Shown here in pieces: positions 1 to 64,000 of a DNA stretch of 64,000 nt. The DNA comes from an uncultured Treponema sp. (lineage in GTDB: Bacteria; Spirochaetota; Spirochaetia; Treponematales; Treponemataceae). The DNA lies in NCBI GenBank assembly GCA_946615905.1, contig CAMOIE010000002.1, positions 1 through 64,000 on the forward strand. The letters are read 5' to 3'. The notes under the pieces are model-generated. The model was not told the origin of the DNA and did not search any database. It was given only the letters and a program-made list of their open reading frames with translations. Within the stretch, counting starts at the first letter, position 1. Each line of letters begins with the position of its first letter. The translations under genes and the position numbers were made by a program.

Positions 1-162
1 GCCGGGGCTCTCCCGCGCATGCGGAGGGGGCGGATTGTGTCATCTGGACGGACGCGCCACGGCGCCGGAGGGTTGCCGCCAGGCAAGTGCCGGAGGCACC
101 GCGCGTGAGCAAGCCCGGAGGTGACGCTCGCACTCTCTCTTGCGCCCTTAGGGGGAAAAGGG
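1..162. repeat. GC-rich spacer containing an interspersed repeat
   Basis: This spacer is far richer in G and C than the AT-rich murE gene that follows. Positions 99-116 (CCGCGCGTGAGCAAGCCC) recur with one mismatch at 23769-23786 upstream of coaX. Both copies run into a GCGCCCT(T)A tract just before a promoter. I see no coding signal here, although the end of an upstream gene could lie outside the window. Confidence 0.6.
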
Positions 163-168
163 TAGAAT
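140..168 (+). promoter_or_regulatory. murE promoter, predicted leaderless
   Basis: TTGCGC (140-145), a 17-nt spacer and TAGAAT (163-168) end 7 nt before the murE ATG. Transcription should therefore begin at or next to the start codon. No Shine-Dalgarno sequence is present. Confidence 0.65.
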
Positions 169-175
169 TAAATCT

Positions 176-1870
176 ATGAAATTAGAACAAATTTTAAAAT
201 CATTTGAGCATGATATAACAGATTGTGAAGGAAATCTTTGTCATTTTGGTGAATTAAATCAGGAAATTTCTGGTTTTGCATTTGATTCGCGCGATGTAAG
301 GTCTGGAAATCTCTTTTTTGCCCTGCCTGGCACCCATACTACGGGCAATGTCTTTATTCCTGCTGCGATAAAGGCTGGAGCTGTGGCCATTGTTTTTCAG
401 GACTCCTTTGACGAAAAAACTAAGACTGAGATAAAAGATGCCATTTCAGGGCGGAATGACGAAATTGTTTTTGTAAAAGTTCAAGATTCTCGCTTTGTGA
501 TGGCCCCTGCTTCTGCTGAATTCTACGGTAATCCTTCAAAAAAACTTGGAATTATCGGAGTAACTGGAACGGAGGGAAAGTCTTCAACTGTTGCCTTTAT
601 TTGGCAGTTGTTGCGTTTGGCTGGTCATAAGGCTGGCTTTATTTCTACTGTTCAGTATTCGTTCGGGGAGGAAGCTATTTCAAATCCCCAGCACCAGACG
701 ACTCCTGAGGCTCCGATAATCCAGCATCACCTGGCGGAAATGGTGAAAAATGGCTGTGAATATGCGGTCATTGAGTCTTCAAGCCATGGACTTTCAAAAA
801 AGACAAATCGGACTGGAAATATCGCTTATGACTGTGGAATCTTTATGAACGTTACCCTTGAACATTTGGAGTTCCACAAGACTTTTGACCAGTACCGCGA
901 TGACAAGGCTAATCTCTTTCGGAAACTTGACGAGAATGACCACGAGAAAACTATTTTGGGCAAAAAAGTAAAAGTCCCTGCGTTTGGAATTGTCAATTTG
1001 GAAGACCCTTCTGCCTCTTATTTTATGAAGGCGACAAAGCAACCTGTCCTTGGTTTTACGACTGAAGGTAAGGCTGGAAAGGCGGCTGGGGAATCCTCTC
1101 TTGAGGCCGCACCTCTTCCGAAAATTCCAGAAGAGATTCCCTATCTTCTTGCAAGAAATATTGCTTCTGCCAGGTTCGGACTGACCTTTGACTTGACAGA
1201 ACCGAATGTCGTTGATTCTGAGCAAAAACCTGTGCCGGGAAAAATGATTCATGTAAAAGCCCCCCTTCCCGGAGCCTTTAACGCTTACAATATTATGGCC
1301 GCAATGACGGCGGTTTCCCGCCTTACGGGAACTTCCCTTGAGCTTTTGGCTCCGCTTGCAGAAAAACTGACCCCGGTAAAGGGCCGCATGACCGTTGTTG
1401 ACAAGGGGCAGCCATTTGAATTGATTGTTGACTATGCCCATACTCCTTCATCTTTTGAGACGATTTTCCCGCCTGTTCGCCGCCGCTGCCGGGGTAGAAT
1501 GATTTGTCTGTTCGGTTCTGGGGGTGAGCGTGACACGGAAAAGAGACCTCTTCAGGGAGCTGTTGCCGCCCGTTTTTGCGATATAGTAATTTTGGCTGAC
1601 GAAGATCCTCGTGGGGAGGATCCTGTTAAATTGCTGAAAGATATTGCTGTTGGGGCAGAAAAAGAAGGAAAAGTCATGGGAAATAATTTGTTTATTACGC
1701 ATGACCGCCCGCAGGCTATAAGGCAAGCTTTGAAATTAGCCCGCAAGGATGACATTGTACTCTTGCTTGGAAAATCCCATGAGAATTCGATAATTTATAA
1801 GGACAGGGTAATGCCTTACGATGAAATCGCTGAGGCGGAAAAAGCCCTTTCTGAGTTGGGATATAAATAA
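176..1870 (+). CDS. murE: UDP-N-acetylmuramyl-tripeptide synthetase MurE
   Basis: This cytoplasmic Mur ligase adds the third, diamino acid residue to UDP-MurNAc-L-Ala-D-Glu with ATP. The protein has 564 residues, somewhat longer than most MurE proteins. An N-terminal uridine-binding domain is followed by the ATP loop GVTGTEGKSS near residues 128-137, a central domain with HHLAEM and ESSSHGL motifs, and a C-terminal ligase domain with VDYAHTP and EDPRGEDP. The last motif resembles the DNPR signature of diaminopimelate-adding enzymes. Spirochaete peptidoglycan usually contains ornithine, so the amino acid cannot be settled from the motif. The ATG at 176 is the only well-placed start, and a promoter directly abuts it. 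The gene converges on parE. Confidence 0.93.
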   Translation: MKLEQILKSFEHDITDCEGNLCHFGELNQEISGFAFDSRDVRSGNLFFALPGTHTTGNVFIPAAIKAGAVAIVFQDSFDEKTKTEIKDAISGRNDEIVFVKVQDSRFVMAPASAEFYGNPSKKLGIIGVTGTEGKSSTVAFIWQLLRLAGHKAGFISTVQYSFGEEAISNPQHQTTPEAPIIQHHLAEMVKNGCEYAVIESSSHGLSKKTNRTGNIAYDCGIFMNVTLEHLEFHKTFDQYRDDKANLFRKLDENDHEKTILGKKVKVPAFGIVNLEDPSASYFMKATKQPVLGFTTEGKAGKAAGESSLEAAPLPKIPEEIPYLLARNIASARFGLTFDLTEPNVVDSEQKPVPGKMIHVKAPLPGAFNAYNIMAAMTAVSRLTGTSLELLAPLAEKLTPVKGRMTVVDKGQPFELIVDYAHTPSSFETIFPPVRRRCRGRMICLFGSGGERDTEKRPLQGAVAARFCDIVILADEDPRGEDPVKLLKDIAVGAEKEGKVMGNNLFITHDRPQAIRQALKLARKDDIVLLLGKSHENSIIYKDRVMPYDEIAEAEKALSELGYK

Positions 1871-1983
1871 TTTTTCCCCACGTCCGCCGGTCTTGCTGCT
1901 TATGCGTACTTTGAGCAAAGTTCTCCGTTTGCATTAGAGGAATCTATTATCTAGTGTGCGTGCAGTTGAGTTGCAGCAGCACA

Positions 1984-4161
1984 CTACGCATCAATGTCGG
2001 CGTTGCCGAGGAGGTGCTGTTCGATGAAGGCGCGACGTTCTGGGGTATTTTTGCCCATGTAGAAGGCCAGAAGATTCGGAATGATTTTCAACTGGCTGAT
2101 TTCAACAGGGGTCAAATGCATGGTTTCTGGGGAAATGAACTGCTTGAATTCATCAGGGTTGATTTCTCCCAAACCTTTAAAGCGGGATGTTTCCGCTGAG
2201 GCTCCGAGCTTTTTTTGTGCCTTGTCGCGTTCGTCTTCTGAATAGCAGTAGATGTTTTCCTTTTTATTGCGAACCCTAAAAAGCGGGGTTTCCAAAATCC
2301 AAACCCGGCCGCTTGTGACAAGCTCTTCAAAATAACCAAGAAAGAATGTCATTACCAAATTACGGATGTGGAAGCCGTCGTTATCTGCATCGGTTGCGAT
2401 TACTATTTTTGAATATTTTAGGCCTTCTACACCGTTTTCTATTCCCAGAGCCATCATCAGCTGATAAAGTTCGTCATTTTTGTAAATATCGCTCTGTTTT
2501 TTGCCATACATGTTCTCAGGTTTTCCTCGGAGGGAGAAAATCGCCTGATAGTCTGCATTGCGGGAATGGGTCATCGTGCCGGACGCAGAGTCTCCTTCCG
2601 TGATGAAAATCATTGAGTTTTCACCTTTTTTGCCGTCCTGAACAAAGAACCGGCAGTCCTTGAGCTTTGGAATACGAATCGAAACTTTTTTTGCAGCTTC
2701 TTTTGCCTCCTTTTTTACTGAGGCAAGTTCCGTGCGGAGTTTTTCATTGGCAAGAATTTTCTTTTGCAGGGCTTCTGCGGCCTTCGGATTTTTGTGGAGC
2801 CAATTGTCGAGTCCAGACTGGGTTTCTGCAATAATCCAGGCACGGATGTCAGTGTTGCCGAGTTTGTTTTTTGTCTGACTTTCAAAGACAGGATCTTTTA
2901 TCTTTACTAGAACTGCCGCCGTAATTCCGTCACGAACGTCCTCGCTCTTGTAGTTTGAGTGGAAAAAGTCATTTACGCCCTTTAAAAAGCCCTCTTTAAA
3001 GGCGTTCAAGTGGGTTCCGCCATCTGAAGTGTACTGGCCGTTTACAAAAGAAAAATAATTCTCGCCGTAGGCGTTTGTATGGGTGAAGGCGAATTTTAAG
3101 TGTTCGCCGACATAAGCTCCAATCTGGTAGAGCGACTCTCCGTCTATTTCGCTTGTCAGCAAGTCGAGAAGTCCATTTTGGCTGACAAAGTCCTTGCCGT
3201 TTAATCGCAAAGTCAGGCCGGAATTCAAATAAGCGTAATTCCAAATCCTCTTTTCGACGAATTCCATGTTGAATGAATACTTGCCGAATATGCTTTCGTC
3301 CGGCACGAATTCAAAATAAGTTCCGTTTTTCTGGGGTTTCGCAAGATTGCCGCTTTTCTGACTTTTCAGTTTGCCCTGCTCAAAAATCGCCTCGGTGCAT
3401 TTGCCATCGCGGACAGAAACGACACGGAAGTATGACGAGAGGGCGTTGACGGCCTTTGTACCGACCCCGTTCATTCCAACTGAAAATTGGAAAACGTCAT
3501 CATTGTATTTTGCTCCGGTGTTGATTTCTGAGACACATTCTACAACTTTTCCGAGCGGAATTCCGCGTCCGTAGTCCCGGACTTTTATGCGGTTTTCAAC
3601 GATTGAAATGTCGATTCTGTTTCCGAATCCAACGATGAACTCGTCAATAGCGTTATCTATTATTTCTTTGAGGAGGACATAAATTCCATCGTTTTGGTTG
3701 GATCCGTCTCCAAGGCGGCCGATATACATTCCAGAGCGCAGGCGGATGTGTTCAAGGGCATCCAAATGCTTGATTTGGGAATCATCATAGGAGGCTAACT
3801 TTTTTTGAGACTTTCCTGCGTTGGGATCGATTTTTTTTGCTGCGGAAAGTTTTTTTTCTGCTTCTTTTGCAGAAGTTCCTGGCACGAATTCTGATTTTTT
3901 CTCTTCGCTTTTTACAGATTTTGATTTTGCCTTGGTCTTTGCGTTTGCCCAGGCGCGGAATGTTCCCTGCTCGTCAATGCCCGCTTCCGGCTTTTTTGAG
4001 GCCGTTTTCTTGACGGAACTTTTTGCCGAAGTCGAAGGGGCTTTTTTTACGGCTGTCGTTTCCGTAGCTTTTACAATCTTTGATTCTTTGGCTGATTTTT
4101 TTACCGAAGAGGTCTTTTTTACAGATTTTTCTGCCTTTGTCTCTGAAATTTTTCCACCCAT
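1984..4161 (-). CDS. parE: DNA topoisomerase IV subunit B (ParE)
   Basis: This is the ATPase subunit of topoisomerase IV, which decatenates daughter chromosomes with ParC (encoded at 19391-21331). Starting at the ATG at 4161 it has 725 residues. Residues 1 to about 125 form a low-complexity tail rich in Lys, Ala and Ser that resembles histone H1 tails. A normal GHKL ATPase follows (EIIDNAIDE, DYGRGIP), then a transducer domain and a TOPRIM domain (ITEGDSASGT and ATDADNDG). The reading frame extends to a TTG at 4200, but a promoter (TTGGCT-17-TATACT) lies between that TTG and the ATG, so the ATG is preferred. The long basic tail is unusual for ParE. Assignment as ParE rather than GyrB rests on the paired parC in the same window. 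Confidence 0.88.
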   Translation of the reverse strand: MGGKISETKAEKSVKKTSSVKKSAKESKIVKATETTAVKKAPSTSAKSSVKKTASKKPEAGIDEQGTFRAWANAKTKAKSKSVKSEEKKSEFVPGTSAKEAEKKLSAAKKIDPNAGKSQKKLASYDDSQIKHLDALEHIRLRSGMYIGRLGDGSNQNDGIYVLLKEIIDNAIDEFIVGFGNRIDISIVENRIKVRDYGRGIPLGKVVECVSEINTGAKYNDDVFQFSVGMNGVGTKAVNALSSYFRVVSVRDGKCTEAIFEQGKLKSQKSGNLAKPQKNGTYFEFVPDESIFGKYSFNMEFVEKRIWNYAYLNSGLTLRLNGKDFVSQNGLLDLLTSEIDGESLYQIGAYVGEHLKFAFTHTNAYGENYFSFVNGQYTSDGGTHLNAFKEGFLKGVNDFFHSNYKSEDVRDGITAAVLVKIKDPVFESQTKNKLGNTDIRAWIIAETQSGLDNWLHKNPKAAEALQKKILANEKLRTELASVKKEAKEAAKKVSIRIPKLKDCRFFVQDGKKGENSMIFITEGDSASGTMTHSRNADYQAIFSLRGKPENMYGKKQSDIYKNDELYQLMMALGIENGVEGLKYSKIVIATDADNDGFHIRNLVMTFFLGYFEELVTSGRVWILETPLFRVRNKKENIYCYSEDERDKAQKKLGASAETSRFKGLGEINPDEFKQFISPETMHLTPVEISQLKIIPNLLAFYMGKNTPERRAFIEQHLLGNADIDA

Positions 4162-4168
4162 AGGGGAT

Positions 4169-4197
4169 AGTATAGCAGAAAGATTAAGACAAGCCAA
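4169..4197 (-). promoter_or_regulatory. parE promoter, predicted leaderless
   Basis: On the minus strand TTGGCT (4192-4197), a 17-nt spacer and TATACT (4169-4174) end 7 nt before the ATG at 4161. The -10 is preceded by TGC, an extended -10. No ribosome binding site is visible. Confidence 0.65.
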
Positions 4198-4248
4198 CAA
4201 CCCAAGCGATTAAGCCTGACTTGTAGTCTGACTTTTAGTCTGACATCA

Positions 4249-5367
4249 TTATTGCACCTGGACGCCAGCCCAGCCAGAATCCTTCCAGTTCAAAAAGTTT
4301 TCCGCCGATTCCTGTGCCTGAACTGAAATTTCCGTGAGCCGTTTTGCCTTTCTCAAGCCTGCGTCAGAAATCTGTACGAGCGGATTAATCCATCGAGTTT
4401 TTACAGGGAAGCTCACCTTGTAGCAGCCTTTCAAGTCCTCAGAATTTTCCGACCGGATAATTTCCTTCATGTTAAAGAAGGTCGAAATGAGCTGGCTGAA
4501 GGTGAATTGGGCTGACGAGCGATTCTTGTCTGCGGCGGGAATATTTTCGTATTTTTTTGATTCTGCGGCCTCTATAAAGATTTCAAGAACCCGTCTCTCG
4601 CTCAAATTGTAGCAGTCCTCTATAGAAATGATTCCAAGCTCCAGCGCGCGGAAAACGATGTCACCCAGCAGATTAAGGGCGATTTTGTTCTCATTTTTTC
4701 TGACAGCCAGTCCGACTTTAAGGATATTCATAAAATAGACGAGGGCAGTTTCCATGTCTGCAAAACCTAGCTCTTCAGTTCCGTCCTCATTTTTCAAAAT
4801 ACGGATACTTTCGTAGCAGGATTTTACGGTCTCCATGTCAAAGGCCACTCCTAGCCCCATTCCTGAGGGGAACATGTATTCAAGTCGGTCGGCGGAAAGG
4901 GAAGGGATCTCGTTGTCGCAGACAGGATAAACGTGATAATCCTGAATTTCCCAGGCGTTGATTCCGTCACGGGCAAGGAATTCAGCCAAGAGGGGGTCCT
5001 TCATAATCATTGCAGAGTTGTCCGCCTCGGTCGCCTGCTGGGTCAGAGCATCACCTTTCATGAAGTCTGAGACATGGCTGAAAACCGGGGTCGAGACATC
5101 GTGGAGAAGGGCCGCAAGGGTCTGTTTTTTATCATGCGTGAAATTCCAGACAATCAAGGCGCAGCCAAAAGAATGGTCAAGCCTAGAATAGAAAAATCTG
5201 TTTTGGTAGAGGGGAGTCCAGTCAGTTCCGCAGAGGAGTCCTACTCCGTCCAGTCGGGAAAGGAGCGGCAATGAAGAATATTCGTACAAAAAATCCGGGA
5301 TTTCTTGGCAAAGAATTTTCTGGTAGTCAAAAATGCGGTCAAAAGTTTTAAGTCTGGGAAGTATCAT
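4249..5367 (-). CDS. HD-domain phosphohydrolase
   Basis: This 372-residue protein carries an HD metal-dependent phosphohydrolase core. His65 (RLDHSFG), the HD pair at residues 89-90 (LLHDVSTP) and a distal Asp near residue 160 (SADRLEY) fit the H...HD...D metal ligands. Such proteins hydrolyse phosphate esters, often of nucleotides, but the substrate cannot be read from the sequence. The gene is monocistronic. It lies downstream of a strong promoter 6 nt from its ATG and is divergent from the small lipoprotein gene at 5725. No signal peptide or membrane segment is visible, so it should be cytoplasmic. Confidence 0.8.
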   Translation of the reverse strand: MILPRLKTFDRIFDYQKILCQEIPDFLYEYSSLPLLSRLDGVGLLCGTDWTPLYQNRFFYSRLDHSFGCALIVWNFTHDKKQTLAALLHDVSTPVFSHVSDFMKGDALTQQATEADNSAMIMKDPLLAEFLARDGINAWEIQDYHVYPVCDNEIPSLSADRLEYMFPSGMGLGVAFDMETVKSCYESIRILKNEDGTEELGFADMETALVYFMNILKVGLAVRKNENKIALNLLGDIVFRALELGIISIEDCYNLSERRVLEIFIEAAESKKYENIPAADKNRSSAQFTFSQLISTFFNMKEIIRSENSEDLKGCYKVSFPVKTRWINPLVQISDAGLRKAKRLTEISVQAQESAENFLNWKDSGWAGVQVQ

Positions 5368-5373
5368 AGGGGA

Positions 5374-5402
5374 ATTATAGCGGGTGGATTTTTTACTGGC
5401 AA
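5374..5402 (-). promoter_or_regulatory. HD-hydrolase promoter, predicted leaderless
   Basis: TTGCCA (5397-5402), 17 nt and a perfect TATAAT (5374-5379) on the minus strand end 6 nt before the ATG at 5367. This is among the clearest examples of the leaderless architecture in the window. Confidence 0.7.
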
Positions 5403-5603
5403 CAAGGGCGAAAATTAAAAAAAAATGTCAAAAAACTCGAAAAATTAAAACATTTTTTTATAAATTTATGAATTATTTAAGGTTTGTGCAGTATAGTTTA
5501 GCCATCAGATAAAAAAGTTCAGTATAAATACAAAATTAAAAAAAAATTAGAAGTAAAAAGTATTTCAAAATTTTCTTGTAAAAATCATTTAAAATCGTTT
5601 TTA
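5403..5603. other. AT-rich spacer, possible small RNA
   Basis: This is the body of the only gene-free stretch above 300 bases (5368-5724). It is very AT-rich and holds no convincing protein gene. It ends in an intrinsic-terminator-like hairpin although no plus-strand gene lies upstream. A weak TATAGT at 5492-5497 could start a plus-strand RNA of about 130 nt. Confidence 0.3.
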
Positions 5604-5640
5604 AAAAGCCGGAAGTTCATCTCCCGGTTTTTTATTTTTA
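5604..5640 (+). terminator. intrinsic-terminator-like hairpin
   Basis: AAAAAGCCGG (5604-5613) pairs with CCGGTTTTTT (5625-5634) around a short loop, with one bulged base, and a T-rich run follows. It has no obvious upstream gene on the plus strand. Confidence 0.5.
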
Positions 5641-5724
5641 AATACAGTTGAAAATTCTTGTTTTTATAGAAAGACGGCCTAAATTAGTGTATAATTATAG
5701 TATCTTTTTTTATGAGGATGCCAG

Positions 5725-6189
5725 ATGAAAAAATTCGTGAAAATTGTATTGGTTTCAGCTTTTGTGCTTGCCGCTGTAATTTCTTGCAAGAGTAACAAAA
5801 CAGAAGCAACTACGGAAACTGTGGAACAGCCGGCGGGAAAGGCCGTAGAATTCCGTTCGGACGTAGTAAAAACTACTTTGGGTGGAAAGGAAATTTCCTG
5901 CTGGAATTATGTTAAATTCTATGATGACAACACTTTTGTCTGGGGAATCTATCCTGAAGTCGATGAAGGTGCTGATTGCAGTGTTGATATTGAAAAGGGC
6001 GTGTTCACAGGCGATGTCTCAAAGGCTGGAAACCTTACTCTGACTACAACTTCAATTTTTAACCGGGATACGGGTAGCTGGCAAATTATCAATATGATTG
6101 ACAATCCGACTAAGAACGAAGTTCCTGTCTCAGGCTCTGCTCCGAATCTTACGCTTGAGATGAACGGAAAGAGCTACAGCAAAAAATAA
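5725..6189 (+). CDS. small lipoprotein, unknown function
   Basis: This 154-residue protein starts with a lipoprotein signal peptide ending AAVISC (Cys21), so it is probably anchored in a membrane on the periplasmic side. The mature part, about 130 residues, begins with a Thr/Glu-rich linker and then a compact region with alternating polar and hydrophobic residues, likely beta-rich. I do not recognise the family. An AGGATG element about 5 nt before the ATG serves as ribosome binding site, so unlike its divergent neighbour this gene has a leader. It converges on the MATE gene at 6206. Confidence 0.7.
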   Translation: MKKFVKIVLVSAFVLAAVISCKSNKTEATTETVEQPAGKAVEFRSDVVKTTLGGKEISCWNYVKFYDDNTFVWGIYPEVDEGADCSVDIEKGVFTGDVSKAGNLTLTTTSIFNRDTGSWQIINMIDNPTKNEVPVSGSAPNLTLEMNGKSYSKK

Positions 6190-6205
6190 AGTCGATTTCC
6201 GCCAG

Positions 6206-7564
6206 TCAGCGGATTTCCCTCAAAAACGAGTCGTGGGTTTTAAGCCACTTTCCGCTTGCGTAATAAATCCAAAAGGCGACGGAAGTGACTACCCACGTAA
6301 TCGGGTAGGATGCCAGCACCATATAAATCGTCTTGTGTAATGGAACAGCCGTAAAAAGCCAGACAACGCGCAGGGCGCAAACTCCAAAAAGCGTGATAAT
6401 CATCGGAACAAAGGAGGCTCCCGCCCCCCTGACGACTCCCGCGAGAATCTCAATCGAAATATAAGTTATCCAGACCGGCACTAAAAAGTGCAGCATTTTC
6501 ATTCCTTCGCTGATGACATCAGAATCCTTTGTGAAAATCGTGAAAATGGAGCTTCCTGTAAACCAAAATAAAATTCCAGAGAAGATTGTAAAGGCGATTG
6601 AAATCAGCATCGTCTCCTTCATCGTCAGGCGGATTCTCTCGTATTTTCTTGCCCCGTAGTTTTGTCCTGCGAAGGTCGTGACCGCGCCTCCGAGGGCTGT
6701 CATGATTGTCCAGAAGATTGCATCGATTTTACCGTAGGCCGCCCATGCCGCAATAGTCGTGGTTCCAAAAGAATTGATTGCCGACTGGATTATCAAATTT
6801 GAAAGAGAATAAAAGGTTGACTGAATTCCCGCAGGAAGCCCCAGCCTGAGCATTTGAACCAAAATATGGGGGGTAAAGGCAAGCTCCCTTGGAGAGAAAT
6901 AAATTGAAGTATTAGATTTTTCAAGCCAAAAAAGAATCAGAATCATGCTGACTGTCTGACTGGCCACGGTTGCCCACGCGACTCCGGCGACTTTCCAGCC
7001 AAAGGCAACGACAAAAAGCAAGTCCAAAAAAATGTTCAAAATGACGGCCGCAATCAAAATGTAAAGGGGGCTTTTTGAGTCTCCTGCCGCCCGCATAATG
7101 CTGGATCCCATGTTGTAGATGAACATAGGAATCATCGAGACAAAGTAAATCCTCAGATATTGTAGGGAAGAGGCAAAAATTTCATCAGGAGTTTTTGTGA
7201 TTCTCAAAACCCAGGGACTGAACAAAAGTCCGCAAAAAGTCAAAATGATTCCGCCGACCAAGGCCATCATCAGGGCGGTGTGGACAGACCTTCCGATTTC
7301 ACGCTGGCGGTCAGCCCCGATGAATTGCGAGACTATTACGCCGGCACCGGCGGTCAAGCCGACAAAAAATCCGATTAAGAGATTTAAATAAACGGCAGTA
7401 GCCCCGCCGACAGCGGCAAGGGCTTCCTTACCCACAAAACGGCCGACTATTACCGCATCAACCGTGTTGTAGAGCTGCATAAAGAGGGTGCCGACCAGAA
7501 TCGGGAAGAAAAAAGAAAGCAGACCTTTCCAAATCGGCCCCTCTGTAATGTATGATTTTTCCAT
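6206..7564 (-). CDS. MATE family efflux transporter
   Basis: This 452-residue integral membrane protein has the twelve-helix layout of MATE drug or metabolite/cation antiporters. The N-terminal GPIWKGLLSFFFPILVGTLF and YNTVDAVIVGRFVGKEALAAVG motifs are typical, and a second half repeats the fold. It would export substrates from the cytoplasm using an ion gradient; the substrate is unknown. Its start lies 7 nt after the icd stop codon, so it is probably the second gene of an icd-MATE transcript. A paralogue of similar length is encoded at 17356-18699. Confidence 0.88.
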   Translation of the reverse strand: MEKSYITEGPIWKGLLSFFFPILVGTLFMQLYNTVDAVIVGRFVGKEALAAVGGATAVYLNLLIGFFVGLTAGAGVIVSQFIGADRQREIGRSVHTALMMALVGGIILTFCGLLFSPWVLRITKTPDEIFASSLQYLRIYFVSMIPMFIYNMGSSIMRAAGDSKSPLYILIAAVILNIFLDLLFVVAFGWKVAGVAWATVASQTVSMILILFWLEKSNTSIYFSPRELAFTPHILVQMLRLGLPAGIQSTFYSLSNLIIQSAINSFGTTTIAAWAAYGKIDAIFWTIMTALGGAVTTFAGQNYGARKYERIRLTMKETMLISIAFTIFSGILFWFTGSSIFTIFTKDSDVISEGMKMLHFLVPVWITYISIEILAGVVRGAGASFVPMIITLFGVCALRVVWLFTAVPLHKTIYMVLASYPITWVVTSVAFWIYYASGKWLKTHDSFLREIR

Positions 7565-7570
7565 GAAGGA

Positions 7571-8767
7571 CTAGAGTCTCTCCGCAATCGCGTCGATGAA
7601 GTCCCAGGAGTTCACGACTTTTTTTGCCGGAGGCTCCGCGAGTCTTGCAAGGTCGCCGGTCATTGTGCCTTCCTCGATTACATCGAGCGTGACTTTCTCA
7701 AGTTTTTTGGCAAAGTCAGCCAGTTCCGGGGTACCGTCAAGCTCTGCGCGTTTTGCAAGTGCACCCGTCCAGGCAAAAATCAAGGCTACAGGGTTTGTGG
7801 AAGTCTTTTCGCCCTCCTGATAGCGGTAGTAGTGCTTTTGGACTGTTCCGTGACTGGCCTCGTACTCAAATTCTCCGCCCGGGCAGACCAAAACAGAAGT
7901 CATCATGGCAAGAGAGCCGCAAGCTGAGGCAATCATGTCGGACATCACATCGCCGTCGTAGTTTTTGCAGGCCCAGAGCATTCCGCCCTCGCTCTTCATT
8001 ATGCGGGCAACAGCGTCGTCAATAAGCGTGTAGAAATATTCGATTCCGGCCTTTTCGAATTTCTCCTTGTACTCAGATTCGTATATTCTCTGGAAAATCT
8101 CTTTGAAATTCCCGTCGTAGGTCTTTGAGATTGTGTCTTTTGTTCCAAGCCAGACATCGATTTTCTGGTCAAGGGCATACATAAAACAGCAGCGGGCAAA
8201 ATTCTCGATTGAGGCGTCAAGGTTGTGGATTCCCTGGATGATTCCGGGGCCTTTCATCACCTGAATTGTCTTACGGATTTCCTTGCCGTCCTCGCCGGTA
8301 AAGACAAGCTCCGCCTTTCCTGCGCAGGGGGTCTTAATCTCGCAGTTTTTATAAACGTCGCCATAAGCGTGGCGGCCAAGAATTATCGGCTTTTTCCAAG
8401 ATTTGACGTTGCAGTGAATGTTCTTCACGAAAATCGGGGCGCGGAAAACAGTTCCGTCAAGCTCTCCACGGATGATTCCGTTTGGACTGGGGGTCAGCTG
8501 CTTGAGATTGTATTCCTTTACGCGGGCTGCGTTTGAGGTGATTGTCGCGCATTTTACGCCGACACCAAGCCTTTTGATTGCGGCTGCCGCCTCGTAAGTA
8601 ACTTTGTCGTCAGAGTCATCGCGGCTTTTCAAGCCCAAATCGTAGTATTCGGTCTTGAGGTCAACAAAGGGTGTCAAAAGCTTGTCTTTGATAACAGCCC
8701 AGAGGACACGGGTCATTTCATCGCCGTCGAGTTCAGCGATTGCGTTTTTCATCTGAATTTTTGCCAT
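7571..8767 (-). CDS. icd: NADP-dependent isocitrate dehydrogenase, eukaryotic-type
   Basis: This enzyme oxidatively decarboxylates isocitrate to 2-oxoglutarate with NADP, providing 2-oxoglutarate and NADPH. The 398-residue protein matches the homodimeric subfamily shared with eukaryotes ([49 protein letters not shown]), not the E. coli type. No other citrate-cycle genes are near, so a biosynthetic role (glutamate) is possible. Upstream the sequence is AT-rich, with TAAAAT 9 nt before the ATG and no Shine-Dalgarno sequence, a near-leaderless arrangement. The MATE gene follows 7 nt downstream. Confidence 0.93.
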
Positions 8768-8831
8768 AGTAATTTAATTTTAATGAAAACGCCCCGAAAT
8801 GAATAGACAAAAAAATCATAAGTGGCCGATT

Positions 8832-9683
8832 TTACAAGGTTGCGTTCTCGTTTTTGTTTTTGTCCACGCCGGTATGCTCGCGGTTGTAGTCGAACATTGA
8901 GATTCCCTTTTCGTTCAGCTTTCGGTAAAGGCTTATGTTCTTTCCGGCCGGAAAAATTTTTTCGGCTTCCTCAAGATATGCCTTGGACTCTGATTTTTTT
9001 CCCATTTCAAAGAGAAGCTGGGAATAATAGAGGCTGGCAAAGAATTTCTCGCCGTCATTTTTTGCACTATCGTAGCCGTGCTTGAATCTAGTTCTCGCCT
9101 TTGTCATGCTGCCACCGAAAATTCCTGGGGCATATAAAAACCATTGGCCCAAACCTGAGCAGGCGCAGGGAAGATTTGGATTTGCGGCAAGAGCCTTCTC
9201 ATACAAGTCCTTTATGTGAAAGCCGTTTCGTATGGTAAGCCAAAATGAAAATGTCATGTAAAGGGAGGTAACGTCACCAGTCAGGGAATACATCCAGGCG
9301 TTTACTTGTGAGCTGTCGTGGGTGGCAAGCCATCTCTCGTTTTTTTCAGTTTGCTTTTTAAGTTCCATGCGGACATTTCTCAAGTTGTCGCTCACGGAAA
9401 AAATGTATGTGTATCGCTGGACTGCAAACTCGCTTTCAAAAATCAGCTTTTCCTGCTCGTAGTCAATGGCATGTTCTTCAAGCTCTGAATAGATTTTTTT
9501 CTCAAAGTCATCGATTTCCTTAAGAATTTTTTCTGGTGAGTCGTCACGGCCTGAGAATTCCATCATCATGTTCATCAGATTGCTTAGGTTGTTCAAGGTG
9601 TAGTCTGAAATTCTTCCTTCGGAAAAAATCCTGCACGCGCAAAAGACCAGAATCCCAAACAGACAAATAAATTTTTTAGTCAT
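8832..9683 (-). CDS. secreted helical-repeat protein, possibly TatT-like
   Basis: A signal peptide (residues 1 to about 22, ending near IFSEG) leads a 283-residue mostly alpha-helical protein. The region around 'YEKALAANPNLPCACSGLGQWFLYAPGIFGG' (two shorter blocks, helix plus turn) and the following KAYLEEAEKIFP resemble tetratricopeptide repeats. The FLYAPG..GG element recalls TatT, the periplasmic TPR partner of TRAP transporters in treponemes. No TRAP transporter genes are adjacent, so this is a resemblance only. The reading frame can also start at a GTG 6 nt upstream. The ATG at 9683 has a GGAAAT element upstream and is preferred. Confidence 0.6.
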   Translation of the reverse strand: MTKKFICLFGILVFCACRIFSEGRISDYTLNNLSNLMNMMMEFSGRDDSPEKILKEIDDFEKKIYSELEEHAIDYEQEKLIFESEFAVQRYTYIFSVSDNLRNVRMELKKQTEKNERWLATHDSSQVNAWMYSLTGDVTSLYMTFSFWLTIRNGFHIKDLYEKALAANPNLPCACSGLGQWFLYAPGIFGGSMTKARTRFKHGYDSAKNDGEKFFASLYYSQLLFEMGKKSESKAYLEEAEKIFPAGKNISLYRKLNEKGISMFDYNREHTGVDKNKNENATL

Positions 9684-9790
9684 TTTCACATTTCCAGTAA
9701 GAACGAAAACTCAAAAAAGGTTACAAGGTTAGAAGCATCCAAACGGAAGCGCAACCTTTTTGCCAAAGGTTTCTCTTCCTTCTGGACTTC

Positions 9791-10279
9791 TTACTCTTCC
9801 AAAACTAAGTCCACACTCTGTGCGTCTGCAGCTTTTATCAAGTCTTCCGGGGCAATTACAATCTGTTCACCCCGCACTCCTGCCGAAATATAGACTTTCT
9901 CGCAGTTCATACATGAAGAATCGATAAAGGTTGGGAATTTTTTCTTCATTCCCAAAGGTGAGCAGCCCCCGCGAATATAGCCTGTCAGTCCCAAAAGTTC
10001 CTCTGGCTTTACCGGAGAAAGCTCTTTTGCCCCGCAGGCGGTTCTCGCTTTTTTCAAATTGATTTCGTGCAGTGCCGACTGGCAAAAAACAAAAATTTTC
10101 TTGTCATTTGACCGCATTACGATTGTCTTAAAACATGCGTCCGGGGAGATCCCTAATTTTTCCGCGATATTTCCGGCGGCTCCCCTCTCCAAGGTGTGCT
10201 CCCCATCGTCATCGTAGGAAAGCGTTTCGTATTTTATTTTAAGTCCGTCAAGAATCCTCATGGCATTTGTCTTTTTCAT
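9791..10279 (-). CDS. ybaK: YbaK/EbsC aminoacyl-tRNA deacylase
   Basis: This small protein (162 residues) belongs to the YbaK/ProX editing family, which hydrolyses misacylated tRNA, typically Cys-tRNA(Pro). Family features are the early YDDDGEHTLERGAAGNIAEKLG stretch (given here in part), the VFKTI-like CFKTIVMRSNDKK segment with the conserved Lys, and GYIRGGCSPLGMKKKFPTFID. It should act in the cytoplasm as a stand-alone trans-editing enzyme. The ATG at 10279 is chosen over an upstream in-frame start because an extended -10 element sits between them. It is probably a single-gene transcript. Confidence 0.88.
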   Translation of the reverse strand: MKKTNAMRILDGLKIKYETLSYDDDGEHTLERGAAGNIAEKLGISPDACFKTIVMRSNDKKIFVFCQSALHEINLKKARTACGAKELSPVKPEELLGLTGYIRGGCSPLGMKKKFPTFIDSSCMNCEKVYISAGVRGEQIVIAPEDLIKAADAQSVDLVLEE

Positions 10280-10285
10280 AGCCCG

Positions 10286-10294
10286 AATATACCA
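10286..10294 (-). promoter_or_regulatory. ybaK extended -10, predicted leaderless
   Basis: On the minus strand TGGTATATT (an extended -10) ends 6 nt before the ATG at 10279. No clear -35 and no ribosome binding site are present. Confidence 0.55.
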
Positions 10295-10350
10295 CAAGAT
10301 AAAAACAAAAAAAATACCCCGACCCAGAAAAAATCTGAATCGGGGGCGTT

Positions 10351-10426
10351 GCGGGGGCTACCCCCGCAGATGGGGGTGTGCCGAAGACCGCTTGCGGGCT
10401 AAGGCCAGGGGGAAGGCTTTCCCCCT
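10351..10426. repeat. interspersed palindromic repeats
   Basis: The ybaK-ilvE spacer holds two palindromes: GCGGGGGCTACCCCCGC (10351-10367) and AGGGGGAAGGCTTTCCCCCT (10407-10426). The 16-base core GGGGAAGGCTTTCCCC also occurs inside the hsdS coding region at 40949-40964, so this is a dispersed family. Either hairpin could also affect transcript ends of ilvE. An AT-rich CATTTTCCATTGTCAATTG stretch follows toward ilvE. Confidence 0.65.
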
Positions 10427-10459
10427 AACAATTATTCATTTTCCATTGTCAATTGTTCA

Positions 10460-11482
10460 CTACTTAATCTCAACAACCCAGCCTTCGGGAGCTTTTTCGG
10501 TTCCCATCTGGATTCCGGTCAGGGTTTCGCGGAGCTTTTTCATGACAGGGCCGCACTCCTCCATTCCAGAGGGAAGCATGATTTTTATCTCGTGGTCGTC
10601 GATTTCGCCAATCGGGCTGATTACGGCAGCTGTTCCGCAAAGTCCGGCTTCCACAAAGTCCTTAAGCTCGTCCTTGTTGATTTTGCGCTCCTCGACTTCG
10701 ATTCCAAGATAATCCCTTGCAACCTGAACCAGTGACCGGCGTGTGATTGACGGCAAAATTGAATTTGACTTTGGAGTGCAGATTTTTCCGTTTTTCTGGA
10801 CGAACATGACGTTCGCGCCGCCAGTCTCTTCGATATAAGTGTGGGTCGCGGGGTCTGTGTAGAGGTTTTCCGCATAACCGCATTTGTGGGCGTCAACAAT
10901 GTTGTGCAGGCTCATCGCGTAGTTGAGTCCGGCCTTGATATGTCCAGTTCCGTGGGGAGCTGCGCGGTCGAGGTCTGAGAGGCGGATTTTAATCGGTTTT
11001 ACGCCGCCCTTGAAATACGGACCGACTGGAGTCACAAGGATTCTGAACTGATATTCATCAGCGGGCTTTACTCCGATAACCGCGTTGGAGCCGAACATAT
11101 ATGGGCGGATGTAAAGGGTCGCGCCGGATCCGTAAGGGGGAACCCATTCGATGTTAGCTTTTACGGTCTCAATCACAGCCTTTACGAATTTGTCTTCGGG
11201 AAATACGGGCATTTCAAGCTGGCGGCAGGAGTCAGCCATGCGGGCAGCGTTCAAGTCCGGGCGGAAGGTCACGATTTTTCCGTCTTTTGTCTGGTAGGCC
11301 TTGAGCCCTTCAAAGCAGGACTGCGAATACTGCAAAACGCCAGCGCATTCGGAGATTGTGACGGTGTGGTCGCTTGTCAAAGTTCCCTCGTCCCATTTTC
11401 CGTCCTTGTAGTTCGCGACGAAAGATTTTGATGTTTCCATGTAGCCGAAAGGCAGATTGCCCCAGTCAAGATTTTTTGCCAT
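10460..11482 (-). CDS. ilvE: branched-chain amino acid aminotransferase
   Basis: This PLP-dependent class IV aminotransferase interconverts Leu, Ile and Val with their 2-oxo acids, using glutamate/2-oxoglutarate. The 340-residue protein shows GVLQYSQSCFEGLKAYQ, RPDLNAARM, the GHIKAGLNYAMS segment with the PLP lysine, and EETGGANVMFV. An AAGGAG ribosome binding site lies 7 nt before the ATG. Upstream is a promoter with an 80-nt leader. The gene is divergent from the ClpP-like gene. No other ilv genes are nearby. Confidence 0.93.
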   Translation of the reverse strand: MAKNLDWGNLPFGYMETSKSFVANYKDGKWDEGTLTSDHTVTISECAGVLQYSQSCFEGLKAYQTKDGKIVTFRPDLNAARMADSCRQLEMPVFPEDKFVKAVIETVKANIEWVPPYGSGATLYIRPYMFGSNAVIGVKPADEYQFRILVTPVGPYFKGGVKPIKIRLSDLDRAAPHGTGHIKAGLNYAMSLHNIVDAHKCGYAENLYTDPATHTYIEETGGANVMFVQKNGKICTPKSNSILPSITRRSLVQVARDYLGIEVEERKINKDELKDFVEAGLCGTAAVISPIGEIDDHEIKIMLPSGMEECGPVMKKLRETLTGIQMGTEKAPEGWVVEIK

Positions 11483-11563
11483 ATTACACTCCTTAAAAGC
11501 CCCGCGTTAGCGGTCATGCAGTGTCGGGTAAAATCGCCCGGCGACTTAAATTTTATTAAAGTC

Positions 11564-11592
11564 ATTTTATTATTTTTAAAGATTTTTTGCAA
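11564..11592 (-). promoter_or_regulatory. ilvE promoter with a leader of about 75 nt
   Basis: TTGCAA (11587-11592), a 17-nt spacer and TAAAAT (11564-11569) on the minus strand lie about 80 nt before the ilvE ATG. The leader contains short GC-rich inverted repeats (for example CCGC-TAAC-GCGG near 11500-11515). Regulation by the leader is possible but not shown. Confidence 0.5.
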
Positions 11593-11689
11593 TAAGGTTT
11601 TAACGATGAAAAAAGACGTGGACGCGAAGGCCTGATTTCATTATATTTATTTATATTGTATTTTTTTTAATGCACTTTTTGGAGACAGC

Positions 11690-12280
11690 ATGATTTTAAA
11701 TTCAGAAGACAAGAAAAAGGAAGAAAAGCAGCAGGACTCCATGGCGGAGAAATTCCTTAAGACCCGTCAGGTGATTCTTTCCGGCGAAGTGAACGCTGAG
11801 AACGCGGAAAAAGTGATAAAACAGCTCCTCCTGCTTGAGGCTGAGAGCGACAAGCCGATTTATCTTTTCATCGACTCACCCGGAGGCTCTATCGACGATG
11901 GATTCGGCATTTTTGACATCATAAAATTCATCAACGCCCCGGTCTACACAATCGGAACAGGCTTGATTGCCTCAATGGGAGCTATGATTCTCCTTTCTGT
12001 TCCCAAGGAAAGAAGATTCGCCCTGCCAAACAGCCACTATTTGATTCACCAGCCGCTTATTGGCGGAGCCTTCCGAGGTGTCGCGACTGACCTGGAGATT
12101 CAGGCTGAGGAAATCGCCAAGTCAAAGAAAAAGCTGATTGAGATTATCGCCAAGGAGACTGGTCAGACTGTTGAGAAAGTTCTGGCTGACACAGACCGCG
12201 ACCACTGGCTTACCGCAGAGGAAGCCCTTGACTACGGACTTGTCTCAAAAATCGTCACAAGCCGCGCGGATTTGAAATAA
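11690..12280 (+). CDS. clpP: ClpP-family serine protease
   Basis: This is the proteolytic subunit fold of ClpP, which forms a barrel fed by AAA+ unfoldases such as ClpX or ClpA. The 196-residue protein has catalytic Ser95 (GLIASMGAM), His120 (HYLIHQPL) and Asp near 171 (TDRDHW). The first 20 residues are a charged Lys/Glu tail instead of a standard propeptide. No clpX is adjacent, so this may be a secondary ClpP paralogue. A GGAG ribosome binding site lies 6 nt before the ATG. The gene is divergent from ilvE and is followed 21 nt later by the acetyltransferase gene. Confidence 0.88.
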   Translation: MILNSEDKKKEEKQQDSMAEKFLKTRQVILSGEVNAENAEKVIKQLLLLEAESDKPIYLFIDSPGGSIDDGFGIFDIIKFINAPVYTIGTGLIASMGAMILLSVPKERRFALPNSHYLIHQPLIGGAFRGVATDLEIQAEEIAKSKKKLIEIIAKETGQTVEKVLADTDRDHWLTAEEALDYGLVSKIVTSRADLK

Positions 12281-12301
12281 CATTTTATTTGTGGTAGAAT
12301 T

Positions 12302-13240
12302 GTGACATTCCAACTGACGGATTCTTTGGTTCAGAAAATTATTTTCGCCATGGAAAATCAGCAAAAGGTCTTTTTGCTCGACGCTTCTTCTCTGGAGCTT
12401 GTCGAGGCGGACTCGGAAGCTGTTGATTTTATAGAAGAGTCGGTTGGAGAGGAAAAATTTTATACATTGCCGCCATGGAATTCAAAGGACGGCTTTATTT
12501 TGTTGGAATCTTTTTGCGATACCGTCAGGATTTCAAAAGCCCGCTCGGATTTAAAAAAGGTTCTCGAAGAAGGAAGGGGGGTATTCCGGAATTTTAAAAA
12601 CGCTTTGAGCTTGTACCCGGAACTTGAACGGCGTTTTAATGCATACAAAAAAAATTACATGCAGACCCGTGTTTTTGAATGGTACGGCTCCCTCCGCGAA
12701 TCTTGGGGATTGGAATCGCTCGCTCAGGAATCAGAAGAAATCGACCTAGTGGACGAAGACTTTTCCTTTTCAGAATGCAGCAGGCCGGATTTTAGCTGCA
12801 TTGAAAAAGAGGCGGATTTTATAGCAGAGGAATTAAGGCAGACATTTACCGGCGAATTGGGTCAAGCATTTTCCGGACTCTGGCTCCGACGCTTTGATTT
12901 TTCGGAGGCAGACCGTGTGAACGGTATTATTTGCCGCACGGCAGCGGGAGAATTCGCAGGAGCAGCCCTTTATTCATCTGACTTTGAAAAAAACGGCCTT
13001 AAGAAAACAGTTTTTTTGACTGCTTTATTTGTAAACCAAAATTACCGGGGACTTGGAATTGCAGGCGGACTCATAAAACGCCTCTCTTCACTTTTGAAAG
13101 CTGCCGGAATTCACTGGTTGATTTTTACCGGCTTTTCAACGGACGAAATTTTTGAGCCTTTATTAAAGGCAAATGGATTTAAAAAAATCGGTTCAAATTT
13201 CGTCTTGGATTTAGAAGACTGCCGGACAAACGAAAACTAA
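12302..13240 (+). CDS. GNAT-family N-acetyltransferase
   Basis: The C-terminal third of this 312-residue protein is a GNAT acetyltransferase fold: LTALFVNQNYRGLGIAGGLIKRL contains the acetyl-CoA loop (Q/RxxGxG/A, here YRGLGIAGG), and the end LLKANGFKKIG is typical. The first 190 residues are acidic and helical and not recognised; they may choose the substrate. The start is uncertain. The GTG at 12302 sits one base after a TAGAAT (12295-12300), so if that hexamer is a promoter the GTG would not be transcribed from it. The ATG at 12350 is the next candidate. Cotranscription from clpP would allow the GTG. Confidence 0.7.
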   Translation: MTFQLTDSLVQKIIFAMENQQKVFLLDASSLELVEADSEAVDFIEESVGEEKFYTLPPWNSKDGFILLESFCDTVRISKARSDLKKVLEEGRGVFRNFKNALSLYPELERRFNAYKKNYMQTRVFEWYGSLRESWGLESLAQESEEIDLVDEDFSFSECSRPDFSCIEKEADFIAEELRQTFTGELGQAFSGLWLRRFDFSEADRVNGIICRTAAGEFAGAALYSSDFEKNGLKKTVFLTALFVNQNYRGLGIAGGLIKRLSSLLKAAGIHWLIFTGFSTDEIFEPLLKANGFKKIGSNFVLDLEDCRTNEN

Positions 13241-13263
13241 GTCATTTTGTAGGAGAAATTATT

Positions 13264-14094
13264 ATGGCTTTTAGACGTGATCGCAACGAAGAACTTCCTG
13301 CAGAGCAGGTTGCCGCATTTTTAAAGGATGCAGTTTCAAAAATCAAGGCAAATCCAGAGGAATTTGAAAACCTCAAAAAAGTTTTCAAACAGAACGTTCC
13401 GCTCACAATGCGCTCTTATGTTGCCGCATATTTGATTAACAACTGCCGCGGTGCTATTTTCCACTTCAACTCACGCAAAAACCGCGAGGAATTCCGCGCC
13501 CGCCGCGAATTCCGCTCAGACTTCCGCAACGAGGAACGCCGTCCCCGCTTTGGCGAGAACGAGGCTGCTTCAGAAGGAAGTGAAAATACAGAACGCCGCG
13601 AACCCTACGCCCGCGTTCAGATTGCCCCCGACCAGGCCGCCACAGTATTCGTATCTATCGGACGCAACCGCCGCGTATTCCCGCGTGACTTGGTTGGCCT
13701 CTTTACAAACGCAGCCGGAATCGAGCGCGAGAAAATCGGAAACATCCGCGTTCTTTCAAACTATTCATTCGTCGAACTTTTCAAGGAAGACGCTGAGAAG
13801 GCAATTGAAAAACTCAATGGCTATGACTACCGCGGACGCGCATTAAGCGTAAGCTACTCACGCCAGAGAGACGAGGAGAGTGAGGACGAGGCTCCCCGCT
13901 CTTATGAAGAGAACAACGAGCCTGTTCCCAATGTGGAAAACCGCTCAGCCCCGATTGTCGACAACTACACAACAACGACAAACGACACTGTAGCCCAGCA
14001 GGCAGCTTTCGCAGCCCAGATGGAGTCATCTTCAATGACTGATGAGGAAATCTTGGCAGCCCGCGCCCCCCGTTCATCTTCATCAGAAGACTAA
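13264..14094 (+). CDS. DbpA-type RNA-binding domain protein without helicase
   Basis: Residues about 120-205 form the RRM-like domain found at the end of DbpA/CsdA DEAD-box helicases (VFVSIGRNRRVFPRDLVGLF and IGNIRVLSNYSFVEL). The protein, 276 residues, has no helicase motifs. Instead it has an N-terminal helical region, an Arg/Glu-rich linker and a Ser/Asp/Glu-rich tail. It probably binds structured RNA. A GTAGGAG ribosome binding site precedes the ATG. The acetyltransferase gene lies upstream and the metallo-hydrolase gene follows after 15 nt, so the three may be one transcript. Confidence 0.78.
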   Translation: MAFRRDRNEELPAEQVAAFLKDAVSKIKANPEEFENLKKVFKQNVPLTMRSYVAAYLINNCRGAIFHFNSRKNREEFRARREFRSDFRNEERRPRFGENEAASEGSENTERREPYARVQIAPDQAATVFVSIGRNRRVFPRDLVGLFTNAAGIEREKIGNIRVLSNYSFVELFKEDAEKAIEKLNGYDYRGRALSVSYSRQRDEESEDEAPRSYEENNEPVPNVENRSAPIVDNYTTTTNDTVAQQAAFAAQMESSSMTDEEILAARAPRSSSSED

Positions 14095-14109
14095 GGCTTA
14101 AAAAGCGAG

Positions 14110-14784
14110 ATGAGAATCGTAACGATTGCCACGGGGCCGCTTGGAGAAAATTCGCTGATTGTTCCTCTTAAAGAAAATCGCGTCTTTCTCGTTGACCCGG
14201 CTTCGTGCGCATTCTGCGGCGACGAGAAAAAAATCACTTCTTATCTCGCCGCCAATTCCCTTGAACCCGCCGCAGTTCTTTTGACCCATGGTCATTTTGA
14301 CCACGTGGCGGGGCTTCCCTTCTTAAAAAAATTCTTTCCTGACATTCCTATTTTGATTCATAAAGATGACTCCCAGATGATTGGCTCCGATTCTGCAAGA
14401 ATCCAGTCTCTCGATCTTGGCATGATGGGCTTTGAGGATTTTATACCGTCAGTCTCAAATCTGCCGGCTGCCACGAATTTTTTGGAGGACGGAAAGACTC
14501 TCGCAGAGTCCCTTGGAAATGAAGATCTTGCCCAATGGAAAGTCATTCATACTCCGGGACATACAAAAGGCTCCTGCTGCTTTTACAACGAAAACGAGAA
14601 AGTTTTGATTGCCGGAGACACGATTTTCTACCGCTCTTGGGGAAGAACTGACTTGTACAGTGGCAGCGATGAAGAGATGGCTCAAAGCCTTGCGAAAATA
14701 AAAAGTATTATAAGCCCTGACACAATAATTTATTCTGGTCATGACTATTCAGGCTTTCGTGCAGCTGACGGCTTTCCAATCTAA
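14110..14784 (+). CDS. metallo-beta-lactamase-fold hydrolase, glyoxalase II-like
   Basis: This 224-residue cytoplasmic hydrolase has the di-zinc motif THGHFDHVAG (HxHxDH) near residues 59-68, the later His in HTPGHTKGSCCF, the metal-bridging Asp in IAGDTIF, and a final His in YSGHDYSG. This set matches the YcbL/GloB-like thioesterases. The natural substrate is unknown. The gene lies 15 nt after the DbpA-domain gene. It ends at an AT-rich spacer and converges on the phosphodiesterase gene. Confidence 0.85.
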   Translation: MRIVTIATGPLGENSLIVPLKENRVFLVDPASCAFCGDEKKITSYLAANSLEPAAVLLTHGHFDHVAGLPFLKKFFPDIPILIHKDDSQMIGSDSARIQSLDLGMMGFEDFIPSVSNLPAATNFLEDGKTLAESLGNEDLAQWKVIHTPGHTKGSCCFYNENEKVLIAGDTIFYRSWGRTDLYSGSDEEMAQSLAKIKSIISPDTIIYSGHDYSGFRAADGFPI

Positions 14785-14809
14785 ATCAATTAAAAAAACT
14801 AAAATCAAA

Positions 14810-15499
14810 CTAAAAAAGTGAAAGATTTGCCGGAGGCGTGAATTCTGTGAAATTCCATTTTGGCGCGCCCAGAGCATGGCGGACAATGTAAAATTTATAT
14901 TCGATTTTTTTATTTTTGACAGAGATGACTGCGAATGTCGGAGGCAAATTGAGTCTTGGCATTGAGCAGGAGCCAGGATTTAAAAGCAGGATTCCTCTTT
15001 TTGATTCCTTTGCATTTGAGATGTGGGTATGCCCGTAAATGGCTATTTTTGCCCCGTGCATGGCTGCGGCTTGCTCTATACTCTCAGTCGTGTAGTAGAC
15101 GTCAAAGCGGTGGCCGTGAGCCATAAAAAAACAGACGTCTCCCGCCTTGAATGTCAGTTCCTTTGGAACTATCAGACCGATTTCAGGCTCTGGGCTGAAT
15201 GCATATGAATCCCAGTCGCCGTTTCCCTGCACAAAAGCCCAGACAGGAGGAATTCTTTGTGCAAATTCAGAGTCAATCCTTGCTTTTTGGAGGACATCAC
15301 AAATTGAAGGAAGGCCGTCACCGCAAAATGCCAGCGCGTCTGATTTTGGGCCGAATTCATTCAAAATGGCCTCGAAGACCGGCGTGTTCCCGTGAATGTC
15401 AGAGACGACGAGAATTTTTGCCTCAGGCTTTTTCTCAAGGTCCTGAATGTCGGAGGAGTTGCCAAAAATGAAATTTTGCTGCTGAATGAATTCCCTCAT
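14810..15499 (-). CDS. YfcE/MJ0936-type metallophosphoesterase
   Basis: This calcineurin-like phosphodiesterase (229 residues) has SDIHGN near residue 34, CGDGLP, VQGNGDWD, MAHGHRFDV and YGHTHISNA, the full metal-binding set of the YfcE family. It likely hydrolyses phosphodiester bonds; the physiological substrate is unknown. A second homologue is encoded at 52918-53517. The ATG lies 8 nt after the end of the upstream lipoprotein gene with an AGGATC element as ribosome binding site, so the two are probably cotranscribed. Confidence 0.85.
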   Translation of the reverse strand: MREFIQQQNFIFGNSSDIQDLEKKPEAKILVVSDIHGNTPVFEAILNEFGPKSDALAFCGDGLPSICDVLQKARIDSEFAQRIPPVWAFVQGNGDWDSYAFSPEPEIGLIVPKELTFKAGDVCFFMAHGHRFDVYYTTESIEQAAAMHGAKIAIYGHTHISNAKESKRGILLLNPGSCSMPRLNLPPTFAVISVKNKKIEYKFYIVRHALGAPKWNFTEFTPPANLSLF

Positions 15500-15507
15500 T
15501 AAAGATC

Positions 15508-16284
15508 CTATTCAAAAATAAAGTGATTTGCGGACTTCAAGCCTGTTTCGCTGTCAACGTAGCGGGAAACATTGTGGTCTTTTCCGATTAGGTTTTGAAC
15601 GAAAGGCTGTAGATTTTCGTCAGCCGCAAGTGGGGCCCGCAAATTTATCATTGAGACTATTGAATCTGTAAGAAGTTTTGCCATGTCGATGTTTATGGTG
15701 ACTGCTGTTTCGGTCGACTCCAGAGGATTTGTCTTTTGTGCGTAATCGAGAACGAAGTCCGAGACTGACTCTGAGGCCAAAACGTCATCCTGGGGTAGCA
15801 GGGAAAATACAGGGTAGGGGAGCTTTCTGCTTTCTTCGTTGTCTTGCAATTTTCCGATGGCGTTTGCAGTTCCCTCTGGGGCACCGACAATTATAAGTCC
15901 TGCAAGGTTTTCTTCCTCAAGATGTTCGACTAAGCGGCTGATTCTTTCCTTGCCAGAATGCATGAAGTCATCAGGATATGTGAATGTAATGATAAGTCCC
16001 TGTTTTTCCTCTGAGTCCAAGCCGAAATGCGTGTCCAAGTCTGCAAGAATCGGGGTTTTTACTTCCTCTTCATTGTAGCCGTAGCCAAAAAGGATTGCGA
16101 TATGTTTGCCTGCAAGATATGCCTTTGTCTCGTCTGAGATTTTTTTGAGTTTTGTGGGAGCATTGTTTGATTTTCTTTCAGCTGAGCTATTTGCTCCTGT
16201 GTCTGCTTCGTTTTTTGAGCATGACTGGGTCGCAATTATTGAAAGTGACAAAAAAACGATTTTTACTAAATTCTTAAATTTCAT
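15508..16284 (-). CDS. periplasmic lipoprotein, DUF3798-like
   Basis: A lipoprotein signal (residues 1-21, IIATQSC, Cys22) precedes a Ser/Asn-rich linker and a compact alpha/beta domain. HIAILFGYGYNEEE, AGLIIVGAPEGT and the overall length resemble periplasmic-binding-protein-like families such as DUF3798. The match is by eye and the ligand is unknown. It shares a transcript with the downstream phosphodiesterase gene. The -10 lies 6 nt before the ATG, and a strong terminator separates this gene from flgN upstream. Confidence 0.6.
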   Translation of the reverse strand: MKFKNLVKIVFLSLSIIATQSCSKNEADTGANSSAERKSNNAPTKLKKISDETKAYLAGKHIAILFGYGYNEEEVKTPILADLDTHFGLDSEEKQGLIITFTYPDDFMHSGKERISRLVEHLEEENLAGLIIVGAPEGTANAIGKLQDNEESRKLPYPVFSLLPQDDVLASESVSDFVLDYAQKTNPLESTETAVTINIDMAKLLTDSIVSMINLRAPLAADENLQPFVQNLIGKDHNVSRYVDSETGLKSANHFIFE

Positions 16285-16290
16285 GTTTTA

Positions 16291-16296
16291 ATCTTA
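16291..16296 (-). promoter_or_regulatory. -10 of the lipoprotein gene, predicted leaderless
   Basis: TAAGAT on the minus strand ends 6 nt before the ATG at 16284. The -35 region (TTTTCA at 17 nt) is weak. Confidence 0.45.
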
Positions 16297-16320
16297 ACAT
16301 TTTTTTCATCAAGTGAAAAG

Positions 16321-16350
16321 AAAAATCCCCTGACTGTTCAGGGGATTTTT
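16321..16350 (-). terminator. terminator of the fliS-flgN transcript
   Basis: AAAAATCCCCTGA (16321-16333) and TCAGGGGATTTTT (16338-16350) form a perfect 13-bp stem with a CTGT loop. It lies 2 nt after the flgN stop codon. Confidence 0.9.
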
Positions 16351-16352
16351 CG

Positions 16353-16835
16353 CTATGCGCTTATTGTAATCATGTTGCCGGGGGCGGCTGACTTTTCTGC
16401 ATAAACAGAAATCCTGCCCCGGTAGGGATTTTTTGCTCGTGCATCATCCAACTGATTGCGGATTTGCGCAATATGGATTTTTAAGGTCGCACGATTTTTG
16501 TCGTTCTGGGCAAGAACCTTTTGCTGCAAGTCAGAAAGCTCCGCCTGAATCTCTTGTATGTTTTCATCACCCTGACTGCCAGTAACGGCCGTATACATTT
16601 TTTGCATCGGGTCAATCACCTTTTGCAGGCAGGAAAGATTGGCGACAATCTGATTCTCAAGTTCCGCATGGGCTGTCATGGCTGCACCATCATCGGCTTC
16701 GATTTTACCCTGCTGGAGTTCCAGAACTTTCAAGTATTCACGGAATTTGTTCCTCTGCTGCTCAAGCAAAGTCCTGAATCTTTTTAAAATCGCAACACGC
16801 TCGCTGATTTCTGCATCTGTTAAATCTTTTACCAT
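16353..16835 (-). CDS. FlgN-like flagellar export chaperone
   Basis: This 160-residue protein is almost entirely helical with coiled-coil heptads (LLEQQRNKFREYLKVLELQQG and LSDLQQKVLAQND), the FlgN-type layout. FlgN chaperones the hook-filament junction proteins FlgK and FlgL. The tail carries NPYRGRISVYAEKSAAPGNM, a basic disordered segment. Its position 13 nt downstream of fliS supports a flagellar role; the family call is from fold and context, not a clear motif. The ATG at 16835 is preferred because AGGGGTGG precedes it; a longer upstream frame overlaps fliS. Confidence 0.65.
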   Translation of the reverse strand: MVKDLTDAEISERVAILKRFRTLLEQQRNKFREYLKVLELQQGKIEADDGAAMTAHAELENQIVANLSCLQKVIDPMQKMYTAVTGSQGDENIQEIQAELSDLQQKVLAQNDKNRATLKIHIAQIRNQLDDARAKNPYRGRISVYAEKSAAPGNMITISA

Positions 16836-16848
16836 TTTCCACCCCTTT

Positions 16849-17289
16849 TTATCCCTGAATGTTGAGCGTTTGGGGAACGTACTTTGCGGGAGCGTTTGCC
16901 TCGCTGTTTGAAGCTGTTTCCCAAGCGGAAGCAAGTTGACTCATCATGTTGCGCACGAAGTCGATTTTCTGCCGGTCCTTGTTGATATTTGCGCTCATTA
17001 GCTCCTGGTTGAAGTAAACATAGAGGGACATAAGATTTTGGGCGATTTGACCGCCCTTGTCCATGTCGAGAGAAACTTGGAGTTCGCTGATGATTTCCTG
17101 AGTTTTTACGATTGATTTGCCGAATTTTTCGATGTCTTTTGCCGCGATTGTACCGTCTGCTTTAAAGCAGGAAGCGGCTGCATCCAGATTTCGGACTGCA
17201 CCCTCGTAGAGCATGACGATTAGGCGGCCCTGGCTGGCAGTTTTTACTGCGGTGTTACGGTAAGCGGTGTAAGCGTTTTGAAATCCCAT
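16849..17289 (-). CDS. fliS: flagellar export chaperone FliS
   Basis: FliS binds the C-terminus of flagellin and keeps it unpolymerised before export. The 146-residue protein starts MGFQNAYTAYRNTAVKTASQ, and GRLIVMLYEGAVRNLDAA is the family hallmark. A helical core and a disordered C-terminal tail follow. GGGAGG lies 8 nt upstream of the ATG at 17289 and decides the start. flgN follows after 13 nt, and the pair ends at a strong terminator. In spirochaetes the client filaments sit in the periplasm. Confidence 0.93.
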   Translation of the reverse strand: MGFQNAYTAYRNTAVKTASQGRLIVMLYEGAVRNLDAAASCFKADGTIAAKDIEKFGKSIVKTQEIISELQVSLDMDKGGQIAQNLMSLYVYFNQELMSANINKDRQKIDFVRNMMSQLASAWETASNSEANAPAKYVPQTLNIQG

Positions 17290-17355
17290 AAATTGCCCTC
17301 CCAAATTAATGGATTTTTCCCGTCTTCAATATTTTCGGCAAAGACTAAAAAATGT

Positions 17356-18699
17356 TTAGGATTTTTTTAGCGTTTTTTCCAGCTTCCGCTTGCAGTGGAT
17401 AAAGGCCGGAATCAAAAAGATGTCGGCAAAGACCCAGGCGAGCGGGGAGGCGAAACCCGCGGAAATCAGACCGAATTTTGGAACCATCCAAATTCCCATG
17501 ATTGTGCGGGCTGCCATCTCAAAAACTCCCGCCAAAACAGCGAACATTGAAAATCCCATTCCCTGGATCATAAATCTGAAGATATTCACTGCCGCCAGCA
17601 GAATGTAGGCCGATGCGTTTTGAATCAAAAAGATTCTCGCCGACTTGATGATTCCTTCCTCCGCTGAGTCGACGAAAAGACCTGCGAAAAATCCACCCGC
17701 AAAATAATACAAAATCAGGACGAGAACCGCGTATACTGAGGCAATCAGCATTGAGTCAATCACTCCGCGCGAGAGTCTGTCGAGTTTTGCCGCCCCGGTG
17801 TTCTGCCCGCCGTAAGTGGCCATGGCCGTTCCGAGCGCATCGTAGACAGAGCAGAAGAACATTCCGGTTTTTTGGGCGGCCGTTATTGAGGCGACCGCCG
17901 CAGAGCCTAGCGTATTCACAGAAGTCTGCAAAATCACCGAGCCGACAGCCGTAATCGAATACTGCAAGCCCATCGGAATTCCGGCCGAGCAAAGGACAAA
18001 ACAGTTTCGGGCGTTTAATTTTCTTTCTGACCGCTCGCCATGCAAAACAGAAAATTTCTTGCCCATGTAAATCAGGCAGGCAAGTCCTGAGATTCCCTGG
18101 GCGATAACGGTTGCCAAAGCCGCAGAACCGACCCCGCCTTTAAGCACGACGATAAAAAGCAGGTCAAGACCGATGTTCATAATTGCTGACATTACAAGAA
18201 AATAAACCGGGGTCTTTGAGTCGCCGAGGGAGCGGATTACTGCCGAAGTCATGTTGTACAAAAAAATCACCGGGATTCCGGCGAAAATTATCCCGATATA
18301 GGAGACAGCCCCGTCAAGAATGTCCGGTGGAGTCTGCATGATAAGGAGGAGGGGGCGGCAGAAAATCAGCGTGAGTGCCGTCATCAGAATTGAAATCAAA
18401 ATGCAGAGCCAGGCTGAATTGTAGACGTACTTTCGCATCATGGAAAAGTCTTTTGCGCCGAACCTCTGGGCTACGGGAATCGCAAAGCCTGAGCAGACTC
18501 CCATGACGAAGCCGATTATCAAAAAGTTCACAGCACCGGTTGAGCCGACGGAAGCCAAAGCGCCGACTCCAAGATTTTTTCCGACGATGATTGTGTCTGT
18601 TACGTTGTAAAATTGCTGGAAAAGGTAGCCGAGTAAAAGTGGAATTGTGAAATTCAAAATCAGGCGGAAAGGAGAGCCTGTGGTCAAGTCTTTAGTCAT
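17356..18699 (-). CDS. MATE family efflux transporter
   Basis: This is a second 447-residue MATE antiporter with about twelve membrane helices. Characteristic elements are FNFTIPLLLGYLFQQFYNVTD (in part), IIVGKNLGVGALASVGSTG and GIPMGLQYSITAVG. Substrate is unknown. The gene lies just upstream of fliS on the same strand, but 67 nt and an independent ribosome binding site separate them, so cotranscription is unclear. The closest relative in the window is the MATE gene at 6206. Confidence 0.9.
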   Translation of the reverse strand: MTKDLTTGSPFRLILNFTIPLLLGYLFQQFYNVTDTIIVGKNLGVGALASVGSTGAVNFLIIGFVMGVCSGFAIPVAQRFGAKDFSMMRKYVYNSAWLCILISILMTALTLIFCRPLLLIMQTPPDILDGAVSYIGIIFAGIPVIFLYNMTSAVIRSLGDSKTPVYFLVMSAIMNIGLDLLFIVVLKGGVGSAALATVIAQGISGLACLIYMGKKFSVLHGERSERKLNARNCFVLCSAGIPMGLQYSITAVGSVILQTSVNTLGSAAVASITAAQKTGMFFCSVYDALGTAMATYGGQNTGAAKLDRLSRGVIDSMLIASVYAVLVLILYYFAGGFFAGLFVDSAEEGIIKSARIFLIQNASAYILLAAVNIFRFMIQGMGFSMFAVLAGVFEMAARTIMGIWMVPKFGLISAGFASPLAWVFADIFLIPAFIHCKRKLEKTLKKS

Positions 18700-18705
18700 G
18701 CGGCT

Positions 18706-18734
18706 ATTTTATTCCACGCTTCCTTCCGCCTCAA
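18706..18734 (-). promoter_or_regulatory. MATE gene promoter, predicted leaderless
   Basis: TTGAGG (18729-18734), a 17-nt spacer and TAAAAT (18706-18711) end 6 nt before the ATG at 18699. There is no Shine-Dalgarno sequence between them. Confidence 0.65.
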
Positions 18735-18779
18735 TAAGAAGACGGTTAATTCTTTGTTACAGAGTCTTGATGTCAGTGG

Positions 18780-19214
18780 TCAGGCAACCGGGATTTTGAT
18801 TACGACTTTGCGGACTGTTGAAGGCTCGTCGACGCAAAGGCTTGGCAGGTGGCCGTCTTCGGGGCGGAAAATCAAAAAATCTCCGGCCTCAAGATAGTGG
18901 TCAACGCCGTTCACCGTTTTTTTATAGAAGATTATGTCGCGGTCAGGGTTGTATGGAATCTCGACTTCCAAATCGCCGAGGGCTGATGTTGAGATTATTT
19001 CCTTTCCCTCAAGGACAACCTGAACATCGATGAATTTTTTGTGTGACTCAAAACTCGCATCCTTGCGGAATTTAGTCTTGTATTCCTGAACCTGAACCTG
19101 TCCGCCTGATTCTAGCGGGTAGACTCCGACCGGCATATTTTTGCCTAAAAGTTTCTGGGTCAAAAAGTCGTAGGCTTCCGGGCTGAGTTCCTTGATTTTC
19201 TCGTAGTCTTTCAT
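18780..19214 (-). CDS. YhcH/YjgK/YiaL family protein
   Basis: This 144-residue cupin-like protein belongs to the YhcH family, whose members accompany sialic acid or other sugar pathways and include the EbgC beta-galactosidase subunit. Visible family features are ESHKKFIDVQVVLEGKE, the YNPDRDIIFY stretch, FLIFRPEDGHLPSL with a metal-site His/Glu, and the KVVIKIPV end. A possible link is the NeuB-like synthase gene at 24942, but the genes are not adjacent. A GGAGG ribosome binding site and a normal leader precede it, unlike the neighbouring leaderless genes. Confidence 0.85.
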   Translation of the reverse strand: MKDYEKIKELSPEAYDFLTQKLLGKNMPVGVYPLESGGQVQVQEYKTKFRKDASFESHKKFIDVQVVLEGKEIISTSALGDLEVEIPYNPDRDIIFYKKTVNGVDHYLEAGDFLIFRPEDGHLPSLCVDEPSTVRKVVIKIPVA

Positions 19215-19267
19215 TGTAGATTTTCCTCCAAAATTGTCCGGCGGAATTTTTGCCGAACCGTCAAAAA

Positions 19268-19276
19268 ATTATAGCA
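19268..19276 (-). promoter_or_regulatory. YhcH-family gene extended -10 promoter
   Basis: TGCTATAAT on the minus strand is a perfect extended -10. It lies 53 nt before the ATG and leaves room for a normal leader with GGAGG. It shows that leadered and leaderless genes coexist here. Confidence 0.6.
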
Positions 19277-19358
19277 TGGAAAGACTTTTCAAGACATAAA
19301 AAAATTTTTTTGATATACTGCAACAGAATTTTAATAGAAAGAAAGTAACTGGCGGGAA

Positions 19359-19403
19359 ATGAACAAAAAAGTCCCCCTGGAGATTTTAAATTGGCCTTTG
19401 TAA
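19359..19403 (+). other. possible mini-ORF overlapping the parC start
   Basis: A 14-codon frame (MNKKVPLEILNWPL) with GGCGGG just upstream starts at 19359 and ends 10 nt beyond the parC TTG. It could couple translation to parC or be chance. Confidence 0.25.
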
Positions 19404-21331
19404 AAAATCTTTTTGACAAAAACTTTATTGAATACGCTTCCTATGTTATCCGCGACAGGGCGATTCCTGATTTGGAGGACGGTCTTAAGCCTGTCCAGCG
19501 ACGAATAATGCACACCCTTTTTGAGATGGACGACGGTCGCTTTCAGAAAGTCGCAAACGTTGTGGGGCGCGTAATGAAATATCACCCGCACGGAGACGCT
19601 TCAATCGGCGGAGCCTTGGTCGTTTTGGCCAACAAGGGAATTTTCATCGAGCGTCAGGGAAACTTTGGAAACCTTTTTACTGGCGATGGTGCTTCTGCCC
19701 CCCGTTACATTGAATGTCGCATTCACCCGTTGGCAAAAGATTTTTTTGTGACAAATTCCCACATCACCCGCTACGTTCCAAATTACGATGGCCGTTCGAC
19801 GGAGCCTGAAGTTTACCGGACGAAAATTCCGGTCGCACTTGTAATCGGTGCTGAAGGAATCGCTGTCGGAATGTCCACGAAGATTCTTCCATACAATATA
19901 AAAGAAGTGATTGATGCGGAAATAAAATGCCTCCGCGGCGAAAAATTCCAGATTTATCCAGATCTGCCGACAGGTGGGCTGATTGACGTTTCAAACTACA
20001 AGGATGGCAACGGAAAAATCGTCACAAGGGCAAAATTCGACACTTCCGATGAAAAGAAAATCATAATTACAGAATTGCCCGTTGATACTTCTTCAAAGGA
20101 TCTCACCGAGTCAATCGAGGCTGCCTACAAGGCCGGGAAAATCAAAATTTCTTCAATAGAAGACTACACGACCGACCACACTGAAATTGAAATCAAGTTG
20201 CCGCGAGGAGTCTACACGAAGGAAGTCGTTGATGCCCTTTATGCCTACACCGACTGCGAAAAATCTATCTCCTGCTCAATGCTAGTAATCAAGGACAACA
20301 TGCCCCAGATTATGACGGCGACAGAAATCATCAAGTATTATTCTGAAAAACTCACCGGAATCATTAAGGACGAGCTTGAATACGAAAAAGGCCAGCTGAC
20401 CGAAGAGCTTTTTGCCCGTACTTTGGAGAGGATTTTCATTGAGGAGAGGATTTACAAGCAGATTGAAATGATGAAGACTGCGGAAGCGGTGAACAAAGCC
20501 GTAAAAGACGGATTCAAGCCTTTTAAGGAAGAACTCACCCGCGAAGTCAACGATGATGACGTTGAAAAGCTCCTCAAAATTCCGATTCGCCGCATCTCCC
20601 TCTTTGACATCAACAAAAACCGCGACCAGGTAAAGGCAATCAACGCCCGCCTCAAGGAAATCAACCGCCGGCTCAAGCATTTGACCGACTGCGCCGTAGA
20701 ATATCTAAACGGAATGCTGGAAAAATTCAGCAAAACAAATCCAGAAATGCTCAGTCGCCACACGCAAGTTACTTCATTCAATGCCGTTGACGTAAAGGAA
20801 ATCGCCCAGCGCGATAAGTCCCTCCGCTATGACGAAAAGGGCTACTTGGGAATCGGAGTTTCAGGCGGACGGGAAATCATGAAAGTCTCCCCCTACGACC
20901 GCATAATCTATATGCGTAAAAACGGTCTATACACCGTCACCGATGTTCCCGACAAAATCTTCATCGACAAGGGAATGTGGTACTGCGGATTTTCGGACAA
21001 GGAAGTTCTCTCAAAAGTTCTCTTTACGGTTATTTTTCGCGACCCCAAGACAAAAATCGTCTCGATTAAACGGTGCCGAATCCCGTCTTTCATCTTGAAT
21101 CGAGACTATTTTATAGCCCCTGACGGGATGGAAGTCCTCCACATCGACACCCGCGAAAAATTCTCATTTGAGCTGCAATACGAAAAAAAGCCCCGAGTTA
21201 AAATACTGACCGAAAAATTCAAGGCAGAAGACTTCCCCGAAAAAGGCCTCAAAACCTTGGGAGTCCGCGTAAGCCAAAAAGAAGTCGCAGGTATAAAAGT
21301 CGAGGACGGAAAATTAGATTTCGGAATGTGA
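19391..21331 (+). CDS. parC: DNA topoisomerase IV subunit A (ParC)
   Basis: This is the DNA-cutting subunit of topoisomerase IV, partner of ParE (1984-4161). The 646-residue protein has the winged-helix core (LEDGLKPVQRRIMHTLFEM, KYHPHGDASIGG) and catalytic Tyr106 in APRYIECRI. It is shorter than E. coli ParC (752), so the C-terminal DNA-wrapping domain is reduced. The start codon appears to be TTG at 19391, with GGAG 8 nt upstream. No ATG gives a complete N-terminus. A 14-codon mini-ORF overlaps this start. Confidence 0.9.
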   Translation: MAFVKNLFDKNFIEYASYVIRDRAIPDLEDGLKPVQRRIMHTLFEMDDGRFQKVANVVGRVMKYHPHGDASIGGALVVLANKGIFIERQGNFGNLFTGDGASAPRYIECRIHPLAKDFFVTNSHITRYVPNYDGRSTEPEVYRTKIPVALVIGAEGIAVGMSTKILPYNIKEVIDAEIKCLRGEKFQIYPDLPTGGLIDVSNYKDGNGKIVTRAKFDTSDEKKIIITELPVDTSSKDLTESIEAAYKAGKIKISSIEDYTTDHTEIEIKLPRGVYTKEVVDALYAYTDCEKSISCSMLVIKDNMPQIMTATEIIKYYSEKLTGIIKDELEYEKGQLTEELFARTLERIFIEERIYKQIEMMKTAEAVNKAVKDGFKPFKEELTREVNDDDVEKLLKIPIRRISLFDINKNRDQVKAINARLKEINRRLKHLTDCAVEYLNGMLEKFSKTNPEMLSRHTQVTSFNAVDVKEIAQRDKSLRYDEKGYLGIGVSGGREIMKVSPYDRIIYMRKNGLYTVTDVPDKIFIDKGMWYCGFSDKEVLSKVLFTVIFRDPKTKIVSIKRCRIPSFILNRDYFIAPDGMEVLHIDTREKFSFELQYEKKPRVKILTEKFKAEDFPEKGLKTLGVRVSQKEVAGIKVEDGKLDFGM

Positions 21332-21375
21332 TTATTGGCTGTCGCAAGCGTATGGAGACGCCACCACCCCTGCAA

Positions 21376-21618
21376 TTATTGAAAGTCTAAAGTCGGAATC
21401 ATTTCGCGGAAAAAGTGGTTTTCGATTTTTGCATGGTTGGTCAGTTCTCCCCATTCCGCAAACTTTTCAGGGATATCGTAGACCCGTCCTAGCGTAAAAG
21501 AGCTTTTTGCCCCCTCCGAGTCCATAATCAGCGTGTAGTTTTTGCCGTTAAAAGAAAACTCGAGCTGCCGTCTTACCAAAAGGACTTCATAAAGTCTGTC
21601 TTTGTCGATTATGTGCAT
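21376..21618 (-). CDS. conserved-looking small protein, unknown
   Basis: This 80-residue acidic/basic mixed protein has no signal peptide or membrane segment. It reads like a small beta-rich cytoplasmic protein (LEFSFNGKNYTLIMDSEGAK, then FTLGRVYDIPEKFAEWGEL). I do not recognise the family. Support for it being real comes from an excellent promoter 6 nt before its ATG and from good codon use. It converges on parC across a 44-nt gap. Confidence 0.65.
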   Translation of the reverse strand: MHIIDKDRLYEVLLVRRQLEFSFNGKNYTLIMDSEGAKSSFTLGRVYDIPEKFAEWGELTNHAKIENHFFREMIPTLDFQ

Positions 21619-21624
21619 TTAAAA

Positions 21625-21653
21625 AATATACATGAATCGCTTTTTTTGTTGAA
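21625..21653 (-). promoter_or_regulatory. small-protein gene promoter, predicted leaderless
   Basis: TTCAAC (21648-21653), a 17-nt spacer and TATATT (21625-21630) end 6 nt before the ATG at 21618. Confidence 0.6.
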
Positions 21654-21755
21654 TAGGCTTTTTTTTGTGACTATTTTGACTTCAAAAGAAAATTTATCTC
21701 CGTTAATGGAAAATCCATGGTAAAATTAAAGGAAATCCTTCAAAGGAGTTGAACG

Positions 21756-22130
21756 ATGATAAAATTCTACAAGTGCGCAAAATGCGGTCAGATTCTGACA
21801 GTATTCAATCCCAAGTGTCCGGGAATCACCTGCTGCGGGGAAGCTGTCAAGGAAATCATAGCCAACACCCAGGACGCTGCCAAAGAAAAACACGTCCCGG
21901 CGGTCACGGTCAACGGAAGCGAAGTTCTGGTGAAAATCGGTTCTGTCCCACATCCGATGGAAAGCGACCACTGGATTGAATGGGTCTTGCTTGAGACAAA
22001 AAATGGCAGCCAGATTAAGAACTTGGCTCCAGGTGACGCTCCAGAGCTGACTTTTACCCTCAAAGATGACAGCGCCACGGCCGCATACGCCTACTGCAAC
22101 AAGCACGGACTTTGGAAAGCTGACATTTAG
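21756..22130 (+). CDS. dfx: desulfoferrodoxin (2Fe superoxide reductase)
   Basis: Superoxide reductase reduces superoxide to hydrogen peroxide in the cytoplasm without making oxygen, typical of anaerobes. The 124-residue protein has both iron sites. Centre I ligands are Cys7 or 10 and the Cys26-Cys27 pair (CAKCGQ...TCCGE, C-x15-CC spacing). Centre II ligands are His in KHVPAV, VPHPMESDHW and the CNKHGLW end. It therefore differs from one-iron neelaredoxin. A normal ribosome binding site (AAAGGAG, 9 nt upstream) shows this gene has a leader. It probably uses rubredoxin, which is not encoded nearby. Confidence 0.93.
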   Translation: MIKFYKCAKCGQILTVFNPKCPGITCCGEAVKEIIANTQDAAKEKHVPAVTVNGSEVLVKIGSVPHPMESDHWIEWVLLETKNGSQIKNLAPGDAPELTFTLKDDSATAAYAYCNKHGLWKADI

Positions 22131-22134
22131 GCGA

Positions 22135-22163
22135 TTTTACTGCCGGGGCATTTGTGATAGAAT
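22135..22163 (+). promoter_or_regulatory. DUF1848 gene promoter, predicted leaderless
   Basis: TTTTAC (22135-22140), a 17-nt spacer and TGATAGAAT (extended -10, hexamer 22158-22163) end 6 nt before the ATG at 22170. Confidence 0.6.
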
Positions 22164-22169
22164 GCCCCC

Positions 22170-23105
22170 ATGCTTTTATTTGCTTCCGGTCGGACTGACA
22201 TACCCGCCTTTTACTCAGAGTGGCTTTTAAAACGCCTTCGAGCGGGTTTTGTCGATGTGCGAAATCCATATTCTCATCAGCAGGTGACACGCTATGCGCT
22301 TGATCCAAAGTTAGTTGACTGCCTTGTTTTTTGCACAAAAAATCCTGCGCCGATTCTGCCCCGCATTGAGGAAATTCGAGAGTTGGGCTTTAAGTCTTAC
22401 TTTTTTGTCACTCTTACGCCCTACGGAAAAGAAATAGAGCCGAACGTGCCTGAAAAAAACGCTGTGCTTGAGGCTGTCAGGGAGTTGGCAGAAAAAGTCG
22501 GTCCTCAGAATGTCTGCTGGCGTTACGACCCGATTTTTGTCAGTGGAGAATACCCAGTTTCCTTCCACATAAAAGCCTTTCGTGAGTATGCTCAAAAATT
22601 GCAAGGGGCAACAAGCCGCTGTGTGATCTCATTCATCGATTTATACGAAAAGACCAAAAAGAATTTTCCATCTGTTCGAGAAGTTTCTGAAAGCGACCAG
22701 ATTTTTATCGCCCAGGCATTTTCAAAAATTGCCCGTGAAAACGACATGACAATCGAGTCCTGCGCGGAAAAAGTCGACCTTTCAGCCTACGGGGTAGAAA
22801 AAGGAGCCTGCGTTTCCAAACAGGTCATCGAGTCTGCGGTAGGCTTTCGCATAAAAGAGGGGCTTCACAAACAGATTTTACGCAATCACTGTCTCTGCCT
22901 GCCGACACGAGACATCGGGGCATATAATTCTTGCCCCCACGGCTGCCGTTACTGCTACGCCAACTACGACAAAAAGTCAGTCGACCGCAATTTTGCTGCC
23001 CACAATCCTGATTCCACATTTTTAATCGGAGGGGCTGAAAAAGGCGACATTCTAAAAGAAGCCAAGCAGGAATCTTGGCGAGACTTTCAGATGTTTTTGA
23101 TATAA
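22170..23105 (+). CDS. DUF1848 family protein with radical-SAM-like cysteines
   Basis: This 311-residue protein matches the DUF1848 family. It begins with SGRTDIPAFYSEWL, contains FCTKNPAPIL and CWRYDPIFVS, and ends with a cysteine cluster CLCLPTRDIGAYNSCPHGCRYC (read in parts). CPHGCRYC has the CxxxCxxC spacing of radical SAM iron-sulfur enzymes but near the C-terminus, so the chemistry is uncertain. The family has no established function that I know. yigZ follows 13 nt downstream and probably has its own -10. Confidence 0.8.
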   Translation: MLLFASGRTDIPAFYSEWLLKRLRAGFVDVRNPYSHQQVTRYALDPKLVDCLVFCTKNPAPILPRIEEIRELGFKSYFFVTLTPYGKEIEPNVPEKNAVLEAVRELAEKVGPQNVCWRYDPIFVSGEYPVSFHIKAFREYAQKLQGATSRCVISFIDLYEKTKKNFPSVREVSESDQIFIAQAFSKIARENDMTIESCAEKVDLSAYGVEKGACVSKQVIESAVGFRIKEGLHKQILRNHCLCLPTRDIGAYNSCPHGCRYCYANYDKKSVDRNFAAHNPDSTFLIGGAEKGDILKEAKQESWRDFQMFLI

Positions 23106-23118
23106 GGTAAAATAAAAT

Positions 23119-23706
23119 ATGCTCGTACCTGTAAATTTTCCGACAGTTGAAATCTCAATCAAAGGTTCCAAATTTTTGGCAGAAGCCTTTTCCCTCGAAA
23201 GTCAGGCTCAGGCGCGGGAAATACTGAAATCCCAAAAGGCAAAGTATGCCGATGCGACACATGTCTGCCACGCCTTTATTTGCGGAAAGAATGCAGAATT
23301 TATGGGCATGAGCGATGACGGGGAGCCAGGCGGAACTGCCGGAAGGCCAATGCTTGATGTCCTCAAAGGTTCCGGGGCGACAAACTTGATGGTTACAGTG
23401 ACGAGATGGTTCGGGGGAACCTTGCTTGGAACAGGCGGACTTGTTAAGGCATATTCACAGGCTGTCAAAGACCTGCTTGCCGAGACGAAATTTGAGGAAT
23501 TGGTTGAAAAATCCCCTTTTTCATTCGAGACGGACTACTCCTTTTACAAGAGCGCGAAAAAAATTCTGGAAGGATTTTCAATTTCTGAGTTAAAGGAAAA
23601 TTTTTCTGAGGGGGTTCGGCTCTCTGGCATGATTCCCTCTGCTGACTATGCAGCCCTTTCCGCCCAAATTTTTGACAAGTCAAACGGTAGGGTGAAAATT
23701 TCCTGA
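23119..23706 (+). CDS. yigZ: YigZ/IMPACT family protein
   Basis: This 195-residue protein has the IMPACT N-terminal fold: KFLAEAFSLESQAQAREIL, ATHVCHAFICG, SDDGEPGGTAGRPML and VTRWFGGTLLGTGGLVKAYS are hallmarks. The C-terminal half matches DUF1949. Bacterial YigZ proteins are linked loosely to translation control or proline-peptide handling; the activity is not established. TAAAAT (23108-23113) lies 5 nt before the ATG with no ribosome binding site. The gene is followed by a GC-rich repeat spacer. Confidence 0.88.
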   Translation: MLVPVNFPTVEISIKGSKFLAEAFSLESQAQAREILKSQKAKYADATHVCHAFICGKNAEFMGMSDDGEPGGTAGRPMLDVLKGSGATNLMVTVTRWFGGTLLGTGGLVKAYSQAVKDLLAETKFEELVEKSPFSFETDYSFYKSAKKILEGFSISELKENFSEGVRLSGMIPSADYAALSAQIFDKSNGRVKIS

Positions 23707-23768
23707 CTTTTTTGCGCCAGTGCGTGGAAGGGTGGCGGAGCCAGCCACCGCAGCTGAAAGCGAGGAGG

Positions 23769-23826
23769 CCGCGCGTTAGCAAGCCCTGAAAGGCACGACC
23801 CGAACGTAAGTGAGGGGGGCGCCCTA
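23769..23826. repeat. second copy of the murE-upstream repeat
   Basis: CCGCGCGTTAGCAAGCCC (23769-23786) matches 99-116 with one difference. The copy ends in GCGCCCTA (about 23819-23826), again just before a leaderless promoter. The upstream bases 23733-23752 (GTGGCGGAGCCAGCCACCGC in part) form a further inverted repeat. Confidence 0.6.
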
Positions 23827-23854
23827 ATTTTTGCTTTTAATTTCTCCTCCTTTT

Positions 23855-23863
23855 TGCTACAAT
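23855..23863 (+). promoter_or_regulatory. coaX extended -10, predicted leaderless
   Basis: TGCTACAAT (extended -10) ends 6 nt before the coaX ATG. TTGCTT at 23831 is too far (21 nt) to be a good -35. Confidence 0.55.
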
Positions 23864-23869
23864 TCCTCC

Positions 23870-24667
23870 ATGCTTTTAGCCGTAGACATTGGAAACACGA
23901 ACATAGTCGCAGGAATTTTTGACGGAGACAAGATTTTAGTCCAGTGGAGAATCGCAACTGACGCCCGCCGGACCGGAGACGAGTACACGTCAATTATTTT
24001 GACCCTTGCCCGCGATGCGGAAATTGACCTCAAGCAGCTGGATTCCGCCGTGATTTCTTCGGTTGTTCCCGCGCTTACGGGGCCTTTTGTCGTTGTCGGC
24101 CAGCACATCTGCAAGTGCAAGCCCTTTGTCGTGGAGTCAAACCTCGCATATTCGCCCAAGCTTCCGGTCAATCTGCCCAAAGGCTCCACCCACGTTCTCG
24201 GAACGGACTTGCTTTCAAACGCGGTTTCCGCCTGGCATTATTTTAAAGGTGAGGCGAACATCGTCGTAGATTTTGGAACCGCCCTCACCCTTACCGCCAC
24301 TGACTCAAAGGGAATTATTCAGGGAATCACGATTTCACCAGGTCTTGGAACTGCAATCAAAGCCCTTGCAGCAAATACAGCCCAGCTTCCATTAGTTCCA
24401 CTTGTCGCCCCGCCGTCAAGCCTTGGGTCTTCGACTACGGAAGCGATTCAGTCAGGTGTCGTTCTCGGCTACAAGGGACTCGTTGAATATCTTGTGGGCG
24501 AGGTTAAAAAGGACATGGAAGCTAAAACCGGTGACAAGAATATCCACGTGATTGCAACCGGCGGACTAAATTCTGTCCTCAAGCCGATAACTTCTTCTTT
24601 CACGATTGTTGAAAAAGACCTGACATTAAAAGGCCTCAAGCTGATTTTTGACATCTGCAATAAATAG
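23870..24667 (+). CDS. coaX: type III pantothenate kinase
   Basis: CoaX phosphorylates pantothenate, the first step of coenzyme A synthesis. The 265-residue protein opens with MLLAVDIGNTNIVAGIF (DxGNT phosphate loop), then VISSVVPALT, LGTDLLSNAVSAW and VVDFGTALTL, and ISPGLGTAIKALAANTAQLP follows. All are type III kinase signatures. It needs a monovalent cation and is not feedback-inhibited by CoA. The ATG at 23870 is chosen because the extended -10 lies immediately before it; a longer frame starts within the promoter. Confidence 0.93.
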   Translation: MLLAVDIGNTNIVAGIFDGDKILVQWRIATDARRTGDEYTSIILTLARDAEIDLKQLDSAVISSVVPALTGPFVVVGQHICKCKPFVVESNLAYSPKLPVNLPKGSTHVLGTDLLSNAVSAWHYFKGEANIVVDFGTALTLTATDSKGIIQGITISPGLGTAIKALAANTAQLPLVPLVAPPSSLGSSTTEAIQSGVVLGYKGLVEYLVGEVKKDMEAKTGDKNIHVIATGGLNSVLKPITSSFTIVEKDLTLKGLKLIFDICNK

Positions 24668-24941
24668 AAATAGGGCGTTCCCCGCCGTGAGACAGCATCC
24701 GTGCTGCCTCACGGCTACGAGTTTCGCTTTCCGCCACAGTCCGTGTCGGATTTGCTTCGCAAACCAGCAAAACTCGCAACAATTTATTTACGCTGCCCAT
24801 CCATGGGCAGACACGCCGTCGCTATGTCCGGGGTTCCGCCATTCGGCTTCATTCCCTACGCTCTGGAGGTTTCGACAAGCTCAACCACCGCCGCTTCGGA
24901 ATCGTGCTTTCAGCACGCCCCCTCCCAGCGCTAACGCATTT
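24668..24941. repeat. repeat-rich spacer between coaX and the NeuB-like gene
   Basis: The 274-nt spacer has no coding signal I trust. It holds inverted repeats such as GTGAGACAGCATCCGTGCTG (24687-24706) with its complement CAGCACGG-like segments, TGCCCATCCATGGGCA (24793-24808) and GGTTTCGACAAGCTCAACCA (24868-24887). The last is shared with 60537-60558. It looks like a nest of dispersed repeats. Confidence 0.55.
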
Positions 24942-26048
24942 TCACTTCGCGATAAAATCTTTCCACTGGATTCCCGCGCCGCTTGAAACGTCGCGGGTAA
25001 GGATTGCGCCGGTGACTTCATCCAAAAATTCCGGGCCGATTCCGGGGCTTAGGATTTTTTCTGTGCGGAGAACTCCGATATCTTCCGGCAGAATCTTTTC
25101 CCCAGCTTTCATTGACCGCATGAAGTGGAGGCTGCGGTTTGTCCGCCCGTAATTTGCTTTTTCCGCTGGGGCGAGTTCTTTTACTCCGCTTCCCAAAGTC
25201 GCCTTTACTTTTTCTTTTCCGAACTGGTCAAGCATCTGCTCGATTATGTTGTCGCCACCGCAAGTCAGGCTGTAGCGGTTTATCATCGCCTCGCATTGGT
25301 GGACGCAGTGGCACATCTGGGCGAACTGCTCAGGCTCCAGGGCAACCGGGTCGTCAAGGCCGTCAGTTTTTTTGCTCAAAGTAATGTGCTTTTCTATCAT
25401 TTCGCCGCCCACGCTTGCCGCCAGTGACGGGACTAAAACCGGGTCGAGGGAATGGTCTGAGACTCCGACCGGAAGACCGAAAATTTTCGAGAGATTGGGA
25501 ATCACGTTCAGATTGTAGTCTTCTTCCGGGGCCGGGTAGCTTGTGACGCAGTGCAAAAGGGTGACTTTTTCCCGCCCGATGATTTCCACCGCCCGCTCGA
25601 TGTCGGCCAAAGTGGAGACCCCGCTGGACAAAATGACTGGGATTTTCTCCTGCTGATTTTTCCGGGCATTGGCCAGGGCTTTTAAAAGCGGAATGTGGTT
25701 GAGTTCCGGCGAGGCGATTTTTATTCCGTCGGGCTTTATCGCAAGAAGCTCCGCAAGCGAGCGGAGGCCGAACGGAGAGCAGTAGAATTTGACATTTTTT
25801 GAGTGCGCGTATTCAAGGCAGTCAGCGAAAAATTTCGGCTCCACCTCAAGTTCTTTGAAGCGGTCGTAAAGCCGGACTTTTCCGCCGGGAAGGTTCACAA
25901 AGCCGGTATCCGGGTGGAGGATTTCGTCCGCATAGACCCACTGGAATTTCACCGCGTCCGCTCCTGCCCAGACAGCCGCGTCAATCAATTTTTTTGCTTT
26001 TTCAAAATCCCCGCCGTGGGATGTACCTATTTCTGCAACGACAAACAT
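24942..26048 (-). CDS. NeuB/SpsE-type sialic acid synthase
   Basis: NeuB-family enzymes condense phosphoenolpyruvate with an N-acetylated sugar to make sialic, legionaminic or pseudaminic acid. The 368-residue protein starts MFVVAEIGTSHGGDFEKAKK, has DAVKFQ, the LLHCVTSYPAPEED stretch and EKHITLSK, and ends in an antifreeze-like SAF domain (SLHFMRSMKAGEKILPEDIGVLR in part). The product cannot be told from the sequence. No cytidylyltransferase or epimerase is adjacent. The ATG at 26048 replaces a longer frame whose first 16 codons are repeat-like. A TAAATT lies 10 nt upstream. Confidence 0.88.
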   Translation of the reverse strand: MFVVAEIGTSHGGDFEKAKKLIDAAVWAGADAVKFQWVYADEILHPDTGFVNLPGGKVRLYDRFKELEVEPKFFADCLEYAHSKNVKFYCSPFGLRSLAELLAIKPDGIKIASPELNHIPLLKALANARKNQQEKIPVILSSGVSTLADIERAVEIIGREKVTLLHCVTSYPAPEEDYNLNVIPNLSKIFGLPVGVSDHSLDPVLVPSLAASVGGEMIEKHITLSKKTDGLDDPVALEPEQFAQMCHCVHQCEAMINRYSLTCGGDNIIEQMLDQFGKEKVKATLGSGVKELAPAEKANYGRTNRSLHFMRSMKAGEKILPEDIGVLRTEKILSPGIGPEFLDEVTGAILTRDVSSGAGIQWKDFIAK

Positions 26049-26157
26049 AACTGTGAATAATTTACAATGTACATTGAAAAAAGAAAAGCCTTGCAATTTT
26101 TGTTAGGTTAAACTTAATTTCATGCGAAGGGTGGTTATATTTTTTGTTCCTGTGAGA

Positions 26158-26163
26158 TAGAAT
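26158..26163 (+). promoter_or_regulatory. msrC -10, predicted leaderless
   Basis: TAGAAT (26158-26163) ends 6 nt before the ATG at 26170. The -35 is weak and no Shine-Dalgarno sequence is present. Confidence 0.45.
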
Positions 26164-26169
26164 TGAACT

Positions 26170-26637
26170 ATGGATTATAAAATTTTATGTTCACAGGCTT
26201 CTGCCTTGGCAGACGGAGAACTGCCCGCTGTTTCTGTTTTAAGCAATATCGCTTCTCTTATTTTCAATGAACTTAGTGATGTAAGCTGGGCCGGCTTTTA
26301 CCTTGCGAAGGCTCAGACCTTGTTTCTCGGCCCCTTTTGTGGGAAGGTTGCCTGCACGGTCATTCCATTTGGCAAAGGTGTGTGCGGAACGGCCGCCTCT
26401 TTAAAGGAGAGCCAGCTTGTAAAGGATGTTCATTCTTTTCCTGGTCATATAGCCTGTGATTCTGCATCGGAATCGGAGCTGGTGATTCCTCTTCTGTCAA
26501 AGGAGGGAAAGGTTCTTGGAGTTCTGGACTTGGATAGCACAAAAACAGCCCGCTTTGCTCAGGAAGATCTCGAAGGCCTTAATGAAATCGCGGGGCTAGT
26601 ATCCAAAGTTCTTGAATCTAAGAGCCTTGGGCTGTAA
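26170..26637 (+). CDS. msrC: GAF-domain free methionine-R-sulfoxide reductase
   Basis: This 155-residue cytoplasmic enzyme reduces free methionine-(R)-sulfoxide using active-site cysteines within a GAF fold. The family pattern is complete: WAGFYLA, LGPFCGKVACTVIPFGKGVCG, VKDVHSFPGHIACDSASESE and a VLDLDS end (quoted in parts). These contain the three cysteines expected for catalysis. It complements superoxide reductase in an anaerobe's oxidative defence. It forms a single-gene unit before the TIGR03546 gene. Confidence 0.9.
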   Translation: MDYKILCSQASALADGELPAVSVLSNIASLIFNELSDVSWAGFYLAKAQTLFLGPFCGKVACTVIPFGKGVCGTAASLKESQLVKDVHSFPGHIACDSASESELVIPLLSKEGKVLGVLDLDSTKTARFAQEDLEGLNEIAGLVSKVLESKSLGL

Positions 26638-26650
26638 AAAAAATCCTGTC

Positions 26651-26679
26651 TTCATTCTTTAATTAATCTATGTTATAAT
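26651..26679 (+). promoter_or_regulatory. TIGR03546 operon promoter, predicted leaderless
   Basis: TTCATT (26651-26656), 17 nt and a perfect TATAAT (26674-26679) preceded by TGT end 7 nt before the ATG at 26687. Confidence 0.65.
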
Positions 26680-26686
26680 TTCTCCT

Positions 26687-27199
26687 ATGTTAAGTGCAAT
26701 CGCAAAATTGATAAAATCCTTGGGGGCAAATACAAACCCCGGTGAAATTGCCCACGCTATGGCTTGCGGCATGATTTTGGGACTGATGCCAAAGAACAAT
26801 CTGATGTGGTATTTGGTCATGGTGTTCATTCTCTTTGTCAGGATCAATAAGCCGATGTACGTGATTATGATGTTAGCCGGCTCTGTAATCGCTCCGGCCT
26901 GTGACGGATTTTTTGACACAATCGGATATTCATTTTTGACAATTCCCCAATTTTCCGGATTTTTTGGCACCCTGTTGGACATTCCATTTGTGGCCTTTTC
27001 GAAATTCAACAATTCTGTCGTCATGGGGGCTTTTCTCTGCGGACTTGCCCTCTACATTCCCCTCTATGTTTTGTCTAGGGGCCTTGTTGCCTTGTTCAGA
27101 AAGACTGTCGTTCCTGCCTTGCGGAAGGCAAAGCTGACTAAGATAATCAACCAGATTCCGCTTGTCGCGAAAATTGCCGGACTTATGGGAGAAGAGTAG
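26687..27199 (+). CDS. TIGR03546 family membrane protein
   Basis: This 170-residue protein has about four membrane helices (residues roughly 25-70, 85-105 and 110-140). NPGEIAHAMACGMILGLMPK and the PQFSGFFGTLLDIPFVAFSKF stretch (in part) match TIGR03546. That family is nearly always paired with TIGR03545, and the next gene, 3 nt downstream, is a TIGR03545 member. The pair probably forms an envelope complex. Its role is not established, and the fold may be related to DUF2062. Confidence 0.82.
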   Translation: MLSAIAKLIKSLGANTNPGEIAHAMACGMILGLMPKNNLMWYLVMVFILFVRINKPMYVIMMLAGSVIAPACDGFFDTIGYSFLTIPQFSGFFGTLLDIPFVAFSKFNNSVVMGAFLCGLALYIPLYVLSRGLVALFRKTVVPALRKAKLTKIINQIPLVAKIAGLMGEE

Positions 27200-27202
27200 A
27201 AA

Positions 27203-29464
27203 ATGGAAGATACAAAAAAAACTAAAAAAAAGGCTGTAAAAGCGCCGAAAGTCGAGAAAAAAATCCCTGCAAAAAAACTTCCTAAGCTATTTAAAAAAGC
27301 CTACAGTGAAAAGGCCTTTAAAAATAAAATTCTCAAGAAAATTTACATTGAGGATGACAAAAGTCTTGTGACCTCAATTTATTCTGACAAAATCAAAAAG
27401 GGCAAGACTACAAAATTAATCGTTCCGAAAAATGCCGAATTCACCAAAAAGGACGTAAAACGCCTCAAGGGAATTGCAAAGTCAATTAAGGCCAACAAGG
27501 GAAGAGTCAAATCTGCCCCATTCATAGCTGTTGCGGCCGTAATTGTGGCTGTCGGAATTACTGTTACTGTTTTCAAAAATGTGGCGGTAAAATACGCAAT
27601 TCGCACTGGAATGCAGTCTGTATTCAAGGCTAAGACTGACATCGGCAGGGTCAAGGTTGAGATTTTCGGCTCCCAAATTAAAATTTCAAATTTGGCCCAG
27701 GCTTCAAGCGATGACCCGATGAAAAACATCTTCCAGTTTGACACGTTGGACTTGGACTTCAATTTGACCCAGCTTTTGCGCGGTCGCTTTGACGCAGAGA
27801 ATCTTGAAATTTCAGGCCTGGCCCTGGGAACCGAAAGGAAGACTTCTGGCGCCCTGCCTCTGGCTAAGTCTGCAAAAAACGAGGCCAAATCCAACGATAC
27901 GGCAGGATTCTATAAGTCTCTCAAGGAAAAGAGCGGAAATTCTCTCGACTCTGCAAAAAAATCAATTGCCACGGCCTTTGCTGACTATAATCCGCAGACT
28001 ATGGTTGCAAACGTAAAGGAGAACCTAAAGTCACCGGCGGTAGCAAAGGAAGTTGAGGCTGATGCAAAGTCTATCGTTGAAAAATGGAAGGCGAAACCTG
28101 ACGAAGTTGAAAAGGAAGTCGAAGATTTTAGGACAAGGGCTGAAAGTCTGACTTCTATAAAAGTCGATTCCCTTAAAACTCAGGCTGAAATTGAAGCTGC
28201 AATCGCAAAGATTAAGGCTGCCCTTGAAACTGGCGAAAAAGTCAGCAAGGATATTAATGAGACTATGAAGTCAATCGAGGGCGACAAAAAGTCCGTTGAG
28301 TCCATGAAAACTAAAATCGAGGCGGCAATCAAAAACGACAAGAATCTTGTGGCTGACCAAATCAACAAGATTTCTGATCTTTCGCTCGATGGCGTAAAAA
28401 ATATTTTGACCGGAGCTTTGGATTCTGCCGGCTATGAGCTTTTGGGAAAATATTATCCGTACCTTCAAAAACTGATTTCCTATGCGTCAAGTATGAAGGG
28501 AAAGTCCTCCTCTTCATCTGCTACCGACAAGGCAAACAAACAGGCCAAGGACAATGCTAAAAAGGCTAGGAAACGCTATGTTGGCCGCAATGTCTACTGG
28601 AAGGCTGACAAAGTTCCGACTTTCCTGATTGAGCACGCCCTTGCTTCTGGAGCTGGAATCAAAGTTGAGGCCACAAATATTTCAAACGACATGGACAAAC
28701 GGGGGGCTCCATGGGTTGTTGACGGAAGCTACAAGCAGGAAAAGCGGTCTCACATTGCAAAGTTGACTGTAGACTCCCGCGCTAACACAAAAAATGCCCT
28801 GATTACTGGCGACTATACTGGCAACAATTTCCCAGTCAGTTTGGACTTGGCAAAAATGATTGAGGCTGACGGAATTCCGAATTTCTCTGGAACGACCGGA
28901 ATAAAAGCCCAGCTGACAGCCAACGAGGATTTTTCTTTCGGAATCAGCGGAAAACTCAATTTGAACCCTGTAAAACTTTCTGCCGCCGCTTTCTCTCCAG
29001 AATTCGCTTCAAAGCTTTACCAGAATGCTTTGTCGACAATTAAAAAGATGGACCTTGGGGCTAATGTCGGATTCAGCCAGAATGACGGAGTTGCCTTAAA
29101 ACTGACAAGCGATGCCGACAAGCAGCTGATGAATGCCATTAAGACTTCTCTAAAAAGTGAGATGGCATCGATAAAGGAGACCGCCCTTGCCGAAGTTGAA
29201 AAGCAGCTTGCGGAGTCTTCAAACGGAGTCATTTCAAATCTTGACCAGTTTACCGACATTTACAAAACTATATCTTCAAGTGACGACAAAACTGCTGCCC
29301 TTAAAAAGGCACTTGAGGCAAAGTCTAAGGAACTGGCGAAAGCCATGACAAAAAAGGCCGCAGACAAGGGAATTGAAAAAATGACGGAAAAACTGGAGTC
29401 TTCAGAGGCTGGCTCTGCCGCATCCAAGGCCGCATCGAACCTCCTCAAGGGCTTTAGAAAATAA
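27203..29464 (+). CDS. TIGR03545 family envelope protein
   Basis: This 753-residue protein has a strongly basic cytoplasmic N-terminus (residues 1-103), one membrane helix at about 105-124, and a long extracytoplasmic part. The segment after the helix (VEIFGSQIKISNLAQ, FQFDTLDLDFNLTQLLRGRF) resembles AsmA-like beta strands. A coiled-coil region rich in Lys, Glu and Ala (about 230-400) follows, and a second AsmA-like part ends the protein. AsmA-type proteins bridge membranes to move lipids. Applying this to TIGR03545 is my inference. It is translationally close to TIGR03546. Confidence 0.8.
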   Translation: MEDTKKTKKKAVKAPKVEKKIPAKKLPKLFKKAYSEKAFKNKILKKIYIEDDKSLVTSIYSDKIKKGKTTKLIVPKNAEFTKKDVKRLKGIAKSIKANKGRVKSAPFIAVAAVIVAVGITVTVFKNVAVKYAIRTGMQSVFKAKTDIGRVKVEIFGSQIKISNLAQASSDDPMKNIFQFDTLDLDFNLTQLLRGRFDAENLEISGLALGTERKTSGALPLAKSAKNEAKSNDTAGFYKSLKEKSGNSLDSAKKSIATAFADYNPQTMVANVKENLKSPAVAKEVEADAKSIVEKWKAKPDEVEKEVEDFRTRAESLTSIKVDSLKTQAEIEAAIAKIKAALETGEKVSKDINETMKSIEGDKKSVESMKTKIEAAIKNDKNLVADQINKISDLSLDGVKNILTGALDSAGYELLGKYYPYLQKLISYASSMKGKSSSSSATDKANKQAKDNAKKARKRYVGRNVYWKADKVPTFLIEHALASGAGIKVEATNISNDMDKRGAPWVVDGSYKQEKRSHIAKLTVDSRANTKNALITGDYTGNNFPVSLDLAKMIEADGIPNFSGTTGIKAQLTANEDFSFGISGKLNLNPVKLSAAAFSPEFASKLYQNALSTIKKMDLGANVGFSQNDGVALKLTSDADKQLMNAIKTSLKSEMASIKETALAEVEKQLAESSNGVISNLDQFTDIYKTISSSDDKTAALKKALEAKSKELAKAMTKKAADKGIEKMTEKLESSEAGSAASKAASNLLKGFRK

Positions 29465-29476
29465 AATTATAGAAAC

Positions 29477-29514
29477 AAAAAGGCCGCCAGATTTTCAAAT
29501 CGGGCGGCCTTTTT
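29477..29514. terminator. bidirectional terminator
   Basis: AAAAAGGCCGCC (29477-29488) and GGCGGCCTTTTT (29503-29514) form a perfect 12-bp stem with A and T tails on both sides. It separates the convergent TIGR03545 gene and the gld-type operon. Confidence 0.9.
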
Positions 29515-29535
29515 GTTATGCCTTGCACGGCAGAT

Positions 29536-30420
29536 TTACTTTTGCAGGTCTTTTACGTTTTTGATAAAGCGTTTGTAGGCGTAATTTGAGACGTAGAAAA
29601 GGTAGTCTGATTCAGAAGAAGAGCAGATGTATTTTGCCTCATCGACTTTTGCAAACGAAGCCGTAATCTGCTTGTCGCCTGCCGTCAGCGTGACTTTCTC
29701 AAGATTTTCCGTCGGGAACGCCGTGCTTTCCGGGGCAAAAGAATCCGCTGTCAGAGAGTTGAGAGTTTTTACCCAAGTCGCGATTTTTTCAGAGTCGCCG
29801 TTTGAGTCCGCCGGAACAAAAGTCCACACAGCCGGGTCCCCGGATTTTGCAACGTTGAAATTTCCGGATTCAGCTTTGACTGAAACGCTTGAGATTTCCT
29901 CCGCTTTTACAGAGAAAATCTCCCGCTCGCGGAGGGCTTCTGTGTCAGTGTCAAAAAACTCGTGGTAGGAGTCGGAGGCCAAGAGAATATCCGCAGAGCC
30001 GTCGATTTTGATGTAGGACTGGCTTCCCGTTGATGAGTCCTTTCCAACGTAGAGGGTGCGGACGACTTTCCCGTCTTTTGACGCCTTCACTGTGATTTTG
30101 GAATTTTCGTCCAAACCGTAGCGGCTTTCGTCAGCTGTTGAACGGGTTAAAAGTCCAAGCGTTTTAATTGAAGTCAGGGCTTCCGCCAAATCTTCCGAGT
30201 CGTCTGAATCTGCCGGGTATTTTTTGTCCCCGACGAACCAATTTTCTCCCTCTTTTACGAGGCTGACGCTTCCTTTTGCGGAAGTGATTTCAATTGCGTC
30301 AATGTCGTCCTTGAGATTCCATTCTTTTACCGGAGACCGGCCTGCAAAAATGCACTGAATGACAAAAATCACAGCCAAAAGTGCGATTGCGGAAAGTAAA
30401 AATATTTTTCGAGTCTTCAT
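29536..30420 (-). CDS. DUF4340 domain protein of a gld-type ABC operon
   Basis: This 294-residue protein has an N-terminal membrane helix (residues about 5-25) and an extracytoplasmic part with the DUF4340 repeat: WNLKDDIDAIEITSAKGSVSL, then ENWFVGDKKYPADSD and LGLLTRSTADESRYGLDE. DUF4340 proteins regularly follow GldG-like proteins. It is the last of four genes on the minus strand (ATPase, permease, GldG-like, DUF4340). It may form the outer part of the complex. Mechanism unknown. Confidence 0.82.
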   Translation of the reverse strand: MKTRKIFLLSAIALLAVIFVIQCIFAGRSPVKEWNLKDDIDAIEITSAKGSVSLVKEGENWFVGDKKYPADSDDSEDLAEALTSIKTLGLLTRSTADESRYGLDENSKITVKASKDGKVVRTLYVGKDSSTGSQSYIKIDGSADILLASDSYHEFFDTDTEALREREIFSVKAEEISSVSVKAESGNFNVAKSGDPAVWTFVPADSNGDSEKIATWVKTLNSLTADSFAPESTAFPTENLEKVTLTAGDKQITASFAKVDEAKYICSSSESDYLFYVSNYAYKRFIKNVKDLQK

Positions 30421-30432
30421 TATTTTACGTCC

Positions 30433-32499
30433 TTATTTGTTAGAAGATTCGTCATCGTAGCGGATGTCTTCCGGGTTGTAGCGGCGGCGGATTGCAGCCT
30501 TGCGGGCCTTTCTCCCTGCCCAGACAAAAAGTCCGATGACAATCACGATGATGACAAGACCAAACTGGTTGAAGTATTTTGCGATCAAAGCTCCGGCCCC
30601 GCTCTTTACGTTGAGCGCGGTCAGGGAAAGTCCTTTTGTCTTCATTGCGCAAAGCTCGTCCTCGCCGTTCATGTAGTCAATCACGTTTGAGATAAAGAGG
30701 GAGACGGGCTGGGTTCCTTCCTCATCGAGCAGCTGGGCACCAGTGACTTTTGAGGTTCCCGCGATGAAAATCTTTCCTGCCTGAACTGACTTTGCGATGT
30801 GTGAATTTACCGCGACATCTCCCTTTGCCTCGTTTTCCCCGTTGTCCTTTGCGGGTGCCTTGTCAAACGCGGATGTGAAGTTTCCTTCGAGCAAAAGGGC
30901 GAGGTTTTCCGCCTTTTCCTTTGACTTGTCTGACGGGGCTGAAATGAAGCTGGGGTTTGTCGTGATGTTTTCTGTCATCAGCCATGATTTTGGAGATGAT
31001 TTTGCAAGCTCTGTGACTTTAACTCCTTCCGTAGGAGTGACATCGAGCGAACCTGCCTGAATGAATATGACGTAGCCCAGATTCTTTGAGATTACGTTTT
31101 TCTGGCTCAAAGAAGATTTCTGCATCATCGGGGCAAAGTGAATCGGCATTTCACCGTACTGCTGGCTTCTCTGCACGTAGCAGTTTTCATCGAGAACGTA
31201 GTTTTTCTGCGGCGTGACCCCGTATTTTGAGAGGATTTTTTCAAGTCCTGTGTCAATCGGATCGTAGGTCGGCTGCTGGTAGTAGGCCATCTGACCTTCC
31301 GGCACATTTTCCTTGTAGGGGTCAAGGAAGAGGATTAAATTTCCACCCTTCATCAAAAACTGGTCGAGTTTGTAGAGGTCTGCCTCCGCAAATTGGTAAA
31401 CCGGACCGTCGATTACTACTGAAGTCATTCCTGCGGGAATTTCCTCTTTTGTAAGGTCGATGTTTTTGAAAGTGTAGCGGGCAGAGACAAGACTTGCCAG
31501 TCTTCCGGCTCCGTTCTGCTCGTCCTCGAATGAAAGTTCCCCGTGGCCTGTAATCCAGCCGATTTCCCTTGATTTTGCGACAAGGCTTGTAAGAGAGTCT
31601 CCGATGCCTTCCTCAAGAGAATCCAAGCCGGCCACCATGTTGCCGAAAATCGTCCTTGTGATTCCGAGCGGAACGACTCTAAAATTCTCACCGTGTTCAA
31701 GAACAAGTCCGAGAACTCCCATGCCCTTGCCCATGACCTCGTTGTCCCAGCTCAATGCCTGGAGTCCGTATTTCTGGGCGACAGTCTGAATCTCATTTTC
31801 GGAAGGGTCTACAACCTGATATGACAGGCGGCCGAGATTCTTTTTGTTGACTGATTCAAAGGCTTCTTGAACTGCCTGGTCAATCTGGTCAAAGCCGCCG
31901 ATTTGGGCAAGCCCCAGCTTTTTGCTCTTGTAGAGGGTCAGGGTGATGTTACCCTTCAAGCCTGCCAGAGTGTCGACTGAGGAAATCATGCTGGACATTT
32001 TTGAGGTGATTTTGTACTCAAGTCCGTCAGTTGAAGTCAGTCCGTCCAAAGTCTCGATGGAGTCCGCGTACGAGAAGACGAGACCCAGCCAGACCTGCTT
32101 GAATCCGACCTCGTTGTTTGAAAGCTGCTGAATCTGGCTTTGGCGCAAACCGTAGCCGGAAGCCATTGACTCGCTCTCTTTTTTGCCCATGTCAAAATAC
32201 TGGACAGAGAAATTCTTGTTGCCTTTTCCTGAATATTCAGAAAGCAAGTCCTTTACGTACTGGCTGACGTTGTTGTATGGGGCGGGAAGGTTGTCAGACA
32301 TAAAGACTTTCACAGAAAGCGGCTGTTCGAGCGTTGAGACCAAGCGGACGGAAGCCTGTGAAAGAGAGTAAGATTTCGGGGATGTCAGGTCAAATCTTTT
32401 GAACGCACGGATGCAGACAAGATTTGCGAGAATCAAAAGGACTACGAAAAGTGTAAAATCGCTTTTGGGGCTTTTTAGCCATTGAAGAAAGTTTTTCAT
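30433..32499 (-). CDS. GldG-like ABC transporter auxiliary protein
   Basis: This 688-residue protein has a membrane helix at about residues 18-36, a large periplasmic ABC-type-uncharacterised domain (SVKVFMSDNLPAPYNNVSQYV, YLLSEYSGKGNKNF-like stretch, VVIDGPVYQF, LFLDPYKEN) and a C-terminal membrane helix followed by a basic tail. It matches the GldG/DUF4350-like family found beside GldA and GldF. In Bacteroidetes Gld proteins serve gliding, but homologues are widespread in non-gliding bacteria, so motility is not implied. It starts 1 nt from the permease stop codon. Confidence 0.85.
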   Translation of the reverse strand: MKNFLQWLKSPKSDFTLFVVLLILANLVCIRAFKRFDLTSPKSYSLSQASVRLVSTLEQPLSVKVFMSDNLPAPYNNVSQYVKDLLSEYSGKGNKNFSVQYFDMGKKESESMASGYGLRQSQIQQLSNNEVGFKQVWLGLVFSYADSIETLDGLTSTDGLEYKITSKMSSMISSVDTLAGLKGNITLTLYKSKKLGLAQIGGFDQIDQAVQEAFESVNKKNLGRLSYQVVDPSENEIQTVAQKYGLQALSWDNEVMGKGMGVLGLVLEHGENFRVVPLGITRTIFGNMVAGLDSLEEGIGDSLTSLVAKSREIGWITGHGELSFEDEQNGAGRLASLVSARYTFKNIDLTKEEIPAGMTSVVIDGPVYQFAEADLYKLDQFLMKGGNLILFLDPYKENVPEGQMAYYQQPTYDPIDTGLEKILSKYGVTPQKNYVLDENCYVQRSQQYGEMPIHFAPMMQKSSLSQKNVISKNLGYVIFIQAGSLDVTPTEGVKVTELAKSSPKSWLMTENITTNPSFISAPSDKSKEKAENLALLLEGNFTSAFDKAPAKDNGENEAKGDVAVNSHIAKSVQAGKIFIAGTSKVTGAQLLDEEGTQPVSLFISNVIDYMNGEDELCAMKTKGLSLTALNVKSGAGALIAKYFNQFGLVIIVIVIGLFVWAGRKARKAAIRRRYNPEDIRYDDESSNK

Positions 32500-32500
32500 T

Positions 32501-33232
32501 TTAGCGGTTGTCTCCTGTCGCCTTGATTGTCTGGACTGTCATGGCAAAGAAAAGTGCCGTCAAGGAGATGAAATAAACAAAGTCGCGGGTGTCCAGAATT
32601 CCGCGTGAGATTGACTCAAAATGAGTAGACGCGCTCAGGTAAGAGACTGCCTCAACGATTGCAGACGGCAAAAATACTGCGAACATACTGAGCAGGGTCA
32701 AAACCATGCAGATTGCAAGCGCGATGAAAAATGCCACAATCTGATTTTTTGTAGATGACGAGGCGAAAATTCCGATTGCAGAGAATGCCGCCGTCAAGAA
32801 CAAGGCTCCCAAATATCCGCCGACAATCGGCCCCCAGTCCGGGTCGCCGAAAATGGCGCAGGTGATTGCGTAGAAAAGGGTGGGGGCCAGCATCAAAGCT
32901 CCTGCCCCGAATGCCGCAAGGAATTTTCCGAGTGTAACGTCAAAGGCCGTCACCGGTAGCGTCATCAGAGTTTCGATGGAGCCTGACCTTTTTTCCTCGG
33001 CGATAACGCGCATGGTCAAAGCCGGAATGAAGAATGAGAGCAAAATCGGCAGGAGACCGAAAAAGTTTCTCAATTCAGCCCGGTTGTTCAAAAAGAATGT
33101 GTTGAAGAACAAAAAGCCCATGGCCAAAAGGAAAAGTCCTGTGACTATGTAGGCAATCGGGCTTTGGAAATATGCCGCAAGGTCGCGCTTTGCTATTACA
33201 ATTGCGGCGGTCTGTTTTTTGTTGTTTTTCAT
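32501..33232 (-). CDS. GldF-like ABC-2 permease
   Basis: This 243-residue integral membrane protein has six predicted helices and matches the ABC-2 permease family. The RVIAEEKRSGSIETLMTLPV motif near residues 79-98 is characteristic of GldF and NosY relatives. It would form the channel with the ATPase encoded just upstream; the start codon overlaps the ATPase stop by 4 nt. Substrate unknown. Confidence 0.9.
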   Translation of the reverse strand: MKNNKKQTAAIVIAKRDLAAYFQSPIAYIVTGLFLLAMGFLFFNTFFLNNRAELRNFFGLLPILLSFFIPALTMRVIAEEKRSGSIETLMTLPVTAFDVTLGKFLAAFGAGALMLAPTLFYAITCAIFGDPDWGPIVGGYLGALFLTAAFSAIGIFASSSTKNQIVAFFIALAICMVLTLLSMFAVFLPSAIVEAVSYLSASTHFESISRGILDTRDFVYFISLTALFFAMTVQTIKATGDNR

Positions 33233-34194
33233 TTGACTGCTCCTTCGTCAGAAGATTCCGCCCCGGTCAGAGCGTGGAATACGTCCTCAAGGCTGTTGCG
33301 GCGGATTGAAAGCTCGTACAAGGTCCAGCCGGACTCAACGGCCGCCTTGAAAATTGCCGGGCGGATTTCACTGTCGCCGTCTGCCGCTGCAAGAATAGAG
33401 GCTACCTTCGCCTCTCCCTTGATTTCTTCTCCGCTTGTGGCTGCGCAGGATTTTACGCCGGGGATTTTCCCGATTTTTTCGCTAAGTTCTGCGTCTGTGC
33501 AGCCTGCCGCCTGAACGTAAACTGACTGGCTGTGGCCGTAGCGTTCGCGCAATTCATTAGTCGGGGAGTCAGCGACGATTTTTCCCCCGTTGATGATGAT
33601 GACGCGGCCGCAAAGCATCTCAACCTCGCTCAAAATGTGGGTGGAGATTATTACGGTTCTTGTCTTTCCGATTTCCTTGATTAACGCGCGGACTTCGGTG
33701 ATTTGGTTGGGGTCAAGGCCTGAAGTCGGCTCGTCCAGAATCAGGATTTCAGGGTCGTTCATAAGGGCGTGGGCAAGGCCGACTCTCTGCTTGTAACCGC
33801 GTGAAAGCTCGGCGATGTTTTTGTGCATGACTTCCTTCAAGCCGCAGATTTCGCAGAGGCGGGGAACCTTTTCGTCTGCATCAACCCCGTGGACATCCGC
33901 AACGTAGCGCAGGTAGTCGTCAACAATCATGTCGGCGTAAAGGGGGGCGGACTCAGGCATGTAGCCGATTTTCTGCTTGGCTGCAACCGGGTCAGTGGAA
34001 ATGTCGATTCCGTCAATTGAAACCCTGCCGCTGGTTGATTTTAAAAATCCAGTGATCATGCGCATAGTCGTGCTTTTTCCGGCTCCGTTTGGACCCAAAA
34101 GGCCTACAATCTGGCCGGTCGGAATGGAAAAGCTGATGTCGTCTACCGCACGGAAATTCCCGAAATGGCGGGAAAGGTGGGAAACCTCAATCAT
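33229..34194 (-). CDS. GldA-like ABC transporter ATPase
   Basis: This 321-residue cytoplasmic ATPase energises the GldF-like permease. It has the Walker A loop GPNGAGKST (residues about 35-43), the signature LSRGYKQRVGLAH, Walker B ILILDEPTSGLDP and the H-loop STHILSE. A C-terminal extension of about 100 residues (VYVQAAGCTDAELSEKIGKIPG) is typical of GldA-type ATPases. It heads the four-gene operon, with GGAG 8 nt before the ATG. Confidence 0.92.
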   Translation of the reverse strand: MIEVSHLSRHFGNFRAVDDISFSIPTGQIVGLLGPNGAGKSTTMRMITGFLKSTSGRVSIDGIDISTDPVAAKQKIGYMPESAPLYADMIVDDYLRYVADVHGVDADEKVPRLCEICGLKEVMHKNIAELSRGYKQRVGLAHALMNDPEILILDEPTSGLDPNQITEVRALIKEIGKTRTVIISTHILSEVEMLCGRVIIINGGKIVADSPTNELRERYGHSQSVYVQAAGCTDAELSEKIGKIPGVKSCAATSGEEIKGEAKVASILAAADGDSEIRPAIFKAAVESGWTLYELSIRRNSLEDVFHALTGAESSDEGAVK

Positions 34195-34477
34195 TTGTGT
34201 AGCTCCAAATTTTTTTGAATTGTGTGGCAGGCAGATTCACCCGCCGCAGAAGATAGAATGTTTCTATATTACTAAAACAATCGAGAAGTGAAAAGGTAAA
34301 TGAAATAATGCAGAATCGACAATTTACAATGGGCAATTTATAGGGGGCGCATGTCTCTTGGCGAGCGTCCCCTACAGGCTTCGGTGCCCTCGGTGCTAGG
34401 CACTGGCTTTCGCCACCTTCCGGGCACGGAGCGCAATTTTTTTTTAATCTTGGTGTATTTTTGCTTTTCCTTGTTTT
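34195..34477. repeat. repeat-rich spacer upstream of the gld-type operon
   Basis: The 283-nt spacer holds the operon leader near 34200-34270 and then dispersed repeats. ATTTACAATGGGCAATTTA (34322-34340) resembles AT-rich tracts near 10430 and 26060. AGGGGGCGC (34342-34350) pairs with GCGTCCCCT (34365-34373). GTGCCC and GGGCAC flank about 34388-34431. No gene or tRNA could be supported. Confidence 0.5.
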
Positions 34478-35026
34478 TTACTCTTCTACCGGGATAAAAA
34501 CTTCATCGTTGCCGTTTTCGAGGCTGTTTATAATCAAGGCGTGGTCTGTCTTGCGGTAATCTCTGGCAGACTTTTTCTTGCCGATAGAGGGGTTTTGCAT
34601 GTAGTAGTCCTGATACTTGAATTCCTGGCCGGTTGAAAATGCGATTTTCTCAGCTTCGAGAATGAGCTTTTCTTCCGAGGCCTTGAATTTTCCGCTTATT
34701 GTCATCGTGAGTTTTTTGCCCTTGTAAACTGAGAGGTCAACCGGAGAGTAGTCCTTGTCCACAAGCTCATAGTCGTAGTAGTCTTGGAAAATTTCCTTTG
34801 TATAGGTCAAGTCCTCGTTGAAACTGTAGGTGATTGACTGGTCTACCAAAAGGTATCCGAATGTAGAATCCGGGTCAGAATCATCGACAGCAAGCCCTTG
34901 CTTGTAGGCCGCGTTAAAACGCCACTTTCCAACTAGGTCGCTGCTATTTTCATACTTTTTGCAAGAAGAAAAAATTAATGAAGAAATTGAAATTGTTAAT
35001 AAAATAATTTTTGTAAGTTTTTTCAT
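34478..35026 (-). CDS. lipoprotein, unknown function
   Basis: A lipoprotein signal ends SSLIFSSC (Cys22 of 182 residues). The mature domain (DLVGKWRFNAAYKQGL, SITYSFNEDLTYTKEIF, KLTMTISGKFKASEEKLIL) looks like a lipocalin-type beta barrel, as in proteins whose start reads GKW, a weak resemblance. TACTAT lies 9 nt before the ATG. The gene is transcribed toward the gld-type operon. No known pathway is suggested by its neighbours. Confidence 0.65.
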   Translation of the reverse strand: MKKLTKIILLTISISSLIFSSCKKYENSSDLVGKWRFNAAYKQGLAVDDSDPDSTFGYLLVDQSITYSFNEDLTYTKEIFQDYYDYELVDKDYSPVDLSVYKGKKLTMTISGKFKASEEKLILEAEKIAFSTGQEFKYQDYYMQNPSIGKKKSARDYRKTDHALIINSLENGNDEVFIPVEE

Positions 35027-35088
35027 TTGCCGTTAATAGTAAAGTAATAATGCAAAAAAAGAAAGATTAAAAAAGCAAAAAAGCAAAA

Positions 35089-35116
35089 AAAAACAGAGGC
35101 CTTTGCCTCTGTTTTT
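35089..35116 (-). terminator. terminator of the TRL-like gene
   Basis: AAAAACAGAGGC (35089-35100) and GCCTCTGTTTTT (35105-35116) form a 12-bp stem with a CTTT loop, 17 nt beyond the stop codon at 35134. Confidence 0.88.
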
Positions 35117-35133
35117 GAAGTATCGCCGGTTAA

Positions 35134-35421
35134 TTACTCACCGTGAACGATTGTTGTTACTTTTGACATAACCAACAACCATGTAACTTCAACGTCAACT
35201 GTTCCAACTTTCTGGATGTTGCCGTTCTTTGCAGCTGTACCGATAGAAGCATCTGATCCGGGCAAAGCAAAAATCGGGCAGTTGAACAAGTATGTTGCTG
35301 TTGCGCGTCCTTCTTTTGATCCTACGTTGTTGTCTGTTGCCTGCATAGGAAGAACAGATGTACATGCTGAGAGTACGAGAGCTGCTCCAAGAGCAACGAT
35401 TGCTGATGCGAATTTTTTCAT
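35134..35421 (-). CDS. TRL-like family lipoprotein
   Basis: This 95-residue lipoprotein (signal ending LVLSAC, Cys20) matches the TRL family: SKEGRATATYLFNCPIFA, GDASIGTAAKNGNIQKVGTVD (in part) and a short VTTIVHGE end. The family name refers to a tRNA-associated locus in other bacteria; its function is unknown. AAGGAG lies 7 nt before the ATG at 35421 and decides the start. The monocistronic transcript ends at its own terminator. Confidence 0.85.
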   Translation of the reverse strand: MKKFASAIVALGAALVLSACTSVLPMQATDNNVGSKEGRATATYLFNCPIFALPGSDASIGTAAKNGNIQKVGTVDVEVTWLLVMSKVTTIVHGE

Positions 35422-35574
35422 AATCACATCTCCTTTATGAAGAAAATTTATGCCTAAAAAAATAGGCAATAATTATGATAACAGTAAATTTTCATTTGTC
35501 AATATAAATTTAAAAAAAAAGAGTAAATTTTTTTAAGGTAAGTTTTATAGTCTGTTTATATTTTTTTCTCCTTC

Positions 35575-35603
35575 TTCACAATTTTTTTGTTTGTTTCTAT
35601 AAT
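35575..35603 (+). promoter_or_regulatory. esterase promoter, leadered
   Basis: TTCACA (35575-35580), a 17-nt spacer and TATAAT (35598-35603) lie 30 nt before the ATG at 35634. This hexamer touches an upstream in-frame ATG at 35604, so that ATG would not be transcribed. Confidence 0.65.
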
Positions 35604-35633
35604 ATGGCAACACTAAAAAATGGAGAACACTTT

Positions 35634-37196
35634 ATGAAAAAACTTGCTGCTGCGGCTATGGGTCTCCTCCTGCCGCTCTCATTGTTTGCCTTGGATGCTG
35701 CCACGTCTAAAAATGAAAAAGTCGAAGTCGGCTCCAACGTTGTCAGTGAACTTTCAAACCCCAAGGGAAAGAAAGTCTTTGTCGTCGGTGACTCAACGGT
35801 CAGTCCCTTTGACGACCCCTATTACCGCCCCCGCTTTGGCTACGGCACAAAGATTCAGGACTATCTCAACGATGGTAAAGTTGAAGTTGTAAATCTGGCC
35901 CAGTCAGGTCGGTCATCAAAGTCATTTTTGACGGAGAGCAACTATCAGGTTCTCAAGAACAACATCAAAAAGGGCGACTACCTTGTAGTCGGCTTTGGCC
36001 ACAATGACGAAAAGAAAGACGACCCCGCCCGTTTTACAAGCGCAAACGGCTCCAAAGAAGAGGCCGGTTCTTTCAAAAACGTCCTTTATGAAAACTACGT
36101 AAAGCTGGCCCAGAGCAAAAAGGCGACTGTAATCCTCTGCACCCCGATTGTCCGCCGTGCTCCTGGCAAAGCATACGAAGGCTCTTATGTCCATGTTACA
36201 GAAGACGGCGACTACCCGCAGGCAATCCGCGACTTGGCCGCAGAGACAAAATCAATCCTCGTTGACTTGACCGCAATCACAAAAGCCCGCTATGAAAAAG
36301 TCGGCGACGCGGAAACCATCAAATTCCACGCCTGGACAAGCGACAAGGAAAAATCCGTTGACAACACCCACTTGAACTCTTATGGCGCTGCAATGGTAGC
36401 CTACGACTTGGTTCAGTCTGCTGCTTCTCAGGACAAGGGTTTCAAAAAACTTTTGGCGAAAGGCTTGAAGGCTCCGACAGATGCACTTTTCGTTCTCACT
36501 GTGAACCCCAACTATGTAATTCCCAAATACACTGAATTCGATGACTCAATGAAGTCTGAGAATTTCAAGACGACAGCTCCTTGGTACGGCACTGTATTCG
36601 GTGACTGTGGTGGCGGAGAGAAAATCACAAATCCTGACCTCTTTGAAATCGTTGAAAAATCAGCCGGAAACGTCTCAATGCATTCAGGCTCTAAAGACGG
36701 AAAAACTTCCGCTGGAAAAATCGCTTCTGGCTCTGACGGACTTGCCTTCTACTTCCAGAAAATCCCCGCAGACAAGGACTTCACCATTTCTGCGACAGCG
36801 ACAGTAAACACTGTGGCCTCAAACAACCAGGTTTCATTCGGAATTATGGTCCGCGATGACGTTTACATCGACACTTACGACAACGCTGTTTGCACTGACT
36901 ATGTTGCCGCCGGCGCACTTAAAATCAAGGCTGAGCCGATTACAGCTGGATTCCGCCGCCAGGACGGAGGTCTTGAAGAAAACAAGGCTACAGCCGAAGC
37001 CGCTCCCAAAGCAGGAACAAAAGTCGACCTCTCAATCACAAAGAAGGGCAACAGCTACACCCTCAAATATGGCAAGGACACTGTGACTTACGAGGCAAAA
37101 CTTACAAACGTTGACGCCAAAAACGTCTACGCCGGAGTCTACACAGTCCGCGCGGCTTATGTTGACTTTAGCAACGTTAAAGTCCAGATGAACTAA
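35634..37196 (+). CDS. secreted SGNH rhamnogalacturonan-acetylesterase-like enzyme
   Basis: The 520-residue secreted protein has a signal peptide (MKKLAAAAMGLLLPLSLFAL). An SGNH esterase domain covers about residues 35-270: GDST (nucleophile Ser), NLAQSGRSSKS (Gly), GFGHNDEK (Asn) and DNTHLNSYG (catalytic Asp and His). It most resembles CE12 enzymes, which deacetylate pectic rhamnogalacturonan. The C-terminal 200 residues form a beta-sandwich of the DUF1349 or CBM type and may bind polysaccharide. GGAG lies 8 nt before the chosen ATG. The gene suggests use of plant pectin, as in a gut environment. Confidence 0.85.
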   Translation: MKKLAAAAMGLLLPLSLFALDAATSKNEKVEVGSNVVSELSNPKGKKVFVVGDSTVSPFDDPYYRPRFGYGTKIQDYLNDGKVEVVNLAQSGRSSKSFLTESNYQVLKNNIKKGDYLVVGFGHNDEKKDDPARFTSANGSKEEAGSFKNVLYENYVKLAQSKKATVILCTPIVRRAPGKAYEGSYVHVTEDGDYPQAIRDLAAETKSILVDLTAITKARYEKVGDAETIKFHAWTSDKEKSVDNTHLNSYGAAMVAYDLVQSAASQDKGFKKLLAKGLKAPTDALFVLTVNPNYVIPKYTEFDDSMKSENFKTTAPWYGTVFGDCGGGEKITNPDLFEIVEKSAGNVSMHSGSKDGKTSAGKIASGSDGLAFYFQKIPADKDFTISATATVNTVASNNQVSFGIMVRDDVYIDTYDNAVCTDYVAAGALKIKAEPITAGFRRQDGGLEENKATAEAAPKAGTKVDLSITKKGNSYTLKYGKDTVTYEAKLTNVDAKNVYAGVYTVRAAYVDFSNVKVQMN

Positions 37197-37214
37197 TTTT
37201 TTTTAGATTTGTCT

Positions 37215-37248
37215 AAAGGCTCCGTCATTTTGGCGGAACCTTTTTTTT
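37215..37248 (+). terminator. terminator of the esterase gene
   Basis: AAAGGCTCCG (37215-37224) pairs imperfectly with CGGAACCTTT (37234-37243), followed by a T run. It lies between convergent genes. Confidence 0.7.
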
Positions 37249-38164
37249 ATCGCTTTACGGCGTATATGTCTCTTTTCTGGCCGCTTAAATCGGTTAGAAT
37301 TTTAATCTGGCCAAAGCGATTTTTTTCTGCGAGGGCGGCGGCTTCATCGGCGTTGTATTCTCCTGTCTCCATGATTAAGATTCCGCCGGGAGCCAAATGG
37401 GCGTAAGCCTGCGGCAGTAAATTGCGGATTATCCCCAGCCCGTCATCTGCGCCGGAAGAGTCTCCTGTCAAAGAAACGTCCCCGTCAAGGGCGAGAAGTG
37501 GCTCTGAGCGTCCGTCTTTCAATAAGTCGACGGCTTCTGAATGAGGAATATAGGGCGGGTTTGTCGCGATTAAGTCAAAAGTGTAGGAAACGGCCTCAAA
37601 AAGATTTGTCTGGATAAAACGGGTTTGCCCAAGCTGATTTTCAGTCAAAAGGCGGCGGGCGTTTTCCTTTGCGGTGGTCAGAGCGGCTTCTGAAATGTCG
37701 CAGAATGTGATTTTCGGAAGATTTTCGTTTGGAATCTTAAAGTCCTCGGCCAAAGTCTTGAGGATTGAGATGCCCACGCAGCCGCTTCCCGCGCACATGT
37801 CGCATACGGAAGGAATTACGGAGGGGCGGGCTGAGATTTTGTCGGCTATCGCCTGGGCGGCAGTCTCGACCAAAAGCTCTGTGTCCGGCTTTGGAATCAG
37901 AACTGACGGGCTGACCAAAAAATCGTAGCCGTAGAATTCCTTGTGGCCGGTTATGTAGGCCACCGGCAGACCTGTCCGCCTTTTTTCAATAAAATCGTGA
38001 ATCTGCCTGTATTGATCTTCTGAAATCTCATCGTCTTGATGAAAGAGGAGAAAAGTCCTGTCCTTGTGCAGAATATGCCCGACAAGCACATCCGCATCAA
38101 GCGAGGCTGTAGGGGAAAAAGATAGAATTTTTGCGGATTGCTGCCGGATTTCTTTTATAGTCAT
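37247..38164 (-). CDS. prmC: release factor glutamine methyltransferase PrmC
   Basis: PrmC methylates the glutamine of the GGQ motif in RF1 and RF2. The 305-residue protein has the SAM site (VCDMCAGSGCVGISILK) and the substrate motif NPPYIPH. Its start codon shares one base with the prfA stop (TAATGA), so the methyltransferase is translationally coupled to its substrate. That order is common in bacteria. Confidence 0.93.
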   Translation of the reverse strand: MTIKEIRQQSAKILSFSPTASLDADVLVGHILHKDRTFLLFHQDDEISEDQYRQIHDFIEKRRTGLPVAYITGHKEFYGYDFLVSPSVLIPKPDTELLVETAAQAIADKISARPSVIPSVCDMCAGSGCVGISILKTLAEDFKIPNENLPKITFCDISEAALTTAKENARRLLTENQLGQTRFIQTNLFEAVSYTFDLIATNPPYIPHSEAVDLLKDGRSEPLLALDGDVSLTGDSSGADDGLGIIRNLLPQAYAHLAPGGILIMETGEYNADEAAALAEKNRFGQIKILTDLSGQKRDIYAVKR

Positions 38165-39240
38165 TAATTGGCGATTGCTTTAAGCTGCTCTTCCTTGGCG
38201 TAAACGTTGAGGGCATCGAGCATGTCGTCCATGTTTCCCATCATAAAGCCGGGGAGGTTGTGGAGGGACAAATTGATGCGGTGGTCGGTCACGCGGTCCT
38301 GGGGAAAGTTGTAAGTGCGGATTTTCTCTGAGCGGGCGCCGGTTCCAACCATGGACTTGCGGGCATCAGCTCTTTCCGCCTGCTTTTTGCTTTCCTCAAG
38401 GTCAAAAAGACGGGCGCGCAAAACACGCCAGGCCTTGGCCTTGTTCTTAATCTGGGATTTTTCGTCCTGCTGGATTACGACGATTCCGGTCGGAATGTGG
38501 GTCAGACGGACTGCTGAGTCTGTAGTGTTGACGCACTGGCCGCCAGGTCCACCGGCACGCATAACGTCAACGCGGACATCACCGGGTTTTATGTCGATTT
38601 CAGTTTCTTCCGCTTCCGGCATGACTGCGACAGTCGCTGTTGAAGTCTGCAAGCGTCCCTGGGCTTCTGTCGCGGGAACACGCTGAACGCGGTGAACGCC
38701 GGACTCCCAGCGCAAGGTTCCGTAGACGAATTTTCCTGAAATTGATGTTACGATTTTGTTAAAGCCGCCGACCTCAGTCTCCTGGGCTTCCATAGTCTCT
38801 GTCTTCCAGCCCTTGTTCTCTGCAAGGTGGCAGTACATTTCCCAAAGGTCGCGGACAAAAAGGCTGGCCTCGTCTCCACCAGCCGCCGAACGGATTTCCA
38901 AAATGATGTTTTTTTCGTCCAGAGGATCCGGGGGAATGAGCTTGAGCTTAATCTGCTCTTCCATCTGGGGCTGTTTTTCTTCGAGCTCTTTTAATTCCTC
39001 GCGGGCCATTTCCTTCATTTCAACGTCATCTTCTTCTGTAATCATGACTTTGGCGTCTTCAATTCCCGTGAGAATTTTGCGGTATTCCTTGTCCAATTCC
39101 ATGATTTCGCTCAAATGGCCGTGTTCGCGCATGACTTCCTTGTACTTTGCGGCATCCTTGACCAGATTCGGGTCCATGACCTGTTGGCTGACCTCTTCAA
39201 AGCGTTTTTCAAGTTCGTCGAGTTTTTTTATCAAATCCAT
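38164..39240 (-). CDS. prfA: peptide chain release factor 1
   Basis: RF1 reads UAA and UAG stop codons and triggers release through GGQ (GGPGGQCVNTTDSAVR). The 358-residue protein has the normal length, a Glu/Lys-rich helical N-terminal domain and the RVPATEAQGR segment with the PAT tripeptide anticodon. A promoter abuts the start codon, and its -35 overlaps the hsdS stop codon. prmC follows by overlap. Confidence 0.95.
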   Translation of the reverse strand: MDLIKKLDELEKRFEEVSQQVMDPNLVKDAAKYKEVMREHGHLSEIMELDKEYRKILTGIEDAKVMITEEDDVEMKEMAREELKELEEKQPQMEEQIKLKLIPPDPLDEKNIILEIRSAAGGDEASLFVRDLWEMYCHLAENKGWKTETMEAQETEVGGFNKIVTSISGKFVYGTLRWESGVHRVQRVPATEAQGRLQTSTATVAVMPEAEETEIDIKPGDVRVDVMRAGGPGGQCVNTTDSAVRLTHIPTGIVVIQQDEKSQIKNKAKAWRVLRARLFDLEESKKQAERADARKSMVGTGARSEKIRTYNFPQDRVTDHRINLSLHNLPGFMMGNMDDMLDALNVYAKEEQLKAIAN

Positions 39241-39247
39241 GTGGAAA

Positions 39248-39276
39248 AATATAGTAAATTTTTGTCAAAGATTCAA
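39248..39276 (-). promoter_or_regulatory. prfA promoter, predicted leaderless, overlapping the hsdS end
   Basis: TTGAAT (39271-39276), 17 nt and TATATT (39248-39253) end 7 nt before the prfA ATG. The -35 covers the hsdS stop codon (39273-39275). Confidence 0.65.
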
Positions 39277-41039
39277 TCGATGGTGATGGGCAGGACTTCT
39301 TCCAGTTTTGCCACGATTGCTTCTTGTTCGGCGAGCGGGGGAAGGGGATAGATGAAATTATCAATGTCTGTTGTATTTATAGACGGAGAATTATCTCCTT
39401 TCATAAACTTATGAAGACCATCAATAACATATGGAGACAAAACTGCATAATACAAATATTTTGGATTATACATTCCGATTTGTGTCATTACATAAAAGCC
39501 TGTACTTGCTATTGCAGTTGAATATTTTTCATCTACATAAGCAATATTTTTTAAATATGGACGAACCATTGAAAATAACACATCACCGTTATGAAGTTTT
39601 CGTGACGCACGACTTGGTGCCTGTTTGGATAAAAGAAATTTTGGATTATCAATTATGTTTAATTGATTATTTACTGCATCAGTATCAATATAAACAAAAT
39701 TATCACATTGAGGTTTTATTGATTCCATCGGAGCAAAAATATCTGTTCCTCTCACCCAACACCAGTCTTCGGGAATCTCAAAGGGAATTTCATCTTCTTC
39801 AATTTTGCTTGCGACGATGGGAGCGGGCTTTTTTGCCTTTGGATTGGTCTTTAATGCTTCTTGCCATTGGGCGAGGGCTTTGACGTTGCGTTCTTTGATA
39901 ATGCGGTCTAGGAGCTGTGTACCGGTTTGTCGTTCGCTTCGCTCACTTACCGAGTTTTGATTCTCAAAACTCGCAGCGCGCTCTTGTCTCCATTTTTCTG
40001 TTAATTTTCCTTGAACCGCTTCCTGCAAGATTGCTTTTTTGAGGCTTTGCGGCAGTGCGGACTTTAGTTCTTCTTTGGCGAGCAGGGCGTTTTCATAAGC
40101 GTCCACCAACGGCAGCACCTGCTCAAGTTTTGCCACGATTGCGTTCTGCACGGATAATGGGGGAAGAGGAATTAAAAAATTTCGCATTGTTCCCAAGCCA
40201 ACATTTTTGATAGTTGTTCCTGTTGCATTATCCATTGCATAAGTTAAGAAGAAATCTGTTTGAAAAAGGTAAAAAAAATACTTTTTCATATCCTCTAAAG
40301 CAACATTAAAATAACATGCACTTTTGCCTAGAATGATTTTTTCATTGTTATAGAATGCAATATTTCCAATTGTTCCATTTATTGAAACGAGAATTGTTGA
40401 ACTGTTTAATTCCTTTTTATATTTCTCAAATTCTTTTTTGTTTACTTTTTTTGTATCTGGCTTTATTTCGATAACACCATTATTCAGATTATTTCCATTA
40501 ACAAAAAAGTATTCTCCAGAAACATCATACTGTGGTGTTCCATGAAGTCCATCTCCAAGAATGTTGACCAAATCCCCCAATCTGCACCAACACCAGTTCT
40601 CCGGAATCTCAAAGGGAATTTCATCTTCCTCAATCTGGCTTGCCACAATGGGGGCGGGCTTTTTTGCCTTTGGGTTCTTTTTTAACGCTTCTTGCCATTG
40701 GGCAAGGAGTTTTTTGTTACGATCTTCGATGATTCTGGCTAAAAGTTGTTTTCCAGTTTCAAACGGGGGCGTTGGTCGCGACGTTCCGCCGCTTACCGGG
40801 TTTTCTGGCGAAAACTCGCGGGAATCCAGCTGGGGGATTTTAAGGGGGCTTGCCCCCTTAGGAGAAGGGGTAGCGGAAAAGCCAACAAAGCGGAGAGAAT
40901 CGGCACTGCTTGCAGGACGATTCATGGAGCGACTTGGCTTTGGAGCGAGGGGAAGGCTTTCCCCACCTGTGAGTAATTTTCCTGTGATCGCCGCCTGCAA
41001 GATTGCCTTGCGGAGCGAAGTGTCTTTTTTAATTGGCAT
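39273..41039 (-). CDS. hsdS: type I restriction system specificity subunit HsdS
   Basis: HsdS recognises the bipartite DNA target and recruits HsdM and HsdR. The 588-residue protein has two target recognition domains (about 130-300 and 430-580). Both are preceded by a copy of a repeated spacer (QWQEALK..NPKAKKPAPIVAS.IEEDEIPFEIPE), which joins them as in other two-TRD subunits. Unusually, an additional run of about 65 residues at roughly 22-85, rich in Pro and Ser, and a smaller one before the second spacer are encoded by palindromic repeats. GGGAGAAAT precedes the ATG at 41039. The frame stays open through the insertions, so the gene may work, with TRD function unverified. Confidence 0.9.
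   Translation of the reverse strand: MPIKKDTSLRKAILQAAITGKLLTGGESLPLAPKPSRSMNRPASSADSLRFVGFSATPSPKGASPLKIPQLDSREFSPENPVSGGTSRPTPPFETGKQLLARIIEDRNKKLLAQWQEALKKNPKAKKPAPIVASQIEEDEIPFEIPENWCWCRLGDLVNILGDGLHGTPQYDVSGEYFFVNGNNLNNGVIEIKPDTKKVNKKEFEKYKKELNSSTILVSINGTIGNIAFYNNEKIILGKSACYFNVALEDMKKYFFYLFQTDFFLTYAMDNATGTTIKNVGLGTMRNFLIPLPPLSVQNAIVAKLEQVLPLVDAYENALLAKEELKSALPQSLKKAILQEAVQGKLTEKWRQERAASFENQNSVSERSERQTGTQLLDRIIKERNVKALAQWQEALKTNPKAKKPAPIVASKIEEDEIPFEIPEDWCWVRGTDIFAPMESIKPQCDNFVYIDTDAVNNQLNIIDNPKFLLSKQAPSRASRKLHNGDVLFSMVRPYLKNIAYVDEKYSTAIASTGFYVMTQIGMYNPKYLYYAVLSPYVIDGLHKFMKGDNSPSINTTDIDNFIYPLPPLAEQEAIVAKLEEVLPITID
39760..39918 (-). repeat. hsdS internal direct repeat, copy 2
   Basis: About 158 nt encoding the TRD-spacer region match 40590-40749 closely. 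Two such direct repeats flank the first TRD and could let it be exchanged or lost by recombination. Confidence 0.75.
39951..39973. repeat. palindrome inside hsdS
   Basis: CGAGTTTTGA-TTC-TCAAAACTCG is a perfect 10-bp inverted repeat in frame in hsdS. Like the partner at 40799-40818 it is preceded by CTTACCG. Confidence 0.8.
40590..40749 (-). repeat. hsdS internal direct repeat, copy 1
   Basis: This is the first copy of the spacer-coding direct repeat, matching 39760-39918. Confidence 0.75.
40799..40964. repeat. cluster of palindromes inside hsdS
   Basis: Within the 5' part of hsdS lie an imperfect CGGGTTTT...AAAACTCG pair (about 40798-40818), AAGGGGGCTTGCCCCCTT (40842-40859) and GGGGAAGGCTTTCCCC (40949-40964). 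The last also occurs between ybaK and ilvE at 10409-10424. Together they encode the Pro/Ser-rich insertion. Confidence 0.75.
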
Positions 41040-41053
41040 ATTTCTCCCGAAAC

Positions 41054-41165
41054 ATGTACCCAAAATCGCAGTTTAGGGTACATATTTTGTTTAATATGTA
41101 CCCATTTTTGTATTTTTGGGTACATATTAGTAATTCATGTACCTTTTTTATAGTTTTGGGTACAG
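41054..41165. promoter_or_regulatory. six-site alternating GTAC array between fic and hsdS
   Basis: Six GTAC-centred sites alternate in orientation: ATGTACCC 41054, GGGTACAT 41076, ATGTACCC 41096, GGGTACAT 41118, ATGTACCT 41137 and GGGTACAG 41158. Successive GTAC cores are 22, 20, 22, 19 and 21 bp apart, about two helical turns. The third and fourth form a 12-bp perfect inverted repeat with AATATGTACCCA. The array fills the gap from the fic stop to the hsdS ribosome binding site. It looks like a protein-binding operator, possibly of the Fic-linked winged helix, though this is inference. Confidence 0.65.
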
Positions 41166-41167
41166 AT

Positions 41168-42310
41168 TTAGCTTTGGACTGATTCTATACTTTCATTAGA
41201 ATCAGTTCTTTCTTTCCCCTGATTCATAAAGAGTTCTATAAGCCCGTCATTCATGTAATAATTGCTTTTCCCAATTTTCACTTTTGACAAAAGTCCGGTT
41301 TCAACAATCATGTCTAAGTATTTTGTAGCGGTTTTTCGCAAAACACCCATATCACGTTGCATATATTCAATCTTTGTGTAAGGGTGAAAAAATAGATTGT
41401 TTAGCAATTCGTGCTTATATGTCTTTCCAAAAACAGGTTTTAGTCTATTCTTATATCTTGACATCAATGATGAAATACCGTTTATTAGAACAATTGTTTC
41501 TTTTGAAGTTTCCTCTATTCCCTTTAATATAAAGATCACCCAGTTTTGCCAATCTTTGGAATTTCCGTTGCTATCTCTGATTGCCTGTATTAGTTTATAA
41601 TATTGGCTTTTGTTGTGCGTTATATATCTGCTTAAATATAAAATCGGCAAATCAAGCAAGCCATTTTGAACAAGATACAAAACAGAAATGATTCGTCCTG
41701 TACGTCCGTTTCCGTCATAAAAAGGATGTATGCTTTCAAACTGATGGTGAATCACGGCAAGTTTAATAAGAGGGTCAACATCGGATAATGACGGATTGTT
41801 TATGTACTGTTCAAGATTCGCCATATAGTTTTCAATGTCTTGCGCATTCTGAGGCGGTTCATAAACTACCTCGCCATTTTTATTCTGAAGAGTCGTGCCT
41901 AAAACAGTTCTAAAACCAGCTTTGTTTTTTTCCAATTTCTCCTGAATGGCTTTTATGACATTGTTTGTCAAAAGCTGATTTCTGCGTACCTGCAAAAATC
42001 CTTCTAGCATAGCCTCTCTGTAATTCATAACTTCTTTTGCGGCAGATGAAATTGCATATTCGCTTACAGAAAGGTCTGCCTTAAAAATTTCGTCATGAGT
42101 TGTTACTATATTTTCTACTTCCGAACTGTCTTTTGCCTCTTGAATTACAAGTGAATTGATAAGGACATTTTCATTTGGGATTGTCCGGGCAACACCTTTT
42201 AATTCAGCAAGGCTCTTATTTGAAAGGTTAACCTGCTTTAAGATTTCTTTTGTTTCCAAATCTATGTTGAGTGGTAAATGTGGTATATTGTATTTCTTTT
42301 TCATTTCCAT
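41168..42310 (-). CDS. Fic domain protein with autoinhibitory motif
   Basis: Fic enzymes AMPylate or otherwise modify target proteins. The 380-residue protein has the complete Fic loop HPFYDGNGRTGRI near residues 196-208. The inhibitory SxxxEN motif (SSEVEN, residues about 63-68) is upstream in the N-terminal part, so it looks like a class II protein regulated in cis. The C-terminal 90 residues (LLNNLFFHPYTKIEYMQRDMGVLRKTATKYLDMIVETGLL in part) form a winged helix-turn-helix. It sits between hsdM and hsdS in the same direction (9 nt after hsdM), so it belongs to the restriction operon. GGAGAGGAAG precedes the ATG. Confidence 0.9.
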   Translation of the reverse strand: MEMKKKYNIPHLPLNIDLETKEILKQVNLSNKSLAELKGVARTIPNENVLINSLVIQEAKDSSEVENIVTTHDEIFKADLSVSEYAISSAAKEVMNYREAMLEGFLQVRRNQLLTNNVIKAIQEKLEKNKAGFRTVLGTTLQNKNGEVVYEPPQNAQDIENYMANLEQYINNPSLSDVDPLIKLAVIHHQFESIHPFYDGNGRTGRIISVLYLVQNGLLDLPILYLSRYITHNKSQYYKLIQAIRDSNGNSKDWQNWVIFILKGIEETSKETIVLINGISSLMSRYKNRLKPVFGKTYKHELLNNLFFHPYTKIEYMQRDMGVLRKTATKYLDMIVETGLLSKVKIGKSNYYMNDGLIELFMNQGKERTDSNESIESVQS

Positions 42311-42319
42311 CTTCCTCTC

Positions 42320-43795
42320 CTAAAGTTCAATGCCCAGAGCGGCGGTTATTTTTTCAAGTGAGGCTGCGATTTTTTTGTCGGCGGCTTGCGAGAGCTTTTT
42401 GTAGTTTAGGATTGTGTCGCGGACGCTCAAAATTTCTTGGTCTTCCTTGGGGTATTTGCAAAGGTCAAGGTTGTACCCGTTGGCTGCGATTTCTGACTTT
42501 TTAAAGCAGCGGGATTTTTCGTTCCCTTCTTCTGCAATTTCTATGCGGTTGTTCCACCACATTTTTACAACTTCCATGTGGCTGTCACAAATCGGCTTTG
42601 TCTTTGAAAAATGCTTCAAATCTTCCGGCATATCCATGCGGTAAACCCAAAGGCTGTCGGTGGGCTTTTCGTTGTTGAAAAAGAGAATGTTCGTAGTTAT
42701 GCTCGTGTATGGGGCAAAAACGCTTGAAGGCAGGCGGATAATCGTGTGCAGGTTCATTTCTTCTAGTAGAACTTTTTTTACGGCAACGCTCGCTCCGTCT
42801 GTTCCGAACAAAAATCCGTCGGGAATGATTACGCCCGCGCGTCCGTTCTGTTTAAGTCGCTTTGTGATGTAGGCAATAAAAAGGACTGCCGTTTCGCTCG
42901 TCTTGAACTGGGCAGGAAAGTTCGTGAGTTCTGCGGCGGTCGTCGTTCCTCCGTATGGGGGATTCATTGCGATTACATTTACTTTTTCTTCCTCGTCAAA
43001 GTCGTTTATGTTCTTGTTGAAGGCTGTTCCGTAGGCAATTTGCGGCGTATCGATTCCGTGAACCAAAAGGTTTGTATTGCACAAAAGATAGGGGAAAGGC
43101 TTGTATTCACAGCCGTAAATCGCAGAGTTGATTTTATTCACTTCTTTATTTGTAAGGTTTTTCTGAGCGTGGAAATAATCAATAGCGGCAGTCAAAAATC
43201 CGCCCGTTCCGCAGGCAAAGTCGCCGAACGTTTCTCCGACTTTGGGATTCAGCATTTCGACAATAAATTTTGTAATGGCACGGGGGGTGTAAAATTCTCC
43301 GGCACTGCCTGCCGACTGCAAAAGTTTGAGCATTTCTTCATACATCTGGCCAAAGAGGTTTCTCTGTTTTGCATCGTGGTAGTTTAATTCATTTACAACA
43401 TCGACAAGCTCACGCAGATTTGTTCCATTTTTCATGTACTGGTTCAAGTCTGCAAAGACTTTTCGGATTATTCTCTGGCGTGGCTCAAGGTTTTCTACGT
43501 TTACTGTTTTGCAGTATTTAAAAAGGTTGTCTACAAGGCTAAGAAGTTCATCACCCGTAAGAGTTTTTCCGTCTTTATCTGGAAGTGCCCAGTTGCGCCA
43601 TTTGAATTTTTCTTCTGCAAAGGCAGAGTTGAATTCACGGCCTTCGTCTTCTGCCTCGTCTTCCCATTCTTCTTCAAGTGCGTCAAAGATCCGCAAGAAC
43701 ACAAGGGAAATCAGTTCTTCCAAACGCTGAACGTCGCTGGAGATTCCCTGGTCTTTTCTCATTATATTGCGGGCTGTTTTCCATGAAAATGACAT
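42320..43795 (-). CDS. hsdM: type I restriction system DNA methyltransferase HsdM
   Basis: HsdM methylates adenine at sites chosen by HsdS and protects host DNA. The 491-residue protein has the SAM motif FGDFACGTGGFL (residues about 190-201) and the catalytic NPPYGGTT, with an N-terminal helical domain for HsdS contacts. It lies 20 nt after hsdR and is followed by fic, which separates it from hsdS. All expected motifs are present and the length is normal. Confidence 0.95.
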   Translation of the reverse strand: MSFSWKTARNIMRKDQGISSDVQRLEELISLVFLRIFDALEEEWEDEAEDEGREFNSAFAEEKFKWRNWALPDKDGKTLTGDELLSLVDNLFKYCKTVNVENLEPRQRIIRKVFADLNQYMKNGTNLRELVDVVNELNYHDAKQRNLFGQMYEEMLKLLQSAGSAGEFYTPRAITKFIVEMLNPKVGETFGDFACGTGGFLTAAIDYFHAQKNLTNKEVNKINSAIYGCEYKPFPYLLCNTNLLVHGIDTPQIAYGTAFNKNINDFDEEEKVNVIAMNPPYGGTTTAAELTNFPAQFKTSETAVLFIAYITKRLKQNGRAGVIIPDGFLFGTDGASVAVKKVLLEEMNLHTIIRLPSSVFAPYTSITTNILFFNNEKPTDSLWVYRMDMPEDLKHFSKTKPICDSHMEVVKMWWNNRIEIAEEGNEKSRCFKKSEIAANGYNLDLCKYPKEDQEILSVRDTILNYKKLSQAADKKIAASLEKITAALGIEL

Positions 43796-43815
43796 TTTTG
43801 TTTCCTTTTTTTATA

Positions 43816-46131
43816 TTATGCGGCGTATAGAATGTCTTCTATGTCGCGGATAATCTGTTTGAATTTGTCCTTGCCGCCGAAGATTTCGTTTTTTATGAAA
43901 ATCGGAGTTCCAAGCTCTGAAAGTTCATTGGCCTTTAACGCATCGTTCTGCTCAAAAGACAAAATTCCTTCGTCCGCATATTTTTGAACAAGGACTTCTA
44001 GAACCCGCTTTGCGTCCCCCTGAAATTTTTCCAAAAAGTTCTTTTCTTTTATGCGTCTTGCCCTTTCGCTTCTGTAAAGCATTGGCTGGTTAAAGGCTAT
44101 GTTCACGATAATATCAAAAATGTCTCGGCTCTGGAATTTTTCCGGATAGTGTTCACGAAGTTGAGACACATCAACTCCAGCTTTTTTCATTTCGTCAACG
44201 ATAATCTGCTTGCGTTCAGCCCTGTTCCACTCTTTTAGGAATTCATCAAGGCTTGCATACAACGAGCAAAGGTGTTTTTTTGAGTATTCGATATAAGAAA
44301 CGGTCAACGGCTTTCCGTCTTTATCCAAGACTAGTTTTGTTTCGCTGTCAATGTAGATTTCGTGTCCTTCGCCATCGATTATGGGCTTGTGTTCTGTATT
44401 CTTCTTTTTTGACTTTCGTTTGGATGGATTTTTGCCGCTTGAACCTTCTGGTGGAAGCGGGTCGCCGTCAAAAGCAGGGTCAAAGAAATGCTCGCTTGCG
44501 TTTCGGAAGTCGAGAATGTCAAAGTAATACTTTTTGTTTTCTACAATGCGGGTGCCCCGTCCGATTATCTGCTTGAATTCAGTCATGCTGTTGATGTTTC
44601 TGTAAAGGACAATCAGTCCGACAGCCTTTGTGTCCACTCCTGTTGAAAGCAACTGGCTTGTCGTTACAACAGTCGGGGTAGGGACGTTTTTTGAGATAAA
44701 GTCGCCCAAATGCTTTTTGCCTTCGCTGTCGCTCGCGGTGATACGCATAATGTATTCATTTTTGTTTTCTGCCTGCCGACCTTCATTAAAATAGATAAGG
44801 GCGGTCCGCATTTGCGCGGCATCAATTTCTTCGTCACAAAAGACGATTGTCTTTGTCATAGGGCCGATGTTTTCAAGAAAATCGGTGATTCTTTTTGCGG
44901 CCACAAGGTAATGTTTTTTGATTCCGAGTTTGAGCGCAAGGTCTTTCTTTTCGATTGTTTCTCCGGCAGTGAGCTTTCCTCCGCTCTGCTCGGCATCCTT
45001 TTCATCAATATCCATTCCACCGTCAATGTTGATATGGACTTTTGTAACTCGGTAGGGGGCTAAGAATCCGTCTTCAATCCCCTGCTTGAGCGAATAGGTG
45101 TAAAGAGGCTTTCCAAAATAAGCAAGGTTGGAGTTGTCGCTGTCAGCGTCATCTTTTGGGGTTGCCGTCATACCAATCTGGACAGCACCGCTAAAGTAAT
45201 CAAGAATCTTTCGCCATTCTGAATTTTTCTTTGCCGAGCCACGGTGGCACTCGTCTATCATGATCAAATCAAAATAGTTGCGGTTGAACTGCTCATAGGG
45301 CTGCGGCGCGCCCGGCGGAAGATTGTATTCCACAAGCTGCTGGTAAAGGCTCATAAAGACTTCAAAACTTTTGCTTGCAGACCGGTTTTCAATTTTTATC
45401 ATCTTGTTGCCGAAGGGCTTAAAATCCTGCTCCATTGTCTGGTCAATCAGAACATTGCGGTCGGCAAGATAGAGGATTCTCATATTGTTTCCACTGGCGG
45501 ACTGCATAAGGCGGTGGAGAATCTGGAAAGCGGTGTATGTCTTTCCTGTTCCTGTCGCCATGACGAACATCATGCGCTTTTTACCCTGGGCATAGGCTTC
45601 AACAACTTTGTCTATTACCGCCCTCTGGTAGTAACGGGGTTCTTTTCCGTCAACATCGTGGTAATAGTCCTTGCTGATGATTTCGATTTGTTCGGGAGTG
45701 TATTTTTTTACCTGAACGAATTTCTGCCAAAGGTCTTCTTGGCTGGGGAAATCTTCCATGCCGAATTCTTCTTCATGACCTTTTTCAAGGGTTGTAAAAA
45801 CAAAAGATTTTCCGTTGCTGGAGGCGGCAAAGGGTGCATTCAAAAGATTTGCGTAATTTATTGCCTGCTGTATGCCTGTCCCTTCAACTTGCCCGGCCCG
45901 TTTTGCTTCAAGAACGCACAAAGGCTGATTGTTCGGCGCAAAGAGAAGATAATCTGCAAAAAGTGCTTTTTCCCGGAATGAATCGCCGTCTTCATCAATT
46001 TGAATACGTCCGGCCGTAATGGGATACTCATAGCGCATATTGACCTTGAGCTTCCAACCCTTAGCTTTGAGTGCGTCCGTGATGAATTCCCTTGTTTCGG
46101 TTTCATTAAAATCTTCGTCAAGCGTGTCCAT
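43816..46131 (-). CDS. hsdR: type I restriction system endonuclease HsdR
   Basis: HsdR is the motor and nuclease of a type I system. The 771-residue protein has the N-terminal nuclease motif (D...VLEAKR, residues about 45-78), Walker A ATGTGKTYTAF, DEAD-type DECHRGSA, TATPKDD and the later helicase motifs GRGTR. It is shorter than E. coli HsdR but matches the DEAD/R1 subfamily. It heads the operon hsdR-hsdM-fic-hsdS. TATAAT with an upstream TG lies 12 nt before the ATG. It is divergent from the truncated MATE gene. Confidence 0.95.
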   Translation of the reverse strand: MDTLDEDFNETETREFITDALKAKGWKLKVNMRYEYPITAGRIQIDEDGDSFREKALFADYLLFAPNNQPLCVLEAKRAGQVEGTGIQQAINYANLLNAPFAASSNGKSFVFTTLEKGHEEEFGMEDFPSQEDLWQKFVQVKKYTPEQIEIISKDYYHDVDGKEPRYYQRAVIDKVVEAYAQGKKRMMFVMATGTGKTYTAFQILHRLMQSASGNNMRILYLADRNVLIDQTMEQDFKPFGNKMIKIENRSASKSFEVFMSLYQQLVEYNLPPGAPQPYEQFNRNYFDLIMIDECHRGSAKKNSEWRKILDYFSGAVQIGMTATPKDDADSDNSNLAYFGKPLYTYSLKQGIEDGFLAPYRVTKVHINIDGGMDIDEKDAEQSGGKLTAGETIEKKDLALKLGIKKHYLVAAKRITDFLENIGPMTKTIVFCDEEIDAAQMRTALIYFNEGRQAENKNEYIMRITASDSEGKKHLGDFISKNVPTPTVVTTSQLLSTGVDTKAVGLIVLYRNINSMTEFKQIIGRGTRIVENKKYYFDILDFRNASEHFFDPAFDGDPLPPEGSSGKNPSKRKSKKKNTEHKPIIDGEGHEIYIDSETKLVLDKDGKPLTVSYIEYSKKHLCSLYASLDEFLKEWNRAERKQIIVDEMKKAGVDVSQLREHYPEKFQSRDIFDIIVNIAFNQPMLYRSERARRIKEKNFLEKFQGDAKRVLEVLVQKYADEGILSFEQNDALKANELSELGTPIFIKNEIFGGKDKFKQIIRDIEDILYAA

Positions 46132-46143
46132 ATTCAGTTAACG

Positions 46144-46152
46144 ATTATATCA
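46144..46152 (-). promoter_or_regulatory. hsdR extended -10 promoter
   Basis: TGATATAAT on the minus strand ends 12 nt before the hsdR ATG. The leader would be very short and has no Shine-Dalgarno sequence. Confidence 0.5.
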
Positions 46153-46156
46153 CATT

Positions 46157-47113
46157 TTGGAAAGTTTTTGGCGGGAGAAATCTCTAGGGAGCAGCAAGTT
46201 TCTGGTCTCCATTATGCTGGCAGGGGTGTTGCAGGCGTTCATGCCAATCCTTTCCATGCTGCATACACAGGAAGACAGGACAGGAATCGGTCTTATGATG
46301 CGGCGTGTCATGCGTTTGGTGACGTTTTTCGATATCCTGTTCACGATTTTGTTTGTGGCCTTTCCGCAGGGACTCTTATTTTTGTATGAAGTGCAGGATC
46401 CTGAAACCGCAGCTATTACCATTACGGCAATTCGGATTTTTTCTTTTATGTTTCTCTTCCGCGGAGCTTATCTCTTTTTTCAGCAATACTTTCAGGTTGT
46501 GGGGCGCAAAGCCTACGCCGTAGTCATCAGCCTGATTGATGGTTTTGTCGGAATCTGCCCTCTGGCTTATGTCATGGCTATGGCATTCGGGTTGAAGGGG
46601 CTTTGGCTTTCATTTCCGCTTCTGTCCGCCATGCTCCTGACAGGAGTTTTAATCGAGAATATGCTCATTGCAAAAAGGTCAGGCGGAAAGTACCGGGGCC
46701 TTTATCTTTTGGAACAGGCCGATATGGATGAGATAGTCTTCGAGCAAACATTGTGCGGAGACCGTGACACAATCACAGAGATTTCCGAAGAAATACGCCA
46801 GAACTGCTTGAAGCATCATATAGATGAAAAAAAGGCGAATATCATCGCCCTTTCCTGTGAGGAAATCGGTATATACACCGAAGATCAAAACGTGAAGCAA
46901 AGCAGGAGTGAACAGCTTCTAATCGATTTGATGATTCGTATCAAAAAAAGCGAGGCGGTCATGATTTTCCGTAGCGAAAGCTTGCCCTTTGACTGGATGA
47001 AAGCCGCCGGTGAAGATTACAGCAATATCTGGATGCTGAAGAAAATTGCGGATAAAAGCGAATATGATTATGTGATGGGAATGAATCAGACGAGGATTTC
47101 TATTATAATCTGA
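46157..47113 (+). pseudogene. 5'-truncated MATE transporter fused to GHKL domain
   Basis: The open frame encodes 318 residues. It begins in the middle of a MATE transporter: residues 15-185 match helices 7-12 (SIMLAGVLQAFMPILSM, FFQQYFQVVGRKAYA, LSFPLLSAML), and the N-terminal half of about 240 residues is missing. Residues about 195-318 are a GHKL or RsbW-like domain (NIIALSCEEIG, IWMLKKIADKSEYDYVMGMN), as in fused MATE-GHKL proteins. No real start codon is supported: the first available is a TTG near the hsdR promoter. It is probably a remnant cut by the hsd island, though a translated C-terminal domain is possible. Confidence 0.75.
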
Positions 47114-47174
47114 AAACCGTTTTGTCCCCCTCCCCCGCCAGCCCCAATCGCTTTTTTCTTGACTTTTTTTAAGA

Positions 47175-48383
47175 ATGCTTCAAAATATTCTTGTGAAAGC
47201 AATCGAAAGCACCAACACCTTGACGCTCTTTTTAGAGGATAGAATTGACACGACGAATGCGCCGCAAATCGAAACTGAAATCTTTGACGCGGTGAACAAA
47301 AAGCACGCGGACTCAAGCCTTGTTTTGGACGCGGCAGAGCTTACCTACATTTCGAGCGTAGGGCTTCGCGTGCTCTTAAAACTTGCAAAAACGCTTGGCG
47401 GCGCAAAAAAGCTTCCTGTCATCAATGTTTCGCGCGATGTGTATGACATTTTTGAGATGTCTGGCTTTACGAATATTCTTGATGTGAAAAAAGCACTCCG
47501 CGAGGTGAGCGTAGACGGCTGCGAGCTTATCGGGCAGGGCGCAAACGGAAAAGTCTACCGCCTTGACGCTGAAACGATTATCAAAGTGTTTAGGCCGACG
47601 GTCTCGTATGAGGCGGTAAAAGAAGAGCGCGATGTTGCTCAAGCGGCGTTTGTTGCGGGCGTTCCGACTGCGATTTCTTACGATGTCGTAAAATGTGGCG
47701 ACGCCTACGGCGCGGTGTACGAAATGCTTAACGCAAAGACTGTGGGACAGGTCATAAAAGAAAATCCTGAGCGTGCCGAAGAACTTGGAACGCGCATGGG
47801 AAAACTTCTTAAAGATTTACATTCCACACAGGCAGACACGAAAAAGCTGAACAACATGCTCGATGTATATAAGACTCGCTGTCAAAATATCGCCGAGTAC
47901 TATACGAGCGAAGAAATTGCAAAACTCAAAAGCGTGTATGACGCGCTCCCCGAAGTGACGACCATGCTGCACGGCGATTTTCACACAAAAAACATCATGC
48001 TTTCAAACGAGGAGCTTATTTTTATCGACATGGGCGATGTCGGCTACGGGCACCCGTTGCTTGATCTCGGCAGCTCGTATCTTCCCTTGACGCGTATCGG
48101 AAAAATCAATCCGGCGATGTGTGAAGCCTATGTCGGCATTTCAGCTGATATTGCGCATCGCGTCTGGATGGCGATGACCGATGCGTACTTTGGTGAAAAC
48201 GCGGAGCGCGGGCGGCGCTTGGCGGAAATCTATGGTGAAGCAAAATATGTGGTTTCAGCAACAGCTTTTGCCTTGAGAACTGGCGATCCAGCGTCTCTTT
48301 CGCGCTGCCAGGAAAGTTGCCGGGTGCAAGGGCTTTTAAATCCGAGCTTTGATATTTCAGAGGCTCTCACTGGAAAGCTGTAG
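47175..48383 (+). CDS. STAS domain fused to a phosphotransferase (TIGR02172-like)
   Basis: Residues 1-115 are a STAS domain (LTLFLEDRIDTTNAPQIETE, VLDAAELTYISSVGLRVL, with the phospho-acceptor Ser in YISSVGLR). Residues about 120-390 are an APH-type kinase: GQGANGKVYRL loop, MLHGDFHTKNIML and FIDMGDVGYGHPLL. The fusion matches TIGR02172. STAS domains act as anti-sigma-factor antagonists; the kinase substrate is unknown. The ATG at 47175 has no ribosome binding site and no clear -10, so the start is only moderately sure. The next gene begins 12 nt after, suggesting an operon with the amino-acid transporter. Confidence 0.85.
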   Translation: MLQNILVKAIESTNTLTLFLEDRIDTTNAPQIETEIFDAVNKKHADSSLVLDAAELTYISSVGLRVLLKLAKTLGGAKKLPVINVSRDVYDIFEMSGFTNILDVKKALREVSVDGCELIGQGANGKVYRLDAETIIKVFRPTVSYEAVKEERDVAQAAFVAGVPTAISYDVVKCGDAYGAVYEMLNAKTVGQVIKENPERAEELGTRMGKLLKDLHSTQADTKKLNNMLDVYKTRCQNIAEYYTSEEIAKLKSVYDALPEVTTMLHGDFHTKNIMLSNEELIFIDMGDVGYGHPLLDLGSSYLPLTRIGKINPAMCEAYVGISADIAHRVWMAMTDAYFGENAERGRRLAEIYGEAKYVVSATAFALRTGDPASLSRCQESCRVQGLLNPSFDISEALTGKL

Positions 48384-48395
48384 CGAGGTGCAAAA

Positions 48396-51300
48396 ATGAC
48401 GTTTCGTGCGAGGACAAGCCTACTGTTTCTTACGCTCGTTGTATGTGCGCCAGTTCTTTTTTCGTGTGCGCAAAAGGAGCGGCGAACTATTACGTCGCTT
48501 TCAGACTTAAATGACAGTTCATGCGTTATCGGGTATGGTGAAGACCAATCGGCGGCAAACGAACTCCCTATTGTGCTTCCAAACGCGACGCTCAAGTCTC
48601 TCACTGATGCGTTGACCGCGTATGAGATGCTCAAACAAGGAAAAATCGATGCCTTTGCCAACGATCGCATTTACATGGAGCTTGCCATACAAAATGGGCT
48701 TAGGGGAGTACGCCTGCTTGATGAAAATCTTGGAGAAGGCTGTGAGATTGCGGTGGGGCTGTCTCCCGTTTCAAAAATCCCCAATCTTGAAGAAAACATA
48801 AACGCCTTTCTTACAGAGCTGCGAACGTCTGGCGAACTTGAAAAGATTTTCAAGTGCTGGGTGTTTGACGGCGATGACGTAATGCCAGACATTCCGAGTG
48901 CAAAGCATCCTCGCTTTCATCTTACCGTTGGAACGACAGGAATCGTGCCGCCCTATAGTTATTATAAGGGAACGGAATTAAACGGGTTTGATATAGAGCT
49001 TGCCAAAAGGTTTGCCCTATGGTTAGGCGCGAGCATCGAGTTTAAAGTCTATGATTATGGGAGCATCGTGACGGCGGCTTTGAGTGGCGACATTGACTGC
49101 ATTTTTGCCAATTTGAATGCCACGCCCGAACGACGCGAAAAACTTTTGTTCTCAACGCCAATCTATATCACATACAACACGCTGATGGTGCGCGACTCGG
49201 AAGCTCCTTCGCCTAAAAAAGACTTCGCCCCACGCCTAAAATACAACACAATCTCAGAAATGGGCAAAGATGGCGTTGTGCTTGGCATGCAGACGGGATT
49301 TGTTTTTATCGACAAGGTAGCGCGCGAAATGCTCCCGAAGGCAAAAATTGAATACTACAACACCACGCCCGATATGGCGTACCTTGTGACGCAGGGCCGG
49401 CTGGACGGCTTTATAAACGATGAGCCGATTATCCGCTACTGCGCGCTTGAATATCCATCGCTTGGCTATATTCACTGCGGCATTGACGCGATGAATTATG
49501 TCGTCTGCTTTCCCAAGACTCCCGCCGGCGCGGCTTTGCGCGATGAGATGAACGTGTTTATCGAAAACATGCGCGCTTCCGGCGAATTAAAGCGGCTTGA
49601 CGATTTGTGGCTTTCTGATGATGAATCAAAAAAGGTTGTTGACTTAAACATTCCCGCCAAAAATGGGCGTACGCTCAAACTGGGAACGATGGCAAACTCC
49701 GCACCATTTGAGTACATAAAGGACGGAAAAATTGTCGGTTACGAAGTGGATTTGATTGCCCGTTTCTGCCGCGAACATGGCTACGGCCTAAAAATCGAGG
49801 ATGTGCCGTTTGACTCGCTCATTTTGGGACTTGAAAGCGGAATGTACGATTTTGCAGCCGCGAGTTTGAGCGACACCCCTGCACACAAAGAAAGCCTTAA
49901 TCTTTCAAATTCGATTTATGAAGCAGAGCCGGTCATGGCGGTGCAGATTCTGAATGCGGAAAAGAAATCGAGTGGACAGTCAGCGAAAACAAAAACGATA
50001 AAGACACTTGCCGATCTGAACAACGACAAAATAAAAATCGGCGTACCCGCAGGTTCCACGTATGGTTCCATGGTGAACGAAAAGTTCCCAAAGGCAACGG
50101 TGCAGTATTTTAATACTTACATTGATATGGCTCGTCTTGTTGCAGACGGAAAGCTCGATGCCATGGTGACGGACGAGCCGATTGTGCGCGAAATTTGTGC
50201 AAATGTGGCGGGCACGGATTACATTCATAAGTATATCGAAAAAGCAAATTATGCCTTTGCACTTCCAAAGAGCGAAAAAGGCGAAAAACTCCGCAAACAG
50301 CTCAATGAATTCTTGGCGAAGGCAAAGGCTGACGGCACACTTCAAAAACTGGAAAACAACTGGATTGGCGGCGAAAAAAAGGTATTGACCGACCTCTCCG
50401 CGCTTGAGGCAAAAAACGGAACGCTTACCCTTGCCACCGATTCCGCAAGCGTACCGTTTACGTTCGTGCGTGACGGAAAAACGGTCGGCTACGACATTGA
50501 CTGCGCCGCCTTGTTCTGTGCTGAATACGGATATGCTCTGAAAGTCGTTACCGTGAACTTCGACGCAATCATCGCGTCAATCGTGAGCGAAATGTACGAC
50601 TTTGCGGCTTCCTGCATCACGGTAACGGAAGAACGCGCTCAGAGCATCAATTTTTCAACGCCGGACTTTGAAGGCGGTGCGCTTGCGCTTGTAAAGGCGG
50701 ATTCGCCTGCGGAAACAACGTCTCGTTCAGACTCGTCTTTCTTTACTTCGCTTAGAGCAAGTTTTGAAAAGACATTCGCCCGAGAAGACCGCTGGCGTTT
50801 AATAGCAAGCGGAATTGGCACTACGGCCTTGATTTCGATTTTGTCCGCAATTTTTGGCACGCTTCTGGGATTCGGAATCTGTATGCTTCGCCTTTCCAAA
50901 AACCGCGTCCTCGACGCGTTCGCGCTCGTCTACATCCGCATCTTGCAGGGCACGCCTATGGTCGTCTTACTGATGATTTTGTTCTACATCGTGTTTGCAA
51001 AGACCGGCTTGGACAGCGTTTTGGTTGCGGTCATTGCGTTCGGCATGAACTTTGCGGCCTACGTAAGCGAGATGATGCGGACTGGAATTGCCGCCGTAGA
51101 CAAGGGGCAGACGGAAGCCGCCCTTGCTTTGGGCTATCCAAAGACGCGGGCGTTCTTCAAAATCGTATTCCCGCAGGCGGCTAGGCACTTCCTTCCGGTG
51201 TATCAAGGCGAGTTTATCTCACTTGTCAAAATGACATCGGTTGTCGGCTACATCGCCATTCAGGATTTAACGAAGGCAAGCGATATTATCCGAAGCCGCA

Positions 51301-51446
51301 CCTACGAAGCGTTCTTCCCGCTTGTCACGACGGCGGTCATTTACTTTATCATCGCCTGGCTGTTGACCCGCATTTTGACTGCATTGCAGGCACGTCTTGA
51401 CCCAAAAAGACGGAGACGACAGGAGACAAACGGAGGCACTAAATGA
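48396..51446 (+). CDS. amino-acid ABC transporter: tandem binding domains fused to permease
   Basis: This 1016-residue lipoprotein fusion (signal ending LFSC, Cys24) carries four type-3 solute-binding segments and a HisM-type permease. The first (about 30-165) has only the second lobe. The second (about 170-410) and third (about 415-660) are complete, with GTTGIVPPYSYYKG and GTMANSAPFEYIKDGK. The fourth (about 665-775) has only the first lobe, with ATDSASVPFTFVRDGK. The permease (about 795-1010) has five or so helices and the EAA loop near EAALALGYPKTRAFFKIVFPQA (in part). Several binding domains probably gather ligand from the periplasm and pass it to the permease. The stop overlaps the ATPase start (ATGA). 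Confidence 0.88.
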   Translation: MTFRARTSLLFLTLVVCAPVLFSCAQKERRTITSLSDLNDSSCVIGYGEDQSAANELPIVLPNATLKSLTDALTAYEMLKQGKIDAFANDRIYMELAIQNGLRGVRLLDENLGEGCEIAVGLSPVSKIPNLEENINAFLTELRTSGELEKIFKCWVFDGDDVMPDIPSAKHPRFHLTVGTTGIVPPYSYYKGTELNGFDIELAKRFALWLGASIEFKVYDYGSIVTAALSGDIDCIFANLNATPERREKLLFSTPIYITYNTLMVRDSEAPSPKKDFAPRLKYNTISEMGKDGVVLGMQTGFVFIDKVAREMLPKAKIEYYNTTPDMAYLVTQGRLDGFINDEPIIRYCALEYPSLGYIHCGIDAMNYVVCFPKTPAGAALRDEMNVFIENMRASGELKRLDDLWLSDDESKKVVDLNIPAKNGRTLKLGTMANSAPFEYIKDGKIVGYEVDLIARFCREHGYGLKIEDVPFDSLILGLESGMYDFAAASLSDTPAHKESLNLSNSIYEAEPVMAVQILNAEKKSSGQSAKTKTIKTLADLNNDKIKIGVPAGSTYGSMVNEKFPKATVQYFNTYIDMARLVADGKLDAMVTDEPIVREICANVAGTDYIHKYIEKANYAFALPKSEKGEKLRKQLNEFLAKAKADGTLQKLENNWIGGEKKVLTDLSALEAKNGTLTLATDSASVPFTFVRDGKTVGYDIDCAALFCAEYGYALKVVTVNFDAIIASIVSEMYDFAASCITVTEERAQSINFSTPDFEGGALALVKADSPAETTSRSDSSFFTSLRASFEKTFAREDRWRLIASGIGTTALISILSAIFGTLLGFGICMLRLSKNRVLDAFALVYIRILQGTPMVVLLMILFYIVFAKTGLDSVLVAVIAFGMNFAAYVSEMMRTGIAAVDKGQTEAALALGYPKTRAFFKIVFPQAARHFLPVYQGEFISLVKMTSVVGYIAIQDLTKASDIIRSRTYEAFFPLVTTAVIYFIIAWLLTRILTALQARLDPKRRRRQETNGGTK

Positions 51447-52534
51447 GCGAAACTATAATCAGCATCCGACATCTCAAAAAAGAATATCCGAACGTAACTC
51501 CGCTCAAAGATGTGAGCGTAGACATAAAAAAGGGCGATGTCATTTCGATTATCGGTCCGAGCGGCACTGGAAAAAGCACGTTCTTGCGCTGCATGAATCT
51601 TTTGGAAACGCCCACAGCGGGCGAAATCCTGATTGACGGATGCGCAATCACCGACCCAAAAAGCGATGTTCCCGCGCTCCGCAGAAAAATGGGCATGGTC
51701 TTTCAGTCGTTCAATCTGTTTAATCACCTTACGATTATCGAAAACATCATGCTTGCCCCCGTTGACTTGTTGCACCTTTCAAAAAACGAGGCATATAATC
51801 GCGGCATGGAACTTTTGCGCACCGTCGGCTTGGCGGACAAGGCGAACAACCTACCCGAAGAGCTTTCCGGCGGACAAAAACAGCGCGCGGCAATTGCCCG
51901 AACGCTTGCGATGCAGCCCGAAATCGTGCTTTTTGACGAGCCGACAAGCGCGCTTGACCCCACGATGGTAAGCGAAGTTTTGAGCGTCATCAGAAATCTT
52001 GCAAAGCAGGGCTTAACGATGCTGATTGTGACGCACGAAATGAAATTCGCCCGTGATGTTTCAACGCGAGTTTTCTACATGGACGAAGGCGGTATTTACG
52101 AGGACGGAACATCTGCCCAGATTTTCGGAAATCCTACGCGCGAAAAAACGCGGCTCTTTGTAAAACGCTTAAGCCAGTTCAAGCGTATTATACCTCAAAA
52201 AGATGCCGACTTGATTCAAATCCACGCCGAGCTTTCCGAATTTTCAAAAAATCAATTCCTAGCGCGCAAAAATGCCGACGCGCTCGACCACATTTTTGAA
52301 GAACTCGTGCTGGAAACGCTTTCTAAAAATGACAGCTCGTACCCAATCACATTCACCGTAAATTATCGCGACGAAGACCAAACTTGCGAAGTGGCGATTG
52401 AACACAGCGACACACGCTTTACGCTAGAGTCTGGCATGGACGAGATTTCACGGAAGCTTCTTTCTGCTGTCTCAGATGACATTTCACTGTCACAAGACGG
52501 CGCAAAACAAACCGTGCGCGTGCAGTTATCGTAA
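51443..52534 (+). CDS. amino-acid ABC ATPase with RsbW-like C-terminal extension
   Basis: Residues 1-240 are a GlnQ-type ATPase: GPSGTGKST, LSGGQKQRAAIAR, VLFDEPTSALDP, and HEM in the H-loop. It energises the fusion permease encoded just upstream (4-nt overlap). The 120-residue C-terminal extension (ADALDHIFEELVLETL, FTVNYRDEDQTCEVAIEH) looks like a degenerate GHKL domain of the RsbW anti-sigma type, so the ATPase could be an input for the STAS protein two genes upstream. That is inference; no N-box asparagine is clear. Confidence 0.85.
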   Translation: MSETIISIRHLKKEYPNVTPLKDVSVDIKKGDVISIIGPSGTGKSTFLRCMNLLETPTAGEILIDGCAITDPKSDVPALRRKMGMVFQSFNLFNHLTIIENIMLAPVDLLHLSKNEAYNRGMELLRTVGLADKANNLPEELSGGQKQRAAIARTLAMQPEIVLFDEPTSALDPTMVSEVLSVIRNLAKQGLTMLIVTHEMKFARDVSTRVFYMDEGGIYEDGTSAQIFGNPTREKTRLFVKRLSQFKRIIPQKDADLIQIHAELSEFSKNQFLARKNADALDHIFEELVLETLSKNDSSYPITFTVNYRDEDQTCEVAIEHSDTRFTLESGMDEISRKLLSAVSDDISLSQDGAKQTVRVQLS

Positions 52535-52569
52535 GCTGGTGCGCGTCACTTTTCGCGATTAAGCGCCTG

Positions 52570-52578
52570 TGATACACT
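52570..52578 (+). promoter_or_regulatory. CHY gene extended -10, predicted leaderless
   Basis: TGATACACT (extended -10) ends 7 nt before the ATG at 52586. No ribosome binding site is visible. Confidence 0.4.
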
Positions 52579-52585
52579 TCTGCGC

Positions 52586-52921
52586 ATGAACTGTACTTCA
52601 AAGGGCGTGTTTGGGCATCTCGTCGATGACGCGGGGAGATGCGTGCACTATCATTCCGAGTTGGACGTTGTTGCAAACCGATGCGCGCTCTGCCGCAAAT
52701 TTTACGCCTGCTTTAAATGTCATGACGAATGCGAAGACCATGCGTTTTCTCCCGTGGACGACTCGGAAGAAGCGACGGTGCTCTGCGGCGTGTGCGGGGC
52801 GACGTTTAGCTACGCGGAATATTGTGAGTTATCTCGCTGCCCGTCGTGCGGAAGTCACTTTAACCCGCGCTGCGCCCTGCACAAAAATCATTATGCAAAA
52901 AAAGGAGAGATTGAGCGATGA
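52586..52921 (+). CDS. CHY zinc-finger protein
   Basis: This 111-residue protein has the CHY-type zinc finger: CVHYHSELDVVANRC, CRKFYACFKCHDECEDHAF and a second half with CGVCGATFSYAEYC, CPSCGSHFNPRCALH. The Cys/His pattern implies three zinc ions. CHY proteins in bacteria are uncharacterised; a metal or protein-binding role is possible. The phosphodiesterase gene starts in its last codons (ATGA overlap), so the pair is translationally coupled. Confidence 0.85.
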   Translation: MNCTSKGVFGHLVDDAGRCVHYHSELDVVANRCALCRKFYACFKCHDECEDHAFSPVDDSEEATVLCGVCGATFSYAEYCELSRCPSCGSHFNPRCALHKNHYAKKGEIER

Positions 52922-53517
52922 TAATCCAAATAATTTCTGACATTCACGGCTCGTTTTCGGACTTATGTGCGGCGCTTGATACGGGCGCTCATCTCGGCGC
53001 GGAACTTTTTGTACTCTGTGGGGATTTTTTAAACCACGGACCGCGAAATCCGCTCCCAGATGGCTACGACACAAAGGCGGTCGCAACGCGCTTGAATGAG
53101 CTTAAAGAGCGCATCATTTGTGTGCGCGGAAACTGCGATAGCGAAGTTGACCAGATGATGCTTTCTTTTCCCTGCCTTTCTGACTACACGACGCTCTGCT
53201 TTGTGCAGTCGCTTCCGGTGGACGAAAGCGGCGCGCTCAAGCCAAACGGGCGCGTGTTCGTGCACCATGGGCACCGCTACACGCGTGAGGCGCTCGCGTC
53301 CTGGCTTCCACGCGGAACGCTTGTCATAAGCGGGCACACGCACGTGCCGCTTTTAGAAGATGACGGGCATCTTTTTTACCTAAACCCCGGCTCTATTTCA
53401 CTTCCAAAAAACGATGACGGAAAGACCTGCGCCTTTATCGAAACCGATGAGCGCGGCATCAATCGCATTGACCTTTGCGCGCTTTCAGGCACCTCGCTTA
53501 AAACGCTTTCGTTCTAG
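52918..53517 (+). CDS. YfcE-type phosphodiesterase
   Basis: This 199-residue metallophosphoesterase has SDIHGSFSD, LCGDFLNHGPRNP, VRGNCDSEVD, HHGHRYT and SGHTHVPLLED, the full YfcE motif set. It resembles E. coli YfcE, including length, more closely than the paralogue at 14810-15499. The physiological substrate is unknown. It is coupled to the CHY gene upstream and shares a palindromic CTAG stop with the small minus-strand gene downstream. Confidence 0.9.
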   Translation: MIIQIISDIHGSFSDLCAALDTGAHLGAELFVLCGDFLNHGPRNPLPDGYDTKAVATRLNELKERIICVRGNCDSEVDQMMLSFPCLSDYTTLCFVQSLPVDESGALKPNGRVFVHHGHRYTREALASWLPRGTLVISGHTHVPLLEDDGHLFYLNPGSISLPKNDDGKTCAFIETDERGINRIDLCALSGTSLKTLSF

Positions 53518-53654
53518 CCGTTACGCGCTGTCCGTGTGATTGTGACCTCTGCACTTAGCGGCACAATCACGACAGCCTCTCCGCTTTTTACAAAAATCGT
53601 AACGGGCTTTCCGCGCTCGCTATAGGCGCTTTGAATGCGGTTACTCAGGCTCAT
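53514..53654 (-). CDS. possible small protein
   Basis: A 46-residue frame (MSLSNRIQSAYSERGKPVTI...) starts with an ATG at 53654 preceded by GAAGGGG. A longer frame to 53735 is open but has no good start. Codon use looks protein-like. I do not recognise it. It is convergent with the phosphodiesterase gene. Confidence 0.35.
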   Translation of the reverse strand: MSLSNRIQSAYSERGKPVTIFVKSGEAVVIVPLSAEVTITRTARNG

Positions 53655-53759
53655 AACCCCTTCGCGGCGAAATACGTCGCTTTCCCATTGCAGCCCCTCG
53701 CTTATGATTTTCCCGCAAAGTCCTTTCCGCCACAAAACCTCGCAAAATCCGAAGAATTG

Positions 53760-53768
53760 TGTTATACT
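53760..53768 (+). promoter_or_regulatory. cyclase gene promoter, extended -10
   Basis: TGTTATACT is an extended -10, 26 nt before the ATG. An AGGA ribosome binding site lies between, so this transcript has a short leader. Confidence 0.5.
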
Positions 53769-53794
53769 TTTTCTTGATTTAGGATTAAATTGCT

Positions 53795-56700
53795 ATGAAA
53801 AAATTTCTTCTATTTATTATATTTTCTTCTATATATATCATCTCTATCTATTCGCAAACACCGATTCGCGGAAAGACTGACAATTCTTTTTTGAGCGACT
53901 TCGTTCACCGCGTCTACACTCCGGCGGACGGACTTCCCGGCATGACCGTCACAGGTGTCCGGCAGAGCCATGACGGCTACATCTACGCAGCCACTTACGA
54001 GGGGCTAGCCCGTTTTGACGGCGTTGAGTTCAATGTCTTTAACCGCGATGCCTCCCCAAAATACGACTATTCTTCCGTGAGAACGCTTTTCGAGGACTCC
54101 AACGGAAATCTCTGGCTGGGCCACAACGGAGACGGACTTAGCTGCATAAAAACTGACGGCTCGGTCATAAAATACACGAAAAACGGCGGCCTTTCTGACG
54201 ACATAGTTCGCTATATCACAGAGGACAATGACGGGAACATTTGGATCGGGACTGGCTACGGCCTTTGCATTTTGGACAAGGACGGGAATTTTATAGAGCC
54301 TGAGGCCGCTGACGGAATCGACTTGAAAAGCCTCCGCATCGTCTATCTTTTCTGCGACTCAAAAGGCCGGGTTTGGATTCTGACGGAAAACCGGGGAGAA
54401 GTATATCTCTACTCAAAAGGGGAAGTCTCGCACTTTGACGGCATCACGGGTTTTGACGACCCGACGATTTTCTCCGTGACCGAGGGCAAGAACGGGGCTC
54501 TTTATTTTGGCGTAAGTCCATATTATGTCGTAAAATTAGAGGACAACAAAGAGACGATTTTCGATGTCTCACATTCTGGAAAGCAGGGAACGGCTGTCGA
54601 TTTCGTTATGGTTGACTCATCCGGCCACATCTGGGCGGCTACCGATGACGGTGTGACCATAATACACGACGGTCTTTTCACCTACTACGACAAAAGCACA
54701 GGAAGCCCCGATAACGGCGTGAAGGACATCTGCGAGGACTCGGAGGAAAATTTCTGGATTGCCTACAACCGGGGAGGACTAGAAAAACTCAGCTCCGGGA
54801 AATTCCGCACGGTGCCGCTACAGTCATCCGTGAACGCAATCTGCGAGGACAAGGACAGGAATCTTATTTGGATTGCAAGCGACTCTGGCCTTTTCGCATA
54901 CCAGAACAATCATTTTGTCGAGAACGAAATTACGGACATGATGAAGGGAGTGCGAATCCGCCACGTTGAGAAGACTAGCGACGGCGAAATTTTGCTTTCA
55001 AGCTACTCGGAGACCTTTCCCCAAGTGCGGGTCATGCCGGGCGGCGAGGTCACGGTATGGACAGAGGCTAACGGCTTTAAAGGAATCAAGTGCCGAGTCT
55101 CTATAAAGGCGAAAAACGGCGACTATTACGCTGGAACGACACAGGGCTTGAACATTCTCTGCCACGAGGACGGAAGCATAATCAGGCTCACGAAGGACGA
55201 TGGCTTTGAGAACGAGTATATCATGTGGCTCTACGAGGACTTTGACGGTTCGATTTGGGTTGGAACGAACGGCGCTGGAGTCTACCTTGTGCGTGACAGG
55301 AAAATTGTCCGGCATTTTTCAGTAGAGGACGGGCTTGCGGGCGGGGTCGTCTTTAAAATCAACAGAATCGAGGGTGAAATCTGGATTTCGACAGGCATGG
55401 GCCTTTCCCACTATATTGAAGGAAACGACACCTTCGTGAATTTCAACTCCTCTTCAGGCTTTGGAACTGACAGTATTTTCCAGATTATGGTTGACGAGAC
55501 CGAGACCGCTTGGATGACTACTAACAAAGGAATTCTTTCGGCGAATTTCACAGATATGAACTCGGTTCTCAGAAACGGCGAAAGCCACCTTTCGGTAAAA
55601 TACTATGCGAACACAGACGGACTTGTCACGAACGGAGTCACCAGCGTATCGCTTGGCACAAAGGACAGCGAGACTCTAGTCTACTTTCCCCTTGTGGACG
55701 GATTTGCCATCTACAATCCGAAAAAATCAATCGGCACAAAAAAGCTTCCGCCTGTAAAGATTCAGGACTACACGGTTGACATGGAGTCGAGAAACTTTTT
55801 CGGCGAGGAAATCGTCCTGCCGCCAGGAACAAAAAGGTTTGTCTTAAAATACACAGACCTAAGTTTTATCGGGTCAGAGAGCATCCGTTTCCGCTACAAG
55901 CTCGAAGGATTTGACGATGACTACTGCGACTGGATGCCTACCAGAATCGCCTTGTACACCAACCTCCGCCACGGAAAATACCGCTTTTTGGCCATGGCAG
56001 AAAACGGCGACGGCATCCAAAGCGAGCCGATTTCTGTATCAGTAGTGAAAGAGCCTTACATCTGGGAGCTGGTCTGGTTCTGGGTCGCGATTGGCGCCGC
56101 CCTTGTCCTTATGGTTACGCTAATCATCTGGCACAAAATTCGGAAGATGCGCCGCTATCAGATAGAGCTTGAGCAGAAAGTCGAGGAGAGGACCCACGAC
56201 CTCAAGCTGGCGAACGAGAAGGTCGAGAGTCTCCTGTTGAATATCCTTCCAAAACCGATTGCGGACGAGCTGACAGAGCATCCTGAGCGGACTATCGCCA
56301 AGGAGTACCCAAACGCCACAGTTCTTTTTACCGACATCGTGGGCTTCACCAAGATGAGTGGAGGAATGGAGGCAGAGGAAGTCGTCGCGATGCTCAACAG
56401 GATGATTTCGATGTTCGATGAGCGGGCAAAACGCGAGGGAATCGAGAAAATCAAGACAATCGGGGACGCCTACATGGCGGCTACGGGACTCACGGAAAGA
56501 CCTTCAACGGCTGGAGCCTTGAGAATGGTGAGGTTCGCGGCAGGACTTATGCACGACGTTGAGGAATTCAATAAAAACTCGCCGATAAAGATTCAGATTC
56601 GCTGCGGAATCAACACCGGAAAACTTGTCGCCGGCGTTATCGGAAAGTCAAAGTTCATTTACGACATCTGGGGCGACACGGTAAACGTGGCAAGCCGCAT

Positions 56701-56836
56701 GGAAAGCACGGGGCTTCCGATGAGAATCCACGTGACTGAAATCACCCACGCACAGACCGCTAAAGTCGTCAAATACAGACATATCGCGGAAGTCGAGGTG
56801 AAGGGCAAGGGCAAGATGAAGACGTATTTTCTGTGA
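53795..56836 (+). CDS. two-component-propeller sensory adenylate cyclase
   Basis: This 1013-residue membrane protein has a signal peptide and a large extracytoplasmic beta-propeller. More than six repeats of the form D..GN.WIGT..G are visible (for example EDNDGNIWIGTGYG and EDFDGSIWVGTNGAG), followed by a Y_Y_Y domain (residues about 680-760). One membrane helix lies near residues 762-785, then a short coiled coil and a class III cyclase (about 825-1013). The metal Asp residues are in LFTDIVGFTKM and GDAYMAATG, and EKIKTIGDAY gives the Lys expected for adenine. DTVNVASRM completes the active site, so cAMP is the likely product. An external ligand probably controls it. Confidence 0.92.
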   Translation: MKKFLLFIIFSSIYIISIYSQTPIRGKTDNSFLSDFVHRVYTPADGLPGMTVTGVRQSHDGYIYAATYEGLARFDGVEFNVFNRDASPKYDYSSVRTLFEDSNGNLWLGHNGDGLSCIKTDGSVIKYTKNGGLSDDIVRYITEDNDGNIWIGTGYGLCILDKDGNFIEPEAADGIDLKSLRIVYLFCDSKGRVWILTENRGEVYLYSKGEVSHFDGITGFDDPTIFSVTEGKNGALYFGVSPYYVVKLEDNKETIFDVSHSGKQGTAVDFVMVDSSGHIWAATDDGVTIIHDGLFTYYDKSTGSPDNGVKDICEDSEENFWIAYNRGGLEKLSSGKFRTVPLQSSVNAICEDKDRNLIWIASDSGLFAYQNNHFVENEITDMMKGVRIRHVEKTSDGEILLSSYSETFPQVRVMPGGEVTVWTEANGFKGIKCRVSIKAKNGDYYAGTTQGLNILCHEDGSIIRLTKDDGFENEYIMWLYEDFDGSIWVGTNGAGVYLVRDRKIVRHFSVEDGLAGGVVFKINRIEGEIWISTGMGLSHYIEGNDTFVNFNSSSGFGTDSIFQIMVDETETAWMTTNKGILSANFTDMNSVLRNGESHLSVKYYANTDGLVTNGVTSVSLGTKDSETLVYFPLVDGFAIYNPKKSIGTKKLPPVKIQDYTVDMESRNFFGEEIVLPPGTKRFVLKYTDLSFIGSESIRFRYKLEGFDDDYCDWMPTRIALYTNLRHGKYRFLAMAENGDGIQSEPISVSVVKEPYIWELVWFWVAIGAALVLMVTLIIWHKIRKMRRYQIELEQKVEERTHDLKLANEKVESLLLNILPKPIADELTEHPERTIAKEYPNATVLFTDIVGFTKMSGGMEAEEVVAMLNRMISMFDERAKREGIEKIKTIGDAYMAATGLTERPSTAGALRMVRFAAGLMHDVEEFNKNSPIKIQIRCGINTGKLVAGVIGKSKFIYDIWGDTVNVASRMESTGLPMRIHVTEITHAQTAKVVKYRHIAEVEVKGKGKMKTYFL

Positions 56837-56914
56837 GCAAGTAAAAAGCGTATGTATAAGTTTACGTTTTTTTAACGATGAGATAAAATCAAGCCAATAG
56901 GAGAATTCAATTCT

Positions 56915-57955
56915 ATGAAACAAACAAAGTTTATTGTTACTGTATCGTTGCTTGTGGCCTTTGCCTTTTCTGGAGTCGGATGTGCGACTCAAAAGGCACT
57001 TTCATCATGGACTGACAATGCGCCGGCAAAGTCGGCTTTGGTTAACTATGTGGAATCTATCACAAAAAAAGGTAGTGAGGACTTTATCCCCGAAGAGGAG
57101 AGAATAGCCGTGTTTGATTTGGACGGAACTCTCTTTTGCGAGACCGACCCGAACTATTTTGATTACACCCTCTTGAAATACCGCGTCCTTGAAGACAGCG
57201 AGTATTCTAAAAAGGCTTCCGATTTTGAAAAAGAGGTCGCGAACAAAATCAAGGAGCAGAACGAAACGGGTGCGAGCTTCAAAGGTCTCGAAATTGACCA
57301 CGGAAAGGCTGTCGCTTCGAGCTTTAAGGGCATGACTCCCGCTGAATTTAATGACTACATTCAGGAATTCAAAAAACTCCCGATGCCGAGTTACAAGGGC
57401 ATGAAGCGTGGGGAAGGCTTTTACATCCCGATGCTCGAAGTCGTGGACTACCTTCAGACAAACGGCTTTACGGTCTATGTCGTGAGCGGAACAGACCGCC
57501 TCATCGTGCGTGGAATCGTTCACAATTCGCCGCTCAAAGTTCCGCCGCGCCAGATTATCGGTTCGGACGAAACTCTCATCGCCTCAAATCAGAACGGCGA
57601 GGACGGCTTGAACTATCTCTTTACAGCGAACGACAAGGTGGTCACTGGCGGCGATTTTATCGTAAAGAACCTCAAGATGAACAAAGTTGCTGTCATCATG
57701 CAGGAAATTGGCGTGCAGCCAGTCCTTTCGTTCGGAAACAGCACCGGGGATTCAAGTATGGCCAATTTTGTCATCACAAACAACAAGCACAAATCACTCG
57801 CTTTCATGCTCTGCTGTGACGACTTGACCCGCGAAAACGGAAATCAAAAAAAGGCAGATAGCATGAAAAAACTCTGTGCCGAAAACAACTGGATTCCAGT
57901 CTCAATGAAAGACGACTGGAACACTATTTACGGTGCGGGTGTCACGAAAAAATAG
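56915..57955 (+). CDS. HAD-superfamily lipoprotein phosphatase
   Basis: This 346-residue lipoprotein (signal ending GVGC, Cys23) has the HAD motif DLDGTLFCE near residues 68-76, with the catalytic Asp pair, a Ser/Thr motif in YVVSGTDRLIV and a final acidic motif SFGNSTGDSSMA. It is therefore a periplasmic or outer-membrane phosphatase of the phosphoserine-phosphatase-like group. The substrate is unknown. AGGAG lies 11 nt before the ATG. It sits between the cyclase and the PP2C gene, and the latter starts 18 nt after its stop. Confidence 0.85.
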   Translation: MKQTKFIVTVSLLVAFAFSGVGCATQKALSSWTDNAPAKSALVNYVESITKKGSEDFIPEEERIAVFDLDGTLFCETDPNYFDYTLLKYRVLEDSEYSKKASDFEKEVANKIKEQNETGASFKGLEIDHGKAVASSFKGMTPAEFNDYIQEFKKLPMPSYKGMKRGEGFYIPMLEVVDYLQTNGFTVYVVSGTDRLIVRGIVHNSPLKVPPRQIIGSDETLIASNQNGEDGLNYLFTANDKVVTGGDFIVKNLKMNKVAVIMQEIGVQPVLSFGNSTGDSSMANFVITNNKHKSLAFMLCCDDLTRENGNQKKADSMKKLCAENNWIPVSMKDDWNTIYGAGVTKK

Positions 57956-57973
57956 TTTGAAACGGAGCGTAAC

Positions 57974-59578
57974 ATGAACTGGGGGCGGAAAATTCCTGTA
58001 ATCACGAAAAAAATCTTGATGGTCGTAATCCTGACGGGCATTTTGCTTTGCTCTCTCGTGTTCGCGGCCGGCTACTGGTCTTTTTCGCGCCAGTTCAAAA
58101 AACAGTACGACTCAAGCATACGCTCGATTGCCGAGGCGGCAAGGCAGTGCATCTATCCTGACGATTTTGCCCTCTATATAGAGACAAAGTCCGCTGACGA
58201 AAAATACAAGACAGCCCAGGTCATTTTGCAGGACTTCGTTGACAAATTCGACCTGAACATGATTTATATCTCTGCCGTAAATCCGCCCGACTACACGCAT
58301 ATAACCTACATCCACAATCTGGTAAAAAAAGGCGGAAAGTGGACTGAATATCCTCTCGGCTACGAAGAGGATTATTTGGAGCCGAACTACAATGCGTCCA
58401 CAAGACGTGTCTTTGAGAACGGAGAGACGATTGTCCGGCACACACTAAAAACCCGGAGCGGCTCCCACATCACAGCTCAGATTCCAGTCTTTGACTCGAA
58501 CAAAAAAATAGTCGCGGTGCTTGGAGTTCAGAAGGACATCCAGACTTTTGTAAACGCGCGTTATTCTTTCATCAATTTTGTCGTCGCGCTTGAGATATTT
58601 TTCGCCCTTGCCGCGATTGTCCTTTTCTCCCTCTTTTTTGAAAAGACTCTCATAAAGCCGATTGTCATGATAAAGCAGGAGACTGACCGCTTTGCCTCTC
58701 AGGGCGGGGAACCTGACGAAAGGCTTCTTTCTATTAAAAATCACGATGAAATCGGCTCTCTCGCCCACTCCGTTCACCAGATGGAGCTGGATGTCGTAAA
58801 GAATATCGCTGAGATGACGCGGCTGACCGCAGAGAAGGAGAGAATCAGCACGGAACTTGCCCTCGCCTCAAAGATTCAGCTGGACATGCTGCCAAAGGAT
58901 TATCCGCCATTTCCCGACCGCAGTGAATTCGACCTTTTCGCGACAATGACGGCCGCAAAGGAAGTCGGCGGAGACCTTTACGACTACCTTCTATTGGACA
59001 GCGACCACCTGATGATGACTGTAGGCGACGTTTCTGGAAAGGGAATGCCCGCCGCCCTCTTCATGGGAAAGACAAAGGTTCTTCTGGACTTCTACGCTTA
59101 TCTGGGGCTTTCTCCAAAGGAAATCTTCGAGAAAACGAACGAGCAGCTTTGCAAGGGAAACGACTCAGGGCTTTTCGTCACCTGTTGGCTCGGAATCCTT
59201 ACTATTTCAACTGGGGAGCTTCGCTTTGTGAACGCGGGGCATCCCTACCCAGTGATTTTTCAAGGCGGAAAACTCGACTGGCTAAAAAGAAAGCCGAATC
59301 TTATGCTTGGAACAGTTGAGGGCTTTCCTTATCAGGAATACTCGATTACAATTTCAAGGGGAGACAGGCTCTTCGTCTACACGGACGGGGTCAGCGAGGC
59401 GATGAATGCAAGCGAGGAGCTTTTCGGCGACGAGAGGCTTTTGGAGGTACTAGATGGGACGGAAGCACTTTCCGCACCCGACACGCTCTCTAAAGTGAGA
59501 AAGGCTGTTGACTGTTTTGTGAAGGAGGCGGAGCAGTTCGACGACATAACGATGTTGCAATTTATCTGCAAAAAATAG
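57974..59578 (+). CDS. membrane PP2C (SpoIIE-type) serine phosphatase
   Basis: This 534-residue sensor phosphatase has a membrane helix at about 14-34, a periplasmic sensor domain to about 195 and a second helix at about 200-222. A HAMP domain (about 225-280) and a SpoIIE/PP2C catalytic domain (about 300-534) follow; EVGGDLYDYLLLDSDHLMMT, VGDVSGKGMPAALFM and DDITMLQF hold the metal ligands. Such RsbU-like enzymes dephosphorylate STAS antagonists in partner switching. The STAS gene follows after 18 nt, making it the probable substrate. GGAG lies 8 nt before the ATG. Confidence 0.93.
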   Translation: MNWGRKIPVITKKILMVVILTGILLCSLVFAAGYWSFSRQFKKQYDSSIRSIAEAARQCIYPDDFALYIETKSADEKYKTAQVILQDFVDKFDLNMIYISAVNPPDYTHITYIHNLVKKGGKWTEYPLGYEEDYLEPNYNASTRRVFENGETIVRHTLKTRSGSHITAQIPVFDSNKKIVAVLGVQKDIQTFVNARYSFINFVVALEIFFALAAIVLFSLFFEKTLIKPIVMIKQETDRFASQGGEPDERLLSIKNHDEIGSLAHSVHQMELDVVKNIAEMTRLTAEKERISTELALASKIQLDMLPKDYPPFPDRSEFDLFATMTAAKEVGGDLYDYLLLDSDHLMMTVGDVSGKGMPAALFMGKTKVLLDFYAYLGLSPKEIFEKTNEQLCKGNDSGLFVTCWLGILTISTGELRFVNAGHPYPVIFQGGKLDWLKRKPNLMLGTVEGFPYQEYSITISRGDRLFVYTDGVSEAMNASEELFGDERLLEVLDGTEALSAPDTLSKVRKAVDCFVKEAEQFDDITMLQFICKK

Positions 59579-59596
59579 AATTTTCGGAGGTATAAA

Positions 59597-59890
59597 ATGA
59601 AAATTACTAAGAGTCAGAGCGGAGCAAGCGCTCAAATCAAGTTGGAAGGTCGTTTGGATACAATCACTGCGCCGGAGCTTGAGAAGGAAATCCAGACGCT
59701 TTCTGACGCATCGGAACTTGTCATCGACTTTGCGGATCTTGACTACATTTCATCAGCCGGACTGCGTGTTCTTTTGTCAGCGCACAAGGCCTTTTTGAAA
59801 AAGGGTGGCATGACCATAACGAATGTGAGCGAAACAATCGTTGACATTTTTGAGGTGACAGGCTTCAAGGACATCTTGAACATAAAATAG
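59597..59890 (+). CDS. STAS anti-sigma-factor antagonist
   Basis: This 97-residue RsbV/SpoIIAA-type protein contains LEGRLDTITAPELEKEI, VIDFADLDYISSAGLRVLL with the phosphorylatable Ser, and a final VTGFKDILNIK. It is probably bound or released by the RsbW-like protein encoded next and dephosphorylated by the PP2C enzyme upstream. GGAGG lies 8 nt before the ATG. The three genes are closely spaced (18 and 9 nt). Confidence 0.92.
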   Translation: MKITKSQSGASAQIKLEGRLDTITAPELEKEIQTLSDASELVIDFADLDYISSAGLRVLLSAHKAFLKKGGMTITNVSETIVDIFEVTGFKDILNIK

Positions 59891-59899
59891 GGGAAAGAC

Positions 59900-60502
59900 A
59901 TGAAATCGAACGTATGCAAACTGCCGAAAGGCACGGCGGACTTCGACTCGCTTTCCGAGATTCTTCGCGAAACCGAAAAATGCGCCGTGTACAACGGCCT
60001 TGAGAAAAAGGAGGCTGGGTTGCTCCGTCTCCTTTCCGAGGAGCTTGTAGAAATGCTCCCTGGACTGCTTTCGTTCACGAGCGGGGAATTCTGGATTTCC
60101 ACCGAAGGAAAGAGCTTCGAGCTTCATACCACTCTAACTCCTGATGAGGCGATGACAAGTCTGCGCCGCGAGGAGATTTTGAAGGTCTCCTCTTCTGGCA
60201 AAAATACGGCCGCAAAAGGAATCGTCGCCAAGATTCGCCTTGCCGCGGAACTCATGCTTATCGATTACAATGAGGTCGCAAGCATTCTTCCCGTTTCCGA
60301 GCAATCGATGTACGAGATGGGAATCGGCTCTCTTGCCAGCATAAACTTCTGGTCGCTTGAAACTTACCGCAAGCAGGCGGAAAAAAAGCAGGGCGAGGAG
60401 TGGGACGAACTTGAAAAATCAATCATCGCGAACATCGCCGACGACGTTCTTGTTGGAATCACGGGAAAAAGCGTCGAAATCGTGGTGAAAAAGAATTTTT
60501 AG
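59900..60502 (+). CDS. degenerate RsbW-like (GHKL) protein, putative
   Basis: This 200-residue protein has no clear signal or helix. RLLSEELVEMLPGLLSF resembles the N-box region of RsbW-type GHKL proteins and SSSGKNTAAKGIVAKI recalls a conserved segment of SpoIIE- and STAS-linked ATP-binding proteins in Firmicutes. The usual G-boxes are not clear, so ATP binding may be lost. Position after PP2C and STAS genes supports a partner-switching role. GAAAGACATG is the start region. It is the last gene before the exporter genes. Confidence 0.7.
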   Translation: MKSNVCKLPKGTADFDSLSEILRETEKCAVYNGLEKKEAGLLRLLSEELVEMLPGLLSFTSGEFWISTEGKSFELHTTLTPDEAMTSLRREEILKVSSSGKNTAAKGIVAKIRLAAELMLIDYNEVASILPVSEQSMYEMGIGSLASINFWSLETYRKQAEKKQGEEWDELEKSIIANIADDVLVGITGKSVEIVVKKNF

Positions 60503-60536
60503 TTGTTTCGGCTTCGCTCAGCAACCGAAAAACTTG

Positions 60537-60558
60537 CGGTAGTTGAGCGTAGTCGACC
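60537..60558. repeat. interspersed repeat shared with the coaX-NeuB spacer
   Basis: CGGTAGTTGAGCGTAGTCGA and the next two bases are the reverse complement of a close match to GGTTTCGACAAGCTCAACCA at 24868. An inverted TTTCGG...CCGAAA precedes it at about 60516-60530. Confidence 0.6.
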
Positions 60559-60586
60559 CCCTCTAATTTCCTCATTCTCATTTTTA

Positions 60587-60595
60587 TGCTATAAT
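60587..60595 (+). promoter_or_regulatory. HlyD gene extended -10, predicted leaderless
   Basis: TGCTATAAT (perfect extended -10) ends 8 nt before the HlyD-like gene ATG at 60604. No -35 is clear and no Shine-Dalgarno sequence is present. Confidence 0.6.
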
Positions 60596-60603
60596 CTTCC
60601 CTC

Positions 60604-61713
60604 ATGAAGCGTTCCATTTTCAGAAAATCGGCTTTGGACAGAATTTCATCGCTCGACCAACTTGACCAGACAATGACGGTCGTTAAGCCATCGAGCGTGC
60701 TTGCCCTCATTTCAATCGGAATCATCATCTTTGTAGCAATCTTCTGGAGCATTTTTGGCGTAATCCCCGATGTGGTAAACGGAAGCGGAGTCCTTCTCAA
60801 CATCGACAACATCACCAGCATAAAGTACTCGAATCAGGGGACTGTAAAGAATATCTTCGTCCACCACGGCGACACTGTTCACAACGGCCAGATTGTCGCG
60901 CGAATCGAACGGCAGGACATACTCGACCAAATCAAGGTGAACGAAAAGAAGCTAGAAGGCTACCTACAGATGAACGCGGTCATAAAGTCAACCAGCAAGG
61001 GGGGCACTTCCAAGCAGCAGATGATGAAGAGCCTTTACGACAAGGGACTAATCACCGAGCAGGAATTCTTGAACTCCCGGCAGACAGAACTGAATGTGAA
61101 CCAGCAGATTACTGAAGTCAAACAGCAGATTCGTCTATTGTATGAAAACTACCAGACAGCGACCCAGGTTCTAGCCACAACGAGCGGAAGGGTAATGGAA
61201 GTTCCCGTCCGCCGTGGCGACTACGTTCAGCCCGGAAGCACAATCTGCGTCATAGATTCAAGCAGTGAAGAAAGCGTAGGAAGTGCGCTGGTTTATTTTT
61301 CTGGAACTGACGGAAAGAAAGTCCGTCCGGGAATGAAAATCGCACTCGTTCCCTCTACCGTAAAGCAGGAAGAATACGGCTACATTCAAGGGCTTGTCAC
61401 CGATGTTTCAGAATTCCCAGTTAGCGACACATACCTTGTCTCAAGCCTGCAAAATATGAGTCTTGCGAACACCTTCCACCAGATTGGAAACCCGATTGAA
61501 GTCAAGGTGAGCATAATCCCCGACCCCTCGACCTATTCTGGCTACAAGTGGTCGTCTTCAAGAGGCCCTGCGCAGAAAATCGGATCTGGCTACATGTGCA
61601 GCGCAAAAATCATCACCGAAAAACGCCGGCCAATCTCGCTTTTGATTCCAACAATCAAGAAAAAACTTTTGGGAATCGGCGACGAGACGAATTATTCAGG
61701 TTCAAAAAAGTAG
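60604..61713 (+). CDS. HlyD-type adaptor of an NHLP/NHLM peptide exporter
   Basis: This 369-residue membrane-fusion protein would connect the inner-membrane ABC exporter to the envelope. A membrane helix (about 37-57) is followed by the lipoyl half-motifs (TVKNIFVHHGDTVHNGQIVARIE, given in part), a helical hairpin (about 110-190) and a second half with VMEVPVRRGDYVQPGSTIC. Length and layout fit NHLM secretion proteins. The gene is 102 nt after the RsbW-like gene and starts with its own promoter. It precedes the peptidase-ABC gene by 10 nt. Confidence 0.9.
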   Translation: MKRSIFRKSALDRISSLDQLDQTMTVVKPSSVLALISIGIIIFVAIFWSIFGVIPDVVNGSGVLLNIDNITSIKYSNQGTVKNIFVHHGDTVHNGQIVARIERQDILDQIKVNEKKLEGYLQMNAVIKSTSKGGTSKQQMMKSLYDKGLITEQEFLNSRQTELNVNQQITEVKQQIRLLYENYQTATQVLATTSGRVMEVPVRRGDYVQPGSTICVIDSSSEESVGSALVYFSGTDGKKVRPGMKIALVPSTVKQEEYGYIQGLVTDVSEFPVSDTYLVSSLQNMSLANTFHQIGNPIEVKVSIIPDPSTYSGYKWSSSRGPAQKIGSGYMCSAKIITEKRRPISLLIPTIKKKLLGIGDETNYSGSKK

Positions 61714-61722
61714 GTGCGGCAG

Positions 61723-63972
61723 ATGTTTGGATTTTTTAGGCGAGTAAAAACACCCACCGTCCTCCAGATGGAAGCCCTAGAATGTGGGGCGGCAAGCCTT
61801 GCGATGATTTTGGGCTACTACAAGAAATACGTCTCGCTAGAAGTCCTCCGCGTCGATTGTGGCGTCTCCCGCGATGGTACCAAGGCAACGAACATTTTGA
61901 AGGCTGCGCGAAAATACGGGCTTGAGGCGAAGGGCTTCAAGATGGAAATCGAAAAGCTCCGCGAAGTCAAAGCCCCCGCAATCCTCTTCTGGAATTTCAA
62001 CCACTTCGTCGTATTCGAGGGCTTCAAGGGCAAAAAAGTCTACCTGAACGACTCCGCCATTGGCCGCCGAATCGTAGAGCCGGACGAATTCGACGAATCG
62101 TTCACGGGCGTGGTCCTCGTGTTCCAAAAGGGCGCGGAATTCAAAAAGGGCGGGGAAAAGCCCAAAGTCTGGCCGCGCCTCAAAAAACGCCTCGGCGGTC
62201 TCGGCTCGATTTTCACATTCCTGGGCTTTTTGAGCTTCCTCTATTTTATCCCCGGCTTCGTCTATCCGCTCTTCTCGCGCTTTTTCATCGACGAAATCCT
62301 CATCAAAAACTCGATGAACCTTCTAAAACCGCTCCTTGTCGCGATGGCGGTCACCTGCGTAATCAGCACATTTCTGCAGGCAATCCAGAACACTGTCCTG
62401 ATGCGCTTCCAGGCACGCTTGAGCCTTTCCTCCGCATCAAAGTTCATCGACCACATCTTCAAGATGCCGGTCCAGTTCTTCGTCCAGCGACTTCCGGGCG
62501 AACTGTGCAACCGAATCTCCTCGTGCGACTCTATTTCCGCCCTCATTTCGGGGCAGCTCATCGGGGTCGTCATAAACCTCGTGAGCACAATTTTCTTCCT
62601 TATATTGATGCTCCTGTACGACATTCCGCTCACGATCATTTCCGTCACGCTCACGGCGGTCGTCGTCGTCGTTTTTAGAATCACATCCGAGCGCGTCAAG
62701 AACAAGTCCTTCAAAATCCAGATGGAAGACGGAAAGCTCAGCGGAATCACGATGTCGGGAATCGACATGATCGAGTCCCTCAAGGCCTCAGGCTCCGAGA
62801 ACGACTTTTTCATGCAGTGGTCGGGCCAGCAGGCGAAGGTTCTTCAGGAAACCCAGCGGCTCGTCAGGACCAACACCGGAAATTCGATTATCCCGCAGCT
62901 CATTTCTTCGGTTCAGGGCATCCTGATTCTCACGGTCGGCGCTCTGCGCGTCATGGACGGACACCTCACAATCGGAATGCTTATGGCCTTTCAGACGCTC
63001 CTCTCGCATTTTTCCGGCCCCATCAACTCGTTTTTGAGCCTCGGCTCTTCGCTCCTCTCCGCCAACGCCGACATGCAGCGAATCGACGACGTTATGGAGT
63101 ACCCGATTCCAAAGATTTTCAAAGAAGATTTTGAAAGTGAGGGGGTAGGGAGCGACGGCGAAGCCGGCAAAACTCACGAGGTGAGTTTTGAGCGAGTCTC
63201 GGAAAAATCTGTGATTTTTCCGCCCCCGCTCGGCTATCAACCGTTTAAAAAGCTCGAAGGCTACATCTCGCTAAAGGACATCGTGTTCGGCTATTCGCCG
63301 CTCGCAGAGCCGCTCATTAACGGACTGAACATCGAATTCACGCCCGGAAAGCGTGTCGCCCTCGTCGGTGCGACAGGCAGCGGCAAGTCAACAATCGGAA
63401 AACTCGTGAGCGCACTTTACGCACCGTGGAGTGGCGAAATCTTATTCGACGGAAAGTCGCTCTCTCAAATCGAAAAAAAGCAGTTCGCCGCCTCGGTCTC
63501 CGTCGTGAACCAGTCGATTTCGCTCTTTGAAGGCACTGTCAAGGACAACATCACGATGTGGGACAAGACTGTTCCCGAGGAAGTCTACATCCAGGCGGCG
63601 AAGGACGCGTGCATCCACGACGTAATCGCATCGCGCCCCAACGGCTACTACTCCAAAGTCGGCGAAGGCGGCCGCAATTTCTCAGGCGGCCAACGCCAAA
63701 GGCTCGAAATCGCCCGAGCCCTCGCCACAAACCCGCGCATAATCATCATGGACGAGGCGACCAGCGCGCTCGACGCAATCACCGAGCAGACCGTAGACCA
63801 AAACATCCGCCGCCGGGGCTGCACAAGCATCATCATCGCCCACCGCCTCTCCACAATCCGCGACTGCGACGAAATCATCGTCCTCGACCACGGCCAAATC
63901 GTCCAGCGCGGCACCCACAACGAGCTGATCGCGCAGGAGGGAACATACAAGGCGCTCATAGCGAGTATGTAG
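61723..63972 (+). CDS. NHLP-type C39-peptidase ABC exporter
   Basis: This 749-residue protein cleaves and exports a double-glycine-type leader peptide. The C39 peptidase (residues 1-140) has the active Cys21 in ECGAASLAMILG, His in NFNHFVVFEG and Asp in YLNDSAIG. About six membrane helices follow (150-445), then an ATPase with GATGSGKSTIG, FSGGQRQRLEIARAL and IIMDEATSALD. It fits the NHLP/NHLM bacteriocin ABC1 group. An insertion of about 50 residues before the ATPase is encoded by palindromic DNA. AGGTG precedes the ATG at 61723; an in-frame GTG at 61714 is less likely. No precursor peptide gene is seen in the window. Confidence 0.9.
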   Translation: MFGFFRRVKTPTVLQMEALECGAASLAMILGYYKKYVSLEVLRVDCGVSRDGTKATNILKAARKYGLEAKGFKMEIEKLREVKAPAILFWNFNHFVVFEGFKGKKVYLNDSAIGRRIVEPDEFDESFTGVVLVFQKGAEFKKGGEKPKVWPRLKKRLGGLGSIFTFLGFLSFLYFIPGFVYPLFSRFFIDEILIKNSMNLLKPLLVAMAVTCVISTFLQAIQNTVLMRFQARLSLSSASKFIDHIFKMPVQFFVQRLPGELCNRISSCDSISALISGQLIGVVINLVSTIFFLILMLLYDIPLTIISVTLTAVVVVVFRITSERVKNKSFKIQMEDGKLSGITMSGIDMIESLKASGSENDFFMQWSGQQAKVLQETQRLVRTNTGNSIIPQLISSVQGILILTVGALRVMDGHLTIGMLMAFQTLLSHFSGPINSFLSLGSSLLSANADMQRIDDVMEYPIPKIFKEDFESEGVGSDGEAGKTHEVSFERVSEKSVIFPPPLGYQPFKKLEGYISLKDIVFGYSPLAEPLINGLNIEFTPGKRVALVGATGSGKSTIGKLVSALYAPWSGEILFDGKSLSQIEKKQFAASVSVVNQSISLFEGTVKDNITMWDKTVPEEVYIQAAKDACIHDVIASRPNGYYSKVGEGGRNFSGGQRQRLEIARALATNPRIIIMDEATSALDAITEQTVDQNIRRRGCTSIIIAHRLSTIRDCDEIIVLDHGQIVQRGTHNELIAQEGTYKALIASM
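63169..63221. repeat. paired palindromes in the ABC exporter gene
   Basis: AAAACTCAC (63169-63177) pairs with GTGAGTTTT (63181-63189), and GGAAAAATC (63201-63209) with GATTTTTCC (63213-63221). Both are perfect 9-bp stems in frame in the linker before the ATPase domain. The AAAACTC motif also recurs in the hsdS palindromes. Confidence 0.75.
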
Positions 63973-64000
63973 GGAGCCGGTCGCCGAAGGCGAAAAAACT

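Follow-up and report, generated by a model that had tools for sequence, protein, structure and literature searches.

A phased inverted-repeat array between fic and hsdS in a Treponema-like genome is probably the operator of the SoFic-type Fic protein encoded upstream

Introduction

Controller (C) proteins of type II restriction-modification (R-M) systems are small DNA-binding regulators that are encoded in the R-M operon and act on operators located before the R-M genes. Regulation by a Fic protein has been described in Yersinia pseudotuberculosis, where CccR represses its own promoter; the CccR dimer binds an inverted repeat near the -35 and -10 elements, and mutation of this repeat raises expression (PMC9755527). 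Another DNA-binding Fic protein, CbFic2 of Coxiella burnetii, is dimerized by DNA of 20 bp (PMC10628234). CccR and CbFic2, both relatives of the Fic protein analysed in this study, bind DNA through the same kind of C-terminal domain (PMC9755527, PMC10628234).

The SoFic proteins, including EcSofic, constitute an anti-phage system. Sofic was characterized as a stand-alone toxin that is regulated by dimerization, by its C-terminal domain and by AS1 (PMC12249575). In that 2025 study, the C-terminal domain was treated as a regulator of toxicity and DNA binding was not discussed (PMC12249575), and the authors of the CbFic2 study stated that DNA binding by SoFic had not been shown (PMC10628234). Here, we describe an array of inverted repeats that lies between a SoFic-type fic gene and hsdS, and compare it with sequences flanking fic relatives in many phyla.

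Results

Gene organization of the locus

The sequence analysed (hereafter, the window) is a stretch of 64,000 nucleotides from a genome that is apparently of a Treponema-like lineage, its near relatives in the collection of named genomes being Spirochaetaceae and Candidatus Treponema. The locus is an operon on the minus strand with the gene order hsdR, hsdM, fic, array and hsdS, followed by prfA and prmC, the last two being presumptive names that we assigned from the gene sequences. The hsdR gene (43816..46131) was identified by its reading frame and by domain and defence-family matches. The end of hsdM (42320..43795) is separated from fic (41168..42310) by only 9 bp, and fic appears to be co-transcribed with hsdM. 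The first gene past the array is hsdS (39273..41039), which encodes a type I specificity subunit with Methylase_S and Specificity_I matches; a GGGAG sequence (41044..41048, minus strand) between its start codon and the array is the likely ribosome-binding site.

Two further features of hsdS were observed. Only ∼33 bp (39240-39273) separate its end from prfA, which encodes release factor 1 and is read from the same strand; therefore, control of hsdS may also touch prfA and prmC. In addition, an unusual segment (PLAPKPSRSMNRPASSADSLRFVGF...) at approximately 40745-40990 breaks up the usual N-terminal part of hsdS. A copy of 64 bp of this segment with 80% identity is present at G000:C2:154698-154760 (locus L002), where no hsdS was detected by tblastn, and the segment resembles a repeat element that was inserted in frame.

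The fic gene encodes a protein of 380 amino acids in which the Pfam domains Fic_N, Fic and SoFic-like_C were detected at 86.3, 70.4 and 70.2 bits (cut-offs 26.7, 24 and 27, respectively). It matches the PADLOC SoFic model with an E-value of 5.4e-113, and contains both the catalytic motif HPFx(D/E)GNGRxxR (HPFYDGNGRTGR) and the class II inhibitory helix motif (S/T)xxxE(G/N) (SSEVEN). The nearest solved structures are SoFic-type adenylyltransferases (9vjc, E 4.7e-77); PDB 7xux, which we take to be CccR, is only distantly related (E 1.9e-10). In an AlphaFold2 model (pLDDT 80.6), the C-terminus forms a winged helix composed of a helix at residues 314-321, a recognition helix at residues 325-337 and wing strands at residues 342-346 and 349-353. 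The codons for residue 324 and the recognition helix (LRKTATKYL...) occupy 41300..41341 on the minus strand. By its sequence, the window Fic is thus classified as a SoFic-type class II AMPylase with a C-terminal winged helix; its AMPylation and anti-phage activities are inferred solely from the PADLOC family match.

Geometry and uniqueness of the array

The end of fic at 41168 and the ATG start codon of hsdS at 41039, both on the minus strand, are separated by 128 bp, and the array fills this gap. Inspection of the window sequence confirmed the original prediction of six alternating GTAC sites at this position. The GTAC cores start at 41056, 41078, 41098, 41120, 41139 and 41160 with spacings of 22, 20, 22, 19 and 21 bp, and the orientation of their flanking bases alternates, generating three inverted-repeat dyads of the form TGTACC(C)...(G)GGTACA with lengths of 28, 28 and 27 bp. 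Dyad 1, the first on the minus (transcribed) strand, spans 41138..41164 (27 bp; TGTACCCAAAACTATAAAAAAGGTACA) with cores at 41160-41163 and 41139-41142; dyad 2 spans 41097..41124 (28 bp; minus-strand sequence TGTACCCAAAAATACAAAAATGGGTACA) with cores at 41120-41123 and 41098-41101; and dyad 3, which is closest to hsdS, spans 41055..41082 (28 bp; minus-strand sequence TGTACCCTAAACTGCGATTTTGGGTACA) with cores at 41078-41081 and 41056-41059. The AT-rich gaps separating dyad 1 from dyad 2 (41125..41137, 13 bp) and dyad 2 from dyad 3 (41083..41096, 14 bp) are of the 13-14 bp size that is usual in relatives.

Six GTAC sequences in 112 bp greatly exceed the 0.13 expected from the window rate (Poisson P ∼6e-9), and the alternating-array score of 46 exceeds those of 20 shuffled sequences (mean 12.6, maximum 22). 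Across the whole window, GTAC is not enriched (74 observed versus 71 expected). A search of the 2.96-Mb genome for the three-site pattern yielded the array and two outside matches, a number equal to that in the reversed control, and the strict dyad was found three times in the array, with a single longer-spaced occurrence outside it. The array is therefore the single one in this genome. An origin by chance or from low-complexity sequence was rejected on the basis of the shuffles, the genome search and the comparative enrichment described below.

Arrays beside fic relatives

We compared the flanks of fic relatives in three steps. Relatives from the same genus and order have arrays of the same build but with other letters, located upstream of fic in some genomes and downstream in others. 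A search for the PF21248 family in 393 genomes of the phylum, followed by inspection of the locus flanks, again revealed arrays of the same build with differing letters either upstream or downstream of fic. A contig scan using a single Fic protein as the query gave no match, whereas a scan using alignment A1 identified 80 loci in named genomes from many phyla (the second set). The final comparison combined the phylum, the 80 named genomes, and plasmid and Escherichia coli loci, which represent 113 non-redundant proteins at an 85% cut.

At least one dyad of 27-28 bp with identical half-sites is present beside fic in 65 of the 113 relatives. In the same 113 loci, 90 such dyads lie in 69.5 kb of fic flanks and 10 in the other 1,120 kb, and no dyads of the wrong length (35-36 bp), examined as a control, were found in the fic flanks. 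The enrichment itself is descriptive, because the set of half-sites was chosen after the loci had been viewed; the length control and the contrast between the flanks and the remaining sequence are independent of that choice. Inward dyad lengths in the relatives peak at 27 (60 cases) and 28 bp (23 cases), and outward gaps peak at 14 (52 cases) and 13 bp (28 cases). This recurrence of the same geometry beside fic relatives in many phyla lends strong comparative support to the proposal that the array binds a protein on one face of the DNA, for which no binding data exist. The original prediction was to be discarded if the spacing was not kept in homologous loci or if the motif was scattered over the genome; the spacing is kept, and the motif is not scattered.

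The closest parallel is a Muribaculaceae contig (from another phylum), in which the same six ATGTACCC sites follow fic and the Fic recognition helix reads QRKTAAKYL (LRKTATKYL in the window Fic). Within the phylum, the exact window motif occurs in 6 of the 393 genomes; besides the window genome, these are G292, G021 (which lacks fic), G348, G369 and G425. The matches in G348, G369 and G425 have no array context; no fic is present in the stretches of G348 and G425 that were examined, and the matched sequence of G369 is that of G425. In G292 (L232, G292:C1), a TGTACC array is located directly at the start of fic, the N-terminal part of which has been split off by inserted genes, including a transposase-like gene. 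At three other loci (L017, L018 and L019), inverted AAAGTAAAATAA / TTATTTTACTTT repeats are present upstream of fic genes whose products differ in the C-terminal helix region; the arrangement may thus extend beyond the SoFic-like_C family.

These comparisons also bear on the suggestion, made originally, that the array is a substrate for an invertase that shuffles hsdS or for a GTAC methylase. The array does adjoin hsdS, a gene for which inversion is known from other systems. However, the same geometry recurs beside fic at loci without hsdS, and the half-sites vary from locus to locus. In addition, the window shows no enrichment of GTAC, and the genome contains no second array of this kind. The suggestion thus found no support, and we regard such a role as scarcely credible.

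Half-sites and recognition helices

The half-sites of the relatives include TGTACC, TGGGTA, TGCACA, TGTATA, TGTTAA, TGTCGA and others, and Fic residues 324, 326, 329 and 330 vary with the half-site sequence. Reading the helix as xRxTAxxYL, we defined classes that are associated with particular half-sites: RK preceded by L, Q or K, as well as ERKAAxR, with TGTACC; TRKTA with TGGGTA; RN with TGCACA; RQ with TGTCGA when it follows H, K or R, and with TGTTAA when it follows S, T, N, A or V; R[ILV]TAT with TGTATA; and RF with TGTTGA. In a partial Mantel test that controlled for Fic-domain identity, the half-site profile correlated with helix identity (r = 0.167; null sd 0.013, null maximum 0.049 in 999 permutations), and the reverse test, of the half-site profile against Fic-domain identity given the helix, revealed no correlation (-0.015). 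In pairs with <55% Fic identity, the helix neighbour predicted the half-site better than the average of the others in 52 of 65 cases. When the helix rules were applied, at least two predicted half-sites were present in 66 of 77 loci (permuted mean 17.9, maximum 31); these simple rules were fitted partly by eye on the same 77 loci, and the covariation tests used exact hexamer counts and included related sequences.

Rules that had been fixed before the second set was fetched also held in that set: TGTATA was present in 15 of 17 loci in the class versus 17 of 60 outside it, and TGGGTA in 2 of 2 versus 5 of 75. The TGCACA rule, when relaxed by one residue, was met in 5 of 6 loci in the class and in 0 of 71 outside it; relaxed classes were set after the second-set loci had been viewed. 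Furthermore, TGTCGA was predicted beforehand from the SoFic/EcSofic helix KRQTAS[VT]YL and was subsequently detected in the upstream fic flanks of Cedecea, Pantoea, Salmonella and E. coli. Judged from this covariation, the half-site letters follow a few residues of the recognition helix and not overall relatedness. The proposal that the C-terminal winged helix of Fic reads the array is therefore supported both by the covariation and by the fulfilment of the TGTCGA prediction in the four enterobacterial loci.

An E. coli fic of the type with a TGTCGA array is carried by 361 of 5,426 complete genomes. The possibility that the reading frame of the E. coli Sofic antitoxin AS1 overlaps the array was considered and is unsupported; the array in E. 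coli DA33133 is upstream of fic. A mixed array was observed at L060, where TGTTGA, TGTTCA and TGTATA half-sites are combined approximately 20-210 bp after fic and before hsdR, which suggests loose specificity or an ongoing change of specificity.

The array could instead be read by the R-M complex or by an unlinked regulator, with fic being merely a frequent neighbour. The case for such a reader comes from G021, in which hsdM, the array and hsdS follow one another with no fic between them. However, arrays beside fic also occur with LlaJI-like or McrC-like genes or without any R-M genes, and the half-sites track the Fic recognition helix even after overall Fic relatedness is removed. We therefore regard another reader as very unlikely, with the caveat that G021 leaves room for one. 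The G021 array occupies approximately 9946-9992 of its locus (L231, G021:C24), and no SoFic-type fic was found in the G021 genome. Both hsdR and hsdM of L231 contain one in-frame TAG each, and the own stop codon of hsdM is also TAG; in view of these in-frame TAGs, the locus may be a decaying R-M relic with an orphan array.

Promoters and genes adjoining the arrays

Where an array lies upstream of fic, its last dyad overlies the promoter and the fic start codon. At L006, L007 and L009, the last dyad contains a TATAAT sequence 6 nt upstream of the ATG; therefore, the messages would be leaderless or nearly so. Several enterobacterial and Bacteroidota arrays stop at most two bases from the start codon with no visible Shine-Dalgarno sequence, and a TAnnTTTG box immediately precedes 6 of the 14 TGTAAAGA sites that were checked. 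At six loci, TAnnTTTG boxes occupy the gap before the last dyad. By analogy with CccR (PMC9755527), this layout fits repression by occlusion.

Downstream arrays are often followed by an R-M gene, namely hsdS in the window, hsdR at L060, L143, L152, L159 and L173, hsdM at L053 and L055, and genes for a LlaJI-type enzyme at L004, a McrC-like nuclease at L057 and an N6/N4 DNA methylase at L068. A search for sigma-70-like promoters on the hsdS strand detected none within or close to the window array; control of hsdS may thus act on read-through from hsdRM-fic or on an unrecognized promoter. Two observations were made in the neighbourhood of other arrays. At L173 (Agitococcus lubricus), a TGTTAA array is separated from hsdR by a stretch with ∼15 tandem copies of an 8-bp unit (AAATCAAC), which is possibly a phase-variation tract for the restriction gene. 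At L119 (3660-5000), a gene encoding a Schlafen AlbA_2 protein with Fic-like_C (PF21247) is located between hsdM and hsdS, behind a fic gene with an upstream array.

The promoter positions also bear on whether the repeats act as RNA, folding in the transcript as an attenuator, terminator or processing signal for hsdS. The minus strand of the array does fold far better than shuffled sequences (z = -8.0), and one terminator-like match was found on the other strand. Good folding is, however, expected of any inverted-repeat array; the enterobacterial arrays alternate TGTCGA with TGTTTA, which pair incompletely, and several upstream arrays end in TATAAT 6 nt before the start codon and are thus mostly upstream of transcription. 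Folding also leaves the helix covariation unexplained. Despite the z-score, an RNA element was rejected as the main role on the grounds of the non-pairing enterobacterial sites and the promoter positions, and we consider it highly improbable.

Among the downstream arrays with at least three sites, approximately 10 of 30 have no close gene on the same strand behind them; therefore, promoter control is not the whole story. The main role of the array might be to hold Fic dimers on DNA and not to govern transcription of the next gene, an alternative that we regard as possible but doubtful. DNA-bound dimers would then de-AMPylate and free monomers AMPylate, and loss of occupancy during infection would release the toxic activity, a scheme that we hold no less tentatively. 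Such a role is possible because CbFic2 turns from an AMPylase into a de-AMPylase upon binding DNA of ∼20 bp (PMC10628234), and it would agree with the approximately one-third of downstream arrays that lack a close gene to control and with the nature of SoFic as an abortive-infection toxin whose C-terminal domain is required for toxicity (PMC12249575). However, many arrays are positioned precisely over fic promoters or start codons or just before R-M genes, as transcription control predicts, and the switch has been measured only in CbFic2, for which random DNA and host substrates were used.

Discussion

We propose that the array serves the SoFic-type Fic encoded directly upstream as its cognate operator, with three Fic dimers whose occupancy sets hsdS transcription, and we consider this reading probable. 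Recognition of the array by the window Fic, as deduced from sequence comparison alone, is highly probable, and control of hsdS transcription by the array is somewhat favoured. What is observed is the array itself, the constancy of its geometry, its occurrence beside SoFic-type fic genes, the covariation of half-site and helix, and the fulfilled predictions. We infer, without binding or expression data, that Fic physically binds the array and does so cooperatively and that hsdS is repressed; any influence of DNA binding on AMPylation is likewise an inference.

One Fic dimer would bind each dyad of 27-28 bp through both C-terminal winged helices. Because the dyads repeat every 41-42 bp, that is, every four helical turns, three dimers would be lined up along the same DNA face, and binding of neighbouring dimers would probably be cooperative. 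Since fic lies closely behind hsdRM and the array precedes hsdS, occupancy would set hsdS transcription and would most likely repress it. That Fic on the array sets hsdS expression is inferred because downstream arrays often precede R-M genes; repression of hsdS in this manner is likely but has not been shown. The arrays before fic in relatives would probably exert the same repression on fic itself.

That arrays recur before hsdS, hsdR, hsdM and other restriction genes suggests a role for Fic as the regulator of many R-M operons, and the array would connect R-M gene control with a defence enzyme that modifies proteins. The trigger of SoFic and the purpose of its C-terminal domain are open questions (PMC12249575), and the arrays offer this domain a DNA target that is readable from the genome. 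With the site predicted for SoFic/EcSofic, direct tests become possible for binding, for autorepression and for whether cognate DNA affects AMPylation, and the table of helices and sites can be used as a recognition code for a winged helix. A wider and more speculative idea, which we regard as unlikely at present, is that SoFic-type Fics are widespread sequence-specific regulators whose arrays combine two functions, being operators for R-M or fic genes and also DNA switches by which the AMPylation toxin is held inactive while bound. If this were true, a defence enzyme would use its own array to sense what state the DNA or the R-M system is in.

The relationship of this locus to the known systems can be summarized as follows. 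The SoFic/EcSofic anti-phage proteins (PMC12249575; PDB 3eqx, 3zcn, 9vjc) belong to the same protein family as the window Fic, and a TGTCGA array accompanies the E. coli fic. CbFic2 is similar in being a class II Fic with a C-terminal winged helix that binds DNA, but only random DNA has been used, no cognate site is known and the protein was studied as a modifier of host histones (PMC10628234). The C proteins differ in having an unrelated Xre-type HTH fold and no enzyme domain; the adjacent gene in the window encodes not an Xre-type HTH regulator but a Fic with a winged helix, and the regulator proposed here is itself a defence enzyme and would serve type I as well as other types of R-M systems.

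CccR resembles the window Fic in combining a Fic domain with a C-terminal HTH. As expected of a CccR-type operator, an inverted repeat is present beside fic; its reading by the C-terminal HTH rests on the helix covariation, and binding is inferred. The window array is not in the fic promoter, being located after fic, with a gap of 9 bp between hsdM and fic, but many fic relatives do carry an array before fic. CccR has one wider inverted repeat with 10-bp arms (AGATAATCAT-N26-ATGATAATCT), which face outward in the convention used here, with no array and no R-M gene reported (PMC9755527), and its 10-bp arms and 26-bp spacer are not matched in the window, where the dyads are 27-28 bp and the gaps 13-14 bp. 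Phased multi-dyad arrays, a recognition code and a Fic protein as a regulator of R-M operons were not found in the open-access literature, subscription papers and preprints being outside the scope of the search. Therefore, what was known is the autorepression of a Fic protein through one wide inverted repeat, and what is new is a phased multi-dyad array before an R-M gene together with a family-wide recognition code.
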